A DNA stretch of 64,000 nt from assembly GCA_947475245.1 (NCBI GenBank), contig CANJLW010000022.1:1-64000 (forward strand), read 5' to 3'. Numbering within the stretch: position 1 is the stretch's first letter; each line of letters begins with the position of its first letter. Positions 1 through 64,000 of this stretch are shown here, in pieces. The DNA comes from Acetobacteraceae bacterium. GTDB lineage: Bacteria > Pseudomonadota > Alphaproteobacteria > Acetobacterales > Acetobacteraceae. The notes under the pieces are model-generated. The model worked only from the letters and a program-made list of their open reading frames with translations. It had not been told where the DNA came from and did no database searches. The position numbers and the translations under genes are program-made.

Positions 1-88
1 CCTGCCGGAAGTCGGCAGCCACGCGACGCATCCCGGGCTGTGCCTGCGCTGCGCCGACGCCGTCGACTCCGGTCTGGTCTGCGCGTGA
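1..88 (+). CDS. ileS: Isoleucyl-tRNA synthetase, C-terminal end (partial)
   Basis: Reading from base 2, the frame gives 28 residues and a TGA at 86-88. They include LPEVGSHATHPGLCLRCADA, which looks like the end of the C-terminal zinc-binding domain of IleS (a CxxC knuckle just before the end of the protein). IleS charges tRNA-Ile in the cytoplasm. The rest of the gene lies to the left of the window. The stop overlaps the preferred lspA start as GTGA (85-88). The ileS-lspA order is widespread in proteobacteria and supports the call. Only the tail is visible, so nothing can be said about the catalytic domains. Confidence 0.8.
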   Translation, partial: LPEVGSHATHPGLCLRCADAVDSGLVCA

Positions 89-588
89 ACCGCAACCGCC
101 TGACCCTGTTCGGAGTGCTGGCCGCGCTGATCGTTCTCGGCGCGGATCAGGCCAGCAAATGGTGGGTTCTGGACTACCTCCATCTGTCCACGCAGCGGCC
201 AAAGGAGATAAATCAGTATTTCAACCTCACCTTGGTGTGGAACCCCGGCGTCACCTTCGGCCTGCTCAACGGCCTGGGCCAGTGGAGCCATTTCATCCTC
301 GCCGCCATCGCCATGGCCGTCGTCGCCGCTCTCTGCGTCTGGCTGCGGCGCTCGGAATCCGCCCTCGTCGCGCTGTCGATCGGCGCGATCGCCGGCGGGG
401 CTGTCGGCAATGTGATCGATCGGCTGCGCTTCGGCGCGGTCGTCGATTTCCTGCACGCCCATGTCGATACGATCTGGGGCGATCTGTCCTGGTACGTCTT
501 TAATGTCGCCGACGCCGCCATCGTCTGCGGCGTCGTCATCCTCGCCATCGACAGCCAATGGCCGCGCGCGCCGAAATCGCCGCCGTAA
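85..588 (+). CDS. lspA: Lipoprotein signal peptidase (signal peptidase II)
   Basis: An inner-membrane aspartyl protease that removes signal peptides from diacylglyceryl-modified prolipoproteins. The 167-residue product has four hydrophobic segments. The family motifs are visible: NPGVTFG (variant of NxGxAFG), GNVIDR and FNVADA, the last two carrying the catalytic aspartate pair. An in-frame GTG at 40 would add 15 arginine-rich residues, but that stretch is really the ileS tail read in another frame. The GTG at 85, overlapping the ileS stop as GTGA, is therefore preferred and implies translational coupling. Length and motif order are normal for the family. The start codon is the only real uncertainty. 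Confidence 0.95.
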   Translation: MNRNRLTLFGVLAALIVLGADQASKWWVLDYLHLSTQRPKEINQYFNLTLVWNPGVTFGLLNGLGQWSHFILAAIAMAVVAALCVWLRRSESALVALSIGAIAGGAVGNVIDRLRFGAVVDFLHAHVDTIWGDLSWYVFNVADAAIVCGVVILAIDSQWPRAPKSPP

Positions 589-693
589 CGTCGTATTGAC
601 GCCGGATCGACGCCCCTGGTCACGCGGCACGCCGCGACACCATGCACCGTCGCCATCCCGTCGTTCCCCCGAACGCACGAGGGAGGTCAGGCC

Positions 694-2376
694 ATGGCTG
701 CACACCGGCGTCGCAACTGGTCGTTCCCTTTCGAAATCCTGCCCTCGCTGTTCCTGATTGCGATCTCGATCGGGTTTCTCGTCATCGACGGTCCCTCGAT
801 GCCGGCGGCGATCGTCGCGATCCTGACCGCCATCGCGCTGCTGACCTGCATCACCCGTCAGCGCCGCCTCCGCCGCAACGCAATTCAGGTTCGCCTCGAT
901 GCCCAACCCTTGCTGCTGCTGATCGAAAGCCTCCCCGATCACGCGCTGTTCTCAACCGATGGTACGGGCACGATCACCGCCTGGAACCAGGGCGCGCAAC
1001 GCCTGTTCGGCCATACCCACGACGATGTATTCGACCGCCCCCTGCACAAGCTGCTGACCGGCGGCGTCGCCAACGTCGACTGGATGCGCCAGGCGCTCGC
1101 CATGTCCCTCGCCTTCGGCCGTTACGAGGATCGCCGCTCGCTCAAGCGCGCCGACGGCAGCACGTTCGAGGCGGTCATCACCCTGTCCGTCATCGTCCGC
1201 CCCGACGGCGTCGATATCGGTCACGCCGTCCTCGCGCAGGACATCACCGAACGCCTGCGCCTCGACGAGCACATCCGCAGGATGGAACGGATGGACGCCA
1301 TCGGCCACGTCACCGCCGGAGTGGCCCATGATTTCAACAATTTGCTGCAATCCCAGATTATCGGTCTGCAATTGTTGCAGGACGAACTCGATCCCGACGG
1401 CACCGCCCGCGAACTCGCCGGCATCGCCCTGCACGCCGCCGAACAGGCCGCCCGCCTGACCGATCAACTGCTGATGTTCTCGCGCCAGAAAGTGCTGACA
1501 CCGGTTCCCATCGTCTCCGACGCCGTCGTCACCGATGTCCTCGCCCTCGCGCGTCTTACCAACAGCATGACCCGTTCGGCACCGACAGACCCGGCGACGC
1601 CCGTCGCGCTGGCCGATCGCTCGCTGTTGGAAACCGCGCTGCTGAACCTGATCATCAACGCCACCGACGCGTCCAACGGTCTTACACCGATCATTGTCGG
1701 CGCCTGCAAGCCGCCGCCGGACTGGACACCGCCGGTCGGACTCGCCGCGGGCACCGACCATGCCGTGTTCTGGGTCAGCGATTCCGGCTCCGGCATGACG
1801 CCGGAGGTGATCGCCCGCGCGTCGGAACCCTTTTTCACCACCAAGGGCGCGCTCGGCTCCGGCCTGGGCCTGTCGATGGTGCAGGGCTTCGCGCGCCAGT
1901 CCGGCGGCGATATCGCCATTCGCAGCACGATCGGCGTCGGCACGCGCGTGGAAATCTGGCTGCCGACCGCCGAGAGTCTCGCGGCCGAACCGGCCCGCGC
2001 CGCGACGCGCCCGCTGCGTCCCGCCAACATCGTGCTGGTCGACGATCAGCCCGACGTGCTCATGGTTCTCGGCGCGGTCCTCGAAGCCAACGGCTTCGTC
2101 GTGACACGCCACGAGTCCGGGGAAGCGGCCCTCGCCGATCTCGAACGACGCGGCGGCATCGACCTGCTGATCTCCGACGTCGCCATGCCCGGCCTGGACG
2201 GTATTGCGTTGGCGCGCCGCGTGCGACGGGCCGGCAGCGAACCGCCCATTCTGCTGATTACCGGCTACCCCGACGCGGCGGCGCTGGCCGATCCGCCGGA
2301 AGGCGTCACCGTGCTGGCCAAGCCGTTCCGGAAAGAGGATCTGTTGCGCCGGATCGCGGAAATCCTGCCGCCCTGA
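694..2376 (+). CDS. Hybrid PAS sensor histidine kinase with C-terminal receiver
   Basis: A membrane-attached two-component sensor of 560 aa. Two hydrophobic segments (about 12-31 and 35-53) are followed by a PAS domain (about 75-185). The phosphoacceptor H-box is GVAHDFNNLL with His212. The HATPase domain has an N-box around Asn322 and glycine boxes DSGSGM (363-368) and GSGLGLSMV (388-396). A receiver domain begins near 445 with the acidic pair D450/D451, the probable phosphorylated D495 in ISDVAMPG, and a lysine in LAKPF. The HDFNNLL form is typical of PAS kinases that pass phosphate to their own or a partner receiver. A GGGAGG ribosome site precedes the ATG. No response-regulator gene is adjacent, so partner and signal are unknown. 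Confidence 0.9.
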   Translation: MAAHRRRNWSFPFEILPSLFLIAISIGFLVIDGPSMPAAIVAILTAIALLTCITRQRRLRRNAIQVRLDAQPLLLLIESLPDHALFSTDGTGTITAWNQGAQRLFGHTHDDVFDRPLHKLLTGGVANVDWMRQALAMSLAFGRYEDRRSLKRADGSTFEAVITLSVIVRPDGVDIGHAVLAQDITERLRLDEHIRRMERMDAIGHVTAGVAHDFNNLLQSQIIGLQLLQDELDPDGTARELAGIALHAAEQAARLTDQLLMFSRQKVLTPVPIVSDAVVTDVLALARLTNSMTRSAPTDPATPVALADRSLLETALLNLIINATDASNGLTPIIVGACKPPPDWTPPVGLAAGTDHAVFWVSDSGSGMTPEVIARASEPFFTTKGALGSGLGLSMVQGFARQSGGDIAIRSTIGVGTRVEIWLPTAESLAAEPARAATRPLRPANIVLVDDQPDVLMVLGAVLEANGFVVTRHESGEAALADLERRGGIDLLISDVAMPGLDGIALARRVRRAGSEPPILLITGYPDAAALADPPEGVTVLAKPFRKEDLLRRIAEILPP

Positions 2377-2847
2377 TCAACTGTCGGCGCGCGGCACCCA
2401 GGGGATCGCGGCGACGTCGATGCCTTCCTCGGCCAGGGCTTCCGCCTCGTCCTTGGTGGTTTCCCCGTAAATGCCCCGCGGGTCGATGTCGCCGCGATGC
2501 ATCTTCCGCGCTTCCTCGGCGAATTGCGGTCCGACATAGTCACAGGATTTCTCGACTTCCGCGCGCATGCGCTGCAACAGCGCGAAGACCTGGGCCGGCA
2601 CCGGTCCGGTCATGTTCACCGGCGGCGCGGGCGGTGCCGCCGGAACCTCGGCCACCGGCTCCTCCACCCGACGTCGCGTTTCACGGGTCGCGACGGCGGG
2701 CGCCATCAACGCGCGTCGCACCTTGGTGTCGCCGCACACCGGGCATTCCACCAGGCCGCGCTTGGCCTGCTTGTCGAAGCCGGCGCTGTCCTTGAACCAA
2801 CCGTCGAATTCGTGGTCCTGGCCGCACTGCAACTGGTAATGAATCAT
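2377..2847 (-). CDS. DUF1178 family protein
   Basis: A 156-residue protein beginning MIHYQLQC, with a short-spaced cysteine motif ECPVCGDTKVRRALMAP near residues 35-50, an alanine/proline-rich linker (about 65-85) and an acidic C-terminal half ending in IPWVPR. This matches the DUF1178 pattern: an N-terminal zinc-ribbon-like region and a conserved GIYGE segment. No biochemical function is known to me for the family. The ATG at 2847 was chosen over an upstream start at 2964, which would run into the grxC coding region. It is the last gene of the minus-strand block, and its stop abuts the kinase stop with no gap. A redox or metal role is conceivable beside glutaredoxin but is not shown. Confidence 0.8.
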   Translation of the reverse strand: MIHYQLQCGQDHEFDGWFKDSAGFDKQAKRGLVECPVCGDTKVRRALMAPAVATRETRRRVEEPVAEVPAAPPAPPVNMTGPVPAQVFALLQRMRAEVEKSCDYVGPQFAEEARKMHRGDIDPRGIYGETTKDEAEALAEEGIDVAAIPWVPRADS

Positions 2848-2881
2848 CGCCCCATCCTTGATCGCGACACCAGGCGCCGGA

Positions 2882-3142
2882 TCAACCGGCCTGCAACAGC
2901 GGATCGAGCTTGCCCGCCCGATCCAGCGCGACCAGATCGTCGCAGCCGCCGATATGCCGCCCATCGATGAAAATCTGCGGCACCGTCATGCTGCCGCCGG
3001 AGCGACGCACCGCCTCCTCCCGCTCACTCGATCCGCCGGGGGCGTTGATCTCGCGGAACGTCACGCCCTTTTTGCCAAGGATGTAGACCGCGCGCTCGCA
3101 GTACGGGCACCAGGGTTGGGTGTAAATCTCGATCTTGGGCAT
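2882..3142 (-). CDS. grxC: Glutaredoxin 3
   Basis: A cytoplasmic glutathione-dependent thiol-disulfide oxidoreductase of 86 aa, the usual length for GrxC. The dithiol active site WCPYC lies at residues 11-15. The cis-proline loop TVPQIFI and the glutathione-binding GGCDD motif follow in the expected places. It sits 34 bp upstream of DUF1178 and downstream of cca on the same strand, an order seen in many alphaproteobacteria. The start is an ATG with a GGTGAG-like ribosome site. Confidence is high because every family motif is intact. Confidence 0.95.
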   Translation of the reverse strand: MPKIEIYTQPWCPYCERAVYILGKKGVTFREINAPGGSSEREEAVRRSGGSMTVPQIFIDGRHIGGCDDLVALDRAGKLDPLLQAG

Positions 3143-3180
3143 GTGTGCTCACCTCTCCGGCGAAATTTCGGATCATCCGC

Positions 3181-4410
3181 TCAATCGCGCAAGGGCATCC
3201 GTGACACTTCCGCGTCCGAAACCGATGCCAATCGTCTTGCGTCGGCCTCGCAATCGGCGCGCGACGCCACGCAGCCCCCCGCCACCCACCGCCGCCGCAC
3301 CGCCGCGAGCAGCCGCCCGACCGCCGGCCCGGCCGGCACACCCATCGCCACGATCGTCTTTCCGTCCAGCGGCAAGACCGGACGCGCCATCGCCGCGATC
3401 CGCGCGCGCAAGCCGTCCGCCGCCTTTGTATAAGGCCCGCGCCGCCACGACGCCCCCAGCACGATCGCCGGCTCCGCGTTCGCCAGCGCCCGCCGCAGTT
3501 CGGCATCGTCGTCGGCAAGCGCGGGCGGACTCGTCGCGGACAGCGCGATCAGCCGCTCCCGATCCGCCGACGACAGCTTCAGGCGCAGCGCCGCGGCCTC
3601 CGCCGAACCGTCGAGTAACAGCGCGGCCAGGCGCAGAACGGGATCGTTCGGCCCTCCACCGGCGACAAGGGCACTCAGCGCCCCGGGATCGGCACCCTCC
3701 GGCAGGACGCGCGCCAGAACGCCCAGCGCCGCCATCGACCTCACCGCCTCGACCGGGTCGGGCGCGCTCAGCAGACGGGCGAGTTCGTACCAGACGCGCT
3801 CGATCGACAGGCGGGAAAGACCGGCGGCGCCGTCGCGCAAAGCGGCCCGCGTCGCTTCGTCAGGCTCCGTTCGGCCATACCGGGCGTGAAAGCGGAAGAA
3901 CCGCAGCACGCGCAGATAATCTTCCGCGATGCGTTCGGCGGCGTCGCCGACGAAGCGGACCCGCCCCGCGGCCAGATCGGCCAGCCCGCAGAAATAATCG
4001 AACACCGCCCCGTCGCGCGCCATCGACAACGCGTTCATGGTGAAGTCGCGCCGTTCCGCGTCGGCCCGCCAATCCTCGGTAAACGCCACCACCGCGTGCC
4101 GCCCGTCGGTCTCGACGTCGCGGCGCAACGTCGTGACCTCGAACCGCCGCCCACCCGTCACGGCGGTGATGGTGCCGTGCGCGATCCCGGTCGCCACCGT
4201 CCTGATCCCCACGCCCCGCAACGCCGCGTCGACGCGGTCGGGCGGCCAGGGCGTGGCCAGATCGATATCGGCGACGGCCCGACGCGCCAACACGTCGCGC
4301 ACCGCCCCGCCGACGATCCGCGAGCCCGGCAACGCATCCATCACCCGGGCAAGGTCGGGGTCGGCCTGAAACGGAGGAGGATCGATCCGCGTCGCCGGCG
4401 GATCGTTCAT
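3181..4410 (-). CDS. cca: CCA tRNA nucleotidyltransferase (poly(A) polymerase family)
   Basis: Adds or repairs the 3' CCA end of tRNAs in the cytoplasm. The 409-residue protein has the class II nucleotidyltransferase signature RIVGGAVRDVL followed by the metal-binding DIDLAT. RRDFTMNALS and a basic RNA-binding region (DYLRVLRFFRFHARYG) come next. The C-terminal half is alanine-rich and diverged. The ATG at 4410 overlaps the stop of the upstream DUF6111 gene as ATGA (4407-4410), which fixes the start and implies coupling. An upstream in-frame ATG (4506) is rejected because it would lie inside the preceding gene. Whether the enzyme adds C, A or both cannot be told from sequence alone. Confidence 0.92.
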   Translation of the reverse strand: MNDPPATRIDPPPFQADPDLARVMDALPGSRIVGGAVRDVLARRAVADIDLATPWPPDRVDAALRGVGIRTVATGIAHGTITAVTGGRRFEVTTLRRDVETDGRHAVVAFTEDWRADAERRDFTMNALSMARDGAVFDYFCGLADLAAGRVRFVGDAAERIAEDYLRVLRFFRFHARYGRTEPDEATRAALRDGAAGLSRLSIERVWYELARLLSAPDPVEAVRSMAALGVLARVLPEGADPGALSALVAGGGPNDPVLRLAALLLDGSAEAAALRLKLSSADRERLIALSATSPPALADDDAELRRALANAEPAIVLGASWRRGPYTKAADGLRARIAAMARPVLPLDGKTIVAMGVPAGPAVGRLLAAVRRRWVAGGCVASRADCEADARRLASVSDAEVSRMPLRD

Positions 4411-4652
4411 CGCGGCGCGGCGTCCGGCGGCAGCACCCGCCCATCCCGCAGGCGAGACGGCACATAGGCCGCGTCGGCCGGTTCCGCCGCTTCCCAGCGC
4501 AGCCACAGCAGGCTTCCGGCCAGCACCAACACCAACAGCACGGCGGCGCCAACCATCGACCTAGTCAGTTCGCGCGACGGGGCCAGCAACCGCCAGGCAA
4601 GGAAAAAGCCGATCGGCGCGGCGATCATCAGGATTTCGACCAGCCTCAGCAT
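4407..4652 (-). CDS. DUF6111-like small membrane protein
   Basis: An 81-residue protein starting MLRLVEILM with two hydrophobic helices (about 3-22 and 29-48) and a polar C-terminal tail ending PPDAAPR. It fits the small inner-membrane family annotated DUF6111, commonly found between a NUDIX CoA-pyrophosphatase gene and cca in Rhodospirillales. The family name is recalled from that context, not searched. The start at 4652 overlaps the NUDIX gene by 7 bp and the stop overlaps the cca ATG. This tight packing indicates one transcript. No function is known. Confidence 0.75.
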   Translation of the reverse strand: MLRLVEILMIAAPIGFFLAWRLLAPSRELTRSMVGAAVLLVLVLAGSLLWLRWEAAEPADAAYVPSRLRDGRVLPPDAAPR

Positions 4653-5251
4653 GGCAGCCCCGCCGAACGCAGCTTGCGCGCCAGATGAACCAGAATCGCC
4701 GCCGTCGCCCCCCAGATGAAGTGCTCGGGATGCGGCCAGACCCAGTATTCCCGCCATTCCCCCCGCACATGCTGGCGTTGTCGACGCGGCGCGTCGGGAT
4801 CTAACAAGACATGCAGAGGCAGTTCGAACACCGCCTCCACCTCGTGCGGCGAGGGCCGATAGAGCAAATCCGGCGGCAGCAGTCCCAGCACCGGCGTGAT
4901 CCGATAGCCGGTGCCGGTGACGTAATCCTCCATCCGCCCGACCACCTCGACCGAGGCCGGATCGAGCGCGATTTCCTCCTGCGCCTCACGCAGCGCGGCG
5001 GCTTCGGGGTGGGCGTCGTCCGGATCGATCCGCCCGCCGGGAAAGCTGACCTGCCCCGCGTGCTTCTTCAGATGCGCGGTGCGCTTGGTCAGCAGAATTT
5101 TCGGCGACTCCGCCATGATCAGCGGCACCAGCACGGCGGCGGGCACCGGCGGCTTCTCCAGTTCGCTCAGCACGTCCTCGCCATAGGCAACGCCGCCGAG
5201 GGGCAGCGCCAGCATTTGGTCGAGACGAAGGCGCAGTTGGGCGGCGTTCAC
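4646..5251 (-). CDS. CoA pyrophosphatase (NUDIX hydrolase)
   Basis: A 201-residue NUDIX hydrolase. The extended CoA-pyrophosphatase signature LLTKRTAHLKKHAGQVSFPG leads into the Nudix box GGRIDPDDAHPEAAALREAQ followed by EEI, with the REAQEEI metal-binding glutamates. Family members hydrolyse CoA to 3',5'-ADP and 4'-phosphopantetheine, or act on related nucleotide diphosphates. The GTG start (5249-5251) overlaps the DUF1285 stop as GTGA, so a longer upstream frame is not used. It forms one operon with DUF1285, DUF6111 and cca. Substrate preference is inferred from the signature only. Confidence 0.9.
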   Translation of the reverse strand: MNAAQLRLRLDQMLALPLGGVAYGEDVLSELEKPPVPAAVLVPLIMAESPKILLTKRTAHLKKHAGQVSFPGGRIDPDDAHPEAAALREAQEEIALDPASVEVVGRMEDYVTGTGYRITPVLGLLPPDLLYRPSPHEVEAVFELPLHVLLDPDAPRRQRQHVRGEWREYWVWPHPEHFIWGATAAILVHLARKLRSAGLPC

Positions 5252-5868
5252 GCGTCCGCCCCGTCGTCGATATCCGCCTGGTCGTCGGACGCATCGTCCT
5301 CGGGCGCATCGCCCAACGGAAAGAAGCGACCCAGGCTCCATACGCCCAGCATGCGTGCGTCGCCGACTTGCTCGACCACGCTCAAGGCAACGAGTTCGTA
5401 ATACGTCGCGCGGTTGATCCGCGCCTCCACGCCCAGCGCGCCCGCACCGGGGCGGACCTGGATATAGGGCGTCGGCTCCGCCGTATCGGGATTGAACGTC
5501 ACCCGGATCGGATGGTCGGGCCCGGCGGTCACGACCTGGTCCACGTTGGTGCGAAAGGACAGGGTCTGTTCGGTGCCGTCGCCGCTCCAGTTCAGTTCCA
5601 CCGCGACGAACGGCGCGTCTTCCACCACGATGCGCCCGCGTTCCGCCGGGGTTTGCAGCCAGAACAGCCCCTGCTCGTCGCGCCGCAGCACGCTGGCGAA
5701 CAGGCAGACCAGCTCTTTCCGCTCGATCGTGCTGCCGCGATACAGCCACTTGCCGTCACGCCGGATCACGAACGGCATATCGCCGCATTCGACCGGCACG
5801 CGCGGCGGGCGGGCGCCGCACGGATGCAAAACCGGCGCGAGTTCCCCCGCCAACGGTCCCAAACTCAC
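5248..5868 (-). CDS. DUF1285 family protein
   Basis: A 206-residue cytoplasmic protein with the family hallmark IRRDGKWLYRGSTIERKELV near residue 35, followed by CLFASVLRR and TPAERGRIVVEDAPFVAVEL. The C-terminus is acidic (DDASDDQADIDDGADA). No catalytic function is known. A TTG at 5910 is an alternative start. The GTG at 5868 is chosen because a GAGG sits five bases upstream and the length then fits the family better. It is the first gene of the DUF1285-NUDIX-DUF6111-cca operon and is divergent from moxR. Confidence 0.85.
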   Translation of the reverse strand: MSLGPLAGELAPVLHPCGARPPRVPVECGDMPFVIRRDGKWLYRGSTIERKELVCLFASVLRRDEQGLFWLQTPAERGRIVVEDAPFVAVELNWSGDGTEQTLSFRTNVDQVVTAGPDHPIRVTFNPDTAEPTPYIQVRPGAGALGVEARINRATYYELVALSVVEQVGDARMLGVWSLGRFFPLGDAPEDDASDDQADIDDGADA

Positions 5869-6032
5869 GGCGACCTCAAGGCCGCACGCTCCTGTTTCTC
5901 CAGTCGCCAACGGATCAGCCTCTTGAATTGACTCGCGCTCTTAACGTCCAATACGCGATATAGGTACCCTGCCCCGGTCCCGCAAAGTAGCCATCGTCGA
6001 ACAGGGACCTTATTCGCGGAGGTTTTCGCCAT

Positions 6033-7049
6033 ATGTCGGCTGGTATGGCTGCCGCGCCACAGGGCGCGACGACCGCTTCGGCGATACTGGCCGAAGTGGA
6101 GGCACTGGGCCAACAGGTCACGGCGATGCGCGCCGCGATCGGGCGCATGATCTTCGGCCAGCAGGATGTGATCGATCAGACGTTGATCACCCTGCTCTCC
6201 GGCGGCCACGTGCTGCTCGTCGGCGTCCCCGGTCTCGGCAAAAGCCGTCTGGTGGAAACGCTGGGCGTCGTCATGGGCCTCGCCACCCGCCGCGTGCAGT
6301 TCACCCCCGATCTGATGCCCGCCGATATCGTGGGCAGCGAGGTGCTGGACGAAACCGACGGCAAGCGCGCCTTTCGCTTCGTGCAGGGCCCGGTCTTCTG
6401 CCAATTGCTGATGGCCGACGAAATCAACCGCGCCAGCCCGCGGACTCAATCCGCGCTGTTGCAGGCCATGCAGGAACAGCGCGTCGCCATCGGCGGCGTC
6501 GAATACAGCCTGCCGCGCCCCTTCCATGTCCTGGCGACACAGAACCCAATCGAGCAGGAAGGCACCTACCCGCTGCCGGAAGCCCAGCTCGACCGCTTCC
6601 TGCTGGAAATCGTCGTCACCTACCCCGATCTCGCCGCCGAACGCGCCATGCTGCTGGCCACCACCGGTTCGGCGGAGGCAACGGCCCAGGCCGCCATGAC
6701 CCCGGAAACCCTGTTGGCCGCGCAGGCGCTGATCCGACGCGTGCCGGTCGGCGACAAGGTGGTGGACGCGATCCTGGCCATGGTGCGCGGCGGTCGTCCG
6801 GAAACGACCACCGACGACATCGTGCGCCGCCACGTCGCCTGGGGACCCGGCCCGCGCGCCGCCCAGGCGCTCATGCTCGCATCCCGCGCCCGCGCCTTGC
6901 TGCAAGGCCGCCTCGCCCCCAGCATCGACGACGTCGCCGCCCTCGCGCGCCCCGTTCTGCGCCATCGCATGGCGCTGAACTTCTCCGCCCGCGCCGACGG
7001 CATCGTTCTGTCGGATATCATCGACGGCCTGGTGGAGCGCCTTGGCTGA
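6033..7049 (+). CDS. MoxR-family AAA+ ATPase
   Basis: A 338-residue chaperone-like AAA+ ATPase. Walker A is GVPGLGKS (about 64-71), Walker B is LLMADE (about 125-130) with INRASPRTQSALLQAM after it, and the sensor region is FHVLATQNPIEQEGTYPLPE. MoxR proteins act with VWA-domain partners in cofactor insertion or protein maturation. Here it heads a tightly packed operon with DUF58, DUF4159 and a VWA-like protein, the classic MoxR-BatA-type arrangement linked to the cell envelope. GGAGG lies upstream of the ATG; a second ATG four codons in is also possible. The client protein is unknown. Confidence 0.93.
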   Translation: MSAGMAAAPQGATTASAILAEVEALGQQVTAMRAAIGRMIFGQQDVIDQTLITLLSGGHVLLVGVPGLGKSRLVETLGVVMGLATRRVQFTPDLMPADIVGSEVLDETDGKRAFRFVQGPVFCQLLMADEINRASPRTQSALLQAMQEQRVAIGGVEYSLPRPFHVLATQNPIEQEGTYPLPEAQLDRFLLEIVVTYPDLAAERAMLLATTGSAEATAQAAMTPETLLAAQALIRRVPVGDKVVDAILAMVRGGRPETTTDDIVRRHVAWGPGPRAAQALMLASRARALLQGRLAPSIDDVAALARPVLRHRMALNFSARADGIVLSDIIDGLVERLG

Positions 7050-7971
7050 GCCGGTCCGTCCCGGCCCGCTCGCTTCCCGCGCCGACACCGCCCGGGCGGA
7101 GGCGATCGGCGCGCGTCTGCCGCCCCTGCTGCTCGCGGCCGATCGCGTCGCCGCCACCGTCGCGCAGGGCGTACACGGTCGCCGCCGCGTCGGACAGGGC
7201 GACAGTTTCTGGCAATTCTGCCGCTTCGTTACCGGCGACTCGCTGCAACGCATCGACTGGCGCCAATCCGCCAAATCCGGGCGCACCCCGCCCGACGGCT
7301 GGTTCGTGCGCGAGACCGAATGGGAAGCGGCGCAAACCGTTTGCCTCTGGCGCGACGGCTCCGCTTCCATGCGTTGGCATTCCCGCGCGGTCGCCGAGGA
7401 TAAACGCGACCGCGCCAACCTGCTGCTGCTGGCCCTGGCGTCCCTGCTGCTGCGCGGCGGAGAGCGCGTTCGCCTGATCGCCGACGGCAACGCCCAGGCG
7501 ACCCGCGCGATCGAGGGGCGTTTCGGCCTGGAACGCCTCGCCGGCGATCTCGCGGCCGATCAGGGCGATACCTCCATGCCGCCGGATGTCTCGCTGCCGC
7601 GCCACGGCGCCGTGGTGCTGTTCGGCGATTTCCTGTCCCCGCTCGACGACATCCGCGCCTTGATCGGCCGTTTCGCCGCCGTCCCCGTCACCGGCTACAT
7701 GCTGCAAATTCTCGACCCCGCCGAAACGCTGCTGCCCTATCGCGGGCGTATCCGCTTTCGCGGCCTGGAACAGGACGGCGACACGCTGATCCCGCGCGTG
7801 GAAACGATCCGCGACGCCTATGCCGACCGACTCAAGGCCCAACAGGACGGGCTCGCCGCGATCTGCGCCGCGGCGGGCTTCGGTTTCGGCGTTCACCGCA
7901 CCGACCACCCCCCGGAAACCGCCCTCCTCTCCCTCTACACCGCGCTCGGCGCCACCGCGTCGCGTCGATGA
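7042..7971 (+). CDS. DUF58 domain-containing protein
   Basis: A 309-residue DUF58 protein. The diagnostic segments are GRRRVGQGDSFWQFCRF and RIDWRQSAKSG near residues 45-80, followed by an atypical VWA-like fold with LWRDGSASMRW near 115. DUF58 proteins are routine partners of MoxR ATPases. No catalytic activity is established. Translation appears to begin at TTG 7042, overlapping moxR by 8 bp, which suggests coupling. No signal peptide is visible, so it is likely cytoplasmic or peripheral to the membrane. Confidence 0.9.
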   Translation: MAEPVRPGPLASRADTARAEAIGARLPPLLLAADRVAATVAQGVHGRRRVGQGDSFWQFCRFVTGDSLQRIDWRQSAKSGRTPPDGWFVRETEWEAAQTVCLWRDGSASMRWHSRAVAEDKRDRANLLLLALASLLLRGGERVRLIADGNAQATRAIEGRFGLERLAGDLAADQGDTSMPPDVSLPRHGAVVLFGDFLSPLDDIRALIGRFAAVPVTGYMLQILDPAETLLPYRGRIRFRGLEQDGDTLIPRVETIRDAYADRLKAQQDGLAAICAAAGFGFGVHRTDHPPETALLSLYTALGATASRR

Positions 7972-10655
7972 GCTTCGCCGAACCCTGGGTGCTCGTCGCC
8001 CTGATCCTGTTGCCGATCCTGGCCTGGCTGCTGCGGGTCACCCCGCCCGCGCCCAGACGGGAAGACTTTCCCGCCATCCGCCTGCTCCTGGGGCTGAACG
8101 CGACGGAGGAAACCCCGTCGCGCACACCGTGGTGGCTGCTCGCCCTGCGCATTCTCGCCGCCGGGCTGGTCATCGTCGCCCTGGCGCGCCCGGTGCTGGA
8201 TGCGGCCGTGTCGATGCAGGGCGGCGGACCGGTGCTGCTGGTGATCGATAACGGCTGGGCATCCGCCGCCGATTGGCCGAACCGAGCGCAGGCGGCGGCA
8301 TCCGTGTTGGAACGCGCCGAACGCGCCGGGCGGTCGGTCGCTCTGCTGGCAACCGCCGCCGACGGCTCCGGCGCGCCGGTCGCCGCCACCGTCGCCATGC
8401 CCGCCGCCGATCTGCGCCCGCGCGTTACTGCCCTGCAGCCCCGCCCCTGGCCGCCCGACCGCGCCGCCGCGACGACTGCCCTGACCGCATGGAAGCCGAA
8501 TGGCGGCTCGGTCGCCTATATCGCCGACGGGTTGCTGCACGACGACGCCTTTGACCGCTTCGCCGCCGCGCTGGGCGCGATCGGTCCCGTCGTCGAATTC
8601 TGCTGCGCCGCCGAACCTCAACGCGTGCTTCTGCCGCCCGGCGGCGAAGCCGATCGTCTCGTCGCGCGCGTGGCGCAACCGCCGAGACCCGTGGCGACGG
8701 AAGCCGTGGTCCTCGCCCAAAGCGGCGACGGCCGCACCCTCGGCCGCACCACCGTCGCCTTGCCCGCGAACGCCGCGACCGGTGCCGCCGGGTTGATCCT
8801 GCCGCCGGAGCTGCGCAACCGGCTGACCCGCCTTGTGCTGCAAGGCCCGCCGTCCGCCGCGTCGGTCGTGCTGTTGGACGAGCGCTGGCGGCTGCGCCCC
8901 GTCGGGCTGTTGGCCGGCGATCGCACCGGCGACGACGCGCCCTTTGCCGGGTCGCTGTATTATCTGCGCCGAGCGCTTGGGCCGTTTACGGAGGTGCGCG
9001 GAGGAGATTTGGAGGGGTTGCTGGCGCGCGAATTGTCCGTGCTGGTGCTGGCCGATCGCCCCGTAGCGCCGGGGGCCGAACAGGACGCGCTGCTGGCGTG
9101 GGTGGAAAAAGGCGGGCTGCTGATCCGCTTCGCCGGACCGCGCTCTGCCCGAGAGGTGGGAGCCGATCCCGATCCGCTGCTGCCGGTCAAACTTCTGGCC
9201 GGCGACCGACAACTGGGCGGCGCGCTGTCGTGGAACGAACCGGCGCGTCTGTCCGCCTTTCCGACCGCGACCCCGTTCGACGGTCTGCCCATCGCCGATG
9301 AGGTGCGGATCAACCGGCAGGTGCTGGCCGAACCCACCGCCGACATGGCCGCGCGCACCTGGGCGGCATTAAGCGACGGCACACCCCTGGTAACCCAGGC
9401 ACCGCGCGGCGCGGGGCGCGTCGTGCTGTTCCATGTCACCGCCAATGCCGACTGGTCCCACCTGCCGCTGTCCGGCCTGTTCGTCGACATGCTGCGCCGA
9501 CTGGTGGCGCTGTCGGTCGGCGTCGTCGTCGCCGGTGACGCCACGTTGCTGGCACCGGCGGAAACTCTGGACGGCTTCGGCCTGCTGTCCGCCCCGCCCG
9601 CCGCCGCCACCCCGCTGCCGGCCGAACAGATCGCGCGCACTGCTGCCTCCCCACGCCATCCGCCGGGGCTGTACGGACCGGAAAACGGCCGCAGAGCCTT
9701 GAATCTGGGCGCGGTCCTGCCCGCGCCGCTCCCCGCGCCGACGGTGCCGAACGCGACGATCGAACCGCTGTTCGACTCCGCCCCCGAACAGGCTCTGGGC
9801 CCGCCGCTGCTGGCCGCCGCGGTGCTGCTGTTGGCGTTGGACATGCTGGTGTCGCTGGCGCTGCGCGGGCTGCTGCGCCCCCGGATCGCCGGCCTGGCCT
9901 TGTTACTGGCCGCAAGCCTGGCCCCCGCGCATGCGCAAAGCCCGGAAGTGACCGCCAACCCGGCGCTGTCCACCCGTCTCGGCTATATCGTGTCGGGCGA
10001 CCCGCGCATCGACGGCATCGCCTTGGCCGGGCTGCGCGGGCTGTCGGATTATGTGAACCGCCGCACCTCCGCCGCGCTGTCCGACCCCGACGCCGTCGAC
10101 CCGGATCGCGCCGATCTCAGCGTCTATCCGCTGCTCTACTGGCCGATTGCCGACGACGCCCAACCATTGCCGCCCGCCCGGATCGCCGCGCTGAATACAT
10201 ACATGAGCCGGGGGGGAATCATCCTGATCGACACGCGGGACTCCGGTTCCGGCGCCGGATTTGCCCCGGGCACCGAAGCCGCGCTGCGCCGCGTGTCCCA
10301 GGGCCTCGCCATCCCGCCCTTGGCGCCGTTGGGCACCGATCATGTATTGTCGCGATCTTTCTATCTGCTGAACGACTTCCCCGGACGCTTTACCGGAGAG
10401 CCGGTGTGGGGGCAGCGCGATCAGGATCGCGCGAATGACAGCGTCAGCCCGGTGATTGTCGGCGGTAACGACTGGGCGGCGGCCTGGGCGATCGATGCGT
10501 CCGGCCGCAACCCCTATGCGGTGCTGCCCGGCGGTCAACGCCAGCGCGTTTTGGCCTACCGGTTCGGGGTCAATCTGGTGATGTATGCCCTGACCGGAAA
10601 CTATAAAGGCGATCAGGTCCACGTGCCCGCCATCCTGCAGCGGCTGGGCCAATAG
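7968..10655 (+). CDS. BatA-like N-terminal / DUF4159 membrane protein
   Basis: An 895-residue inner-membrane protein. The N-terminus MSFAEPWVLVALILLPILAW is the aerotolerance/BatA-type membrane entry, with a second helix near 60-80. A large extracytoplasmic region follows, then two hydrophobic segments around 605-650. The last 230 residues form a DUF4159 module (YVNRRTSAAL, LYWPIADDAQ, GIILIDTRDSGSG). The gene overlaps DUF58 by 4 bp (ATGA) and is third in the operon. By family context it should work with the MoxR and VWA partners in the envelope; the exact role is not known. Confidence 0.88.
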   Translation: MSFAEPWVLVALILLPILAWLLRVTPPAPRREDFPAIRLLLGLNATEETPSRTPWWLLALRILAAGLVIVALARPVLDAAVSMQGGGPVLLVIDNGWASAADWPNRAQAAASVLERAERAGRSVALLATAADGSGAPVAATVAMPAADLRPRVTALQPRPWPPDRAAATTALTAWKPNGGSVAYIADGLLHDDAFDRFAAALGAIGPVVEFCCAAEPQRVLLPPGGEADRLVARVAQPPRPVATEAVVLAQSGDGRTLGRTTVALPANAATGAAGLILPPELRNRLTRLVLQGPPSAASVVLLDERWRLRPVGLLAGDRTGDDAPFAGSLYYLRRALGPFTEVRGGDLEGLLARELSVLVLADRPVAPGAEQDALLAWVEKGGLLIRFAGPRSAREVGADPDPLLPVKLLAGDRQLGGALSWNEPARLSAFPTATPFDGLPIADEVRINRQVLAEPTADMAARTWAALSDGTPLVTQAPRGAGRVVLFHVTANADWSHLPLSGLFVDMLRRLVALSVGVVVAGDATLLAPAETLDGFGLLSAPPAAATPLPAEQIARTAASPRHPPGLYGPENGRRALNLGAVLPAPLPAPTVPNATIEPLFDSAPEQALGPPLLAAAVLLLALDMLVSLALRGLLRPRIAGLALLLAASLAPAHAQSPEVTANPALSTRLGYIVSGDPRIDGIALAGLRGLSDYVNRRTSAALSDPDAVDPDRADLSVYPLLYWPIADDAQPLPPARIAALNTYMSRGGIILIDTRDSGSGAGFAPGTEAALRRVSQGLAIPPLAPLGTDHVLSRSFYLLNDFPGRFTGEPVWGQRDQDRANDSVSPVIVGGNDWAAAWAIDASGRNPYAVLPGGQRQRVLAYRFGVNLVMYALTGNYKGDQVHVPAILQRLGQ

Positions 10656-10657
10656 AC

Positions 10658-12760
10658 ATGGACGCCGAACGCGCAATTGCCGCCCTGCGCTTCGATCCGC
10701 TGCTGCCGCTTTGGCTGATCGCCGCGCTGGGCGGCCTCGCGGTCGTCATCGTCGCCATCGGCGTCTGGCGGCGCGGGCGCGGCACCGTCTGGCGCCTGCT
10801 CGCCTTTGCCGTGCTGATCGCCTGGCTGGCCGGCCCGCGGCTGGTACAGGAAACCCGCCGCACCCTGGGCGATATCGGCCTATTGGCGATCGATCGCTCC
10901 GCCTCCATGGCCATCGGCGACCGCGCCGCGCTGGCCGAAACCGCCCGCGCCGCCTTACTCGCCCAGGCGGAGCGGCTGGGCGATCTCGACATGCGCGTGA
11001 TCACTGTGCCGGAAAGCGGCAATGCGGGCACGCGGCTGTTCACCGCCATCGACAAGGCCCTGGCCGACATTCCCCGCGCCCGCCTCGCCGGCGTCATCGC
11101 CATCACCGACGGGCAAGCGCACGACGTCGCCGAAGCCGGACAATCCCTCGGCGCGCCGCTGCACGTCCTGATCCCCGCGCGCGGGGAGGAAACCGACCGC
11201 CGCATCCGCGTCGTGCAGGCACCCGGCTACGGCATCGTCGGCAAATCGGTCACCCTGCGCGTCGCGGTCGACGATCTGGGCGTCACCGCCCGCCCGGGAA
11301 CGGCAACACTGACCACACGGCGGGATGGGGAGCGTCCGATCGTCGAAACCGTGCCGATCGGGCGGGAACATGACATCGAAATCCCCATCCGACGCGCCGG
11401 GCCGACCGTCGTGGAAATCGGCGTGGAGAAGCGCGACGGAGAGGTCTCGATCCTCAACAACCGCGCCGTGGTGGAAATCGTCGGCGTGCGCGACCGGCTG
11501 CGGGTGCTGCTGATCTCCGGTGAGCCTTATCCCGGGGAGCGTACGTGGCGGCGGCTGCTGAAAGCCGATCCGGCGGTCGATCTGGTGCATTTCACGATTC
11601 TTCGCCCGCCGGAAAAAGACGATCTGACGCCGCTGAACGAACTGGCGCTGATCCCCTTTCCGGTGCGGGAGCTGTTTCAGGACAAGATCGGGGAATTCGA
11701 CCTGATCGTGCTGGATCGGTTCCAGAATCGCGGCTTGCTGCCGCTGCCCTATTTCGCCAGCATCGCCAACCGGGTCCGCCAGGGCGGCGCGCTGCTGCTG
11801 AACGTCGGCCCGGAATTCGCCGGGTCCACCAGCCTTGCCGCCACGCCGCTGGGCTCCGTGCTGCCCGCCGCTCCGGCACGGTCCAACGCCGTGATCAACG
11901 AACGCTTCCGCCCCTGGGTCAGCCCGCTTGGCCTGCGTCACCCCGTGACCGAGGGCCTGACGGACGCCAACACGCCCGAAGGGGCGGCGGCCAAGGGGCC
12001 GGGCTGGGGATCGTGGCACCGGCGCATCCAACCCGGGGAGGTGCGCGGCGACGTGCTGCTGCAAAGCCCCGACGCCCAGCCGCTGCTGGCGCTCAGCCGC
12101 GTCGGCAAGGGGCGCGCGGCGCTGCTGCTGTCGGATCAGATCTGGCTGTGGTCGCGCGGCCATGACGGCGGCGGACCGCAGGCCGAATTGCTGCGCCGCA
12201 TCGCGCATTGGCTGATGCAAGAGCCGGAGCTGGAAGAAAACGCCCTGACCGCGCGCGTCACCGACGGACATTTGTCGATCGAACGTCGCTCCTTGGACGC
12301 CGCCGAACCTGGATCGGTCACCGTCACCGATCCCGACGGCATCGCCCAAACCCTGTCGCTGCGTCCGACATCCCCCGGCCGCGGCGTCGCCCAGTCCCCC
12401 GCCGCCACGCCCGGGGTCTGGCGCGTCGACGACGGCGAACGCACCGCCTATGCCGCGGTCGGTTCGGCGAACCCGCTGGAACTCGCCGATCTGCGCGCCA
12501 CCGCCACGGTCCTGACCAAGCGCGCGCGCGACACCGGCGGCGGCATCCACTGGATCGGCACCGCCGCCAACCCGGATATCCCCGAACTGCGCCGTTCCGA
12601 ACCCGGCCGCACCGCGACCGGCGGCAGTTGGATCGGGATGGAGCGCCGCCACGACCACGTCGTGACCGGCATCGCCGCCCTCACCCTCCTCCCCGCCTGG
12701 TTCGCCCTCCCCCTCATGCTCGGCCTTATGCTCCTCGCCTGGCGTCGCGAAGGAACCTGA
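10658..12760 (+). CDS. VWA / glutamine-amidotransferase-like membrane protein
   Basis: A 700-residue protein with two N-terminal membrane helices (about 15-35 and 43-58) and a C-terminal helix near 670-695. Between them lies a VWA-like segment with LLAIDRSASMAIGD (a degenerate MIDAS, DxSxS) and a later region like class I glutamine-amidotransferase folds (LRVLLISGEPYPGERTWRRL, GGALLLNVGPEF), without a clear catalytic triad. It starts 2 bp after the DUF4159 gene and ends the moxR operon. Function is inferred only from context: an envelope-associated partner of MoxR. Confidence 0.85.
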   Translation: MDAERAIAALRFDPLLPLWLIAALGGLAVVIVAIGVWRRGRGTVWRLLAFAVLIAWLAGPRLVQETRRTLGDIGLLAIDRSASMAIGDRAALAETARAALLAQAERLGDLDMRVITVPESGNAGTRLFTAIDKALADIPRARLAGVIAITDGQAHDVAEAGQSLGAPLHVLIPARGEETDRRIRVVQAPGYGIVGKSVTLRVAVDDLGVTARPGTATLTTRRDGERPIVETVPIGREHDIEIPIRRAGPTVVEIGVEKRDGEVSILNNRAVVEIVGVRDRLRVLLISGEPYPGERTWRRLLKADPAVDLVHFTILRPPEKDDLTPLNELALIPFPVRELFQDKIGEFDLIVLDRFQNRGLLPLPYFASIANRVRQGGALLLNVGPEFAGSTSLAATPLGSVLPAAPARSNAVINERFRPWVSPLGLRHPVTEGLTDANTPEGAAAKGPGWGSWHRRIQPGEVRGDVLLQSPDAQPLLALSRVGKGRAALLLSDQIWLWSRGHDGGGPQAELLRRIAHWLMQEPELEENALTARVTDGHLSIERRSLDAAEPGSVTVTDPDGIAQTLSLRPTSPGRGVAQSPAATPGVWRVDDGERTAYAAVGSANPLELADLRATATVLTKRARDTGGGIHWIGTAANPDIPELRRSEPGRTATGGSWIGMERRHDHVVTGIAALTLLPAWFALPLMLGLMLLAWRREGT

Positions 12761-12836
12761 CACACAAAGGTCCGGCGTTTACCTCACGTTAATCTTTTTA
12801 GCTGAAGCTTCCCGTATTCAACTGGAGGCCCAGCGT

Positions 12837-14462
12837 ATGCACCCCAAAGAAAGAAAAGAACGCCTCGGCGCCGCGTTACGGTGTCTGAAATCCGGCATCT
12901 GGTTCCGTACGGAGGCCAACTGCCGCGAAATCCTCAAACACCACCCCGACGACACCGAAGCCCTTCTGCTGCTCGGTCTTGGCATCGCCGCCGGCGGCGA
13001 ACCGACCCGCGCCGCGCCGCTGCTGCATCGCGTCGCCAGCGAGCGACCCGATCTCACCCATCCCTGCGAGGAATTCGCTCGTCTGCAACCCGCCGTCGCC
13101 GACGCGCTGGTGCCGGAACTCTATCGCGCCTGCCTCGCGCTCGATCCCCACAGCACCCGTCTGCGCCGCGACTTCGCGCATCTGCTGATCGAACAGGGCG
13201 AAGCGGACGAGGCCGCCGAAATTCTGCTGGGCGCGCTCGACACCGCCGAGGGCCTGAACCTGATGGGCCTCGCCCGCGCCGAACAAGCCCGCTTCGCGGA
13301 GGCCGTCGGCTTCTTTCAGCAATCCGTCGTGCAGGACCCGCAGCCCGCCGGCGCGTGGTCCAACCTCGGCATGATGCTGAAAATCGAGCGCCGCCACGAC
13401 GAAGCGCTGCACGCCTATGACGAAGCCGTGGCGCGGGAGCCGGAGAACCCCCGCATCCGCGTCAATCGCGCCGTCGCGCTGCTGCACGGCGGCCACTGGG
13501 CCGAAGCCTGGCCGGACTATGAATGGCGCCTGCGCCTGCCCGGCCACGAGGGCCTGCCGATCGGGCGGCTGCTGCCCAGCCTGGAAGCCGACGACGATCT
13601 GTTCGGCATGACCGTGCTGGTAACGCACGAGGAAGGCTTCGGCGACACCCTGCAATTCATGCGCTATCTGCCGATGCTGTCAGAGCGCGGCGCGCGCGTC
13701 GTCGTGCGCGTGCCCGATCAACTCGCCCGCATCGCCCGTACGCTGCCCGGCGTCTCCCGCGTGCTGACCAGCGGTCAGGAGACCGAGGACTACGACGTCC
13801 ACTGCCCGTTCTTCAGCCTGCCGCGCGTCTTCGGCACGACATTGGATACCATTCCCGGCACGCCTTACATCAAGGTGGACCCGGAACTGGTCACCCATTG
13901 GCGGTCCGCGATGCCCGAGGGCGCGTTCCATGTCGGATTGGTCTGGGCCGGTCAGGCGCGTCCCTGGCTGCAAGGTTTCTCGACCCTGGATCGCCGGCGC
14001 AGCGTCGGCCTCGCCGCCCTGGCGCCGCTGGCCGGCGTTTCGGGCGCGCGCTTCGTCAGCCTGCAGGCCGGCAATCCGGCCGCCGCCGCGATCGATCCGC
14101 CGCCGGGGCTGACGATCTTCGATCCGATGGACAGCGTGCGCGACTTTGCCGATACCGCCGGCATCATCGCCAATCTCGACGTCGTGGTCAGCGTCGATAC
14201 TTCCGTCGCCCATCTGGCGGGCGCGATGGGCAAGAAGGTGCTGCTGCTGGATCGCTACGACAATTGTTGGCGCTGGCTGCACGACCGCAACGACACCCCG
14301 TGGTATCCGTCGATGACGCTGTTTCGCCAGACGACGCCCGACGATTGGACCGACCCGGTGCATCGCGTCGTCGCCGCGCTTCAGGGCATGGCCGCGTTCA
14401 GGGGTCTGTCTGCAGCGCCGCCCCATCCATCCCGAAGGCCGGCACTCGCAAATGCCGCATGA
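12837..14462 (+). CDS. TPR protein with glycosyltransferase-like C-terminal domain
   Basis: A 541-residue protein. The N-terminal half is built from tetratricopeptide helices (for example AWSNLGMMLKIERRHDEALH and AREPENPRIRVNRAVALL). The C-terminal half resembles the GT9/GT41-like domain often fused to such TPRs: LVTHEEGFGDTLQFMRYLP, HVGLVWAGQ, and VVSVDTSVAHLAGAMGKKV followed by WRWLHDRNDTPWYPS. Family members are annotated as TPR-containing glycosyltransferases, possibly acting on proteins or polysaccharides; the substrate is unknown. A TGGAGG ribosome site precedes the ATG. The 3' end overlaps the convergent phosphodiesterase gene by 65 bp. Confidence 0.85.
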   Translation: MHPKERKERLGAALRCLKSGIWFRTEANCREILKHHPDDTEALLLLGLGIAAGGEPTRAAPLLHRVASERPDLTHPCEEFARLQPAVADALVPELYRACLALDPHSTRLRRDFAHLLIEQGEADEAAEILLGALDTAEGLNLMGLARAEQARFAEAVGFFQQSVVQDPQPAGAWSNLGMMLKIERRHDEALHAYDEAVAREPENPRIRVNRAVALLHGGHWAEAWPDYEWRLRLPGHEGLPIGRLLPSLEADDDLFGMTVLVTHEEGFGDTLQFMRYLPMLSERGARVVVRVPDQLARIARTLPGVSRVLTSGQETEDYDVHCPFFSLPRVFGTTLDTIPGTPYIKVDPELVTHWRSAMPEGAFHVGLVWAGQARPWLQGFSTLDRRRSVGLAALAPLAGVSGARFVSLQAGNPAAAAIDPPPGLTIFDPMDSVRDFADTAGIIANLDVVVSVDTSVAHLAGAMGKKVLLLDRYDNCWRWLHDRNDTPWYPSMTLFRQTTPDDWTDPVHRVVAALQGMAAFRGLSAAPPHPSRRPALANAA

Positions 14463-15672
14463 TCGTCGGCGCCAGATCGACGATGCGCGCCGGCGCCGAG
14501 GACTCGGTGCCGGCGGCGAAGCCCGCCCCGTCGATGGTCAGGAACGGTGCCTGCTCGTAGCGCCCCAACCCGCCGTGCTGCCCAAAGCCCAAACGGTCCG
14601 GCTTGTCCCAGCGCGGCTTCGCGGCCAGCGAGCGGCCGGGGATGCCGAAAGCGTTGACCTCCTCGTCCGACGCCATCGCCACCGCGAAGGCCAACCCGGC
14701 ATGCCGAGCCTGCCCGATTTCCCCCAACGCGTCCGCCGCGAACACCGCGCCCGCCCAGGACTGCGCGCGCAAAAACGTATCGATCGCGGCGCGCCGGGAT
14801 TCCTGCGACGGATGCAGATAGATCAGGCTCGACGTGCCGTTGCCCATGGCGATCACGTCGCCTGAACTCTCGGACTCCTTCAGCCCCGCCGCGATCAATT
14901 CCGCTTCGATATCCACCACCCCGCTGACGGTTTCGTGCCCGTGATCGGACGCCACGATCAGCAGGATATCGTCGCCGAGCGCCCGCTCCCGCGCCACGGC
15001 TTCCATCACCAGCCCCGCGTTCGCGTCGGCCTGACGCAGCACGTCGCGCTGCTCCGGCGACCCGAGCGGGGCGTTGTGCTGGATGTGATCCGGCTCGCCG
15101 CACCACAGGATCGCCAGAGCCGGCCGCCGATGGTGCAGGATTTCATCGACGAAGCGTTCCGTCATCGCCCGGTCACCCGCCGCGTCCAGCCCGACAAGCA
15201 GCGGATCGGCCACCGGCACCCGCCCGGGCCCCAGCGACAGGGCGCGATGATAGACATGGCCGAATCCGTCGGGATCGTGCGCGAAGGCCGCCCCGGGGGA
15301 CACATTGTTGAACAGAATACTGCCGCCATGCGCCGCCAGCCGTTCGGCCAAGGTCGGGGCTGCCAGCGAACACCCGGTCACCGCGCGCTTGTGTTGCAGA
15401 AAATCCGGCCGCCCGACGTCGTGCGCGACCAGCGCTCCGCCTTCCATCAGCGCCACCGCGTTGCCTTGCAAGGTATGCCGAGCGGGGTAGCAGCCGGTGG
15501 CGAAGGTGGCGGACACGGCGCGGGTGGCGGATGGAAACACGCTGCGGAACGCCGAAAACCGCGTGGCATCAGCAGCGAGACGCACCAGGTTCGGCGTGTC
15601 CGCCGGATTGATGAAGTCGCGCCGCAACCCGTCCAGAATAACCGTCACGACCCGCCGCATGGGATGTTCCAT
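14398..15672 (-). CDS. Alkaline-phosphatase-superfamily nucleotide pyrophosphatase/phosphodiesterase
   Basis: A 424-residue member of the type I phosphodiesterase family. The N-terminal metal and nucleophile region reads VTVILDGLRRDF then SVFPSATRAVSATFATGCYP, where a Ser/Thr in the SATRAVSATFATG stretch is the expected nucleophile. Later metal ligands are in LWCGEPDHIQHNA and VASDHGHETVSG. There is no obvious signal peptide, so action is probably cytoplasmic or the start is misjudged. AAGGAG lies upstream of the ATG at 15672. The gene is divergent from hemE. The natural substrate (nucleotide, phosphonate or phospholipid ester) cannot be read from sequence. Confidence 0.85.
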   Translation of the reverse strand: MEHPMRRVVTVILDGLRRDFINPADTPNLVRLAADATRFSAFRSVFPSATRAVSATFATGCYPARHTLQGNAVALMEGGALVAHDVGRPDFLQHKRAVTGCSLAAPTLAERLAAHGGSILFNNVSPGAAFAHDPDGFGHVYHRALSLGPGRVPVADPLLVGLDAAGDRAMTERFVDEILHHRRPALAILWCGEPDHIQHNAPLGSPEQRDVLRQADANAGLVMEAVARERALGDDILLIVASDHGHETVSGVVDIEAELIAAGLKESESSGDVIAMGNGTSSLIYLHPSQESRRAAIDTFLRAQSWAGAVFAADALGEIGQARHAGLAFAVAMASDEEVNAFGIPGRSLAAKPRWDKPDRLGFGQHGGLGRYEQAPFLTIDGAGFAAGTESSAPARIVDLAPTIMRHLRVPAFGMDGAALQTDP

Positions 15673-15744
15673 ATGGGATGCTCCTTGACCGCCGCACTAT
15701 CGGCGCGCCATGGGAGTGTCCTGTCAATCCAGGCGCGGAATTCG

Positions 15745-16791
15745 ATGACCCAACCCACCAAGCCCCTGTTGCGCGTTCTGGCCGGAGAGGCCGTCTGGCC
15801 GCCGCCGATCTGGCTGATGCGTCAGGCCGGGCGCTATTTGCCGGAATACCGCGCCATCCGCGCCACCGTGCCGGACTTCATCGCGCTGTGCACCACCCCG
15901 CATCTGGCGGCGGAGGTCACGTTGCAGCCGATCCGCCGCTTTGGCTTCGACGCGTCGATCCTGTTCAGCGACATTCTGATCCTGCCCTGGGCGCTGGGCC
16001 ATGGGCTGGAGTTTAAGGAAGGCGAAGGCCCGGTGTTGCCGAAACTGCGCACCGCGGCGGAGGTCGACGCGCTCGATCCGCGCCGCGTCGCCGATCGGGT
16101 CGCGCCCGTGATGGAAACCGTGCGCCGGGTCCGCGCCGGGCTGCGCGACGAAGGTTTTGACGCCACCACCCTGATCGGCTTCGCCGGCGCGCCGTTCACC
16201 GTGGCGTGCTACATGGTCGAGGGCGGCGGCTCTCGCGATTTCGCCAACACCCGCGCCATGGCCTATCGCGACCCCGCGCTGTTCGCTCGTCTGATCGACG
16301 TGCTGACCCAGGCATCCATCGAATATTTGTCGGCCCAGGCGGAAGCGGGCGCGGAAGCGCTGATGCTGTTCGACAGTTGGGCCGGCGTGCTGTCGCCGTC
16401 GTTGTTCCAGGCCCATGTGGTAGAGCCGACACGTGTCATCGTCGCGGCGCTCAAACAGCGTTTCCCGCACATCCCCGTCATCGGCTTCCCACGCCTGGCC
16501 GGGGTTCTGCTGGCCGAATACGCCGCCGCCACGGGCGTGCGCGCGGTGGGCATCGACACCGGCATGGACCCGGCCAAGGCCGCCGCGATGGTGCCGGCGG
16601 ATGTCGCGCTGCAAGGTAACCTCGATCCGATGGCCCTGGTCGCCGGCGGGGCGGCCATGGAGCACGAGGCACGATCGATCCTGCAGACCCTGCGCGGGCG
16701 GCCGTTCATCTTCAATCTCGGCCACGGCATCGTGCCGCAAACCCCGCCGGAGCACGTCGGCGCGCTGGTCGATCTGGTGCGCGGCGCTTAG
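15745..16791 (+). CDS. hemE: Uroporphyrinogen decarboxylase
   Basis: Decarboxylates the four acetate side chains of uroporphyrinogen III to coproporphyrinogen III in haem synthesis (cytoplasm). The 348-residue length is normal. Signatures present are PPIWLMRQAGRYLPEYRA near the N-terminus, FSDILILPWALG with the substrate-binding Asp, FAGAPFTVACYMVEGGGS, and LFDSWAGVLSP. A reading frame open from 14935 is a shadow of the divergent phosphodiesterase gene. The real start is ATG 15745, matching the family N-terminus. hemH follows after 21 bp, giving a two-gene haem unit. Confidence 0.97.
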   Translation: MTQPTKPLLRVLAGEAVWPPPIWLMRQAGRYLPEYRAIRATVPDFIALCTTPHLAAEVTLQPIRRFGFDASILFSDILILPWALGHGLEFKEGEGPVLPKLRTAAEVDALDPRRVADRVAPVMETVRRVRAGLRDEGFDATTLIGFAGAPFTVACYMVEGGGSRDFANTRAMAYRDPALFARLIDVLTQASIEYLSAQAEAGAEALMLFDSWAGVLSPSLFQAHVVEPTRVIVAALKQRFPHIPVIGFPRLAGVLLAEYAAATGVRAVGIDTGMDPAKAAAMVPADVALQGNLDPMALVAGGAAMEHEARSILQTLRGRPFIFNLGHGIVPQTPPEHVGALVDLVRGA

Positions 16792-16812
16792 CACACCACC
16801 TATGCACCTCCC

Positions 16813-17907
16813 ATGACCGAGATCAGCACCGTGCAGCATTCCGACCCGACGCCGCCCCGTAAGATCGCCATCGTTCTGTTCAATCTCGGCGGGCCGGATC
16901 GGCCGGAGTCGATCAAGCCGTTTTTGCTCAACCTGTTCTCCGACCCCGCGATCCTGCGGGTGCCCTTCTTCGTGCGCCCGATCCTGGCGCGCATCATCGC
17001 CCGCGCCCGCGTCAAGCCGGCGACCGAGAATTACGCCTTCCTGGGCGGCAAGTCGCCGCTGCTGGAACTGACCGGCGAGCAGGCGGCGGCGCTGGAACAG
17101 GCGTTGCCCGGCATTGACGCGAAATGCTTCATCGCCATGCGCTACTGGCATCCGTTCAGCCTGGAAACCGCCCGCGCGGTCAAAGCCTGGCAACCCGACG
17201 AAGTCGTGCTGCTGCCGCTGTATCCGCAATACTCCACCACGACGACCGGCAGTTCGTTGACCGCCTGGCGCGTCGCGGCCGCCCAGGCCGGGTTGATGGC
17301 GAAAACCACCAGCCTGTGCTGCTACCCAACCGATCCCGCCTATGCCGCCGCGACCGCCGGCCTTGTCCGCGCCGCCTATGACAAGGCCCGCGCCGAACTC
17401 GATCCCGCCATCGGCCTGCGCGTGTTGTTTTCCGCCCACGGCCTGCCGGAAACCATCGTTAAGCGCGGCGATCCCTACCAGGCACAGATCGAACTGACCG
17501 TCGCCGCCGTGCTGCAAGCCTGGGGCGCGCCGGACCTCGACAGCACCATCTGCTATCAATCCCGCGCCACCCCGCAAAAATGGATCGGCCCCAGCACGGA
17601 CGAGGAAGTGGAGCGCGCCGGACGCGACAAGGTCGCCGTGCTCGTCGTGCCCATCGCCTTTGTGTCGGAGCATTCCGAGACCCTGGTCGAACTGGATATC
17701 GAATACCGCCACCTCGCGGAGAAAGCCGGCGTTCCCGGCTATTACCGCGTGCCGACGCAGAACACCGATCCCGCCTTCATCGCCGCCCTGGCCGATCTGG
17801 TGTTCGGCGCACTGCGCGACGGCCCCGGCCTGTGCAGCCATCGTGGCAAGCACCGAGTCTGCGCCGCCGATCGGCTGGATTGCCCCTTCGCGCTTCAGGC
17901 GGGTTGA
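16813..17907 (+). CDS. hemH: Ferrochelatase
   Basis: Inserts Fe2+ into protoporphyrin IX, the last step of protohaem synthesis, at the membrane surface. The 364-residue protein carries IAIVLFNLGGPDRPE at the start, MRYWHPFS, LPLYPQYSTTTTGS, and the catalytic-His signature LFSAHGLPETIVKRGDPY. CYQSRATPQKWIGPS and FVSEHSETLVELDIEY complete the family set. It lies 21 bp after hemE and is presumably co-transcribed. Its 3' end overlaps the convergent sulfotransferase gene by 13 bp. All motifs are intact. Confidence 0.97.
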   Translation: MTEISTVQHSDPTPPRKIAIVLFNLGGPDRPESIKPFLLNLFSDPAILRVPFFVRPILARIIARARVKPATENYAFLGGKSPLLELTGEQAAALEQALPGIDAKCFIAMRYWHPFSLETARAVKAWQPDEVVLLPLYPQYSTTTTGSSLTAWRVAAAQAGLMAKTTSLCCYPTDPAYAAATAGLVRAAYDKARAELDPAIGLRVLFSAHGLPETIVKRGDPYQAQIELTVAAVLQAWGAPDLDSTICYQSRATPQKWIGPSTDEEVERAGRDKVAVLVVPIAFVSEHSETLVELDIEYRHLAEKAGVPGYYRVPTQNTDPAFIAALADLVFGALRDGPGLCSHRGKHRVCAADRLDCPFALQAG

Positions 17908-19253
17908 TCGCCGCCCAGCAACCGCCGCAGCGGCAGAAGGTGGCGCGCATAGTGCCGCCACCGCCCGACCGATCCCGCATAAAGCGGGCGACGCACCTGC
18001 CAAAGACTGGCGCTGCGCACCACCCGGCGCGTCGCGTGGAAGTCCAGGCAGGTCGGGTCCCAGTCCAGGCCGACGAAGTCCAGGATGCGCCGCGTCTCGG
18101 CCTCCTGATCCGCCACCAACGCTTCATAGTCGATCGTCAGCATCGGGATCGGCAGCACCCGCCGCCAATGTGCCGCCATGCGTTCCGCTTCCAACAGCCG
18201 CCCGCCGCAATCCAGCAGATCGTAGGCATAGGGCATCGGATCGGCGAAGGACTGAAAATAGCAGGACAGGCAGATATCCAGCGGATCGCGCCGACACAGG
18301 ATCACCCGCGCGCCGGGAAACAACGCCGCGATCAGGCCGAGGTGGAACAGATTATCCGGCGTTTTGTCGATTACCCGCGTTTGCCCGCCGGACAGCCGAT
18401 CCAGCGCCGCGATATGCCCGTCGGCGACGCGACGAACGATCGCCCGATCCCACGGGCCGCCGCCCAGTTCGGTCGCCAACGCGCCGATCCAATGGCCTTC
18501 GCCGATACCGAACGCCCTGGGATGGCTCGCCAGGATCTGTTCCACCAGCGTGGTGCCGGAGCGCGGCATGCCGACCACGAACACCGGCGCGCGCGACGGA
18601 TTGCCGCTGCCCGCCATGCGTTCGAAAAACGCGGCATCGAAAGTGAACATGTGTTCGTCGATGTAACGGCGTTGCGCGGTCCGATCGTAGATACGCCCGG
18701 CTTCCCGCAGCAGCGTCCGCGTCAGGGTGTTCGCCGTTTCCAGATACGCGAACGCCTCATCGAATTGGTTCTCCCGATCCAGCAATCCCGCCAGCGCGAA
18801 GCCGATCGCGGCGCGTTCGTCTCGCGCGACGTCCGGCCGCTCCCATACTGCGCGTAATGTAACGATCGACTCGGGCACCCCCGCGGCCGCCAGCATCCGA
18901 TGCGCGGCGATCAGCCCCGGGTCCGCTGCAACCGCCCGCCGCAGGGCATCGATCGCCGTATCGATCTCACCCAACTTGCTGAGCACATCGCCGAGCAGCA
19001 GCAGCGTTTCGGCATCGGCGGACAACGTGACGGCAAGACGGTATCGATCCGCCGCATCCGTCAGCCGCCCCGACTCCGCCGCCGCCTTGCCGCGCGCGAC
19101 GAAAAACGCCGCGACCAGACGCCGGATCGGTTCATCCCCGATCCCCGCCTCGGCCGCGGCGCGATACGCGTCCTCTGCCTCGTCCAGCCGTTCGGCCCGA
19201 TGATGGGCAAGCGCCGAACGCAAGGCGTCGAGCGCGGACCCATCGTTGGCCAA
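17895..19253 (-). CDS. TPR-sulfotransferase fusion protein
   Basis: A 452-residue protein. Residues 1-180 are TPR-like helices (DALRSALAHHRAERLDEAED, LLLLGDVLSKLGEIDTAIDA). Residues 210-452 form a sulfotransferase domain with the PAPS-binding P-loop VVGMPRSGTTLVEQILASH and the 3'-phosphate region VILCRRDPLDICLSCYFQSF. Such fusions are annotated as sulfotransferase family proteins; acceptors may be glycans, lipids or tyrosine. It lies 5 bp downstream of cysK, so a link to assimilated sulfur is possible but not demonstrated. Confidence 0.87.
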   Translation of the reverse strand: MANDGSALDALRSALAHHRAERLDEAEDAYRAAAEAGIGDEPIRRLVAAFFVARGKAAAESGRLTDAADRYRLAVTLSADAETLLLLGDVLSKLGEIDTAIDALRRAVAADPGLIAAHRMLAAAGVPESIVTLRAVWERPDVARDERAAIGFALAGLLDRENQFDEAFAYLETANTLTRTLLREAGRIYDRTAQRRYIDEHMFTFDAAFFERMAGSGNPSRAPVFVVGMPRSGTTLVEQILASHPRAFGIGEGHWIGALATELGGGPWDRAIVRRVADGHIAALDRLSGGQTRVIDKTPDNLFHLGLIAALFPGARVILCRRDPLDICLSCYFQSFADPMPYAYDLLDCGGRLLEAERMAAHWRRVLPIPMLTIDYEALVADQEAETRRILDFVGLDWDPTCLDFHATRRVVRSASLWQVRRPLYAGSVGRWRHYARHLLPLRRLLGGDQPA

Positions 19254-19258
19254 GCCGG

Positions 19259-20236
<978 letters not shown>

Positions 20237-20544
20237 GGCCGGTTTTCCCTTTTGTGAAGCGGTTATGGCGCGCAGAGAGGCGGATTTTTCAGGCCCATGC
20301 AAGATGGGTCCGCGCGACGGCCGGTTTCTCTCCGTCGATCCGCCGAACGCGAAAGAAAATCGCCCTGACGGCCAACGCGGGGGATGAATTCTTCCCGCCC
20401 CTTCGACATGCCGACGTGTGCGAATTCGCACATCCAACCCGCCGCTCGGCGTTTACCAACATTTCATGGTTCGGCGGCCCCCGCGAAGGCCGAGCGGACC
20501 GAACCGCGCCCCGAACCCCCGACTTCCCGTCAAGGAATACGCAC
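20237..20544. other. Intergenic region between divergent cysK and a PEP-CTERM gene
   Basis: About 308 bp with no convincing gene. Short frames crossing it lack a ribosome site and family resemblance. It must hold the promoters of cysK (leftward) and of the PEP-CTERM pair (rightward). The only striking element is a perfect 16-bp palindrome at 20417-20432, listed separately. Confidence 0.6.
20417..20432. promoter_or_regulatory. Perfect 16-bp palindrome, candidate operator
   Basis: TGTGCGAATTCGCACA reads identically on both strands and lies 112 bp upstream of the PEP-CTERM start. Its length and two-fold symmetry fit a dimeric helix-turn-helix regulator. The TGTG...CACA ends recall CRP/FNR- or GntR-type half-sites. 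No second copy was noticed in the window. The regulator is unknown, and chance occurrence in GC-rich DNA cannot be excluded. Confidence 0.4.
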
Positions 20545-21213
20545 ATGCCGAAACTGCCATCGATCCTGACCGCGGGCATTCTCCTGGGCCTTTCGACCGG
20601 CGGCGCGCATGCCGCCCTGCTGAATGCAAGCTTTGAGACACCGACCGTCAACACCGGCAATCACATCGACTTTGTCACCCCCGGACCACTGACGAGCTAT
20701 GGCAATTGGAACTGGACCGGACCGGCGGGTATCCTCGCGGGCAACGTCGCGACCGGCTTCAACCCGAGCGTCCTTCCGTCGGGCTACAACGGCGCCCAGT
20801 ACGCCTACCTGCAGGGCAACACCAGTTCCGTCGCGCAAAGCTTCACCCTGACATCGGCCGCCAACGTCAACATCTCCTGGGTCTACGCGGGCCGCCCGAC
20901 ACACAGCGCGCTGATCGACGGCAATACCAATTTTCAGGTGACCGCCGGCAGCCTGACCTACACCGGCAGCACTGTCAGCGACTCAAATTTCCAGATCGCG
21001 AGCCTCAGCGGAACGCTCGCCGCCGGAACCTATACATTGCTGTTCGATAACAACGCCGCCGCCGGCGATCATACCTTGTACATCGACAACGTCACCCTCA
21101 CCGTCGCCGAACCCGGCACAATCGGCGTGCTCGGCCTCGGTTTGATGGGCCTTGTCGGCTGCAAGCTTCGCGGCCGCGGCAAGTCGGCGGACCTCAACCT
21201 CGCCTGTGCGTAA
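20545..21213 (+). CDS. PEP-CTERM sorting-domain protein (first of a pair)
   Basis: A 222-residue secreted protein. It starts with an N-terminal signal peptide (MPKLPSILTAGILLGLSTGG, cleavage likely after AHA). The body is beta-rich and Asn/Thr/Gly-rich, beginning LLNASFETPTVNTGNHIDF, in the style of DUF642/choice-of-anchor proteins. The C-terminal sorting signal is an AEPGT motif, a hydrophobic helix (IGVLGLGLMGLVG) and basic residues. The first proline of the PEP motif is replaced by Ala. Exosortase would cut near this motif during export. AAGGA precedes the ATG. The next PEP-CTERM gene follows after 25 bp, so the two are probably co-expressed. Confidence 0.8.
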   Translation: MPKLPSILTAGILLGLSTGGAHAALLNASFETPTVNTGNHIDFVTPGPLTSYGNWNWTGPAGILAGNVATGFNPSVLPSGYNGAQYAYLQGNTSSVAQSFTLTSAANVNISWVYAGRPTHSALIDGNTNFQVTAGSLTYTGSTVSDSNFQIASLSGTLAAGTYTLLFDNNAAAGDHTLYIDNVTLTVAEPGTIGVLGLGLMGLVGCKLRGRGKSADLNLACA

Positions 21214-21238
21214 CAACCGTCCCGAAGGAACCCATCCC

Positions 21239-22018
21239 ATGCACCGCGCAAAACTCGCCCTCGCCGCAATAATCGGTCTGGCAACCGTCTCCCCCGCGAT
21301 GGCGGCACCGACATGGATCATTGGCAACGATACCAATGGCTCCTCGACAGTGCCGCTCGCGTCCGCGCCGAATTCGGATGCGAAAAGCGTGATCTGGAAC
21401 ACGGCCACGGCGAACTACGACCATCTCGTCGATCATCTCTCCACGCTCACCAACCTTGGGTCGTTCCAGAGTCCGCTGGGGCCGCTGACCGTGCCGTTCG
21501 GCTGGGGCATCAACGCCGCCATCAGCGCGACCGGCACCGCGCAGCTGAACGATACCGCGACTGCCAACGGACATTACGCCGCCCCCAGCGCCACCGGAAG
21601 CAACTATCTCCTTACGGCAACAGGCGGGTTGACCTTCAAGTTCGGCACCCCGATCTCCGGCTTCAGCTTCTACGCAACCGACCTGGGCGATATCTCAAGC
21701 GGAACGACAGCGATCACTCTCAAGTTGGCCGGCGCAACGGTTGCGACCGCGCACGATGTCGCCTGCGTCGCCGGGGCACCGAATTGCGTACCGATAAGCG
21801 CATCTTCGCAGAATGGCGCCGTTTCCTTCGTCGGCGTCTACGACACCACACTGAAATTCGACGAACTCGTGTTCACCGCCACCGGCGGCGGCGATGTCAT
21901 GGGGATCAGCGACATGACCATAGCCGTCCCCGAACCCGCATCCTTCGCGCTCCTCGGCGCCGGCATGCTCGGTATCGGCATGATCCGCCGCCGATCCGCC
22001 AAACAAAATCGCGACTGA
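21239..22018 (+). CDS. PEP-CTERM sorting-domain protein (second of a pair)
   Basis: A 259-residue secreted protein. The signal peptide is MHRAKLALAAIIGLATVSPA with cleavage after AMA. A beta-rich body follows, with GFSFYATDLGDISSG near the middle, resembling the choice-of-anchor modules of this class. The C-terminal tripartite PEP-CTERM tail is VPEPASFALLGAGMLGIGMI followed by RRRSAK. A GAAGGAA ribosome site lies upstream. It is likely exported by Sec and processed by an exosortase encoded outside the window. Function is probably structural or matrix-related, inferred from the sorting class only. Confidence 0.85.
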   Translation: MHRAKLALAAIIGLATVSPAMAAPTWIIGNDTNGSSTVPLASAPNSDAKSVIWNTATANYDHLVDHLSTLTNLGSFQSPLGPLTVPFGWGINAAISATGTAQLNDTATANGHYAAPSATGSNYLLTATGGLTFKFGTPISGFSFYATDLGDISSGTTAITLKLAGATVATAHDVACVAGAPNCVPISASSQNGAVSFVGVYDTTLKFDELVFTATGGGDVMGISDMTIAVPEPASFALLGAGMLGIGMIRRRSAKQNRD

Positions 22019-22110
22019 ACGCAAGACCGGTTCACGCGATGGGCAAACGGCGCGCGGATGCGATAGGCTCAGCTCGCACCCGCCGCCAAAACCTCTCGGA
22101 ACCGCGCGCC

Positions 22111-23505
22111 ATGTCCCAAGCCCTTCGTCCCGTCCATCAACTCGCCCCGGCGCTTGCCGACCGCACCCTGTCCCCCGTCGATCTCGTGGACGCGTATCTG
22201 CGCCGGATCGAACGGCTGGAACCGAAACTGCGCGCTTTCACCGACGTCCAGGCCGCCAATGCGCGTCTGGCGGCGGAAGCGGCGGACAAAGCCATTCGCG
22301 CCGGACACGCCGCCGGCCCGCTCCACGGCATTCCGATCGCGGTCAAGGACCTGGTCGAAATCGAAGGCCAGATCGCTATGGGCGGCACCGCCGCCTGGCG
22401 CAACCGCGTCTCCCCGCGCACCGCCACGCTGATGCGCAAACTCTACGCCGCCGGCATGATCGTGCTGGGCAAGACCCATACGGTGGAGTTCGCTTATGGC
22501 GGCTGGGGCACCAACCAACATCTCGCCACGCCCTGGAACCCCTGGGACGCCACCACCCATCGCACGCCCGGAGGCTCCTCCAGCGGTTCCGGCGTCGCCG
22601 TCGCCGCGCGCATGGCGCCCTGGGCGATCGGCACGGACACCGGCGGATCGGTGCGCATTCCCGCCGCCTGGAACGGCATCGTCGGGCTGAAAACCACTAT
22701 CGGGCGCATCAGCACCCATGGCGTTCTGCCGCTCAGCCCCACGCTCGACACGCCGGGACCGATCACCCACTCCGTGCAAGACGCCGCACTGCTGTTCAAC
22801 GTCCTGCAAGGCCCCGATCCGCTCGATCCCCGCACCATCGGCGTCATCCCGACCGACCCGATGCCCACGCTGACGCGCGGCGTCAAAGGCCTGCGCCTCG
22901 GCCGCCTGCCCACCGCCGAACGCGCCGGGGTCGATGCCGACATCCTCTCCGCCTATGACCGCGCCATCGACGTTCTGGCCAATCTGGGGGCGGACATCGT
23001 GGACCTGACGCTGCCCTTGCGCTTCGCCGACCTCGGCGCGATCAACGGGCGCATCATGTCGGCGGAGGCCTATGCCGCGCTCGCCGACCTCGTCGACGAC
23101 AACGCCGCGCCGTTGGACGAGGCCGTCCGTCCCCGCGTGCGCGCCGGTGCCGCCATTTCCTCCCGCGATTACCTGACCGCGCTGGCGGAACGCGAGCGGA
23201 TCAAGCGATCCTTCGAGATGGCCGTGGCCGGTCTCGACGCCGTGCTGACCCCGACCTTGCAGACCGCCGCGATCCCCGTCGCCGCCGTCGATCAGAACGC
23301 CACGCCGGGGATGCTGACCCGCTGGGTCAATTTCCTCGACCTCTGCGCCCTGTCGGTGCCGAACGGCTTCACTGTCGGTGGTCTGCCGAGCGGATTGCAG
23401 ATTGTGTGTAAGGGGTATGATGAAGCAACGGCGTTGCGCATCGGCTGGGCCTATGAGTCCGCGACGGACTGGGGCCAACGCCTGCCGCCGATGACCGAGG
23501 GTTAG
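22111..23505 (+). CDS. Amidase-signature family hydrolase
   Basis: A 464-residue amidase-signature enzyme. The catalytic Ser-cisSer-Lys system is visible: the lysine in GIPIAVKDLVEIEG near residue 80, the cis-serine in TPGGSSSGSGVAVAA, and the nucleophile serine in IGTDTGGSVRIPAAW. The family hydrolyses carboxylic amides and includes GatA. There is no gatC or gatB nearby and the region after the core is typical of stand-alone amidases, so a free amidase or allophanate-type role is more likely. The ATG at 22111 was chosen because the longer frame from 21313 overlaps the PEP-CTERM gene out of frame. Confidence 0.9.
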   Translation: MSQALRPVHQLAPALADRTLSPVDLVDAYLRRIERLEPKLRAFTDVQAANARLAAEAADKAIRAGHAAGPLHGIPIAVKDLVEIEGQIAMGGTAAWRNRVSPRTATLMRKLYAAGMIVLGKTHTVEFAYGGWGTNQHLATPWNPWDATTHRTPGGSSSGSGVAVAARMAPWAIGTDTGGSVRIPAAWNGIVGLKTTIGRISTHGVLPLSPTLDTPGPITHSVQDAALLFNVLQGPDPLDPRTIGVIPTDPMPTLTRGVKGLRLGRLPTAERAGVDADILSAYDRAIDVLANLGADIVDLTLPLRFADLGAINGRIMSAEAYAALADLVDDNAAPLDEAVRPRVRAGAAISSRDYLTALAERERIKRSFEMAVAGLDAVLTPTLQTAAIPVAAVDQNATPGMLTRWVNFLDLCALSVPNGFTVGGLPSGLQIVCKGYDEATALRIGWAYESATDWGQRLPPMTEG

Positions 23506-23799
23506 TCCCGATCACGGTCGATCCGGCACGATGCCCGGCATCGTTGGTCATTAAACGTCGATAGATCATCTCCCATGGGCCGCGCGGTCGATTGGATCGC
23601 GCGCCTGCCCGGCGGCGACACTCCGCCGCACCGCGGCGTGCCGGGCAATGCGATAAATCCCCCAACATACAATACGAAACGATATATTATAATACATATG
23701 ATGTGTTTTCGGTTCATTATTACTACATTATCGACACTACACTATCGGCATATCGTGTAAAACCTCGCGGCATCCCACAACATACAGAGTAAACCGCGT
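23506..23799. other. Intergenic region with GC-rich hairpins then an AT-rich promoter tract
   Basis: About 294 bp without a convincing gene. The left half has nested inverted repeats, including 7-bp arms GCCCGGC/GCCGGGC (23607-23613 and 23640-23646), that could terminate the amidase transcript. The right half (about 23655-23760) is strikingly AT-rich for this genome and carries a perfect TATAAT. It serves as the promoter region of the glycine-rich secreted protein. Confidence 0.55.
23688..23693 (+). promoter_or_regulatory. Perfect -10 hexamer TATAAT upstream of the RTX-like gene
   Basis: TATAAT occurs within the AT-rich stretch, 107 bp before the ATG at 23800. The region 17 bp upstream (around 23665) has no good -35 match, so another sigma factor, an activator or an extended-minus-10 mode is possible. 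The call rests only on the match and the AT-rich context. Confidence 0.4.
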
Positions 23800-25407
23800 A
23801 TGACAAATACAGTGACGGTACCTGGCACTTCGGCCGGATCGACAATTACGCTGTCCGGCGCGACGCAGGATGTCATTCTTCTATCCCAGGAAATTTCCGA
23901 CGCCCTGAACAAGGCCGGAGCGACGTTGGCGGTGACGGCGGTTTCGCTTGGCGGCGGCGCTCAGACACTGAACGCTCCGACTCCGACGACTGTCGCTGGT
24001 GCCAAGGAGCAGGTCGTTTTAACCGGCAAATCGTCGTCCAACATCTCTGTTGCCGCCGGTATCGAGTATCTCATCGTCGCTACCGAAGCGCCGGTAACGG
24101 TAACCGCAAGTAATACGACCATCATGACCGGAACGGTCGGCGGCAGCGTTTTTGTCGGCGGAAATTCAACCGTGGCCGCCAATGGCGGCGATAACGTGAT
24201 TGTCTCCTTCGGCACGGCGCAAATTTCCGCGGGCGCGGGCAACGATACCCTGGCCGCAGTCGGTGACGGTACGATCTCCGGCGGTACGGGAACGAATTTG
24301 ATGTTCGTATCCGGTAAGTCCAACGTCGTCCAGTCAAGCGGCAGCAGCGATACAGTCGCCGCCAGCTCTGGAGTGTCCACTGTTAACAGCTCGGGTTCGA
24401 ATACGCTTTTGTTCGGGAATTTCGGCAGCGACGGCTCGACACTCTCCGCGTCTCTGTCTGGCTCCGGTGCCACCGTCGCCGGAGGTCAAAGTGATGTGAA
24501 TGTAACCACGAGCGGAAGCAACACGTTGATTTTTGGTGGTTTTGGCAAAACCGCCGGGGCATTGTCGTTCACCGATACCGGCTCGAACAGCACTGTTGCC
24601 GCGGGTAACAGTAATGTCGTCTCCACGCTCAGTGGCTCCGCCGCTTTGTTTTTCGGCGGCACAGGGCACTTCGCCGGAACCGTCAATATTGTCGATACCG
24701 GGACCAATGACACCATCTCCGGCCTAGCCAGCGCGACGACGGTAACGGCCGGCGCGGGAAGCACCGGACTCTGGGTCTTTGGCGGCACGGGCGGGCTCTC
24801 CTTCATCGGCGGTGCCGGAACCGCCACTGTAGGCGGCGGAAGCGGCGGTGCCAGAGTAGAGGGCGGCGAGGGCGGCGTGGTGTTTGTCTCCAACGCCAGC
24901 ACCGACTCCGTTGGCGGCAGCGGTGCGGCAACCGTTTTCGGCAGCGCCGGGAACAGCGTCGCTTTCGGCGGTTCAGGTAAACTGATGTACGCCGCCGGTT
25001 CGGGCAATGAAACACTGATCGCGACAGGTGCCTCCGGCGATATCATCGCGTTCGGAGGAAAAGGCGGCAACGGGGCGCTTGCCCTGGGAAGCGGAAACGA
25101 CACCGTCGTTGCCATGGGTGGTTCCGAAACGATCAGCGGAGGCGGCGGAAACGATGTGCTATGGTACGTCGCGGCTTACACAAGCGTCGGGGGCGGCGCG
25201 CATGATTTCATTCTCGACTTCAACGATAAAATGACAATCAACACATGGGGCTATGACAAAACCAAGACATCGGCGGACATTATCTCATCAGCAAAGGTGG
25301 ACGGCGCCGGCGTGACGATTAAGCTGTCGGACAATACGGAAATCACCTTCTCCGGACTTAGCGACGCATCGAAGTTGAGTGGTCACTTCAACTACGGCAA
25401 CTCCTGA
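23800..25407 (+). CDS. Glycine/serine-rich RTX-like secreted protein
   Basis: A 535-residue low-complexity protein rich in Gly, Ser, Thr and Ala with no N-terminal signal peptide. It is made of short beta-strand turns. Several units resemble RTX calcium-binding nonapeptides (AGAGNDTLAAVGDGTISGGT, GSGNDTVVAMGGSETISGGG then GNDVLWYV). Near the end it reads DFILDFNDKMTINTWGYDKT, the usual segment closing RTX blocks, followed by about 60 residues ending HFNYGNS. This layout fits type I secretion through an uncleaved C-terminal signal, but no ABC/HlyD genes are adjacent. GC content and codon choice are lower than in neighbouring genes. It could be an adhesin or matrix protein. Confidence 0.7.
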   Translation: MTNTVTVPGTSAGSTITLSGATQDVILLSQEISDALNKAGATLAVTAVSLGGGAQTLNAPTPTTVAGAKEQVVLTGKSSSNISVAAGIEYLIVATEAPVTVTASNTTIMTGTVGGSVFVGGNSTVAANGGDNVIVSFGTAQISAGAGNDTLAAVGDGTISGGTGTNLMFVSGKSNVVQSSGSSDTVAASSGVSTVNSSGSNTLLFGNFGSDGSTLSASLSGSGATVAGGQSDVNVTTSGSNTLIFGGFGKTAGALSFTDTGSNSTVAAGNSNVVSTLSGSAALFFGGTGHFAGTVNIVDTGTNDTISGLASATTVTAGAGSTGLWVFGGTGGLSFIGGAGTATVGGGSGGARVEGGEGGVVFVSNASTDSVGGSGAATVFGSAGNSVAFGGSGKLMYAAGSGNETLIATGASGDIIAFGGKGGNGALALGSGNDTVVAMGGSETISGGGGNDVLWYVAAYTSVGGGAHDFILDFNDKMTINTWGYDKTKTSADIISSAKVDGAGVTIKLSDNTEITFSGLSDASKLSGHFNYGNS

Positions 25408-25427
25408 TCCCACCTGCTCGCAGTTAA

Positions 25428-25449
25428 ACCGCCGCAAAATTGCGGCGGT
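25428..25449. terminator. 10-bp inverted repeat between convergent genes
   Basis: ACCGCCGCAA and TTGCGGCGGT form a perfect 10-bp stem around AA, 20 bp after the RTX-like stop and 50 bp before the convergent acyl-CoA-dehydrogenase-like stop. It is symmetric, so it could act in both directions. No clear T-run follows on the plus strand. Confidence 0.55.
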
Positions 25450-25500
25450 AAGCGGCCTCTCCCATATGCCATCGATGCCCGCGGAAACGCGACGTCAAGA

Positions 25501-26631
25501 TCACAGCCCCAGCCGCTTCCGACCGGCCGCCACATAGGCCGAGTCCGGCTGCGGCGTGTGGATTCGCGCGCACAGCACATCGCGCAAATGCCGCTCCAAC
25601 GGATTGCTCCGCGCCAGCGCATGGTTGCCGCACAGGGCAACAGCCTCCTGCACCGCTTCAATCGCGTTATCCGCGATCACCGTCTTGAACAGATCGACCT
25701 GAGTAAGGTCCATCGGCCGACCGGCATCGACATCCGCCGCCAACAGACCCAACAACCGCTCGTTGACCAGAAGACGCGCCTCGATCCGCCCCATTGCCTC
25801 CTGCATCCGCGGCAGACTCGCCAGCGCCGCCCCCAGTCCGCTCGGCTTACGTTCGTGCAGAAACCGCGCCAGCCAATCCCGCGCGGCTTCCGCGACGCCG
25901 ACGTAAACGGCGGAAATCAAGGTCACATTCCAGGCCGCCTGCCCACCGTCGCGGCCACGCCAGGCGGCCGGAGGGCGCACATCCACGCCGTGATCGAACG
26001 GAATGGCGGCGTCTTCCATCACAACGTCATGACTGCCCGACGCCCGCAGCCCCAGATGATCCCAGGTCTCGACAATGCGCACGCCCGGCGTGGCGATCGG
26101 TAACAGGAACGATCCCAGGCGCGGTTCGGCCTCGTCCGTGCGCGCCCAGACCAACCCCCAGGTCAGCCCCGGCACCCCCGTCGCATAAATCTTACGCCCC
26201 GACAGCGCCCAACCCGTCGCGGTCCGACGCGCGACCGTCGCCGGCATCCCGCCCCGCACCGGGGAGCCAAGCTCGGGCTCGACACGCAACGAATTGACCA
26301 TCGCCCCGCGCTCGACAGCAGCGCGAGCCACCTGTCCGACCAGATGCGCCGGCCATTGGGCGTTCGCGCCGATCGAATGCTGGTGCAGCAACTGCATCGA
26401 CAGCACCAGGGCGGTAGACGGACAGGCGCGCCCCACCGCGCGCACCAGATCGGCGGACGGCCCCAGGCCCTGCCCTTGCCCGCCGAACCGAGTCGGGGTC
26501 GTCAGACTCAGCAGCCCCGCCGCATTCAGCGCGGCGAAACTCGCATGGGGAAAACTGCCGTCGCGATCGTGTCGTTCAGCCGCGGCGGCAATCGCCGCGA
26601 TCAATTCCTGCATCCCGCACCCATTTTCCAT
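25501..26631 (-). CDS. Acyl-CoA dehydrogenase family protein (SfnB/DszC-like)
   Basis: A 376-residue flavoprotein of the acyl-CoA dehydrogenase fold. Helical N-terminal segments (AAGLLSLTTPTRFGGQGQGL) are followed by the beta-domain (ATGWALSGRKIYATGV, WDHLGLRASGSHDVVMEDA) and the C-terminal helical bundle with ALCGNHALARSNPLERHLRD. The catalytic glutamate of true short-chain dehydrogenases is not evident, and the RASGSHDV segment resembles the FMNH2-dependent monooxygenase branch (DszC/SfnB). Whether it is a dehydrogenase or a monooxygenase is open. The start at 26631 was picked because it clears the preceding gene (ends 26648); an ATG at 26613 is an alternative. Confidence 0.8.
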   Translation of the reverse strand: MENGCGMQELIAAIAAAAERHDRDGSFPHASFAALNAAGLLSLTTPTRFGGQGQGLGPSADLVRAVGRACPSTALVLSMQLLHQHSIGANAQWPAHLVGQVARAAVERGAMVNSLRVEPELGSPVRGGMPATVARRTATGWALSGRKIYATGVPGLTWGLVWARTDEAEPRLGSFLLPIATPGVRIVETWDHLGLRASGSHDVVMEDAAIPFDHGVDVRPPAAWRGRDGGQAAWNVTLISAVYVGVAEAARDWLARFLHERKPSGLGAALASLPRMQEAMGRIEARLLVNERLLGLLAADVDAGRPMDLTQVDLFKTVIADNAIEAVQEAVALCGNHALARSNPLERHLRDVLCARIHTPQPDSAYVAAGRKRLGL

Positions 26632-26647
26632 TCGCACCGGCAAGCCT

Positions 26648-27433
26648 CTATGCCCACCAGCGCCGCCCAAACAGTAAGACAAGGTTCCAGGCCATGCCCA
26701 CCCCCAGAGCGCCCGCCAGCGCCAGGGCGTTGCCGAACGGTGCCGCCGTCAGGTGCAGGAAGCAGACGGATGCGACGAAACCGCCCATGCCCGGAATCGC
26801 GCTGGCCAGCACCGCGGCGGTGTTCGGCCCACCGATGCGCGGTTGCAGGATCACGATCAGACTTGTGAACACGACCGGCACCAGCACCGCCACGCCGGCG
26901 ACCGCCGGGCCCGCGAACCGCCCGGTCAGCACCGCCATGCAGGTCACCGCCATCACCGCCCCGGCCCGCGCCGGCAAATCCCACCACCGCCGACGCGGCA
27001 TCGCCACGGGCTTCCACGCCAGATGCCGCCGGATCAGCCCATAGCCGATCCCGAACGCCGCGAAGGCCAGCACCGCCACCTCCGCAAAGCCCAACCCCAT
27101 CGCCCGCACCGCCACGGTCGAGATCACCCAGCCGCCGAACCCGCCGGCAAGGCTGATCGCCGTCCCGAACCGCTGCGCCAGCTTCACATAAACCGTCTGA
27201 TACACCGCCATCCCCGCCGCCGCCGGCAGGCTCGCCAGCGCGGCGGCTTCGATGAACGCCGGCCCGTGCTCCATCGCCAGGAACACATATCCCGGCCCGG
27301 CGGAAATCGGCAGAGAAGCGATCAGCGCGCCGATCACCGGCCCCGATCGCTCGATCGTCAGCGATGCCCCGACGACAATCGTCGCCGCGACCAGCAGCTT
27401 AACCAGCAGCAACAATGCATCGGGAGACAGCAT
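26648..27433 (-). CDS. Polytopic inner-membrane protein, unknown function
   Basis: A 261-residue protein with about eight hydrophobic helices, for example LLLLVKLLVAATIVVGASLT, IGALIASLPISAGPGYVFLA and AVAGVAVLVPVVFTSLIVIL. Two internally similar halves are suggested (GALIASLPISAGPGY and NTAAVLASAIPGMGGFVAS). It could be a small transporter. No named family was recognised with certainty. It lies between the flavoprotein and the acyl-CoA-dehydrogenase-like gene on the same strand with short gaps, so co-transcription is likely. Confidence 0.7.
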   Translation of the reverse strand: MLSPDALLLLVKLLVAATIVVGASLTIERSGPVIGALIASLPISAGPGYVFLAMEHGPAFIEAAALASLPAAAGMAVYQTVYVKLAQRFGTAISLAGGFGGWVISTVAVRAMGLGFAEVAVLAFAAFGIGYGLIRRHLAWKPVAMPRRRWWDLPARAGAVMAVTCMAVLTGRFAGPAVAGVAVLVPVVFTSLIVILQPRIGGPNTAAVLASAIPGMGGFVASVCFLHLTAAPFGNALALAGALGVGMAWNLVLLFGRRWWA

Positions 27434-27451
27434 CGCGACCGAACAGGCGGG

Positions 27452-28684
27452 TCAGACCCGCTCCCGCTCCAGCCACGCAATCGTGCCGCGCGCTGCGGCG
27501 ATGCCGGTGGCGAGGCACGCCTGCAGCAAATACCCGCCGGTCGGCGCTTCCCAATCCAGCATTTCCCCCGCCACGAACACGCCGGGTTGGTCCGCGATCA
27601 TGTAATCCAGGTTCAACGCCGCCAGCCGGATTCCGCCGGCCGAGGAAATCGCGCGCTCGATCGGCGCCGTGGCGACCAACGTGACCGGCAGAGCCTTGAT
27701 CAGCCCCGCCAGATCGTCCTGCGTGCTTCCCTTGTGCAGCGCTTCCTGCACCAGCCCCACGCCGATCGGCGCCAGCATCGCCTGTTTGCGGAGGAAGCTG
27801 CTCAGCGACTGCCCCTTGCGCGGCGCGGCCATGCGTTCCGCCAGTGCCGGCAGTTCGATATCCGGGCGCAGGTCGATGTGCACCACCGCCGATCCGTGCG
27901 CGGCGATCGCATCGCGCAGCGCGGCGGACAGCGCGTAGACGGCCCCGCCCTCGATCCCCTGCGCGGTGATCATCGCCTCTCCGCGCACCGCATGCCCTGC
28001 CCCGCTCAACCCGATCCGCTTCATCGGCTGCCCGGCGAAGCGTTCGCGAAACACCTTCGTCCAATCCACCGAAAACCCGCAGTTGGAAGGCTTGAACGGC
28101 GCCAGCCACCGCCCCAGCAGCGGAGTCCACGCCGCGTCCGACCCCAACCGCGGCCACGACGCCCCGCCCAGCGCCAGCACGGTCGCCGCCGCGTCGACGG
28201 CCACCTCGCCATCCGGCGTCTCGAACCGCAGCGCCCCGTCAGGCGTCCAGCCCACCCAGCGATGCCGCGTCGCCAGCCGCACGCCCTGCGTATCCAACCG
28301 CCGCAGCCAGGCACGCAGCAGCGGAGACGCCTTCATCGCCGTCGGAAACACCCGCCCGCTGCTGCCGGAAAACGTCGGCTGCCCCAGGCCGTGGCACCAG
28401 TCCTGCACCGCCTTGGGCGGAAACGCCTCAATCGCCGGTTCCAGCATCCGCCGAGCGGTGCCGTAACGTTTGAGGAAGGCGGGAAGCGGCTCGGTATGGG
28501 TCAGGTTCAGCCCGCCGCGCCCGGCCATCAGCAGCTTTCGCCCCGCCGACGGCATCTGGTCGTACACCGTCACCGCCAGACCGGCGGCGGACAGCGTTTC
28601 CGCCGCGATCAAACCGGCCGGCCCGGCGCCGATCACGGCAACCTGGGTCGAAAGCACATCGGGCAGGGAGGATATTTGAGTCAC
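27452..28684 (-). CDS. TIGR03862-type NAD(P)/FAD-dependent flavoprotein (HI0933/BaiN-like)
   Basis: A 410-residue flavoprotein. The N-terminal FAD-binding Rossmann motif is VAVIGAGPAGLIAAETLSAA. The GRKLLMAGRGGLNLTHTEP segment, diagnostic of the HI0933 family, comes next, and the C-terminal FAD-contacting motif is ISSAGGIRLAALN. The EMLDWEAPTGGYLLQACLAT end is also standard. The family acts on unknown substrates; members such as BaiN reduce steroid-like compounds. The GTG at 28684 best fits the family N-terminus, and a long upstream extension overlaps the divergent oxidase gene and is rejected. Confidence 0.88.
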   Translation of the reverse strand: MTQISSLPDVLSTQVAVIGAGPAGLIAAETLSAAGLAVTVYDQMPSAGRKLLMAGRGGLNLTHTEPLPAFLKRYGTARRMLEPAIEAFPPKAVQDWCHGLGQPTFSGSSGRVFPTAMKASPLLRAWLRRLDTQGVRLATRHRWVGWTPDGALRFETPDGEVAVDAAATVLALGGASWPRLGSDAAWTPLLGRWLAPFKPSNCGFSVDWTKVFRERFAGQPMKRIGLSGAGHAVRGEAMITAQGIEGGAVYALSAALRDAIAAHGSAVVHIDLRPDIELPALAERMAAPRKGQSLSSFLRKQAMLAPIGVGLVQEALHKGSTQDDLAGLIKALPVTLVATAPIERAISSAGGIRLAALNLDYMIADQPGVFVAGEMLDWEAPTGGYLLQACLATGIAAARGTIAWLERERV

Positions 28685-28771
28685 GCGCTGGGTTTGGTCA
28701 CGCCACCCGCCGGTTGGCAAGGCCGGGTTGGCAACGCACACTGCGTCAGGCACCGCCTGGGAGGATCCGCC

Positions 28772-29242
28772 ATGCAACTGAACGTCAACGGCCATACCGT
28801 CGACACCGACGCGGCGGGCGACACCCCGCTGCTCGATGTCCTGCGCAATCACCTCGACCTCAAAGGCTCCCGCTATGGCTGCGGGCTGGAACAATGCGGC
28901 ACCTGCATGGTCCTGATCGACGGCAAGGCGGAGTATTCCTGCGCGCGGGAAGTCGGCTCCGTCGTCGGCCGAAGCATCGTAACCATAGAGGGTCTGGGCG
29001 GCGATCACCCCCTGCAAACCGCCTTCCTGGAAGAACAGGCCGGGCAGTGCGGCTATTGCGTGTCCGGCATCATCATGACCGCGAAGGCGCTGCTCGACGC
29101 CAACCCTTCCCCCACCCGCGCCGAAATCGCCGCCGCGCTCGACCGCAACCTCTGCCGCTGCGGCGCCCACCCGCGCATGCTGCGTGCCGTCGAAAAAGCC
29201 GCCGCCGCCATCCGGGCCGCCGCCGTCGGAGTCACGTCATGA
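28772..29242 (+). CDS. (2Fe-2S)-binding subunit of a molybdenum hydroxylase
   Basis: The 156-residue small subunit of an aldehyde oxidase/isoquinoline-1-oxidoreductase-type enzyme. The plant-ferredoxin-type cluster ligands are in GCGLEQCGTCMVLIDGK. The second [2Fe-2S] cluster ligands are in QCGYCVSGII and NLCRCGAHPRM. It passes electrons from the Mo centre of the large subunit to an external acceptor. GGGAGG lies 9 bp upstream of the ATG. It overlaps the large-subunit gene by 4 bp (ATGA), so the two are coupled. The absence of a FAD subunit is typical of the isoquinoline/nicotinate dehydrogenase class. Confidence 0.93.
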   Translation: MQLNVNGHTVDTDAAGDTPLLDVLRNHLDLKGSRYGCGLEQCGTCMVLIDGKAEYSCAREVGSVVGRSIVTIEGLGGDHPLQTAFLEEQAGQCGYCVSGIIMTAKALLDANPSPTRAEIAAALDRNLCRCGAHPRMLRAVEKAAAAIRAAAVGVTS

Positions 29243-31350
29243 GCGACACTCTCCCCCTCAGCATCCAGAACAACCGCCGCATGGCGAAGTGGATCCGCTT
29301 CCAACCCGACCGCACCGTGAAACTCGCCGTCGGCAAGGTCGAAATCGGCCAGGGCGTGCTGATTGCCCTGTCGCAGATCGCGGCGGAAGAACTCGACGTC
29401 GCGCTCGATCGCATCGACATCCTGTCGGGCGACACCGCCGACGCGCCGGACGAGGGCTCCACCTCCTCCTCCCAGTCCATCGAGGTCTCCGGCCGATCCG
29501 TCCGCCTGGTCAGCGCCGAACTGCGCGCGCGCATCGTCACCCGCCTCGCCCAGCGCCTGAACTGCGGCCCCGCCGATATCGAGGTGCAGGACGGCGCATT
29601 CCTGCATGACGGCCAGCCGACCGGGCACGACTACTGGAACTTCGCCGCCGACGCCGACTTCGCCGCGGATATCGAGGGCACCGCGACGCCCAAGCCGCCC
29701 GGCGCGTATCGCATCGTCGGGCAACCCGCCCCGCGCCGCGACCTGATCCCGAAAATGACCGGCGCGGCCTTCATCCACGACATCGTCCGCCCCGACATGC
29801 TGCACGCCCGCGTCCTGCGCCAACCCGCCCGCGCCGCGCGCCTTGTCTCCTTCGACGAAGCCGCCATCCGACGCGCCGCGCGCGGGGACTTCCAGATCGT
29901 GCGCGTCGCCAACTTCGTCGCCTTCGTCGGCCCCGACGAAACCGTCGTGCAGCGTGCCGCCGTCGCCGCCCCCGCCTTGGCGGTCTGGGACAACGTGCGC
30001 CAACTCACCGCCGATCAGGCCGAAGCCGCCTGGCTGATCGACCAACCCGCCAACGACCGCCACTACGGCGACGCCCCCGCGCCCGAAACAGCCGGCACGG
30101 TGATCGAGGCCACATACTCCCGCCCCTATGTCGCCCATGCCGCCATGGCCCCGTCCTGCGGACTGGCCGAATTCCGCGACGGCCACCTGACCGTATGGTC
30201 CCACACCCAGGGCGTTTACCCGCTGCGCAACAGCACCGCCGACATCCTGGGTCTGAACCGCGATCAGGTCACCGTCCGCCACGCCCACGGCGCGGGCTGC
30301 TACGGCCATAACGGCGCCGACGATGCCGCGCTGGATGCCGCCGTCATCGCCCTGCGCCTGCCCGGCCATTGCATCCGCGTGCAGTGGCGGCGCGAGGAAG
30401 AATTCGCCTACGAACCCGTCAGCACCGCCCACACAACCCGCATCCGCGCCGTTCTGGACCCCGCCGGCCGCCCCATCGACTGGACGACGGAAGTCTGGGC
30501 CGGCTCCCACGTGCAACGCCCCATCTTCGGCGGCAACATGCTGACGCACGAGGCGCTGGAAACCCCGCCGCCGCCGCCCAAGGCCGGCGACCCGCCGGAG
30601 GCCAACGGCGGCGGCGGCACCCGCAACGGCACGCCGCTGTACGACATCGCCGCCAAACGCATCCTGCACCATCTGGCCGACGCCACGCCGGTGCGCACGT
30701 CGTCCCTGCGCGGTCTCGGCGCGCTGCCCAACGTCTATGCGATGGAATGCTTCATCGACGAACTCGCCGAACGCGCCGGCGTCGATCCCGTCGCCTACCG
30801 CCTGTCCTTCCTGACCGACCCGCGCGCCCGCCATCTGATCGACATCGTCGCGGCGCGCAGCGATTTCGCCAATCGCGGCCCCGTCGGCACCGGGCGCGGC
30901 ATCGGCCTTGCCTGGAGTCGCTACAAAAACCGCGCCGCCTATGCCGCCGTCGCGGTGGAGATCGAGGTGGACCAGGATATCCGCGTCCGCCGCGTCTGGT
31001 GCGCCGCCGATGCCGGGCTGGTCATCAACCCCGACGGCGCGAAAAACCAACTCGACGGCGGCATCGTGCATGCCATCAGCATGACGCTGAAGGAGCAGGT
31101 GCGGATGGAAGGCGACGGCATCACCTCCGTCGATTGGGCGAGCTACCCGATCCTGACCTTCTCGGAAGTCCCCGAAATCCACTCCGAAATCGTCAGCGCC
31201 CCCAACCTCCCCACGCTCGGCATGGGGGAGTGTACGTTCGGGCCGACCGCCGCCGCCATCGGCAACGCCGTGGCGCACGCGCTGGGGGTGCGGGTCAGGG
31301 ACATGCCGTTGACCCGCGAACGCATCGCCGCGGCGCTGACGCGGGGCTGA
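29239..31350 (+). CDS. Molybdopterin-binding large subunit (isoquinoline 1-oxidoreductase beta-like)
   Basis: A 703-residue xanthine-oxidase-family catalytic subunit. It starts IQNNRRMAKWIRF and has the duplicated Mo-binding fold: VGKVEIGQGVLIALSQIAAE, GDTADAPDEGSTSSSQSIEV, HGAGCYGHNGADDAALDAAV, RTSSLRGLGALPNVYAMECF, and the C-terminal GMGECTFGPTAAAIGNAVAH with the conserved catalytic Glu region. Unlike many beta subunits it has no twin-arginine leader and seems cytoplasmic. It oxidises N-heterocycles or aldehydes; the exact substrate is unknown. It overlaps the small subunit as ATGA and ends 3 bp before a convergent HicA-like gene. Confidence 0.92.
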   Translation: MSDTLPLSIQNNRRMAKWIRFQPDRTVKLAVGKVEIGQGVLIALSQIAAEELDVALDRIDILSGDTADAPDEGSTSSSQSIEVSGRSVRLVSAELRARIVTRLAQRLNCGPADIEVQDGAFLHDGQPTGHDYWNFAADADFAADIEGTATPKPPGAYRIVGQPAPRRDLIPKMTGAAFIHDIVRPDMLHARVLRQPARAARLVSFDEAAIRRAARGDFQIVRVANFVAFVGPDETVVQRAAVAAPALAVWDNVRQLTADQAEAAWLIDQPANDRHYGDAPAPETAGTVIEATYSRPYVAHAAMAPSCGLAEFRDGHLTVWSHTQGVYPLRNSTADILGLNRDQVTVRHAHGAGCYGHNGADDAALDAAVIALRLPGHCIRVQWRREEEFAYEPVSTAHTTRIRAVLDPAGRPIDWTTEVWAGSHVQRPIFGGNMLTHEALETPPPPPKAGDPPEANGGGGTRNGTPLYDIAAKRILHHLADATPVRTSSLRGLGALPNVYAMECFIDELAERAGVDPVAYRLSFLTDPRARHLIDIVAARSDFANRGPVGTGRGIGLAWSRYKNRAAYAAVAVEIEVDQDIRVRRVWCAADAGLVINPDGAKNQLDGGIVHAISMTLKEQVRMEGDGITSVDWASYPILTFSEVPEIHSEIVSAPNLPTLGMGECTFGPTAAAIGNAVAHALGVRVRDMPLTRERIAAALTRG

Positions 31351-31353
31351 AGA

Positions 31354-31620
31354 CTACAGAGGGAAGTCGCGGGCGGGATCGACGCCCGCGTCTTCCAGAA
31401 ATTTGCGCATCGCCGCGACCTCGTCTTTCGACAGGCTGTGATGCGTGTTGTGAAACCCGTGCGTGTGGCCGTTCAGCTTCACGATCAACTGGCTGTGACC
31501 GCCATGGGCGACGTCCGCGCCCAGTTCTTCCAGCACCGAGCCGACCAGCTTCGGATCGATATTGGCGCTGATCGGATGGGCGAACAGCGCATGCAGTACG
31601 GCGCGGTGTTTATGGTTCAT
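31354..31620 (-). CDS. HicA-like toxin-family protein, solitary
   Basis: An 88-residue protein starting MNHKHRAVLHALFAHPISAN. It shows the HicA-like double-stranded-RNA-binding pattern: an early helix, a GGHSQLIVKLNGHTHGFHNT strand region with a central His (GGHSQ), and a C-terminal helix DEVAAMRKFLEDAGVDP. HicA toxins are small mRNA interferases normally paired with an antitoxin HicB. No HicB-like frame lies on either side: downstream is the convergent oxidase and upstream a small membrane protein. It may be an orphan, a degenerate unit or a non-toxin relative. The longer frame up to 31941 is not coding above the ATG at 31620. Confidence 0.6.
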   Translation of the reverse strand: MNHKHRAVLHALFAHPISANIDPKLVGSVLEELGADVAHGGHSQLIVKLNGHTHGFHNTHHSLSKDEVAAMRKFLEDAGVDPARDFPL

Positions 31621-31712
31621 TGTATCGGGACCTTGTTTCAGCGAACCCCGCCAGTGAACCGACGCGGGCGCGCCGCGTCGTTGATTCAGGTCAAGCGACG
31701 CTTCGGCTGGTC

Positions 31713-31880
31713 TTAAGGCCGACCCCAACCGAAGCGCGCCGCCACAAGCAGATAACCGCCGCCGATCACCAGTTCCACCGCGTGCAGCAGCGGCCCGGGT
31801 TCGCCCAACAGGGCGATCAGCCCGAACACAAAATGAATAAGCCCGTGGATCAGGATGGAGGTGGGGGAGTGGTTTGTCAT
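31713..31880 (-). CDS. Small two-helix membrane protein, unknown
   Basis: A 55-residue protein, MTNHSPTSILIHGLIHFVFG at the start, with two hydrophobic stretches (about 8-24 and 30-48) and a basic RFGWGRP end. AAGGAGAG sits eight bases upstream of the ATG at 31880, which supports a real gene although it is very short. No family was recognised. It lies upstream of the HicA-like gene on the same strand (92 bp gap) and is divergent from the HTH/LRR unit. Confidence 0.6.
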   Translation of the reverse strand: MTNHSPTSILIHGLIHFVFGLIALLGEPGPLLHAVELVIGGGYLLVAARFGWGRP

Positions 31881-31910
31881 CGCTGCTCTCCTTGAATGAG
31901 GTCGATGACA

Positions 31911-31929
31911 AGCCAATATATATTTGGCT
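31911..31929. promoter_or_regulatory. Inverted repeat with AT-rich centre between divergent genes
   Basis: AGCCAA and TTGGCT flank a TATATAT centre (19 bp in all), midway between the small membrane protein gene and the HTH/LRR unit. A TTGACT lies just to the right (31931-31936) and may serve as a -35 for the rightward genes. The symmetry suggests an operator, plausibly for the HTH-like protein of the adjacent operon. Confidence 0.4.
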
Positions 31930-31998
31930 ATTGACTGTCATTTGTAAATGAAGGCAATTTCCATGTGCGAAACCCGAGAGTTAGAAAGGATCGTTTCT

Positions 31999-32934
31999 AT
32001 GGACGGAAATTTCTCGGAAATTTCCCAGTTTCGAGGGGAATTTCACCGCCTGCTCGACGCGGGAACCGGTCGATCGAACGGGTCCGACGCGCGCCCGTCT
32101 GCCTGGGACGCAGTCAGTTTCTATAACGCCCTTGTCGCGGGTGAAAAGAACAAAAACCCCAAACGCGCCATCCCGACCCAGAAAACAATCCGCAACTGGC
32201 TGTCCAAGGACCGGACAAGGATCGACTTTCCGCAGGAACGCTTCATCGAACCCATCCTCGATCTGCTGTTCCCGAACGATCCCGCCGGCCGAGCGGCGTT
32301 CCATGGGTTGTGGCAGGCCACGAAAGACGCCCGCCGAGCGGTCGAGGCGCTGGATAACGACCCGCCGCCTTCGTCCACCGTGCAATGGGCGGTGACGGAT
32401 GCCGAGAATATCGGCCTCGGCCTCGCGCGCCTGCTGGTGCATCCGCCGGCGCCGTCGAACGCCATGGAAAGCTTTCTGCTGCAACTCTCGCTGTCGCTGG
32501 CGCAGAAGCCGGATGAGATAGAGGGCTTCGGCGTGCGCCTGGGCCTGAAGGCGGCGCATCTGCAATTGGATCACATCAACTGCGTGCCGCTGCCGATCGA
32601 AGACGGGCTGGACTTCGTGCAAGACCGCGGCGGCGTCTACCCGATCGTCGGCCCCTTGCTGGAACCCTGGAAGCATTTGGAAGGCAGGCCCCTGGCCAAC
32701 ACCACGCTGCTGTCGATGCAGCGCAGCGGCGACGGTCCGGCCAAGGTCACGGTGACGCTGCGCAGCCGCAAGCGCGATCTGGAAGTGCTGCTGGACGATC
32801 CCGAACACGACCTGTCCGACAACAAGCTTAAAGTGCTGCAAGCCTTTTTGCAGGAGTGTCACGTTCCCGACGCCGATCGGCAAATCGTCTGGGGCAAGGC
32901 AACGCTGACGGAAAAGACGCCGTCATGCGACTGA
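31999..32934 (+). CDS. HTH-like protein, partner of the pentapeptide/LRR gene
   Basis: A 311-residue protein of unrecognised family. Residues about 35-95 look like a helix-turn-helix module: AVSFYNALVAGEKN, then IPTQKTIRNWLSKDRTRIDF and FIEPILDLLFPNDP, a pattern I associate with XRE-like N-terminal domains of bacterial signalling proteins. The rest (NAMESFLLQLSLSLAQKPDE, GFGVRLGLKAAHLQLDH) is mixed alpha/beta with no known motif. AAAGGA eight bases upstream supports ATG 31999; ATGs at 31948 and 31963 are alternatives. Its last 10 bp overlap the start of the LRR gene (ATGCGACTGA), so the two are coupled. Regulation of its own operon or sensing are possible roles. Confidence 0.65.
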   Translation: MDGNFSEISQFRGEFHRLLDAGTGRSNGSDARPSAWDAVSFYNALVAGEKNKNPKRAIPTQKTIRNWLSKDRTRIDFPQERFIEPILDLLFPNDPAGRAAFHGLWQATKDARRAVEALDNDPPPSSTVQWAVTDAENIGLGLARLLVHPPAPSNAMESFLLQLSLSLAQKPDEIEGFGVRLGLKAAHLQLDHINCVPLPIEDGLDFVQDRGGVYPIVGPLLEPWKHLEGRPLANTTLLSMQRSGDGPAKVTVTLRSRKRDLEVLLDDPEHDLSDNKLKVLQAFLQECHVPDADRQIVWGKATLTEKTPSCD

Positions 32935-34496
32935 CCGACGATCAACGCGCCCGCGCCGCCGCGATCCTGACCGACGCATCCGACAGTTTCGCTCGGCTGG
33001 TGGAATTGTCCGGCATGGACAAAACCACCGCTCTGCGACAGGCGGATTTACGCCGCGTCGATTTCGGCGAGGACGATCTGTCCGGATTCGATTTCACCGG
33101 GGCCGATCTGCGCGGCGCGGATGCATCACGCGCCCGCAACAAACACGCCGCGACCTGGCGCGACGTGCGCACCGACGCGACGACCAAGGGCGTGCCGGGT
33201 CCTGCAGATGCCCCGCCCGAGGATTTCGATCTGGAGCGCGTCCACGCGTTAATTTTGGAAGGGAAAGCGCCCCCCACGTCTTGGTGGCCCTTCATCACTG
33301 AATTGTCGTTTAGTAAAAATCCCTTGGCCCGATATACGGTGATGGATCAGGATCGGCGGGCACGCTTCAACGCTCTCCAACATCTCGATCTCGATCTCAC
33401 CAAGCTCGCCGACCTCACGCCCATCGCAGGCCTCAACGCTCTGCAATACCTCGACCTGGATCGCACACAGGTCGCCGACCTCACGCCCATCGCAGGCCTC
33501 AACGCTCTAAAACACCTCACTTTCGATGGCACACAGGTCGCCGACCTCACGCCAATCGCAGGCTTCAACGCGCTATATATCCTCACCCTCGATAACACAC
33601 AGGTCGCCGACCTCACCCCCATCGCAGGCCTAAGCGCTCTGCTATACCTCAACGTCAATGGCACACGGGTCGCCGACCTCACGCCCATCGCAGGCCTCAA
33701 CGCTCTGCAAGAACTCCACCTCAATCGCACAAAGGTCGCCGACCTCACTCCCATCGCAGGCCTCAACGCTCTACAAGAGCTCAACCTCAATAACACTCAG
33801 GTCGCCGACCTCACGCCCATCGCAGGCCTCAACGCTCTGCGATACCTCAACCTCAGGGACACACAGGTCGCCGACCTCACGCCCATTGCAGGTCTCAACG
33901 CTCTGCAATACCTCACCCTCAATGGCACACAGGTCGCCGACCTCACGCCCATCGCAGGCCTCAACGCTCTACAAGCACTCTACCTCAGAAACACACAGGT
34001 CGCCGACCTCACGCCCATCGCAGGCCTCAATGCTCTACAAATTCTCTACCTCAAGGGCACACAGGTCGCCGACCTCGCGCCCATCGCAGGCCTCAACGCT
34101 CTAAAAAACCTCCACCTCGATGGCACACAGGTCGCCGACCTCACGCCCATCGCAGGCCTCAACGCTCTACAATACCTACACCTCGATGACACACAGGTCG
34201 CCGATCTCACGCCCATCGCAGGCCTCAACGCTCTGCAGTACCTCAACCTCAATCGCACACAGGTCGCCGACCTCACGCCCATCGCAGGCCTCGACGCTCT
34301 CCAAGACCTCGACCTCGATGGCACACAGGTCGCCGACCTCACGCCGGTCGCGGGGATCAAGGGACTGACCATCCACGGCGAACCCCGACCCGCACCGCGT
34401 CCCGCACCCCGCCCGCTATTCGCCCGCGGCGTTCATGCGATAACCTCCGCCGTATCCAAGTTCACACGGAGTCTCCCATGGCGAAAGTCGCGTTGA
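32925..34496 (+). CDS. Pentapeptide plus leucine-rich-repeat protein
   Basis: A 523-residue protein in three parts. Residues 1-70 hold a helical start (RARAAAILTDASDSFARLVE) and pentapeptide-like repeats (ADLRRVDF, DLSGFDFTGADLRGADASRA). Residues 71-147 form a linker. Residues 148-477 are 15 LRR units of exactly 22 aa, consensus LNALQxLxLxxTQVADLTPIAG, of the internalin-like type. The tail 478-523 is proline- and arginine-rich. No signal peptide or membrane anchor is present, so it is likely cytoplasmic. The scaffold residues are nearly invariant while the predicted concave-face residues differ from unit to unit. It is co-translated with the HTH-like gene. A ligand-recognition role is inferred; no enzyme domain is seen. 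Confidence 0.85.
   Translation: MRLTDDQRARAAAILTDASDSFARLVELSGMDKTTALRQADLRRVDFGEDDLSGFDFTGADLRGADASRARNKHAATWRDVRTDATTKGVPGPADAPPEDFDLERVHALILEGKAPPTSWWPFITELSFSKNPLARYTVMDQDRRARFNALQHLDLDLTKLADLTPIAGLNALQYLDLDRTQVADLTPIAGLNALKHLTFDGTQVADLTPIAGFNALYILTLDNTQVADLTPIAGLSALLYLNVNGTRVADLTPIAGLNALQELHLNRTKVADLTPIAGLNALQELNLNNTQVADLTPIAGLNALRYLNLRDTQVADLTPIAGLNALQYLTLNGTQVADLTPIAGLNALQALYLRNTQVADLTPIAGLNALQILYLKGTQVADLAPIAGLNALKNLHLDGTQVADLTPIAGLNALQYLHLDDTQVADLTPIAGLNALQYLNLNRTQVADLTPIAGLDALQDLDLDGTQVADLTPVAGIKGLTIHGEPRPAPRPAPRPLFARGVHAITSAVSKFTRSLPWRKSR
33366..34355 (+). repeat. Fifteen tandem 66-bp repeats encoding LRR units
   Basis: Fifteen in-frame 66-bp units tile the LRR domain. About 40 bp of each unit (encoding QVADLTPIAGLNAL) is almost identical at the DNA level, including synonymous positions. 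The remaining 20 or so bases (encoding the xLxLxx strand) vary. Near-identity at silent sites points to recent expansion or gene conversion. Such a tract can change copy number by slippage or recombination. Confidence 0.92.
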
Positions 34497-34777
34497 TTGT
34501 CGATTTCCAACTCAAACCCGGTACCTGGGAACAATTCGATCCCATCATCCGCGCCCATGCCGCCGGCACAAAGCAAGACGAGCCGGGCTGCGAGCAATTC
34601 GACGTCCTGCAACCGGAAATCGACGGCAAGCCGGATCACAGCCGCGTCATGCTGGTCGAAGTCTACAAGGACGAAGCGGCCTTCGCGATCCACGCCGCCA
34701 GTCAGCGCCTGGTCAATACCCGCGCCGCCTATGCCGACCTGATCGAAGGCCGCACCATCAGCCGCTGCTCGGTCTAG
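34478..34777 (+). CDS. Antibiotic-biosynthesis-monooxygenase (ABM) domain protein
   Basis: A 99-residue ferredoxin-like-fold protein of the ABM/YgiN type: VALIVDFQLKPGTWEQFDPI, GCEQFDVLQPE, SRVMLVEVYKDEAAFAIHAA and a C-terminal strand. Such proteins are homodimeric quinol or polyketide monooxygenases or haem-degrading relatives; here the substrate is unknown. Its ATG (GGAG upstream) lies 19 bp inside the end of the LRR gene, so it may be read from the same transcript, although a functional link is not evident. Confidence 0.85.
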   Translation: MAKVALIVDFQLKPGTWEQFDPIIRAHAAGTKQDEPGCEQFDVLQPEIDGKPDHSRVMLVEVYKDEAAFAIHAASQRLVNTRAAYADLIEGRTISRCSV

Positions 34778-34835
34778 ACAAACAGCCCTCGCCCCCCGCG
34801 CGATCGGCACCCCCATCCACCGATCAGGGCAAACC

Positions 34836-34866
34836 CCGCATTGTCCGACCACCCCGGACAATGCGG
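34836..34866. terminator. 12-bp perfect hairpin between convergent genes
   Basis: CCGCATTGTCCG and CGGACAATGCGG pair perfectly around a 7-nt loop, between the ABM gene and the convergent phosphomannomutase gene. A second short hairpin, CGCGGT/ACCGCG with an A-run loop, is at 34903-34919. Neither has a strong T-run, but position and stability suggest bidirectional termination. Confidence 0.55.
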
Positions 34867-34927
34867 CCCGAGGACAGGCTTCGCGCCCCCTCGGTGGTTC
34901 TGCGCGGTAAAAAACCGCGAGCCGCCG

Positions 34928-36337
34928 CTAATGCCCGGCGTTGGTGCCGGAGAAATCGGGCGCCGCCAGCCCCGACGCCGCAAGCTGCACCACCAGCGCC
35001 GCCTTCAACCGTTCCAACCCCGCCTCGCTGGACGCCTCCGCCCGCGCCACCAGCACCGCCTGGGTGTTGGACGCGCGTAACAGCCACCAACCGTCGTCGG
35101 TCAGCACCCGCACGCCGTCCGTCTCCGAAACATTCGCCTTTTCGCCGAGCAAGCGTTCCGCCACTTCCTCGATCACCGCGAATTTGCGGGTATCGTCGCA
35201 GTCAAACCGCAGTTCCGGCGTGTTGATGACCTGCGGCAGGGCCTTGCGCACGTCCGACAGCCTGCCGGTCATGCGCGCCACGATGCCCAGCGCCCGCACG
35301 GCGGCATACAGCGCGTCATCGAACCCATACCAGCGATCCGCGAAGAAGATATGCCCGGACATTTCCCCGGCCAGAGGCGATCCCGTCTCCGCCATTTTCG
35401 CCTTGATCAGCGAATGCCCGGTCTTCCACATCAACGGCGCGCCGCCGGCCGCCGCGATCTCGTCAAACAGCACCTGGCTCGCCTTCACATCGGCAATGAT
35501 CGTCGCGCCGGGATGCGATTTCAGCACGTCGCGCGCCAGCAAGACCATCAACTGATCGCCGAACATGATCGCGCCGGTGTCGTCGACGATGCCGATACGA
35601 TCCGCGTCGCCGTCGAAGGCAATGCCGATATCCGCCTTTTGCGCCGCGACCGCATCGATCAGTTGCACCAGATTGGCCGGCACCGTCGGGTCGGGGTGAT
35701 GCGCCGGGAATGTGCCGTCGATCTCCCCATTCAACACCGTGTGTTCGCCCGGCAACCCCGCGACCAGCCGGCCCAGCACGTCGCCCGCCGATCCGTTGCC
35801 GTTATCCCAGACGACCTTCAACGCTCGGCTTCCGCCGTCCCAGTCTTGCAGCAGACGCGCGATGTAATCGTCGGCGATGTCGAAGCTGCGGTCCGACCCG
35901 GCGGCTTCGTCCACCACGTCCCCGGCCGCGGCCAGCGCGCCCAATTCGCGGATTTGCAGGCCAAAGAACGGCTTGCGGCCGATCATCATCTTGAAGCCGT
36001 TATAATCCGGCGGATTGTGGCTGCCCGTCACCATGATCGCGCCGTCCGTCGCCAGCTTGGTGGCGGCGTAGTACAGCATCGGCGTCGGCCCGCGCCCCAC
36101 GCGCACCACCGCCATCCCGCTGGCGCGCAGCCCGGCGACCAGGGCGGCTTCCATGGCCACGCTCGACAGCCGCCCGTCATAGCCGGTGGCGATCGTCGAG
36201 CCGCCCGCGCGGGCGACGATGGAGCCGAACACGCGCCCGATGGCGAAGGCATCGGCCTCGTGCAAGGTGCGCCCGACGATGCCGCGAATGTCGTATTCGC
36301 GCAGAACGGTCGGATCGAAACGGTGGGAGAATGTCAT
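34928..36337 (-). CDS. Phosphomannomutase/phosphoglucomutase
   Basis: A 469-residue alpha-D-phosphohexomutase that interconverts hexose 1- and 6-phosphates, feeding GDP-mannose and UDP-glucose synthesis. The start has [13 protein letters not shown]. The phosphoserine loop is [17 protein letters not shown], the Mg2+ site is [14 protein letters not shown], the sugar-binding loop includes GEMSGHIFF, and the phosphate-binding [17 protein letters not shown] closes the protein. The AlgC/ManB-type length is normal. galU lies 4 bp upstream on the same strand, so the pair form a nucleotide-sugar operon serving the polysaccharide genes further right. Confidence 0.93.
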
Positions 36338-36341
36338 CGGT

Positions 36342-37217
36342 TCACTCGGCTGGATAATTTTTCAGAAAAGCACGCACGGCGTCGGCCATTTCCGGCCGCT
36401 TCAGCGCATAGGCGATCTGGGCTTCCAGGAAGCCGATCTTGTCGCCGCAGTCGAAACGTCGCCCTTCGTAACGAAGTCCGTGAAACGGCTGTTGGCCGAT
36501 CAACTTTGCCATGCCGTCGGTCAACTGCACCTCGTTGCCCGCCCCACGCTCCATCTTCGACAGATGGCCGATGACTTCGGGCATCAGCACGTAACGACCG
36601 ATGATCGACAGGTTCGACGGCGCGTCCTTGGGCGCGGGCTTTTCCACCAGGCCCTTGACCTCCACCAGCCGCCCATCGTCGGCGCCGGTGCGCAGGATCC
36701 CGTAGCGATTGGTGTGCTCCCGCGGGACTTCGACGACGGCGACGACATTGCCGCCGGTCTCGCGATAGGCATCGGCAAGCTGCGCCATGCAGGGCTTGTC
36801 GGCCAACACAAGATCGTCGGGCAAAATGATGGCGAAGGGGTCGTCGCCGATGAAGGCGCGCGCGCACCAGATCGCATGACCCAGGCCCATCGGCACCTGC
36901 TGGCGCACGGTGACCATCGACCCAGGCTCCACCCGAGAGCCCTGCAACGCGGCGAGCGCATCGTCCTTGCCGCGTTCGCGCAACGTCGCTTCCAACTCGT
37001 AAGCGATGTCGAAATGCTCCACCAGCGCGGTCTTGCCGCGCCCGGTGACCATGCAGAACTGATCGATACCGGCGGCGCGGGCTTCTTCGATGGCGTATTG
37101 AATCAACGGCTTGTCCACCACCGGCAGCATTTCCTTGGCCGTCGCCTTGGTGGCGGGCAGAAAGCGCGTGCCGAGACCGGCGACGGGCAGGACGACTTTG
37201 CGTAATGGCTTGGTCAC
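36342..37217 (-). CDS. galU: UTP-glucose-1-phosphate uridylyltransferase
   Basis: Makes UDP-glucose from UTP and glucose 1-phosphate. The 291-residue protein has the nucleotide-binding start [20 protein letters not shown] followed by [19 protein letters not shown]. Also present are [33 protein letters not shown], and the lysine-bearing [20 protein letters not shown]. Everything expected for bacterial GalU is intact. It precedes the phosphohexomutase gene by 4 bp. UDP-glucose can be turned to UDP-galactose by the GalE encoded at 44957. Confidence 0.96.
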
Positions 37218-37298
37218 GCAGCGGCTCCAATAATCTCGATTTTACCTGTCTCTCATGCCGGGTCGGCCAAATTGTGGCAAGGCACCGGAAATCCGAGC

Positions 37299-38204
37299 CT
37301 ACATGGTGCGCGCAGCCTCCTCGGCAAGCCCGTTATCCACGCAAACCTCGAACGGAATGGGTCCCGCCAGCGCCCCGCCGGAAATCATCGCCGCCGCCAG
37401 CCGATCGAACCCCTCTTGCCGCGTGATCGGATCGGGACCGTAGAGTTCCAGCGCCCGGTAACGATCGATCGCGGCGGCGAAAATCTCCCCCGGCACCGCC
37501 GGGAAGAACGACGCCAACGCGCGCGCCACTTCCGCCCCCGGGGTCGCGCGGATCCAGCGCAGAGAGCGGTACATCGCGCGTACCATCGCGGACAGATCGT
37601 CACGGCGAGAGACCAGAACGGATCGGCGCGTCACCAAGGTCGTATAGGCGGTCAGGCCGCGGGTGGCGGCGGCGTTCCACAAATGCCCCGCGCCGGAGGC
37701 AAGCAATTCCTCGGCATAGGGTTGGAACACCTGAACGGCGTCGAGCCGACCGTCGCGCAAGGCGGCGGCATTGTCGGCCATCGACGGCCCGTGCGTGCGG
37801 TTCAGCGCCGCCGGATCGACCCCCGCGCGCCGCAGATCGTCCTGCAGGCACAGCCAGGGCGTCGGCACTTCCGACACAGACGCAAAACGCAGCCCCAGCA
37901 AATCGGCGGGGACGAAATCCGGCTTCGGCTCCCGCCCGATCACAAAGAACGGATCGCGCGCCACCACGTCGCAGAAGCAGACGATGTCGGACGCCGGTTC
38001 CGCCGCATGGGTCAGCAGCACCCGCAGCGGCCCGCCCCACATGACGTCGATCCGCCCCGCCCGCAAATCGGCCGCGGTGCGCGCGGGATCGGGGGAATCC
38101 CGCAGCGAAACCTCCACCTTTTCGGCCTCATAGGCGCCGATCGCATGGGCGGCGTAGAACGGAGCATAAAACAAGGCGCGGAAATTCTCGGACAACACGA
38201 TCAT
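37299..38204 (-). CDS. NMT1/THI5-like substrate-binding protein without signal peptide
   Basis: A 301-residue protein of the periplasmic-binding-protein type II fold. Visible segments are FRALFYAPFYAAHAIGAYEA, DLRAGRIDVMWGGPLRVL, and DGRLDAVQVFQPYAEELLAS. This matches ABC-transporter ligand-binding proteins for pyrimidine precursors, taurine or nitrate. Unusually, it starts directly at the fold (MIVLSENFRALF) with no signal peptide or lipobox, and no permease or ATPase gene is adjacent. It may be cytoplasmic, as THI5-type synthase relatives are, or may lack an annotated leader. Ligand unknown. Confidence 0.75.
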   Translation of the reverse strand: MIVLSENFRALFYAPFYAAHAIGAYEAEKVEVSLRDSPDPARTAADLRAGRIDVMWGGPLRVLLTHAAEPASDIVCFCDVVARDPFFVIGREPKPDFVPADLLGLRFASVSEVPTPWLCLQDDLRRAGVDPAALNRTHGPSMADNAAALRDGRLDAVQVFQPYAEELLASGAGHLWNAAATRGLTAYTTLVTRRSVLVSRRDDLSAMVRAMYRSLRWIRATPGAEVARALASFFPAVPGEIFAAAIDRYRALELYGPDPITRQEGFDRLAAAMISGGALAGPIPFEVCVDNGLAEEAARTM

Positions 38205-38269
38205 CGCGGGGTTCCTTCAGGGCGCAACCGGCTTACGATGCCCGAAGCAACGACAAAAGGGGAGCGTTC

Positions 38270-39250
38270 ATGCGCATCGTGTTGATCGGCGTTTCGCACT
38301 GGCACACGCCATTCTTTCTCGACCCGTGCCTGGAGATGGCGGATGTGACGATCGTCGGCGTCAGCGACCCCGACCTGTCGCGCACGGAAGCCGCCGCGAG
38401 CAAGGCGAAATGCCCGGTTTTCGCCGATTACCGCGAGATGTGCGCCAAACTGCAACCCGATTTCGCCTTCGCCCTGGCGCGCCATTGCGACATGGCGGAA
38501 CTGGCGCGCTTCCTGATCGACAGCCGCATCCCCTTCGCCATGGAAAAACCCTGCGCGATCGGTGCGGCGGAGGCCAACGACATCGCCCAACGGGCCATCG
38601 CCGCGAACCACTTCGCCGCGGTGCCCTATGTGTTCCGCTACTGTCCGATCATCGACACGGTGCGCGAAATCGCCGATCGGGAAGCGATCCAGTACCTGAT
38701 GTTCAAATTCGTCGGCGGCATGGTCGATCGCTATTACAACCAGCGCGTCGAATGGGTGATCGACCGGGCGCAATCCGGCGGCGGCCCCCTGCTGAATCTG
38801 GGCGTGCACTTCCTCGATCTCTGCCGCGTGCTGCTGAACGACGCCGATCTGACGGTGACGGCGGCGATGATGTCGAACCGCGCCGCGAAGCTGAATATCG
38901 AGGATCACGCCGTCGTGCTGATGCAGGGCGGCGGCGCGTCGTGCATGGTCGAAACCGGCTATCTCTACCCCGCGCCGAACTCGGTCTTCGACATGCACTA
39001 CAGTATCCGTACCGAGGGCCATTACTTTGCCGCGCGGGAAAACGGCCTGCTGGAAATCGTCGACAACAAGCGTCAACGCACGACGCGCGAAATGAAGCTC
39101 ACCAACGTCTTCTTCTACCCCCAATTCGTCCGCGACACGATCGCCCGCCTGCGCGACGGGCGCAAACCGATCGCCGATCTGTCCGACAATGCCAAGGCGG
39201 TGGAACTGGTCGAGGCCGCCTACGCGCTCTCCCCGCTGTCGGCGTCATGA
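38270..39250 (+). CDS. Gfo/Idh/MocA family oxidoreductase
   Basis: A 326-residue NAD(P)-dependent sugar dehydrogenase-like protein. The N-terminal Rossmann region is MRIVLIGVSHWHTPFFLDPC then TIVGVSDPDLSRTEAAASKA. The signature EKPCAIG (family EKP motif) is near residue 95. The C-terminal alpha/beta domain includes GGPLLNLGVHFLDLCRVLL with the catalytic-region His. The dinucleotide motif (GVSHWH) departs from GxGxxG. GGGGAG lies just upstream of the ATG. The stop overlaps the next gene, a probable sugar-acid kinase, as ATGA, so the pair likely act in one sugar-catabolic route. Confidence 0.88.
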   Translation: MRIVLIGVSHWHTPFFLDPCLEMADVTIVGVSDPDLSRTEAAASKAKCPVFADYREMCAKLQPDFAFALARHCDMAELARFLIDSRIPFAMEKPCAIGAAEANDIAQRAIAANHFAAVPYVFRYCPIIDTVREIADREAIQYLMFKFVGGMVDRYYNQRVEWVIDRAQSGGGPLLNLGVHFLDLCRVLLNDADLTVTAAMMSNRAAKLNIEDHAVVLMQGGGASCMVETGYLYPAPNSVFDMHYSIRTEGHYFAARENGLLEIVDNKRQRTTREMKLTNVFFYPQFVRDTIARLRDGRKPIADLSDNAKAVELVEAAYALSPLSAS

Positions 39251-40146
39251 TCGGCGTCGATTGGGGCACGACGTCGTTTCGCGCCTACCGCTTCGGCCCC
39301 GACGGCGCGGTGCGCGATCGCAAGGCCTCCGCCCTCGGCATCATGAACGTGCCGGACGCCCGCTTCGCCGACACGCTGCGCGCGGAAATCGGCCCCTGGC
39401 TCGCCGCCGGGGAAGACCGCGTGCTGCTGTCCGGCATGATCGGCAGCCGGCAGGGCTGGGTGGAGACACCCTATCTGCCCTGCCCCGCCGGGCTGGACGA
39501 CATCGCCGCCGCCCTGATCGACGTGGCCTTCGACTGGGCGCGGGTCAAATTGGTGCTCGGCCTGTCCGCCACGGATGCGGCGGGTGTGGCGGAGGTCATG
39601 CGCGGCGAGGAAACCCAGATTCTCGGCGTCCCAACCCTACTGGCGGAGGGCGGAACCGCCTGCCTGCCCGGCACACATGCCAAATGGGCCGACGTCGCGG
39701 ACGGCCGCATCGTCGGGTTCTCGACCCATATGACCGGCGAGGTCTTCGCCGCCCTGCGCGGCGCGACGATCCTGGGCCGCACCATGACCGACCCCGCGCG
39801 GAATAACGACGCCTTCGCGCAAGGGGTTCGTCGATCCGCCGATCCGGGCGGGCTGCTGCACCATATTTTCGGCGTCCGCGCGCAAACACTGACCGGCGCG
39901 CTGACGGAATCAGACGCCGCGTCGTACCTGTCGGGCATCCTGATCGGCCACGAAATCCGCGCGCAGTTGGACACCGGACGGCCGATATGGCTCGTCGGCT
40001 CCGACACGCACCTGTCGGACTGCTACGCGCAGGCCATTGCCCTCTGCGGCGGCGTCGCGCGCCAGCCGGACAACACCGATCCGGCGGCGGCAATCGGCCT
40101 CGCGGCCATCGCCGCCCGCGCAAACTGGAACCGCTCGGCCCGATAA
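39247..40146 (+). CDS. dgoK: 2-dehydro-3-deoxygalactonokinase
   Basis: Phosphorylates 2-keto-3-deoxygalactonate in the De Ley-Doudoroff galactonate route. The 299-residue product has the DgoK hallmarks: MIGVDWGTTSFRAYRF at the start, LLSGMIGSRQGWVETPYLPC, GEETQILGVPTLL, LPGTHAKWADVADGRI, GFSTHMTGEVFAALRG and WLVGSDTHLSDCYAQAI. The ATG overlaps the oxidoreductase stop (ATGA), implying coupling. No dgoA aldolase gene is in the window, so the rest of the pathway must lie elsewhere. Confidence 0.92.
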   Translation: MIGVDWGTTSFRAYRFGPDGAVRDRKASALGIMNVPDARFADTLRAEIGPWLAAGEDRVLLSGMIGSRQGWVETPYLPCPAGLDDIAAALIDVAFDWARVKLVLGLSATDAAGVAEVMRGEETQILGVPTLLAEGGTACLPGTHAKWADVADGRIVGFSTHMTGEVFAALRGATILGRTMTDPARNNDAFAQGVRRSADPGGLLHHIFGVRAQTLTGALTESDAASYLSGILIGHEIRAQLDTGRPIWLVGSDTHLSDCYAQAIALCGGVARQPDNTDPAAAIGLAAIAARANWNRSAR

Positions 40147-40174
40147 GGCGCCGAGCGGGACACCATTCCGACGT

Positions 40175-40990
40175 CTACTTCCCCGCCAGGATCGCCTTAC
40201 AGGCAGCCGGCGGGACCGGCGGCGACTTGCGCGGGCCGGGCGGCGCGGGCGGGGCGTCGATCTGGTCGAACCACCATTGCAGCGACGCATCGCACCCGTC
40301 GCCCGGAGGCGGCGGTGCCATCGACGTGCATTCCGGCTGATCCGCCGGGCAGGCAAAGCTGATATGCATATGCGCGGCGTGACCGTACCAAGGCCGAATA
40401 CGCCGCAGCCAGCCTCGGTCGCCGCCGACCTCCTCGCAGAGTTGCTTCTTGATCGCGGGATTAACCAGCACGCGATCCACGCCGGGCAGGGTCGCGGCCA
40501 GGCGCAATAACGTCACGACCTGGCCCGACCAGCGCGACGGTTCCACCCCGCGTCGATCCGGACGCACCAGGCCGGCGATGACGATCGACTCGCGCTCCGC
40601 CGGCCCCAGCGCGGGGCGCGGTCGCATGTCCAGCGCCACATCGACATCCAGGCCGAGTTGGTGGCTGACATGCCCCCCCGCCATCGGGCCGCCGCGCGGG
40701 TTGGAGATATCCTCGATCAACAAGGTCGGCATACCCGCGGCGGCGGCGGCCTTCGCCATGGCCTTGGTGCCCGCCACGGTCTGCGGCGCGCCCCAGAAAT
40801 TGCTGCGCGCGACATGGATGGTCTGATAGCCGGGGCCAGACTCCGGCAGCCGTTCCGCCCCCGCGATGCAGCCGCCCGTCGACGGACCGCCGACAATGCG
40901 CAGCGGGACCGGACCATTCCCTTGGGGAGGGCCGGCACCCATGGTCAGCAGGGCGACAAGCGCCAGAACGGAGGCAAATAAGGGTTTCAG
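40175..40990 (-). CDS. mepA: Penicillin-insensitive murein endopeptidase (M74), CTG start
   Basis: A zinc peptidase cutting D-Ala-mDAP peptide cross-links in the periplasm. Family motifs are QTIHVARSNFWGAPQT, the metal-binding GGHVSHQLGLDVDV, WYGHAAHMHISFAC, and several cysteines for disulfides. The first ATG (40942) would remove the leader. Reading up to the stop codon in frame, no ATG, GTG or TTG occurs, yet the 16 residues before that ATG (KPLFASVLALVALLT after the first codon) form a textbook signal peptide. The natural first codon is CTG at 40988-40990, overlapping the TGA of the upstream export gene as CTGA. The product would be 271 aa. Function is sure; the start is inferred. Confidence 0.88.
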   Translation of the reverse strand: MKPLFASVLALVALLTMGAGPPQGNGPVPLRIVGGPSTGGCIAGAERLPESGPGYQTIHVARSNFWGAPQTVAGTKAMAKAAAAAGMPTLLIEDISNPRGGPMAGGHVSHQLGLDVDVALDMRPRPALGPAERESIVIAGLVRPDRRGVEPSRWSGQVVTLLRLAATLPGVDRVLVNPAIKKQLCEEVGGDRGWLRRIRPWYGHAAHMHISFACPADQPECTSMAPPPPGDGCDASLQWWFDQIDAPPAPPGPRKSPPVPPAACKAILAGK

Positions 40991-41556
40991 AACCGTCGCT
41001 CATACACCGTGATCACATCGCCGGGACGGATGAACGCCTGACGCTGGGCCTTGCCTTCGATCGCCTGCCCGTCCGTCGTCCTGACCACGCCAGCATAGGC
41101 CTCGACCGCGCGGTACGTGAAGCCGCCGGCGACCGCCGCGGCGGTGACCACGGTCATGCCGAGCTGATAGGGGTACTGACCGGGTTTGTTGACCTCTCCG
41201 AGGACGTAGATCGGGCGATAGGCGATGACTTCGGCCGATACCGACGGGTTGCGCAGCACGCTCCCGCGGCGCAACGCCTCCGCCACCGCGGCTTCAAACG
41301 CGCGCGGTGTCAGCCCGGCGGCCCGCACCGACCCGATCAGCGGCAACGATACGGTGCCGTTGTCGGAGACGCGGAATTCCCCGGTCAACGCCTCCTCGCC
41401 AAAGGTGATCAGGCGCACCAGATCGCCGGCATCGAGCCGATACTCCGTCGGCGGAGAGTACGGCAGAAACGGCAGGTCGCGACCCGGCGCGCAGGCGACG
41501 ATCGCGCCGAGAAGCAGCGCGACGGACAGGGGAATTCGAAGCAGACGAGCGACCAT
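40987..41556 (-). CDS. Polysaccharide export lipoprotein (Wza/KpsD family)
   Basis: A 189-residue outer-membrane polysaccharide export protein. The N-terminal lipoprotein signal is RLLRIPLSVALLLGAIVACA, with the lipobox ending at Cys22. A Poly_export domain follows (YRLDAGDLVRLITFGEEALT, VSLPLIGSVRAAGLTPRAFE, NPSVSAEVIAYRPIYVLGEV), then an SLBB-type segment (KPGQYPYQLGMTVVTAAAVA). It is short compared with full Wza and lacks the C-terminal transmembrane helix, a form common in alphaproteobacterial EPS systems. It is encoded divergently from the chain-length/kinase gene, with a PEP-CTERM gene in between. Confidence 0.92.
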   Translation of the reverse strand: MVARLLRIPLSVALLLGAIVACAPGRDLPFLPYSPPTEYRLDAGDLVRLITFGEEALTGEFRVSDNGTVSLPLIGSVRAAGLTPRAFEAAVAEALRRGSVLRNPSVSAEVIAYRPIYVLGEVNKPGQYPYQLGMTVVTAAAVAGGFTYRAVEAYAGVVRTTDGQAIEGKAQRQAFIRPGDVITVYERRF

Positions 41557-41626
41557 GGGCCTCCTTCCCGGGCATCGTCGCCCGATCGGTCGTCCCAGCT
41601 CTTACGGCATACAGATGGAGGAAGCG

Positions 41627-42493
41627 TTAACGCCGGCGACGCCGAACGACGCCAATTCCGAACAATCCGCCGGCCAGCAAAGCGAGCGAGGCGGGTTCCG
41701 GCACGTCGAACGCGTCCGGGGACAGATTGGCGTGCGGCAGGATCACCGCCGGTGAACCGCCCGCGCCGGTCCCGCCAATCCCCGCCGATCCGTTCGGCAG
41801 AATGGTCGGGATCGCAATGCTGCTCTGCCCGCTCAGGTCCCGCGCGGAGAAGCTAAACAGCGAGGGGCCGTCATAGTCGTAGCTGATCGTCAGTTCGACG
41901 CTCGCGGCGGTCCGCTGCTGGAACGAGAAGTTGGAGCCATGCACCGACATGGCGATGTCGCTGAGCGTGGCGAAGTGCATGGTGAGATCGCCGGCGCCGG
42001 TGAATTCGCCCAGGGCGTTGGTCAGCGTGACGACGCCGGAGGTGGCGCGTCCGCCGATGGCATTGAACGTCCGCGTCACCCCGGCGCCGATGCGGTCGAC
42101 GGAGTCGATGGCAACGGTGGGAGAGGCGACCGCCAGGGCGCTGTCGAGGGAGCCGGCGTCGAAGGGCCCGACATAGCCGAGCGGCAAGGCCCAGACGGCG
42201 ACTTCGGCGGCGAAGCCATTGAGGTAGACGGTGCCGCCGCCGTTGTTGGCGATGACGCCGCCGCTTTCGATAGACGATGTCACGACAATGGAGACGGAGT
42301 TGAGTGTAGCGCCATCAACGTCAAATTTTGGGACGGAGATCATCGCCTGCCCATCCGTCCAATCCGTCGCCAGATAGGTCGACGGCCCCGGGAAAAACCC
42401 AGTGTACGACAACACCAATGCGCTGGCCGGCGTGCTTGCCAGGGCGAAAAGGGCGGTCAGGAGCGCGACGGCGCGGGCGAAGGATGCGTTCAT
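41627..42493 (-). CDS. PEP-CTERM sorting-domain protein in the EPS cluster
   Basis: A 288-residue secreted protein. The signal peptide is MNASFARAVALLTALFALAS with cleavage after PASA. A beta-rich body follows (choice-of-anchor style, with ISYDYDGPSLFSFSARDLSG late in the domain), then a glycine-rich linker. The canonical C-terminal tail is VPEPASLALLAGGLFGIGVV followed by five arginines. It is flanked by export and chain-length genes, the usual setting for exosortase-sorted matrix proteins. No exosortase gene is in the window. It probably shares a divergent promoter region with the chain-length gene. Confidence 0.88.
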   Translation of the reverse strand: MNASFARAVALLTALFALASTPASALVLSYTGFFPGPSTYLATDWTDGQAMISVPKFDVDGATLNSVSIVVTSSIESGGVIANNGGGTVYLNGFAAEVAVWALPLGYVGPFDAGSLDSALAVASPTVAIDSVDRIGAGVTRTFNAIGGRATSGVVTLTNALGEFTGAGDLTMHFATLSDIAMSVHGSNFSFQQRTAASVELTISYDYDGPSLFSFSARDLSGQSSIAIPTILPNGSAGIGGTGAGGSPAVILPHANLSPDAFDVPEPASLALLAGGLFGIGVVRRRRR

Positions 42494-42555
42494 TTGTCCG
42501 TCTTTTATCGCTTAATTTAGACAAACTCAAGCCAAAAATAGGCAACCACAGGTTG

Positions 42556-42581
42556 ATTTCCGCAAGCCGCAACGCGGAAAT
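42556..42581. promoter_or_regulatory. Inverted repeat in the divergent EPS promoter region
   Basis: ATTTCCGC and GCGGAAAT (8 bp each, 10-bp centre) lie in the 180-bp gap between the divergent PEP-CTERM and chain-length/kinase genes. The gap is AT-richer than its surroundings. The repeat may be an operator for coordinated control of the EPS genes. No sigma-54 -24/-12 pair was clear. Confidence 0.35.
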
Positions 42582-42673
42582 TCAGCCAAAACCCGGCCGC
42601 CATTAGCCGATCGTTAAGACAATCGCGTTTACAAAATGGTTCCAAACCAGACCGAACCGGATTGTGCAGCGCC

Positions 42674-44950
42674 GTGACCGAGCCGCCGACACCGACGCAA
42701 GACACAGCGAACGCGGACCCGCTCGGCCAAACCCGGGACGTCGCGCGCACGCTCACGCCCGCTTTGGCGCGCCCATTCCCCGAACCGTCCGCCGTCGGCC
42801 CAAGGGCGATCCTGACCATCCTCCGCCGCCGCCTGATCCCGCTGCTGACCTGCGTAATCCTGATCCCGCTCTGCGCCGCGCTCGCGATCCATCGGATCAC
42901 CCCGGCATATACCGCCACCGGCATGCTGATCTACGAACCCAGCGAGTATAAGGTCCGGGAGTTGCAAAGCATTCTGCGGACCGACCCGACCACGGAAGCG
43001 GTCATGGCAAGCCAGGCGGAAATCCTGCGCAGCCTTCATATCGCGCAAAAAGTCGCCGAACGCGGCAATCTCTTCGCCAACCCGGAATTCAACCGCGCGC
43101 TCCGCCCACCCGGCGGCATCCGGCCGCATCTCGACGCGGCGCTCCGCTTCCTCGGCCTGCGCGAACCGGAAACCGTCGCGCCGCCGATCTACGGCCCCCG
43201 CCTCGCCCCAGATCGCGACGCCACCCTGCTCGCCGTGCAGGCCGCGCTCAAGGCCACGGCCGTGCGGTTTTCCCGCGTGATAGAGGTCTCCTTTACCGCC
43301 GAAGACCCCCATATCGCCGCCGCCGCCGTCAACAACGCGATGGACGCCTACGTCAAGGACCAGTTCGCCGCCAAACACCGCGCCGTGGCGCGCGCGACCG
43401 AGTGGCTGGAAAAGCGCGCCTTCGAACTCCGCCGCGACCTGCGCGCCGCCGAACGCCAGATCGCGCAGTACCGCGCCGAACAGCACCTCAGCCAGGGCAT
43501 GCATGCCGGTCTCGACGCCGAACAGATCAGCCATCTGAACGAGGACCTGGTCCGCGCGCGCGGTGAACTGGCCGGCGCCGAAAGCCGCCTCGACGCCGCG
43601 CGGGGGCGCGCCGGTGCCGCCGCGCAGGCCGCCATCGCGTCATCGGTCGTGCAACTGCGCGTGCAGCAGGAACAGCTTCAGGCCCAGGCCCAGGCGCAGC
43701 AGGGTCGGCTCGGGCCGAACCACCCGGAAGCCGAGGGGCTGCGCCGCCAGGTCGCCGAAACCCAACGCGCCGTCGCCGCCGAAATCGCCCGCGTCATCGC
43801 CGCCACAGAATCCGACCGCCGCTCGGCCTTTGAACGCGTCGCCACGCTGGAACGCAATCTCCGCATCGCGCAGGAGGAAGCCGAACGCAACGCCAAGGCG
43901 CAATTGCCGCTGAACGCCCAAACCCGCGACGCGGACGCGCTGCGCGCCCAGTTGCAGGCCGTGCTGGAACGCATCCAGCAAACCGCCCAACAGGCCGTGA
44001 TTGAAACCGCGGAGGGACGGGAAATCTCTCAGGCGCTGCCGCCCGAACATCCCAGCGCGCCGAAATCGACCCGCCTGCTCGCCGCCGCCCTGGCCGCCGG
44101 ACTCGGGTTGGGGCTGATGCTGGTCTATGCGCTGGAGAAAGCCGACACCACGCTGCAAAGCGGCGAAGCCGTTCGTGCCGCCACCGGCCTGCCCTGCTTC
44201 GCCCTGCTGCCGGAAATCGGCAAACGCGCTTTGGGTCACGGCAAAATCGAGGACTACGTCGCCCGCCGTCCGCTCACCGCCTTCGCCGAACAAATCCGCG
44301 CCCTGCGCGCCGGGCTCTGGTTCGGCGCCAACCGCCCCCGCGTCATCGCCGTCACCGCCGCTCGTCCGGCCGAAGGCAAAACGATCCTGACCATTTCCCT
44401 GGGACGTTCGGCCCGCCTCGCCGGAGAGCGCGTCATGCTCGTCGAATGCGACCTGCGCCAACCGTCCTTCGTTCGGCGCTTCAACGGCGGCGACGGCGTC
44501 GGCCTGGCCGACGTGCTGAAGGGCGAAGCGACGCTGGAGGAGGTAATCCGCGAGGACCCGATCGCCGGCCTGCACTACATCCATGCCGGCAAGCCCCGCG
44601 CCGGCAGGCAGAACAGCGATATCCTCGGCCTGTTCCTGTCCGCGGCGATGGCCGAATTGCTGATCCGCCTGCGCCGGGACTACGACCTGATCGTGCTCGA
44701 CGCCCCGCCGGCCCAGGCGATGACCGAGGCCCGCGCCATCGCCGCCGTCGCGGATGCCACGCTTCTGGCCGTGCGCTGGCGCTCCACCCCCGTCGAAATC
44801 CTGCGCCACGCCCGCACCTTGCTCGACGAGGCGCACGCCGTCGTGGTGGGGACCGTGCTGACCAGGGTTGACCCGCGCGCGCATGTGCGCTCCGGCTACG
44901 CCGACGCGGAGGTATATCACCGCCGCTACCGGCCGTATTACCGAGGATAG
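42674..44950 (+). CDS. Chain-length determinant / tyrosine autokinase (Wzz-BY-kinase fusion)
   Basis: A 758-residue inner-membrane protein controlling polysaccharide polymerisation and export. An N-terminal Wzz region has a helix near 55-75 (LIPLLTCVILIPLCAALAIH). A long periplasmic coiled coil (about 230-440) and a second helix (LLAAALAAGLGLGLMLVYAL) follow. The cytoplasmic BY-kinase has Walker A TAARPAEGKTILT, Walker A' VMLVECDLRQPS and Walker B LIVLDAPPA. The C-terminus carries a tyrosine cluster (GYADAEVYHRRYRPYYRG), the usual autophosphorylation tail. GTG 42674 is preferred to TTG 42662. It is the first gene of a rightward EPS operon with galE, a membrane protein gene and a flippase. Confidence 0.92.
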   Translation: MTEPPTPTQDTANADPLGQTRDVARTLTPALARPFPEPSAVGPRAILTILRRRLIPLLTCVILIPLCAALAIHRITPAYTATGMLIYEPSEYKVRELQSILRTDPTTEAVMASQAEILRSLHIAQKVAERGNLFANPEFNRALRPPGGIRPHLDAALRFLGLREPETVAPPIYGPRLAPDRDATLLAVQAALKATAVRFSRVIEVSFTAEDPHIAAAAVNNAMDAYVKDQFAAKHRAVARATEWLEKRAFELRRDLRAAERQIAQYRAEQHLSQGMHAGLDAEQISHLNEDLVRARGELAGAESRLDAARGRAGAAAQAAIASSVVQLRVQQEQLQAQAQAQQGRLGPNHPEAEGLRRQVAETQRAVAAEIARVIAATESDRRSAFERVATLERNLRIAQEEAERNAKAQLPLNAQTRDADALRAQLQAVLERIQQTAQQAVIETAEGREISQALPPEHPSAPKSTRLLAAALAAGLGLGLMLVYALEKADTTLQSGEAVRAATGLPCFALLPEIGKRALGHGKIEDYVARRPLTAFAEQIRALRAGLWFGANRPRVIAVTAARPAEGKTILTISLGRSARLAGERVMLVECDLRQPSFVRRFNGGDGVGLADVLKGEATLEEVIREDPIAGLHYIHAGKPRAGRQNSDILGLFLSAAMAELLIRLRRDYDLIVLDAPPAQAMTEARAIAAVADATLLAVRWRSTPVEILRHARTLLDEAHAVVVGTVLTRVDPRAHVRSGYADAEVYHRRYRPYYRG

Positions 44951-44956
44951 CGCAGC

Positions 44957-45943
44957 ATGACGGGACGATTTCTGGTGACCGGCGGGGCCGGTTATGTCGG
45001 CAGCCATATGGTGGCCGCGCTGTGTGACCGAGGCGCTTCGGTCACCGTGCTGGACAATCTGCGCACCGGCCATCGCGCCGCCGTGCCCGACGCCGCGCGC
45101 TTTGTGCGGGCCGATCTGGCCGATGCCGCCGCGGTCGATGCCGTGCTGTCGGACGGTCCCTGGGACGCGGTGTTTCACTTCGCCGCCATGACCCAGGTCG
45201 GCGAGAGCATGCAGATGCCGATGCGCTATCTGATCGCCAACGCTTCCACCGGCATGGCGCTGATCGATGCCTGCGTGCGGCACGACGTGCGCCGCTTCAT
45301 CCTGTCGTCCACCGCCGCGCTGTTCAACGCCACCGACGACGCCCCGATCGCGGAAACCGCGACCATCGACCCGCAATCGCCCTATGGCGACAGCAAATGG
45401 ATGATCGAGCGTGCCCTGCTCTGGGCGAGCCGCATCCACGGCCTGCGCGCCGCCTGCCTGCGCTATTTCAACGCCGCCGGCGCCGATCCGGCGGGACGGC
45501 TGGGGGAAGACCACCGCCCGGAATCCCATCTGATCCCGCTGGTCATCGATGCCGCCCTGGGCCGCCGCCCCGCGCTGAAGGTCTTCGGCGACGACTACCC
45601 GACCCCGGACGGCACCTGCGTGCGCGATTATGTCCACGTCGCCGACCTCGCCGCCGCCCATCTGCTGGCCCTGGAGAAACTCGACGACGGCGACGTCACC
45701 TGGAACCTGGGCAACGGGGAAGGTCATTCCGTGCTGGCGGTGATCCAGTCGGTGGAGCGCGTCTCCGGCCTGCGAGTCCCCTATGCAATGGCGCCTCGGC
45801 GCGCGGGCGATCCCGCGGTGCTGGTCGCATCCTCGGCCCGCGCGCGCGCCGCCGGGTGGCAGCCGAAGCACGACGCGCTCGACGACATCGTGCGCAGTGC
45901 CTTTACCTGGCGCGCCGAACATCCGGATGGGTATGGCGACTGA
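44957..45943 (+). CDS. galE: UDP-glucose 4-epimerase
   Basis: An extended short-chain dehydrogenase of 328 aa interconverting UDP-glucose and UDP-galactose. The NAD-binding motif is FLVTGGAGYVGSHMVAAL, followed by DNLRTGHR, HFAAMTQVGESM, and SSTAALFNAT in place of the usual SSSATVYG. The catalytic YxxxK is in SPYGDSKWMIER, and the substrate region is LRYFNAAGADPAGRLGEDH. Only 6 bp separate it from the kinase gene, and it overlaps the next gene by 11-17 bp. It supplies UDP-galactose for the exopolysaccharide. Confidence 0.93.
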   Translation: MTGRFLVTGGAGYVGSHMVAALCDRGASVTVLDNLRTGHRAAVPDAARFVRADLADAAAVDAVLSDGPWDAVFHFAAMTQVGESMQMPMRYLIANASTGMALIDACVRHDVRRFILSSTAALFNATDDAPIAETATIDPQSPYGDSKWMIERALLWASRIHGLRAACLRYFNAAGADPAGRLGEDHRPESHLIPLVIDAALGRRPALKVFGDDYPTPDGTCVRDYVHVADLAAAHLLALEKLDDGDVTWNLGNGEGHSVLAVIQSVERVSGLRVPYAMAPRRAGDPAVLVASSARARAAGWQPKHDALDDIVRSAFTWRAEHPDGYGD

Positions 45944-47210
45944 CGCCTACACCCGCCTGTCCATCCCGCTGGCCGCCGCAGTACTGCTGTGGCCGGCGGT
46001 CTGGAACGGCTATCCCATCGTTTTCGCCGATACCGGCACCTATCTCTCGCAGGCCATACATCTGTACCTCGGCTGGGACCGGCCGGTCTTCTACAGCCTG
46101 GCGCTGTTCGTCCTGCACTGGAAGATCGCGCTTTGGCCCGCGATCGTCGCGCAAGCCCTGCTGGCGGCCTGGGTCCTGGCGCTGACCCTGCGCGCGCTAA
46201 GCCTGGACCGCCGCCTGTTGCCCCCGCTGGCACTGGGGCTGAGCCTGCTGTCATGGCTGCCCTGGCTGGTCTGCGAAATCATGCCCGACAGCTTCACCCC
46301 GCTGCTGGCGCTGACATTGTGCCTGCTGGCGCTGAACCATGGCGGCGTGCCGCTTATCCTGCTCACGGCATTCATGATTTCCTCGCAACAATCCAGCCTG
46401 CCCATTGCCCTGACGCTGATCGTCGCGTTGCTGATCCACCGCCGAACCGCGTGGCGACGGCTTTTGCTGCCCCCGATCCTGGCCGCCGCCGCCTTGCTCG
46501 CCGTCAATCTGATCGGTCACGGGCGCGCTTCTCTGTCACCCTACGGGAACGTATTTCTGCTGGCGCGGGTGATTTACGACGGCCCCGGCATGACCGTGCT
46601 GCGCCGCGACTGCCCGCAAGCCGGTTGGCGGTTGTGCCCGTTCCTGGACCGCTTCCCCCCGACGTCCGACGAGTTCCTGTGGCGCGCCGACAGCCCGATC
46701 CTGCTCGCCGGCGGGCACAAGGCGGTTTCCGCCGATGCCGGCGCGATCCTTTCCGCCGCCCTGACCGCCTATCCCTGGACACAGGCCCGCGCCGTGATCG
46801 CCAACGCCTGGGAACAACTCGGCCGCTTCCGCGGCGGCGACGGGTTGGAAGCCTGGCCCAACGAGGTCTCCCCCTGGATCGCGCGCGACTTCCCCAGGCG
46901 GGAGGCCGCCGCCTATGCCGCCGCGCGTCAGCAGTCCGGCACCCTGACCCTGCCGACGCCCTTGGCCGATCTGCATGACGCCGTCTCGATCCTTGGGATC
47001 GTTATCTGCCTGCTGCTGTTGCCGCGATCCCTGCGGCGGCGCGATGCACTGGCGCCTTTCCTTTTCGTTTCTTTGATAATTCTTCCCGTCAGCGCCGTCG
47101 TCACCGGCGGGCTGTCCACCCCGCACGACCGTTACCAAAGCCGAATCATGTGGCTGCCGCCCTGCATCGCCGTGCTCGGCCTGGTCATGCCTCGCCCGCC
47201 CCGCCGATGA
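45933..47210 (+). CDS. Polytopic membrane protein of the EPS operon
   Basis: A 425-residue integral membrane protein with about ten hydrophobic segments, for example RLSIPLAAAVLLWPAVWNGY, LWPAIVAQALLAAWVLALTL and AVSILGIVICLLLLPRSLRR. A large soluble loop (about 210-330) contains DCPQAGWRLCPFLDRFPPTS. Position between galE and a flippase suggests a Wzy-like polymerase or a GT-C-like glycosyltransferase, but no diagnostic motif was recognised. ATG 45933 (or 45927 in the same frame) overlaps the galE end; the longer frame from 45783 lies inside galE. The stop overlaps the flippase start as ATGA. Confidence 0.75.
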   Translation: MATDAYTRLSIPLAAAVLLWPAVWNGYPIVFADTGTYLSQAIHLYLGWDRPVFYSLALFVLHWKIALWPAIVAQALLAAWVLALTLRALSLDRRLLPPLALGLSLLSWLPWLVCEIMPDSFTPLLALTLCLLALNHGGVPLILLTAFMISSQQSSLPIALTLIVALLIHRRTAWRRLLLPPILAAAALLAVNLIGHGRASLSPYGNVFLLARVIYDGPGMTVLRRDCPQAGWRLCPFLDRFPPTSDEFLWRADSPILLAGGHKAVSADAGAILSAALTAYPWTQARAVIANAWEQLGRFRGGDGLEAWPNEVSPWIARDFPRREAAAYAAARQQSGTLTLPTPLADLHDAVSILGIVICLLLLPRSLRRRDALAPFLFVSLIILPVSAVVTGGLSTPHDRYQSRIMWLPPCIAVLGLVMPRPPRR

Positions 47211-48442
47211 ACCGCGCCGTCGCCTGGTCGGCGATCGAGGCCGTTGCCGCCGCGCTGTTTTCCGCCGTCGCCGCCTTCGCCATCGCGCGCATCGCGGGCC
47301 CGGCGGAGCTGGGCATCGGTTCCGCCGCCGTATCGGTGCACGTACTGCTCTGGGTCGCCGTAAACGGGTTGTTCGCCGACGCGCTGGCGCAGGCCGAGCG
47401 GGTGGGTGAGACGGTGGCGGGGGGGGCTTGGCGGGCGTCTGTTGCTTTGGGATGTCTGGCGGCCCTGGTGCAGGCGGGATCGGGTTGGGCATTGTCCGCC
47501 GCGTTCGACGATCCGCGCCTGATCGCCATGAGCCTGCTGCTCGCGCTGCCGCTGCCCCTCGTCGGCGCGGGAGGTGCGCGCCAGGGCATGCTGACCCGCG
47601 CCCGAGCCTATCGCCGCCTCGCGCTGCGCACCCTGTTCGGCCAGGGCACAGGCGCGGTCTGCGGCATTGCCCTGGCCTGGGCCGGTTACGGCGCCTGGGC
47701 GCTGGTCGCGCAACAAACCATCGCCTCCGCCCTCGGCGCCTGCATATTGTTGATCGGCTGGCGTCCGGAACCGTCGGGATCGTGGGGCGGGGTTGCCGCC
47801 CTGTTGCGCGTCGGCCTGCCGCTGACCGCCAGCACGCTGACCCAGATCGGGCGCTATCGGCTGTTCGTGCTGCTGATCGGTGCCTCCGCCGGGCCGGAGG
47901 CCCTGGGCCAGGTCCACATCGCCTTTCGCCTGGTCGATACGGTCAAAGAAACAGTCTTCACCGCGCTGTGGCGACTGATGCTGCCGGCGCTGGCCGAACA
48001 CAGCCGCGATCCCGTCGCCATGCTCGCCCGCGTCGATCTGTTCCTGCGCCGCTCCGCCGCCGCGACCATGCCGCTGTGCGCCGCGTTGGCGATGGCGCTG
48101 CCGTCGGTGGTGGCGGCGCTGTTCGGCCCGGTCTGGCAACCCGCCGGCATCGCCGCCCTGCCGCTGGTCGGACTGATGGCGCTGCTGGCATTGATGTTCC
48201 CGTCCGGCGTCGCCCTGGTCGCGGCCGGACAGGCGCATTTCACGCTGTATGCCAATCTGGCGGGCCTGACGGCGACGGTGCTGTTCGCGCTGATCGCGCG
48301 CCCGACGGACGCCTGGGGCGCGGTGATGGTTTGGTGTTCCGCGCAGGTGTTCGTGACGCCCTATGCGCTGTGGACGAACGGCAGAGCACTCCGCGTCGGG
48401 CCGTTGCGACCGCTGACCGGGGCGTTGCTGCGCAAAATATAG
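47207..48442 (+). CDS. Oligosaccharide flippase (Wzx family)
   Basis: A 411-residue MATE/MOP-superfamily membrane protein with about twelve hydrophobic helices. It starts with a Wzx-like segment (AAALFSAVAAFAIARIAGPA) and continues ELGIGSAAVSVHVLLWVAVN. It should flip lipid-linked repeat units to the periplasm for polymerisation. The ATG overlaps the preceding stop as ATGA. It is the last gene of the EPS operon. Its stop (48442) lies beside the tracrRNA terminator hairpin, so this transcript and the tracrRNA converge. Confidence 0.88.
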   Translation: MNRAVAWSAIEAVAAALFSAVAAFAIARIAGPAELGIGSAAVSVHVLLWVAVNGLFADALAQAERVGETVAGGAWRASVALGCLAALVQAGSGWALSAAFDDPRLIAMSLLLALPLPLVGAGGARQGMLTRARAYRRLALRTLFGQGTGAVCGIALAWAGYGAWALVAQQTIASALGACILLIGWRPEPSGSWGGVAALLRVGLPLTASTLTQIGRYRLFVLLIGASAGPEALGQVHIAFRLVDTVKETVFTALWRLMLPALAEHSRDPVAMLARVDLFLRRSAAATMPLCAALAMALPSVVAALFGPVWQPAGIAALPLVGLMALLALMFPSGVALVAAGQAHFTLYANLAGLTATVLFALIARPTDAWGAVMVWCSAQVFVTPYALWTNGRALRVGPLRPLTGALLRKI

Positions 48443-48537
48443 AATCCCGCTCGGCTTGTTGCCAAGCCGAGCGGTAATCCATCAAGTGGTTCGAAAACCA
48501 CCTTGCCGTGGCTTTCCGACCGATTTCCCTATGGCCA
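48434..48537 (-). ncRNA. tracrRNA, antisense to the cas9 upstream region
   Basis: Read on the minus strand. The anti-repeat is complementary to the CRISPR repeat over 48509-48537 region: 26 of 29 positions match between 48505 and 48533, with one of the three differences a G-U wobble and two mismatches giving a small bulge. Directly after it comes AAGG and a hairpin (GTGGTT/AACCAC, UUCG-like loop, 48484-48504). The 3' end is an 11-bp perfect hairpin at 48447-48474 followed by GATTCTATATTTT. The layout matches the Neisseria II-C tracrRNA, which also has AAGG after the anti-repeat. A TTGACA (minus strand, 48560-48565) is a possible -35. Length about 95-105 nt. The 5' end is estimated. Confidence 0.85.
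48447..48474 (-). terminator. Rho-independent-type terminator of the tracrRNA
   Basis: CCGCTCGGCTT and AAGCCGAGCGG pair over 11 bp with a 6-nt loop. On the minus strand the stem is followed by a U-rich tail (GATTCTATATTTT). It starts 5 bp after the flippase stop, so it may also stop that convergent plus-strand transcript, although no T-run is present on that side. Confidence 0.75.
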
Positions 48538-48593
48538 TTTCCACATAACAATGGCCTCCTGTCAACATAAAAACGGACACAGGAAATTCGATC

Positions 48594-51500
48594 ATGCGCA
48601 TCTTCGGCATCGACGGCGGAATCGCCTCCATCGGCTGGGCAGTCATCGAAACCGACGACGAAACGCTGTCCATCGTCGCCGCGGGCACCCGCATGTTCGA
48701 CGCGCCGGAAACCGCGAAGGAACGGACGCCCACCGCCGCGGTCCGACGCCTCCACCGCGGGCAACGCCGGGTCATCCGCAGACGCCGTCAGCGCATGGCC
48801 AAACTTCGCCACCTGTTCGTCGAAACCGGCCTGATCGCCGATGCCGAGCGAGATGCCCTGGCACCGAAAAAGGGCGAAGCCCGCATCGACCCGTGGACAC
48901 TTCGCGCCGCCGCCCTCCAACGCCCCCTCACCGGCCCCGAACTCGCCCAGGTACTCGGCCATATCGCCCGCCATCGGGGCTTTCGTTCCAACGCCAAGCG
49001 CGACAACGCCGCACCCGCCAACAGCGAAACCTCTAAAATGAAGCTCGGCATTGCCACCACAACCGAGCGCCTCGCCCAGTATCGCACCGTCGGCGAACTC
49101 TTCGCCACGCACCCCGACTACAAAGACCGCAAACACAATCGCGGCCTCAATTTCGACCGCTCCATCCTGCGCTCCGATCACGAGCACGAAATCCGCGCAC
49201 TGTTCGCCGAACAGCGCCGACTCGGCAACCCGCTGGCGACCGAGGCGCTGGAAACCACGTTCGCCGACATCGCCTTTTCCCAACTGCCCCTGCAGGACAG
49301 CGAGCACCTCCTCGCCGCCTGCCCGTTCGAACCCGACCGGAAACGCACCGCCCGCCGCGGCTACGCCTTCGAGATGTTTCGCCTGCTGTCCCGACTTGCC
49401 GCAATCCGCCTGACCGAGCGCGGCAAGGATTGGCCCCTGACCCCGGAGCAGATCGCCAAGGTCGCCGACAATTTCGGCGCACAGAAAAAGCTGACCTGGA
49501 AGTGGCTGCGCGCGACGCTCGACATCCCCGCAACCGTCCGCTTCGCCGGCATCGCGCCAAAAGACGAAATCCACGACTTCGTCGCCCGCACGGGAGCCGC
49601 CGCCGAAGGAACCGCCACGCTGCGCAAAACCCTCGGCGACGCGGCTTGGCACCGCCTGATGCAAGCCCCGGAACGGCGTGATCGCATCGCCGAAGTGTTA
49701 ACCTTCCGCGAGGACCCGGCCTCCGTCCGGCGCGGGCTGGAAGAAGCCGGCGTGATTGGCGATATCCTCGACGCGCTGATGCACGGCGTCGAAACCGGCG
49801 CATTTTCTCAGTTCACCCGGGCCGGCCACATCTCCGCCAAGGCCGCCCGCAACCTGTTGCCCGGCCTGCAACGCGGGTTGGTCTATTCCGCCGCCTGCGA
49901 GGACATCGGCTATAACCACGCCGAACAGGCCGAATTCAAGCTGGACGATGTGCGCAACCCGATCGCCCGCAAGGCCGCCGGAGAAATGGTCAAGCAGGTC
50001 CGCGCGATGGCCGCGAAGTTCGGCAAACCCGACTTCATTCACGTCGAGCTCGCCCGCGACATCGGCAAAAGCGCCGAAGAGCGCGACGAAATCAAACGCG
50101 GCATCGACAAGCGCAACGCCGTGCGCGACCGCCTGCGCCTGGAACTGGCCGGCATCCTGGGCCGCGACCCGCGCCTGGAAGACCTTGTCCGCTACGAACT
50201 CTGGAAAGAACAGAACGGCGAGTGCCTCTACACCGGTGAAAAAATCCTCCCCGCCTGGCTGTCTGCCGGCGACAACCGCGTGCAGGTCGATCACATCCTG
50301 CCGTGGAGCCGCTTTGGCGACGACAGTTTCGCCAACAAGACCCTGTGCATGGCAAGCGCCAACCAGCGCAAAAAAGGCCGCACCCCATTCGAGTGGTTTG
50401 AGGCCGAGCGACCCGAGGACTGGCCGATCTACGTCGCCCGGGTAGAAGCGTGCAAGGAGATGAAAGGCCGCAAGAAGGGCGGCTTTTATCTGCGCAAGAA
50501 CGCCGGGGAGGTGGAAGAAACCTTCCGCAACCGCAATCTGGGCGACACCCGCTATGCCACGCGCCTGCTGCTGGGACTGCTGAAACGCGGCTATCCCGAA
50601 ACGGAGGTGCGTGCCCGCCCAGGCCCCCTGACCGCCAAGCTGCGTCGCGCCTGGGGCGTGGAGGACCTGAAAAAGGGCCCGGACGGCAAGCGCCTGGACG
50701 ACGACCGCCACCATGCGCTGGACGCCATCGTGGTGGCGGCGACCACGCAATCGATGCTGCAAAAACTAACCGTCGCGGCGCAGGAAGCCGAACGCAAGGG
50801 GCTGCCGAGGGGATTCGATTTCGACTTCGTGCAAGCCCCGGCGGCGGGATTCCGAGAGGTCGTGCGCGCGACGATCGAGGGTGTTTTCGTCTCCCGCCCC
50901 GAGCGCCGCCGAGCGCGGGGGGAGGCGCATGCCGCGACGATCAAGCAGGTGCGGGAGGTCGACGGCAAGGATGTGGTGTTTGAGCGCAAGGCGGTGGAGA
51001 AGTTGGAGCTGAAGGATTTGGACAAAATCCCCGTGCCCTCACCGTACGGGAAAATCGTCGATCCCGCGAAGCTGCGGGACGCGTTGGTCGAGACGCTGCG
51101 TGCCTGGATCGCAGCCGGGAAGCCGAAGGATAAGCCGCCGCTATCGCCGAAGGGGGATGTGATCCGGAAGGTGCGGTTGGAAACGACCGACAAAGTGGCG
51201 GTATCCGTACGCGGCGGCACGGCGGATCGCGGGGATATGGCGCGGGTGGACGTGTTCGCGAAGGCGAACAAGCGAGGGAAGCGAGAATTCTATCTGGTGC
51301 CGATCTACCCGCACCATGTCGCGGATCGGGTCGCCTGGCCCGTGCCGCCGGATAGGGCTGTACGTGCGTACAAGACCGAGGCGGAATGGACACTGATAGA
51401 TGCAACCTATGATTTTCTGTTCAGCCTAAACCAAAACAGCCTTGTGGAAGTTGTGACCCCGGATGGGGTATCGTTCCAGGGCTATTTCAGAGGGCTGGAT

Positions 51501-51671
51501 CGAACCACCGGCGCAATCGCACTGGCCGCGCCGATCAGTTCAAGAATATTGCGACGTGGAATCGGCGCCAAGACGCTGTTCAGAATGCAGAAGCTCTTTA
51601 TTGACCGCCTCGGAAAGATAACCCCTGTCCAAGGGGAGGTTCGCACATGGCATGGCGAGGCGTGCACATAA
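48594..51671 (+). CDS. cas9: Cas9 endonuclease, type II-C
   Basis: An RNA-guided DNA endonuclease of 1025 aa, the compact size of subtype II-C. RuvC-I is MRIFGIDGGIASIGWAVIE with D7. The arginine-rich bridge helix spans about 51-70 (RRLHRGQRRVIRRRRQRMAK). RuvC-II is FIHVELARDIG with E485. HNH is VQVDHILPWSRFGDD with catalytic H567 and N590 in ASANQRKKGRTPFEW. RuvC-III is DDRHHALDAIVVAA with H707 and D710. Residues after about 730 would hold the WED and PAM-interacting regions. All catalytic residues are intact, so it is predicted active. AGGAAA precedes the ATG. The gene overlaps cas1 by 25 bp. No csn2 or cas4 is present. Confidence 0.97.
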   Translation: MRIFGIDGGIASIGWAVIETDDETLSIVAAGTRMFDAPETAKERTPTAAVRRLHRGQRRVIRRRRQRMAKLRHLFVETGLIADAERDALAPKKGEARIDPWTLRAAALQRPLTGPELAQVLGHIARHRGFRSNAKRDNAAPANSETSKMKLGIATTTERLAQYRTVGELFATHPDYKDRKHNRGLNFDRSILRSDHEHEIRALFAEQRRLGNPLATEALETTFADIAFSQLPLQDSEHLLAACPFEPDRKRTARRGYAFEMFRLLSRLAAIRLTERGKDWPLTPEQIAKVADNFGAQKKLTWKWLRATLDIPATVRFAGIAPKDEIHDFVARTGAAAEGTATLRKTLGDAAWHRLMQAPERRDRIAEVLTFREDPASVRRGLEEAGVIGDILDALMHGVETGAFSQFTRAGHISAKAARNLLPGLQRGLVYSAACEDIGYNHAEQAEFKLDDVRNPIARKAAGEMVKQVRAMAAKFGKPDFIHVELARDIGKSAEERDEIKRGIDKRNAVRDRLRLELAGILGRDPRLEDLVRYELWKEQNGECLYTGEKILPAWLSAGDNRVQVDHILPWSRFGDDSFANKTLCMASANQRKKGRTPFEWFEAERPEDWPIYVARVEACKEMKGRKKGGFYLRKNAGEVEETFRNRNLGDTRYATRLLLGLLKRGYPETEVRARPGPLTAKLRRAWGVEDLKKGPDGKRLDDDRHHALDAIVVAATTQSMLQKLTVAAQEAERKGLPRGFDFDFVQAPAAGFREVVRATIEGVFVSRPERRRARGEAHAATIKQVREVDGKDVVFERKAVEKLELKDLDKIPVPSPYGKIVDPAKLRDALVETLRAWIAAGKPKDKPPLSPKGDVIRKVRLETTDKVAVSVRGGTADRGDMARVDVFAKANKRGKREFYLVPIYPHHVADRVAWPVPPDRAVRAYKTEAEWTLIDATYDFLFSLNQNSLVEVVTPDGVSFQGYFRGLDRTTGAIALAAPISSRILRRGIGAKTLFRMQKLFIDRLGKITPVQGEVRTWHGEACT

Positions 51672-52537
51672 CCCAGGCTGCCCGACTGTCCCTGACGGAC
51701 TCGCAACTTGTCGTCAACCGCGAAGACGGCGAGATCCGCCTGCCCATCGAGGATATCGCCTGGATGGTGATCGACACCCCGCAAGTGTCGATCACCACGG
51801 CCTTGCTGTCGGCCTGCATGGACGCCGGCATGGCGATCATTACAACGGATCGCACCCATACCCCCAGCGGTCTGATCCTGCCGTTCCACCGCCACCACCG
51901 GCAGGCGGCCATCGCCGCGATGCAGATCGGAACCTCCGCCCCACTGAAAAAGCGGCTCTGGCAAATCGTGGTACAGGCCAAGATCGCCAATCAGGCGACA
52001 TCGTTGGAAACCGTCGGGCAGGATGCCGCGGCCTTGCGGTCCATGGCGCGACTGGTCGGCTCCGGCGATCCGGATAACGTGGAAGCCCGCGCCGCCCGTG
52101 CCTATTGGCCGCGTCTGTTCGTCGATTTCATCCGCGACGACGCCAACGACAAGCGCAACGCCCTGCTGAATTATGGCTATGCCGTCATCCGATCCGCCGT
52201 CGCCCGCGCCTTGGTCGCCGCCGGCCTGTTGCCCGCCTTCGGCATCAACCATGCCAGCATCGTCAATGCCTTCAACCTCGCCGATGACATGGTCGAACCG
52301 TTTCGTCCCTTCGTCGATCGCGCGGTCTGGACCCTGACCGACAAGGGCCGCATCGCCCAAGGCGCAACCACGGTGGAAGAACGCCGGACTCTGGCATCGC
52401 TGCCGACGCTGGAAACCCGCCTGGGCGGCGAAACCGTCACCCTGCTGGTCGCGACCGAGCGGGTCGCCGAAAGCCTGGTGCGCGCCATGGAAATGGCAAG
52501 CCCGCCCTTGCTGCTTTTGCCGAAGCTGGAACGCTGA
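51647..52537 (+). CDS. cas1: Cas1 integrase
   Basis: The 296-residue metal-dependent integrase that, with Cas2, inserts new spacers. The type II Cas1 N-terminus reads AWRGVHITQAARLSLTDSQL. Catalytic residues are E147 in NVEARAARAYWPRLF, H202 in FGINHASIVNAF, and the D213/D214 and E217 region in NLADDMVEPFRP. The ATG lies 25 bp inside cas9, and the stop overlaps the cas2 ATG by one base (TGATG). All key residues are present, so adaptation should be functional. Confidence 0.96.
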   Translation: MAWRGVHITQAARLSLTDSQLVVNREDGEIRLPIEDIAWMVIDTPQVSITTALLSACMDAGMAIITTDRTHTPSGLILPFHRHHRQAAIAAMQIGTSAPLKKRLWQIVVQAKIANQATSLETVGQDAAALRSMARLVGSGDPDNVEARAARAYWPRLFVDFIRDDANDKRNALLNYGYAVIRSAVARALVAAGLLPAFGINHASIVNAFNLADDMVEPFRPFVDRAVWTLTDKGRIAQGATTVEERRTLASLPTLETRLGGETVTLLVATERVAESLVRAMEMASPPLLLLPKLER

Positions 52538-52866
52538 TGCCCGAGTCGGAGGTCAGATACGTGTGGCTCTTCGTTTTTTTCGATTTGCCCGTCGGCACCA
52601 AGCCGGAACGACGGGATGCAACGCGCTTTCGCAATTTTTTGAAGGACGATGGGTATATGATGCTGCAATACTCGGTCTATTCGCGGGTCTGCCGCGGTGA
52701 GGACAGCGCCATGAAGCACATCGCCCGTGTTACAAAAAACCTGCCGGGCAGAGGCAGCATTCGCGCCCTGCAAGTGACCGACCGACAATACTCCCGCATG
52801 CACCTGCTGTTGGGCGAGGCAACAAAAACCGAGTCCGTCGGCTCCCGCCAGATGGTTCTGCTGTGA
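52537..52866 (+). CDS. cas2: Cas2
   Basis: A 109-residue ferredoxin-fold partner of Cas1 in spacer acquisition. It has VRYVWLFVFFDLPVGTKPER with the conserved D16, then RFRNFLKDDGYMMLQYSVYS and LQVTDRQYSRMHLLLGE, all standard for type II Cas2. Its start overlaps the cas1 stop by one base. The first CRISPR repeat begins 58 bp after the stop. A reading frame opening at its stop codon (52863) is only the CRISPR array and is not a gene. Confidence 0.95.
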   Translation: MPESEVRYVWLFVFFDLPVGTKPERRDATRFRNFLKDDGYMMLQYSVYSRVCRGEDSAMKHIARVTKNLPGRGSIRALQVTDRQYSRMHLLLGEATKTESVGSRQMVLL

Positions 52867-52924
52867 CTTTCCGCTCGGCAAGAAGCGAAAAATCACAGCA
52901 TTCTCATGCCCTTGGACGAAAGCG

Positions 52925-53752
52925 AGCCTACCACAGGGAAATCGGTAGGGAAGCCACGGCCCGCGCCGTCGCGCATCACTTCCAACCAGGAGCCTACCAC
53001 AGGGAAATCGGTAGGGAAGCCACGGCGGCCGATATGACGATCACGAGCACGACGGTAGCCTACCACAGGGAAATCGGTAGGGAAGCCACGGCTCGTTTTC
53101 CGTTCGGCTTCAGATTCAGCGGAGCCTACCACAGGGAAATCGGTAGGGAAGCCACGGCAGCTCGCCTGTGTCACCGACACGGAATTCAAGCCTACCACAG
53201 GGAAATCGGTAGGGAAGCCACGGCCGACGTTGCCGGTCAGAAAAATCTGCGAACAGCCTACCACAGGGAAATCGGTAGGGAAGCCACGGCCCAACCCGAT
53301 ACGCTTGTCGCCAAGCCACAAGCCTACCACAGGGAAATCGGTAGGGAAGCCACGGCTCTTCGGACGCGTCGGAACTGCGTCGGCTGAGCCTACCACAGGG
53401 AAATCGGTAGGGAAGCCACGGCCTGGTCAGCCTGCGGCGTCAGCAGCGCCAGAGCCTACCACAGGGAAATCGGTAGGGAAGCCACGGCAACGATGAGCGT
53501 CGCGTGCTCGCGATGTCGAGCCTACCACAGGGAAATCGGTAGGGAAGCCACGGCCGGCAGGGCGTTGAACCGAACCTCGATCCGAGCCTACCACAGGGAA
53601 ATCGGTAGGGAAGCCACGGCTGAAATTTCATGGCACCACTCCTTAAATTCAGCCTACCACAGGGAAATCGGTAGGGAAGCCACGGCGGCATTAAGTCCGG
53701 ACTCGCCCGCCGTTTCAGCCTACCACAGGGAAATCGGTAGGGAAGCCACGGC
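52925..53752 (-). CRISPR. Type II-C CRISPR array: 13 repeats, 12 spacers
   Basis: Thirteen 36-bp repeats, all identical as far as can be read, start at 52925 and every 66 bp to 53717. They enclose twelve 30-bp spacers. On the plus strand the repeat begins AGCCTACCACAGGG and ends GGGAAGCCACGGC. Read on the minus strand it begins GCCGTGGCTTCCC and ends CTGTGGTAGGCT, the same shape as the Neisseria II-C repeat, and this is the strand the tracrRNA complements. crRNAs are therefore transcribed leftward, toward cas2. The minus-strand repeat end has a TGnTAnnnT match to an extended -10, so each spacer could have its own promoter. Neither terminal repeat is degenerate. Confidence 0.98.
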
Positions 53753-54243
53753 CAAGGCGCCCCCCGCGACAAGGGGCAACAATCTTCCATCGGCTCGCAG
53801 GTTCGGCGACCGCCCCTCGTCACGGGAGCCGCGGGGGCCACGGCCCCCAAGGCGCAATTGAAGACGGCGGCATCCCCGCACCCCCGCATTGCGATTGGCG
53901 CGAACCGCCGCGCCGACTAGAAGCAACCGATGCTTGTCGCCCCCACAACGCTCTCTCCGCGCGCCCGCCGCCCCCAGCAAGGGGCTGGTCGGGGTAAACC
54001 CCCGATGGAGCGTGCACCGCGCGACGATGGCCGCAAATCCACAACCGACCGCCCAAGGCGCGACATGCCCGACATCAACGCGCACCCAAAAAGCGCGGCA
54101 CAAAACCCCATGCGCCCAGAGCAACCGCCACACCGTGCCCTTCTCGCCACGGCATCCCGAGCGGGGGATCCAGTCATGGCCGCGCGCGAACGCACGACCG
54201 GGACCACAAAACCCCATACGCCCAGAAAGGCCGCCGTCGCCCG
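53753..54243. other. Region beyond the CRISPR array, no gene recognised
   Basis: About 490 bp between the array and the PLP-lyase gene. It is GC-rich with no AT-rich leader of the usual kind, although by crRNA direction the leader should be here. A GGGGGC/GCCCCC hairpin is at 53833-53848. A 22-bp direct repeat with one mismatch is at 54099-54120 and 54205-54226. Frames on the minus strand run through it but show no ribosome site or known family, so they are not called. Confidence 0.55.
54099..54226. repeat. 22-bp imperfect direct repeat, 106 bp apart
   Basis: CACAAAACCCCATGCGCCCA followed by GA (54099-54120) recurs as CACAAAACCCCATACGCCCA followed by GA (54205-54226). The copies differ at one base. 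They could be remnants of a dispersed intergenic repeat or the flanks of a small insertion. No gene lies between them. Confidence 0.6.
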
Positions 54244-55404
54244 ATGATCCAGCCGCTCCCCTTCTCGCTCCTCATCAACCCCGTCGCCGGCACGCCCGGC
54301 GTCGTCGTCCTGCCGGTCGCCGGGTTCCGACGCGCCAAAGCCGAGATCACAGGCTGGGAAGGCTACGCCCCCACCCCGCTCCGCGACCTCCCGGACCTCG
54401 CCCGCTCGGCCGGTCTCGGCACACTGCGCCTGAAGGACGAGGCCACGCGCTTCGGCCTGGGCAGCTTCAAGGCCCTCGGCGGCGCCTATGCCGTCGCCAA
54501 CCTGCTGACCGCCGACCTCGCCCGCCTCGGGGTCGCCCGCGCCGCCGGCTCCGCCCAACTCTCCGACGGCAGCCTGACCCACGCGACGCGGGACATCGTC
54601 GTCACCTGCGCCACCGACGGCAACCACGGCCGCTCCGTCGCCTGGGGCGCGCGCCGCTTCCACTGCCGCTGCGTCATCTTCGTGCATGAAACCGTCAGCC
54701 AGGGCCGGGTCGACGCCATCGCCCACTACAGCGCGGAAATCCGCCGCGTCCCCGGCAATTACGACGACGCCGTCCGCGCCGCCGCCGCCGCGGCGCACGA
54801 AAACGGCTGGTTCGTCGTCTCCGACACCTCCTGGCCCGGCTATACCGAAACCCCACGCGACGTGATGCAGGGCTACCGGCTGATGGCGGACGAGGCCGCC
54901 GATCAGTGGATCGGCCCGCCCCCGACGCATGTGTTCATCCAGGGCGGAGTCGGCGGCGCGGCAGCGGCGGTGTCGATCCAGATGCGCGCCCGCTTCAACC
55001 CCGCCCCGCTGCTGGTCGTCGTCGAGCCCGATCGCGCCGCCTGCCTGCTGGCCAGCGCGCGCGCCGGCACGCCCACCACCGTCCCGGGCGACCTCGATAC
55101 ACTGATGGCGGGCCTTGCCTGCGGCGAACCCAGCCTGCTGGCGTGGCAGGAACTCGAACGCGGCGCCGACGCCTTCATGGCGATACCGGATCAGTCAGCC
55201 GTGGACTGCATGCGCCTGCTGGCCCGCGCGGGGATAGAGGCCGGGGAATCCGGCGTCGCCGGCCTCGCCGGCTGCCTCCTCGCCGCCGCCTCCCCCTCCG
55301 CCGCCTCGCTGCTCGGCATTAACCAAACCAGCCGGGTGCTGCTGTTCAGTACCGAGGGCGCGACCGACCCCGTGCTCTATCGCCAACTGGTAGCCGAGGA
55401 TTAA
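54244..55404 (+). CDS. dpaL: Diaminopropionate ammonia-lyase
   Basis: A 386-residue fold-type II PLP enzyme that splits 2,3-diaminopropionate into pyruvate and ammonia. YAPTPLRDLPDLARSAGLGT leads to the PLP lysine in GLGSFKALGGAYA. The phosphate and cofactor loops are CATDGNHGRSVAWGARR and QGGVGGAAAAVSIQ, and the C-terminal STEGATDPVLYRQL is typical of DpaL/YgeX. It differs from threonine dehydratase in lacking a regulatory domain. The stop overlaps the convergent rhodanese stop by 3 bp. It lies next to the CRISPR array with no evident functional link. Confidence 0.9.
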   Translation: MIQPLPFSLLINPVAGTPGVVVLPVAGFRRAKAEITGWEGYAPTPLRDLPDLARSAGLGTLRLKDEATRFGLGSFKALGGAYAVANLLTADLARLGVARAAGSAQLSDGSLTHATRDIVVTCATDGNHGRSVAWGARRFHCRCVIFVHETVSQGRVDAIAHYSAEIRRVPGNYDDAVRAAAAAAHENGWFVVSDTSWPGYTETPRDVMQGYRLMADEAADQWIGPPPTHVFIQGGVGGAAAAVSIQMRARFNPAPLLVVVEPDRAACLLASARAGTPTTVPGDLDTLMAGLACGEPSLLAWQELERGADAFMAIPDQSAVDCMRLLARAGIEAGESGVAGLAGCLLAAASPSAASLLGINQTSRVLLFSTEGATDPVLYRQLVAED

Positions 55405-55799
55405 CGCGGCTTGGGCGGTTCAATCGGCGCGCCGACCTTTTTCCATTCGGTAAACCCGCCGTCGATATGGGCGACCTTTTCGATGCCCATGTCGCGCGCG
55501 GTCTTCGCCGCCAGGGCCGACCGCCAGCCGCCGGCGCAGAAGAACACGAAACGCTTGTCCTCGGCGAAAATCGGCTTGTGATAAGGGCTTTCCGGATCGA
55601 TCCAGAATTCGAGCATCCCGCGCGTGCAGGCAAACGCCCCGGCGATCTTACCCTCGCGATCCATTTCGCGGGGATCGCGCAGATCGACCAGCACGACATC
55701 GTCTCGGCCCTGCAACGCCGCGGCTTCGGCCACCGACAGGGTCTCGATCTCCGCGTTGGCCTCGGCCAACATCTGCTTGTAACCCTTCTTGATCTGCAT
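55401..55799 (-). CDS. Single-domain rhodanese-like protein
   Basis: A 132-residue rhodanese fold protein. The substrate-side motif is VVLVDLRDPREMDREGKIAG, and the active-site loop FCAGGWRSALAAKTA carries the persulfide-forming Cys and matches the six-residue rhodanese loop. The end, HIDGGFTEWKKVGAPI, is also standard. It may act in thiosulfate or persulfide sulfur transfer. It is the last of three minus-strand genes (SDR, TIM-barrel epimerase, rhodanese), with a 36-bp gap to the previous one. Confidence 0.9.
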   Translation of the reverse strand: MQIKKGYKQMLAEANAEIETLSVAEAAALQGRDDVVLVDLRDPREMDREGKIAGAFACTRGMLEFWIDPESPYHKPIFAEDKRFVFFCAGGWRSALAAKTARDMGIEKVAHIDGGFTEWKKVGAPIEPPKPR

Positions 55800-55835
55800 T
55801 GTTCCGACTCCGGTTCTACAGGCGTTGATCGATAC

Positions 55836-56642
55836 TTACACGGACAGTACGGCCTTGGTCGCCTCGATCGCCATGCGCGCCCGCGTCCGCCCGTCGACGG
55901 TGCGCGCCAGAGTCTCTTTCGGGACTTCGACGCTGATGGGGATGTCAGCCGGCAGCGCGCGCATCATGCCGAGCAGATCGAGCCCGCCTTCGCCGGGGTA
56001 GAGACGCTCGGACCGGGCGGTGTGGATCATCGCTTCGATCGAGTCGGGCCGTTCGGCGGGGGCGTCGCAAATTTGCATGTAATGCAGGTAACGCGATGGA
56101 ATCGCGGCCAGTTCCGCCAGGCCGACGCGGGCGCGATCGACATGCAGCGTATCGACGACGATGCCCGCGTTCGCCCGATCCACCGCCGCCATCAGCCGCA
56201 GCGCGGCGGCAAGGTCGGGGATCGTGGTCCAGGGCATGAACTCGATATCGATGCTCAGCCCGCGCAAGGCGGCCAGATCGCACAACGCGCCGAAATTGGC
56301 CGCCAGCCGTTCCATATCCGGATCGTCGGCGGCGACCAGCACCGCGCGCGCGCCCAAGGCCTGCCCAGCGTCCAGAAACCGCTGAAACGCCGCCGGGTCG
56401 CTGGTCGGGTTCAGCCGGACGATGTCGATATCCAACACCTTCATGCCGGTATCGCGCAGGCTTTCGATGGTGGCTTGCAACAGAGCGGCATCGTCGAGCA
56501 GCGGCCAGAAGAAGCCGTTGGGCGCGCTGGGCAACATGCGCACGCCGATATGGCTGTAACCGGCGTCCGCCGCCGCCCGAGCAAGCTCAGGCGGCGACAG
56601 TTCCGGCGCGGTAATCGGCGCGATGGCGAACGAACGGGTCAT
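55836..56642 (-). CDS. Sugar phosphate isomerase/epimerase (xylose-isomerase-like TIM barrel)
   Basis: A 268-residue AP-endonuclease-2/xylose-isomerase-like TIM barrel. Start APITAPELSPPELARAAADA, then GMKVLDIDIVRLNPT, DIEFMPWTTIPDL with a metal-binding Glu, NAGIVVDTLHVDRA and YLHYMQICDAPAE with metal-ligand Asp/His, and DIPISVEVPKETLA. It should isomerise or epimerise a sugar or inositol derivative; the substrate is unknown. It starts 7 bp after the SDR gene, so the two likely act in one pathway. Confidence 0.85.
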   Translation of the reverse strand: MTRSFAIAPITAPELSPPELARAAADAGYSHIGVRMLPSAPNGFFWPLLDDAALLQATIESLRDTGMKVLDIDIVRLNPTSDPAAFQRFLDAGQALGARAVLVAADDPDMERLAANFGALCDLAALRGLSIDIEFMPWTTIPDLAAALRLMAAVDRANAGIVVDTLHVDRARVGLAELAAIPSRYLHYMQICDAPAERPDSIEAMIHTARSERLYPGEGGLDLLGMMRALPADIPISVEVPKETLARTVDGRTRARMAIEATKAVLSV

Positions 56643-56649
56643 CGCCCGA

Positions 56650-57402
56650 TCACATCGCCAGATAGCCGCCGTCGACGTAAAGCTCTGTCCCCGTCACGTA
56701 GGATGCTTCGTCCGACGCCAGGAACAGCGTCGCGTTGGCGACTTCGTCCACTTCGCCGTTGCGGCCCAGCGGCACGGATTTCAGCATCTTCGCCCGCACC
56801 GTCGGATCGGCCGTCGCGCCGGATGTGCGCATCGGCGGCATCAGGCCGGGATGGACGGAGTTGCAACGGATATTGTCCTTGCCGAACTGCACCGCGGTCG
56901 ATTTCGTCATCGTCCGCACCGCGCCCTTGGACGCGTTGTAGGACATGTGGACCATCGTCTGCCCGACGACGCCCGAGATCGAGGAGATGTTGATGATCGA
57001 TCCGCCGCCGTTCTTTTGCATCGCCGGAACGGAGGCCGCCGTGCCCAGGAACACCCCGGTGGCGTTCACCGACATCACCCGTTCCCAGATGCCGGTTTCC
57101 AGCAGATCGTTGACCGCGCTGCCGCTGATGCCCGCGTTGTTCACGAGGATGTCGAGCTTGCCGTACTTGGCGACCGTTTCGGCCACCAGGGCGAACCAGT
57201 TCGCCTCGTCCGTCACGTTCAACGCAATGAACATCGCGGTGCCGCCGGCCTTGGCGATCTCCGCCACCACGGCCTGGCCGTCGGCTTCAAGCATGTCGGC
57301 GACCACGACCTTGGCGCCTTCCTTGGCGAAGCGACGCGCTGTTGCCGCGCCCATGCCGGATGCCCCGCCGGTGACGATGGCGACTTTGTTCTCGAGACGC
57401 AT
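56650..57402 (-). CDS. Short-chain dehydrogenase/reductase (classical SDR)
   Basis: A 250-residue NAD(P)-dependent oxidoreductase. The cofactor motif is VAIVTGGASGMGAATARRFA, followed by NNAGISG, the catalytic Ser in INISSISGVVG and the YxxxK in MSYNASKGAVRTM. The acidic residue at the end of beta-2 (VVVADMLEAD) suggests NAD+ preference. A strong AGGAGGG lies upstream of ATG 57402; an upstream extension to 57600 is rejected. It is the first gene of a three-gene operon with the TIM-barrel epimerase and rhodanese. Confidence 0.93.
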   Translation of the reverse strand: MRLENKVAIVTGGASGMGAATARRFAKEGAKVVVADMLEADGQAVVAEIAKAGGTAMFIALNVTDEANWFALVAETVAKYGKLDILVNNAGISGSAVNDLLETGIWERVMSVNATGVFLGTAASVPAMQKNGGGSIINISSISGVVGQTMVHMSYNASKGAVRTMTKSTAVQFGKDNIRCNSVHPGLMPPMRTSGATADPTVRAKMLKSVPLGRNGEVDEVANATLFLASDEASYVTGTELYVDGGYLAM

Positions 57403-57586
57403 GTGTTGGTTCCCTCCTGATCCGCTTCGCCCGATATTGAGACAGGGGCGCGGCATTGCCAAGGGCGCGGGCAATGGGGGCGATCGGGAGGGCCGGTGTT
57501 TCGGTGCTCGGCCTCGCCACAAGCCGGCGCAACTGCCCCGGACAATTGCTTGCCTTCGCGCCGGCATCGCCGCTAATCTGCCCGCC

Positions 57587-58060
57587 ATGCCGGACAGCAC
57601 TTACGATCACGATATCCTGGCTTGGTCGGCGCATCAGGCCGATCTGCTGCGACGCGTGTCGCGCGGAGAGCGTGTGAACGGCGTGGATTGGGCGCATGTT
57701 GTCGAGGAGATCGAGGACGTTGGCCTGTCCCAACTTAACGCGGTGCGTAGCTATCTGCGCCTGATGCTGATCCATTTGCTAAAGCTGCAAGGGTGGCCGG
57801 ACAGCGCGACCGCGAACCACTGGAAGCAAGAAATTCTGACATTCCAGGCCGACGCCGAACAGCGCTTCGCGCCGTCAATGCGGCAGGCAATCGACCTCGA
57901 TGCGCTCTATGCCCGCGCGCTGCGTCAGGTCCGGGTGGCCATGATCGACGGCATGGCACCCCGGCCGTGGCCCGATACATGCCCCGTCACGCTGGACGCG
58001 CTGCTGCACGCCGATATCGACACATTGCAGGAACGGTTCAACACGGCCCCCACGCCCTGA
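57587..58060 (+). CDS. DUF29 family protein
   Basis: A 157-residue protein of the DUF29 family. Typical segments are YDHDILAWSAHQADLLRRVS, WAHVVEEIEDVGLSQLNAVR, SYLRLMLIHLLKLQGWPDS and a C-terminal LRQVRVAMIDGM...WPDTCPVTLDALL pattern. The family is short, all-helical and often multi-copy in alphaproteobacteria and cyanobacteria. Function unknown. The ATG at 57587 matches the family start. It is divergent from the SDR operon. Confidence 0.88.
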   Translation: MPDSTYDHDILAWSAHQADLLRRVSRGERVNGVDWAHVVEEIEDVGLSQLNAVRSYLRLMLIHLLKLQGWPDSATANHWKQEILTFQADAEQRFAPSMRQAIDLDALYARALRQVRVAMIDGMAPRPWPDTCPVTLDALLHADIDTLQERFNTAPTP

Positions 58061-58233
58061 CCCCCGCCAAAAATCGCGGTCTCGCTTGTGCGCCACCGGC
58101 TCCGCCGGCGTCCCGGGCCGATTGGGCGTCGCTCCGCAACTTACGCAATGACCGCGCCGCCCGCCGCCCCACAGCCTTGGCGACCAACCGCCAACCGGGC
58201 AAACTAGGCCTCACAAGATCAGGAGCACACCTC

Positions 58234-59445
58234 ATGGCCCATCGCGGTCTCACGTTCGGCATCTTCCTCGCCCCTTTCCACCGGCTGGGCGAAAACCCGA
58301 CCCTGGCCATCGAACGCGATGTCGAGCTGATCGAATGGCTCGACCATCTCGGCTACGACGAAGCCTGGATCGGCGAACACCATTCCGCCGGCTGGGAACT
58401 GATCGCCCTGCCCGAACTCATCATCGCCGCTGCCGCCGAACGCACCAAATACATCAAGCTCGGCTCCGGCGTGACCAGCCTGCCTTACCATCACCCGTTC
58501 ATGGTCGCGCAGCGTTGGGTCCAGCTCGACCACATGACCCGCGGCCGCGCCATGCTCGGCTGCGGCCCCGGCGCGCTGACGTCGGACGCCTATATGCTGG
58601 GGATCGAGGCATCGACGCAGCGCCCGCGCATGCTGGAATCGCTCGATGCCATCATGCGGCTGCTGAAGATGGAAGAACCGGTCACGATGAAGACCGACTG
58701 GTTCGAAATGAAGGACGCCCGCCTGCACATGGCGCCCTATAGCGACCCCTGCTTCGACATCGCGGTGGCCAGCACCATCACGCCCTTCGGCATGATCGCC
58801 GCGGGCACCCATGGCGTGGGCGTGCTGTCGATCGGCGCCGGCCTGCCGGGCGGGCCGGAAGCCATGGCGACGCAATGGAAGATCGCCGAGGAAACCGCCG
58901 CCAAGCACGGCAAAACCATGGACCGCAAGAAATGGCGCATCGTCGTCAGCGCCCATATCGCCGAGGACGACGAACAGGCACTGCGCGAGGTCCGTAAGGG
59001 CGAACGCAACGAAACCCTGACCTACTTTGAAGACACGCTGGGCCGTCCGCCCGGCCGGTCCGACGATCCGCTGACCGAGGGCGTGAAGATGGGCACGACC
59101 CTGGTCGGCTCCCCGGAAACCGTCGCCAACGGCATCAAGCGCCTGCTTGGCTATAGCCAGGGCGGCTTCGGCGGCATCCTGTTCCGCGCCCACGAATGGG
59201 CGACGTTGGAGCAGACAAAGCGCAGCTACGAACTGTTCGCCCGCTATGTCATGCCGATCTTCCAGGGCTCGTTGGACCCGATCGCCTCATCGAACGCCTG
59301 GGCGCGCGACAACCGCAAGCAGATCTTCGGCGGCACGGTCGAAGCGGTGAAACGCGCCTTCACCGACCACGGCGCCGCCCTGCCGGACGAGGAAATCCTC
59401 CGCGCCCGCACCCTCGGCGGCCGCGACATCGACCCGCTGCGCTAA
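58234..59445 (+). CDS. LLM-class flavin-dependent oxidoreductase
   Basis: A 403-residue bacterial luciferase-like monooxygenase. It starts LTFGIFLAPFHRLGENPTLA and shows YDEAWIGEHHSAGWELIALP, KLGSGVTSLPYHHPFMVAQR, DHMTRGRAMLGCGPGALTSD and GSPETVANGIKRLLGYSQGG. It should use FMNH2 from a partner reductase to hydroxylate a small substrate, which is unknown. AGGAG lies upstream of ATG 58234. The stop is followed after 10 bp by a perfect terminator-like hairpin. A longer frame from 57793 overlaps DUF29 and is rejected. Confidence 0.9.
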   Translation: MAHRGLTFGIFLAPFHRLGENPTLAIERDVELIEWLDHLGYDEAWIGEHHSAGWELIALPELIIAAAAERTKYIKLGSGVTSLPYHHPFMVAQRWVQLDHMTRGRAMLGCGPGALTSDAYMLGIEASTQRPRMLESLDAIMRLLKMEEPVTMKTDWFEMKDARLHMAPYSDPCFDIAVASTITPFGMIAAGTHGVGVLSIGAGLPGGPEAMATQWKIAEETAAKHGKTMDRKKWRIVVSAHIAEDDEQALREVRKGERNETLTYFEDTLGRPPGRSDDPLTEGVKMGTTLVGSPETVANGIKRLLGYSQGGFGGILFRAHEWATLEQTKRSYELFARYVMPIFQGSLDPIASSNAWARDNRKQIFGGTVEAVKRAFTDHGAALPDEEILRARTLGGRDIDPLR

Positions 59446-59455
59446 ACCGGCCTAC

Positions 59456-59477
59456 GCCCGCGTCTTCGGACGCGGGC
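59456..59477 (+). terminator. 9-bp hairpin with UUCG tetraloop
   Basis: GCCCGCGTC and GACGCGGGC pair perfectly around TTCG, starting 10 bp after the LLM stop. The cUUCGg loop makes it very stable. No T-run follows, so it may be an intrinsic terminator of low-U type or a transcript-end stabiliser. Confidence 0.65.
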
Positions 59478-59519
59478 AACGCCGATTGGAAATGACGCGG
59501 TGCCGGCGGTCGTGTTAGT

Positions 59520-60692
59520 GTGACGCCGATGTTGATTGAGCAAATCACACTCTCGAACGTGCTGAGTTTCGGTGCCGAACCGGAAACGGTGAAGCTTGGC
59601 GCACTGAACCTGGTTATCGGACCTAACGGGTCCGGCAAATCCAATCTGCTCGCGGTCATCGACATCCTGCGCAATACCCCGGATCGCCTGAATGCCCCGA
59701 TCCGCGAGGCCGGCGGTATTCGCGATTGGCTGTGGAAAGGCGGGACGACCAAACCGACGGCGACCATCGACGCCGTGATATCAAATCCGGCCGGGCCATC
59801 GAGCCTGCGTTACGCACTATCGTTCACCGAGGAAGCCCAACGCATCCAACTCGTAGACGAACGCATCGAAAATGTCGCGCCGACCGACGGTGCCCCGAGG
59901 CCAGACTTCTACTACCAGTTCCAGGACGGTCGACCGGTTCTGAATGTGAAGGGCGAGAAGCGCAGTCTGCAACGCGAAACCATCGATCTCGACCGGTCGA
60001 TCCTCGCGCAGCGCCGCGACCCCGAGCAGTACCCCGAAATCACCAACCTGGGAGACTCGTTTTCCCGTATTCGTTTGTATCGAGAGTGGACCTTTGGCCG
60101 CTACACTCCCGCGCGCATGCCGCAAAAAGCGGATCTCCCCAACGACTTTCTGGCACAAGACGCAGGCAACCTGGGCCTGGTACTGAACCGTTTGCGCGGT
60201 AAACCGCAGGTCAAAACCCAAATACTGGAGGCGCTGAAGGCGCTATACGACGGCATTGACGATTTCGATGTGCAGATCGAAGGCGGTACGGTTCAGGTCT
60301 TCCTGCACGAGGGGCGCTTCACCGTTCCCGCGACACGCCTGTCGGACGGAACTTTGCGCTATTTGTGCCTGCTCGCGATCCTGTGCCACCCCAACCCACC
60401 GCCGCTGATCTGTATCGAGGAGCCGGAACTCGGCTTGCACCCCGACATATTGCCGACCGTGGGGCGCCTGCTGCGCGACGCCTCGGAACGGTGCCAACTG
60501 ATCGTGACGACACATTCCGACATTCTGGTAGACGCCATGACGGATATGCCCGAGGCCGTCCTGGTGTGCGAAAAGCACGCCGGTGCGACGACCTTCCGCC
60601 GCTTATCGGCGGACGACCTGCAACCCTGGCTTGACCGTTATCGTTTGGGCGAACTCTGGACTCGGGGCGATATCGGCGGCACCCGATGGTAG
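59520..60692 (+). CDS. AAA ATPase (AAA15/OLD-RecF-like), probable defence ATPase
   Basis: A 390-residue SMC/RecF-like ATPase. It starts with the typical N-terminus MLIEQITLSNVLSFGAE. Walker A is VIGPNGSGKSNLLAVIDILR. The signature region is TRLSDGTLRYLCLLAIL, Walker B is LICIEEPELGLHPDILPTVG, and the His switch is in IVTTHSDILVDAM. Its stop overlaps the next gene (DUF4276) by 7 bp. AAA15 ATPases paired with a TOPRIM-like partner occur in PARIS (AriA/AriB) and AbiL-type phage-defence systems. Residues lacking from full OLD proteins (a fused TOPRIM) are supplied here by the separate partner. The defence role is inferred from architecture. Confidence 0.85.
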   Translation: MTPMLIEQITLSNVLSFGAEPETVKLGALNLVIGPNGSGKSNLLAVIDILRNTPDRLNAPIREAGGIRDWLWKGGTTKPTATIDAVISNPAGPSSLRYALSFTEEAQRIQLVDERIENVAPTDGAPRPDFYYQFQDGRPVLNVKGEKRSLQRETIDLDRSILAQRRDPEQYPEITNLGDSFSRIRLYREWTFGRYTPARMPQKADLPNDFLAQDAGNLGLVLNRLRGKPQVKTQILEALKALYDGIDDFDVQIEGGTVQVFLHEGRFTVPATRLSDGTLRYLCLLAILCHPNPPPLICIEEPELGLHPDILPTVGRLLRDASERCQLIVTTHSDILVDAMTDMPEAVLVCEKHAGATTFRRLSADDLQPWLDRYRLGELWTRGDIGGTRW

Positions 60693-61297
60693 AAACGATC
60701 CTGTTCGTCGAGGGCGGCGGCGACAGCAAGACACTCAGAACCGCATGTCGGCGCGGGTTCAAGGAATTCCTCGCGAAAGCCGGTCTGCACGGCCGCCAAC
60801 CGCGAATCGTCGCCGCCGGCGCTCGGCACGCTGCCTTCGATAATTTCCGCACCGCCCTGCAACAGGGCAAGTCCGCGATGCTGCTGGTAGACAGCGAAGA
60901 ACAGTTCAACGCCGGATCCGTCTGGGAACATCTGGCGCAACGACCCGGCGATGGCTGGAAGCGCCCCGACAATGCGGCCGAAGACAGTTGTCACCTGATG
61001 GTTCAATGCATGGAAAGCTGGCTGCTGACCGATCGCGCCACGCTCACCGCCTTCTTTGGGCAAGGCTTCAATATGCGCGCTCTGCCCGCCGAAGGACGAC
61101 CGATCGAGGACGTCGCGAAGGCAACCATCTACGACGCACTGAAACATGCGACAAAGGACTGCAAAACGAAATTGCCCTACGGCAAGGGAGAGCACTCGTT
61201 TCTGTTGCTCGCACGCATTGACCCGCAAAAGACCGTCGCGGCGGCACCCACGGCAGCCGCATTCGTCGAGGCCGTGAAGTCAACGATGGCGCGCTGA
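60686..61297 (+). CDS. DUF4276 / TOPRIM-like partner of the AAA ATPase
   Basis: A 203-residue protein. The first strand and loop, ETILFVEGGGDSKTLRTACR, carries the glutamate of a TOPRIM-type site, and AMLLVDSEEQFN supplies the later acidic pair. HLMVQCMESWLLTDRATLTA follows, a segment I associate with DUF4276. TOPRIM-like proteins in ATPase-linked defence act as nucleases. DUF4276 is recalled as the AbiLii type, unconfirmed here. The ATG lies 7 bp inside the ATPase gene, so translation is coupled. It ends 4 bp before a convergent CoA-transferase gene. Confidence 0.78.
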   Translation: MVETILFVEGGGDSKTLRTACRRGFKEFLAKAGLHGRQPRIVAAGARHAAFDNFRTALQQGKSAMLLVDSEEQFNAGSVWEHLAQRPGDGWKRPDNAAEDSCHLMVQCMESWLLTDRATLTAFFGQGFNMRALPAEGRPIEDVAKATIYDALKHATKDCKTKLPYGKGEHSFLLLARIDPQKTVAAAPTAAAFVEAVKSTMAR

Positions 61298-61301
61298 TTG
61301 C

Positions 61302-63443
61302 CTACCCCAACGCTCCCGCCGACCGCAGCGCGCCGATCGCGTCCGACGTCAGCCCCAGAACCTCCCGCAGCACATCGTCCGTATGCGCCCCAAGCGCCGG
61401 TGCCGGAGCGGTATAGGGCGTGAAACTCGTCCGCCACGGCAGACCCGGCAGCACCGCCGAACCGAAATCGTGCCAGAAGCCGCGCGCCGCCAGATGCGCG
61501 CTGCGCAACAGATCGCCCGACCGCGCCAACGCCGCCGCCGGCACGCCCGCGTCCAACAACACCCGCTCCGCCTCCGCCGAGGTCATCGGCCCCAGGAAAT
61601 CGGCCATCGCGCTGTCAATCACTCGCGCCGCCTCGATCCGATCCGACACCTCCATGTCCGCGATCGACCACAGTGCCGGCACCACGGCGCATAACCGCCG
61701 CCAATCGTCGTCGTCGCGCGCTGCGACGGCGATCCAATCGTCATCCCCGGCGCAACGCCACACGCCATGCGGCGCGAACCGATCCGACTGGTTCCCGCGC
61801 GGCACGGGCGGTTGGCCGCTCGCCGCCGACAGCATCGGTTCGGCCATTGTCCACAGCATCGCCTCGATCATCGAGAAGTCGATCCGCGCGACATCCCCCG
61901 TCGCCCGACGCCGCCAGATCGCCGCCGCGATGCCGAACGACAGCATCAGGCCGCACATCGGATCGAGCCAGGCGAAGCCGATGCGCGGCGGCTTGTCCGG
62001 ATGCCGGTTCAATCCGGCGAACCCCGTGAACGACTGCAACAACGTGCCATAGGCCACGCCACGCGCGCCCGGCCCCGTACGCCCCGCGCCCGAAGCAGAG
62101 ACATAGATCAGATTCGGATTGACCGCGCGCAGCGCGTCCGCGCCCAGCCCCAGCTTATCCATCACCCCCGTGGCGAAATTCTCCACCAACACGTCGGCTT
62201 GTGCCGCCAGATCGCGCGCGATCGCCAAAGCCTCCGGCCGTTTCAGATCAAGCACGATCGCCCGCTTGCCCTGGCCCAAAACGGTGTGCAACTCCGACCC
62301 GCGACCGGGATCGCCCTTACCGGGTGCCTCGACCTTAATGACATCGGCCCCCATCGACGCCAAAAACCGCGTCACGGTCGGCCCGGCGATCACCCAACTG
62401 AAGTCCAACACGCGCACGCCCGACAGCGGCAACGACGACGCGCGCCTGTCCGCGCCGGGCGAGCCGGCATGCAGCGCCAGACCGAACGCCGGCCCCGGTG
62501 CCCGAATATCCCGCCCCTCAATCGAAAGCGTGCGAAAATAGCCCCGATGCGCCAACTGCGCCGATTCAAACTGCTCCGCCGGTTCGCACAGCGGAAAGCT
62601 CGGCACATGCGCCGCCTGCGCGGTATCGGCGATCCACTGCTTGTCGTGCCCGCGACTCCATGCCGACATCAGCGCGTGCAGAGCGTCGAAGTTCGCGACA
62701 CGGTCGGCCTTGGTCGCGAACCTGGGATCGCCGCCCCAGGCAGGCGATCCCATCGCCACCAGCCAGGCCGCCCATTGCTTGTCCTCCCGCGGGGAAATCG
62801 CCGCATAGCCGTCGCGGGCCGGCAGGATGCAGACCGTCGCGCCGTTGCCGTCGGTCAGGCGCTTGCGTTGCCAGCTTTTTCCGGTCAGCCCGGCGCGAGT
62901 CAGTTCGGTCATCGCCAAGGTCGCCAGAACTTCCTGCAACGACACATCGACGATCGCCGGCTCCCCGGCCTGCGCCGCGTGCATGCCGGCCGAGGCCGCC
63001 GCCAACCCGCCCAGAAAGATCGATTGCTCGCCGACCGGACGAATGGGCGCTTCCGACAGATCGTCCACCTGTCCGGTCAACAACCGCGACATGCCGCTGG
63101 CAAAGAACAACGTCAGGTCCGTCGCCGGCGCATCCGCCATCGGGCCGGTCTGCCCAAAGGGCGAAATGAATACCAGCGCCGCCCTGGGATAACGCGCGCG
63201 CAACGTCTCGGGATCGTTGCCCATGGCGCGCAACGCCGCCGGACCGCCCTCGCAGACGATAAGATCGCCGTCGGCGTCGGGCCGGATCGCCTTGCCGTGG
63301 TTCAGATATGCCACCAGCGGCCCGTCCAGGTCGGGATCGGTACACACGACCTCCGCCCCCACATCGGCCATGATCCGGCCGCACACGGCGGCGGCGAGAC
63401 CGCGACCGCGTTGGACCACCCGAAAACCGCTCAGCAAGCCCAT
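61302..63443 (-). CDS. Tandem CaiB/BaiF CoA-transferase fusion
   Basis: A 713-residue protein with two type III CoA-transferase domains in tandem. Domain 1 (about 1-330) begins MGLLSGFRVVQRGRGLAAAV and looks diverged (SPFGQTGPMADAPATDLTLF, VDVSLQEVLATLAM). Domain 2 (about 340-713) is canonical: LSGVRVLDFSWVIAGPTVTR, MGADVIKVEAPGKGDPGRG, GKRAIVLDLKRPEALAIARD, the DKLGLGADALRAVNPNLIYV region and IDFSMIEAMLWTM with the Asp of the catalytic site. The family swaps CoA between carboxylic acids, often in carnitine, oxalate or aromatic pathways. The substrate is unknown. The two domains may have replaced the usual homodimer. It is 3 bp downstream of the VOC gene. Confidence 0.88.
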   Translation of the reverse strand: MGLLSGFRVVQRGRGLAAAVCGRIMADVGAEVVCTDPDLDGPLVAYLNHGKAIRPDADGDLIVCEGGPAALRAMGNDPETLRARYPRAALVFISPFGQTGPMADAPATDLTLFFASGMSRLLTGQVDDLSEAPIRPVGEQSIFLGGLAAASAGMHAAQAGEPAIVDVSLQEVLATLAMTELTRAGLTGKSWQRKRLTDGNGATVCILPARDGYAAISPREDKQWAAWLVAMGSPAWGGDPRFATKADRVANFDALHALMSAWSRGHDKQWIADTAQAAHVPSFPLCEPAEQFESAQLAHRGYFRTLSIEGRDIRAPGPAFGLALHAGSPGADRRASSLPLSGVRVLDFSWVIAGPTVTRFLASMGADVIKVEAPGKGDPGRGSELHTVLGQGKRAIVLDLKRPEALAIARDLAAQADVLVENFATGVMDKLGLGADALRAVNPNLIYVSASGAGRTGPGARGVAYGTLLQSFTGFAGLNRHPDKPPRIGFAWLDPMCGLMLSFGIAAAIWRRRATGDVARIDFSMIEAMLWTMAEPMLSAASGQPPVPRGNQSDRFAPHGVWRCAGDDDWIAVAARDDDDWRRLCAVVPALWSIADMEVSDRIEAARVIDSAMADFLGPMTSAEAERVLLDAGVPAAALARSGDLLRSAHLAARGFWHDFGSAVLPGLPWRTSFTPYTAPAPALGAHTDDVLREVLGLTSDAIGALRSAGALG

Positions 63444-63446
63444 CCC

Positions 63447-64000
63447 TTAACCCACCTCAACCAGTTCCAGCGCCTCGCGGCTCGGCCCCTCGATCATGAC
63501 CGCCCGCGTGTCGCCGACTGTGTAGACCGACTCCAGAAATGTCACGCCCTCCGACCGCAGCTTCGCGACCCAGGCGTCCAGGTCGGTGACGCTCAACGCG
63601 ATGTGGTCCTGGAACTGCCCGCGAGAGCCGACAAGCGGCTGTTCCCCCTGATTGGCATACCAGGTCAGCACGACATCGCCGAACTCCACCCCGGCGCGCG
63701 GCGAGCGATACATGCCTTCCCGCTTCAGCGCGGGCCACGACGGATCGGGACCGCGACCGACCCGGCACGTATCCTCGGTCAGCGTCGTGCCGCCGAACGC
63801 GGCGCGCGGCGGAGCATTCAGGTGCTTTTGATACCAAAGCAGCGCGCAGAACGGATCGTCGTGCCACATATGAACGTGGTTGAACCGTTCGGCCGGGTAG
63901 TCACCGGCGATCTCGACCAACGCATCGTCCGGGCCGCCCCTGAAGTAGACGAACCCCGGCCCGCCGACCGGCCTTGCATCGGCCGCGCGGGCTTCGGCGA
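63447..64000 (-). CDS. VOC-family (glyoxalase/dioxygenase-fold) protein, partial
   Basis: The frame is open from the window edge to the stop at 63447 (about 184 residues visible). The first visible in-frame start is TTG 63920, but the reading continues upstream through GFVYFRGGPDDALVEIAGDY, which looks like the end of a first VOC beta-alpha-beta module. The second module contains NHVHMWHDDPFCALLWYQKH and a late strand GDTRAVMIEGPSREALELVE. His (HVHMWHDD) and Glu ligands fit a metal centre. It is therefore 5'-truncated by the window. It lies 3 bp upstream of the CoA-transferase gene, suggesting one catabolic operon. Confidence 0.85.
   Translation of the reverse strand, partial: AEARAADARPVGGPGFVYFRGGPDDALVEIAGDYPAERFNHVHMWHDDPFCALLWYQKHLNAPPRAAFGGTTLTEDTCRVGRGPDPSWPALKREGMYRSPRAGVEFGDVVLTWYANQGEQPLVGSRGQFQDHIALSVTDLDAWVAKLRSEGVTFLESVYTVGDTRAVMIEGPSREALELVEVG

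Follow-up and report, generated by a model that had tools for sequence, protein, structure and literature searches.

A probable tracrRNA gene directed away from cas9 in a type II-C CRISPR-Cas locus of an Acetobacteraceae bacterium

Organization of the locus

The window analysed here is the first 64,000 nucleotides of contig CANJLW010000022.1 (assembly GCA_947475245.1), from an Acetobacteraceae bacterium whose genome amounts to 5,229,843 bases in 89 contigs. It carries a complete type II-C CRISPR-Cas9 locus in the order cas9-cas1-cas2-array. On the plus strand lie cas9 (48594–51671, 1025 amino acids; NCBIfam TIGR01865, 572.7 bits), cas1 (51647–52537; TIGR03639, type II Cas1, 301.9 bits) and cas2 (52537–52866; TIGR01573, 80.8 bits). 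They are followed by an array of 13 identical 36-nt repeats with a period of 66 (52925–53752, minus strand). The NCBIfam scan of 12 open reading frames between 42662 and 59442 returned neither csn2 nor cas4 among the matches listed; with cas9, cas1 and cas2 alone, the locus is therefore of type II-C. The closest named relative is a contig of an Acetobacteraceae metagenome-assembled genome (71% identity). A Cas9 was matched in 38 of 299 genomes at the level of the order and in 71 of 385 at that of the class, the host genome being counted in both.

The crRNAs would be read from the minus strand of the array. In this orientation the repeat of the array at 52925–53752 ends in TGGTAGGCT, resembling an extended -10 box, and repeats in other clades end in GCTACACT or GCTATAAC. 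In Neisseria meningitidis, the array has its own promoter within each repeat. Transcription of the array opposite to the cas genes is what the cited portion of Fonfara et al. (PMC3936727) describes for types II-B and II-C, with II-C arrays running against the cas operon. Comparison of the array with 50,697 phage records returned three records at E values of 0.07–0.9, which we treated as chance; this search gave no spacer target and no PAM could be derived from it.

Upstream of cas9, a flippase-like gene ends at 48442 and cas9 starts at 48594. The gap between them contains the segment studied here.

A repeat-like segment in the gap

Direct comparison with the repeat confirmed an anti-repeat at 48505–48533 on the strand opposite to cas9, as the initial annotation of this DNA had claimed: 26 of 29 positions are identical to the CRISPR repeat read on the plus strand of the array, the matched part being the last 29 nt of the 36-nt repeat in that reading. 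The duplex of the anti-repeat with the crRNA repeat was predicted at -56.8 kcal/mol. When the window outside the array was cut into 60-nt pieces in steps of 20 on both strands, the minus strand of the segment reached -58.0 kcal/mol with the repeat, compared with -46.6 kcal/mol for the best other piece. The plus strand of the anti-repeat segment gave only -25.6 kcal/mol.

A two-repeat query against the host genome found the site at E = 3.8e-5 and its next match outside the array at E = 0.87, and a query with the tracrRNA region itself returned the site and the 13 array repeats. Apart from the array, the region 48434–48540 is the only place in the 5.2-Mb genome that clearly matches the repeat. 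A better anti-repeat elsewhere in the genome, which had been named as the finding that would overturn the tracrRNA reading, was thus not found by these genome-wide queries.

We collected related loci to see how the segment varies. From 32 of 37 relatives in the order we took 33 loci around cas9, leaving out G169, G214, G253, G263 and G296 with short matches. The class search gave 40 more, with 29 other relatives of lower score or partial sequence left out. L040 and L041 were added, while L039, apparently the same contig as G203, and the more distant L042–L049 were left out. Including the window, 76 loci were examined, and an array was detected in 57.

In 16 of these loci the anti-repeat was compared with repeats position by position. 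It pairs with the repeat of its own locus at a mean of 24.56 of 26 positions (minimum 23) and with repeats of the other loci at a mean of 22.84; none of 5000 permutations did as well. Several columns show double changes on the repeat and anti-repeat sides (for example C-G to G-C and U-A to C-G). On the 5' side of the 26 paired columns, ten more match poorly in most of the 16 loci, which fits a transcription start at the anti-repeat.

Position and orientation in related loci

We called a layout standard when the best non-array match to the repeat exceeded the best of 30 shuffled repeats and lay upstream of cas9 on the same strand as in the window. This was the case in 49 of the 57 array-bearing loci, the window included. 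The exceptions differ in kind. At L055, a small inverted second array had served as the reference, and the covariance model R2 described below finds a standard tracrRNA there; this second array has two repeats, upstream of cas9 and in opposite orientation to the repeats behind cas2. At L070, a stray repeat downstream scored higher, and the upstream match on the usual strand is weak. The anti-repeat of L075 lies on the same strand as cas9, 247 bp upstream, and that of L140 matches downstream. The matches at L120, L139, L142 and L145 were not significant. Upstream placement on the opposite strand is the rule in the alphaproteobacterial II-C loci examined. The predicted transcription opposite to cas9 and toward the flippase gene therefore stands, while the earlier description of the RNA as hidden does not, as this is the usual layout.

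In a survey of uncultivated microbes, the commonest tracrRNA candidates were reverse-oriented (69.8%) and upstream (79.2%) (PMC10278012), and the window shares both features of that catalogue. The cited section of Gasiunas et al. states that tracrRNA position and orientation vary and are generally conserved within a Cas9 clade (PMC7606464), and that of Fonfara et al. that place and direction differ within groups (PMC3936727). A figure legend on the II-C loci of Bombella apis, also of the Acetobacteraceae, gives the order tracrRNA, cas operon, array, as found here (PMC12282179).

Hairpins and 3' element

The predicted tracrRNA covers about 97 nt (48434–48530, minus strand), as judged from the covariance model, fold z-scores and promoter spacing, with its ends inferred. 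Behind the anti-repeat, a nexus hairpin of 8 bp with a UUCG loop (48484–48503) is followed by a short linker and a 3' hairpin (48439–48482), and these two hairpins make up the minimum-energy fold of this part (48434–48504). The 3' hairpin consists of five outer pairs (48482–48478 with 48443–48439), a 3+3 internal loop (UUA/GAU) and an inner stem of 12 bp with a GCAA loop (48474–48447), after which comes AUUUU at 48434–48438. Fold z-scores against 200 dinucleotide shuffles each were -7.2 for 48434–48535 and -8.2 for 48434–48504. The order of anti-repeat, hairpin and stem proposed in the initial annotation holds, with a stem of 12 bp in place of its 11 bp.

Both hairpins covary among relatives. 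In an alignment of 24 sequences made with model R2, 98.5% of cells are paired and 16 of 17 pairs show double changes: all 5 modelled in the nexus and, for the 3' hairpin, all 9 modelled inner pairs and 2 of the 3 outer ones. The covariation score was 0.818, compared with 0.252 in shuffled and at most 0.211 in slid versions; as this alignment was fitted to the model, these figures lean towards it. An earlier MAFFT alignment evaluated with RNAalifold gave double changes in 15 of 22 pairs.

In the 3' element, the arrangement GGAUUACC, stem, GGGAUUCC is conserved, as are outer pairs (GGA with UCC) and bases in the internal loop. The U-run is weak, missing or interrupted in several relatives (e.g. 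L050, L117 and L114). Of the terminator with a U-rich tail that had been annotated, the strong stem and the AUUUU are present in the window, but the tail is not conserved. The conserved inner stem and outer pairs together with the poor U-run suggest that the 3' hairpin probably belongs to the Cas9 handle besides acting as a terminator. In the window, the predicted 3' end with its U-run (48434–48442) runs antisense to the flippase-like gene, across its final codons and stop.

Covariance model and distribution

Model R2 has 17 pairs and was built from 21 training sequences, the window among them. It replaced a model R1, in which a helix inside the anti-repeat was judged spurious. R2 matches the window at 48435–48533 with 84.8 bits, a score obtained on one of its own training sequences. 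Of 230 R2 matches with E up to 0.001 among the 76 loci, 25 score at least 49.8 bits, one in each of 25 loci. The 205 weaker ones, none above 40.1 bits, fall in these 25 loci too and, judged by position, mostly within arrays. The remaining 51 loci gave no match (E up to 0.001, default filters).

A covariance-model search had been suggested as a check of the tracrRNA, and R2 bore it out in the order. With stricter filters and E up to 1e-8, R2 matched 18 of 299 genomes. All 18 belong to the 38 genomes in which Cas9 was matched, and the 261 remaining genomes gave no hit; the two scans were compared by shared genome handles among the rows listed. Three matched genomes, G263, G169 and G147, contributed nothing to the training set. 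The RNA of G263 adjoins a cas9 start cut by a contig end, and that of G169 a broken cas9. The other 20 Cas9-bearing genomes had no R2 match. Two genomes of the window's own genus, G113 and G283, encode a distant Cas9 (29–35% identity over parts) and have no R2 match. There seem, from these sequences, to be two Cas9 lineages with different tracrRNA families within one genus.

Rfam gave no family at the gathering threshold in the window. RF02589 (Spy779816, a small RNA of Streptococcus pyogenes) reached 26.4 bits, far below its gathering score of 67 (E = 0.028). Its full model, positions 1–88, aligns to 48520–48437 of the minus strand, a mostly structural alignment that could be either chance or a common two-hairpin shape. 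A literature search for the name Spy779816 found nothing.

Promoter region

A candidate -35 box TTGACA for the tracrRNA lies on the minus strand at 48560–48565, with 28 nt between it and the cas9 ATG. Upstream of the anti-repeat, 22 of 23 loci have a hexamer that agrees with TTGACA at five or more of its six positions, compared with a mean of 6.3 and a maximum of 12 of 23 in 500 rounds of shuffling; the 23 loci include the near duplicates L113/L114 and L059/L060. By automatic pick, the box lies 46–50 nt before CCACGG in 20 of the 23 loci; a second copy in L117 fits this spacing by eye, and L116 and L064 are misfits. From this spacing, transcription of the tracrRNA is predicted to begin at about 48530; its -10 box, GGAAAT, matches poorly (3 of 6).

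The cas9 strand gave a different picture. Its promoter-like pairs scored a mean of 7.91 against 7.49 in shuffles and reached at least 8 in 17 of 23 loci (48% of shuffles), with the best sites scattered from -90 to -31. Under identical scoring the minus strand reached 8.74 against 7.46 in shuffles (18 of 23 loci). No cas9-strand promoter at a conserved position was found in the 23 loci, only the mild score excess. Of the divergent promoter region that the initial annotation had placed here, the tracrRNA -35 box is conserved in place, but a cas9 promoter at a fixed position was not recovered. With the -35 box just 28 nt away from the ATG, any separate promoter of cas9 would necessarily overlap that of the tracrRNA.

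Between the -35 box and the predicted start, the window has a 7-bp dyad, GGCCATT-N10-AATGGCC (48533–48556), equalled in none of 100 shuffles. Its sequence is not conserved in relatives. Dyads with arms of 6–8 bp occur in the tracrRNA promoter stretch of the window, L052, L053, L055, L056, L111 and L064. A search for a conserved operator found none: 7 of the 21 loci have arms of at least 6 bp (7% of shuffles), their sequences being unrelated. The dyads are possibly operators of different regulators.

A further motif, the DnaA-box-like TTATNCACA, precedes the tracrRNA -35 box in L111, L112 and L117, which belong to two families; its position hardly differs among them, 49–53 bp before the start of the cas9 alignment. 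It also occurs in L132 and L136. Within 300 bp of cas9 it is found in 5 of 76 loci, compared with 0.42 sites expected from its locus-wide density, and in the window it is absent.

Predicted fold of the free RNA

Folded alone (48434–48535), the RNA lost its nexus in the minimum-energy structure, and the anti-repeat paired with the nexus arm instead. The predicted self-occluding hairpin spans 48493–48516 of the minus strand, with 48516–48508 (GAAAGCCAC) pairing with 48501–48493 (GUGGUUUUC). With the crRNA repeat added, the nexus was predicted to form: co-folding with the minus-strand repeat, another check suggested beforehand, gave both the duplex and the nexus. When 20 nt of one spacer were included, duplex, nexus and inner stem were kept and the spacer paired with the outer part of the 3' hairpin.

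The alternative pairing recurs in the clade. In 19 of 24 members, CCAC in the anti-repeat is predicted to pair with the nexus arm at a probability above 0.5. Against nexus hairpins with permuted base pairs, the alternative duplex lay at or below the 0.05 level in 18 of 24, and the ensemble probability passed in 20 of 24, although L040 reached only 0.06 while nominally above the null. We applied a uniform test, in which the downstream 35 nt were shuffled, to the 15 of the 24 clade loci with an array repeat at hand (L055 left out) and to 29 loci of other alphaproteobacterial II-C clades; in the latter, an automatic procedure set the 3' end of the anti-repeat, and some of these ends may be misplaced. 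This test was passed by 12 of 15 clade loci and 3 of 29 others; mean self-occlusion probabilities were 0.73 and 0.22, and values above 0.4 were found in 14 of 15 and 7 of 29, respectively. A simpler duplex test was passed by 2 of 31 loci (the 29 others, L072 and the clade member L064). With lineages grouped by eye, the duplex test showed self-occlusion in 6 of 11 and not in 5; these self-occlusion counts are not independent, as related nexus sequences explain part of the agreement.

The anti-repeat side of the self-occluding helix hardly varies, and in this clade the nexus resembles the 5' end of the repeat (GUGGUUUUCC-like). The folding model thus predicts a free tracrRNA without a nexus, in which the lower half of the anti-repeat is concealed and its 5' half mostly open. 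Self-occlusion may be incidental to a nexus sequence that is retained for its contact with Cas9, or may be a trace of the origin of the nexus from a repeat. A switch triggered by crRNA, which would bind the open half, displace the mimic and free the nexus so that Cas9 does not take up empty tracrRNA, is a further possibility that we regard as unlikely.

Discussion

Taken together, the pairing, the covariation, the conserved place and strand and the co-occurrence with a Cas9 clade make it nearly certain, as far as sequence comparison can tell, that the minus strand of 48434–48530 encodes the tracrRNA of a complete type II-C locus and is transcribed away from cas9. The full II-C tracrRNA put forward in the initial annotation is supported by covariation in both repeat/anti-repeat and hairpins, by a box at nearly fixed distance and by genome-wide queries that returned no better anti-repeat. 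Points that weigh against it are the weak -10 box, the absence of an Rfam match at gathering score, the mutual occlusion of nexus and anti-repeat in the predicted free RNA, the pairing of a spacer with part of the 3' hairpin, the 8 loci of non-standard layout and the phage comparison without a spacer target. From these computed results we infer expression, exact ends, RNase III processing and Cas9 loading as follows. A promoter with its -35 box at 48565–48560 would start transcription at about 48530, directly at the anti-repeat. The RNA would head toward the flippase gene and end past the 3' hairpin, at a point where it is antisense to the flippase stop codon. Its anti-repeat would pair with the repeat part of the crRNAs, both RNAs coming from the minus strand, and RNase III would cut this duplex; such cleavage of the crRNA:tracrRNA duplex is expected from known type II systems. 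In the dual RNA, the nexus and the 3' hairpin would then serve for binding by Cas9.

Could the segment instead be a degenerate, stranded CRISPR repeat, the relic of an old array? Its resemblance to the repeat at 26 of 29 positions would be explained, and stray repeats do occur near arrays, as at L070. However, in relatives the segment is conserved together with the downstream hairpins and a box at near-fixed distance, its changes follow the repeat of each locus, and R2 sites occur in 18 genomes of the order, all with a Cas9 match, and in none of 261 without one. We therefore consider a relic highly improbable. It is just as hard to credit that the segment acts on the plus strand, within the cas9 leader, as a crRNA-like RNA that guides Cas9 to its own promoter in the manner of tracr-L. 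On that strand it does read as repeat followed by intergenic DNA, and read-through from the flippase gene is possible because the hairpin lacks a T-run on the plus side. Such a copy, however, pairs poorly with the crRNA repeat (-25.6 against -56.8 kcal/mol), and the minus-strand box sets the predicted start at the anti-repeat, so that a long tracrRNA would have no 5' guide. A weak promoter on the plus strand is conceivable.

A different proposal adds to the tracrRNA reading and does not compete with it: a real tracrRNA gene whose promoter overlaps that of cas9, the two being mutually exclusive and controlling each other reciprocally. The 28 nt between the -35 box and the cas9 ATG would force an overlap if cas9 had a promoter of its own, promoter-like scores on the cas9 strand mildly exceed those of shuffles (17 of 23 loci at 8 or more), and the window has a 7-bp dyad in its promoter space. 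Yet the excess in mean score is small (7.91 against 7.49), the sites scatter from -90 to -31, and cas9 may be transcribed from the polysaccharide genes upstream. We hold reciprocal control to be possible but somewhat improbable.

The tracrRNA of the window would be an ordinary one in an ordinary place, forming its own sequence family within a known kind. With type II-C tracrRNAs of alphaproteobacteria and others it has in common the anti-repeat, nexus, 3' hairpin and upstream opposite-strand place. Unlike them it forms its own sequence family, R2 matching 25 of 76 loci and none of the other 51. The likeness to RF02589 of S. pyogenes is a full-length structural alignment far below the gathering score. 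The self-occluding fold is the sole part that a specialist might not expect; no title or opening of an abstract among the papers listed in our literature searches concerns a self-occluding or refolding tracrRNA, which does not by itself prove absence. A comparable RNA is tracr-L of S. pyogenes, which can manage without the crRNA repeat, as a part of tracr-L itself pairs with the anti-repeat. In the cited part of PMC11417352, tracr-L acts as a natural single guide and represses the cas promoter; here the mimic would be the downstream nexus and no guide is seen. The start predicted at the anti-repeat from the -35 spacing would leave no room for a 5' guide extension of the tracr-L type, unless a second promoter lies further upstream.

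These results yield the likely guide scaffold of a compact II-C Cas9 clade and a covariance model that recognizes it. If the self-occluding fold is real, it would give the clade a built-in check by which Cas9 is loaded only once both RNAs are paired in full, and anyone designing guides for these Cas9 proteins would need to allow for the misfold.
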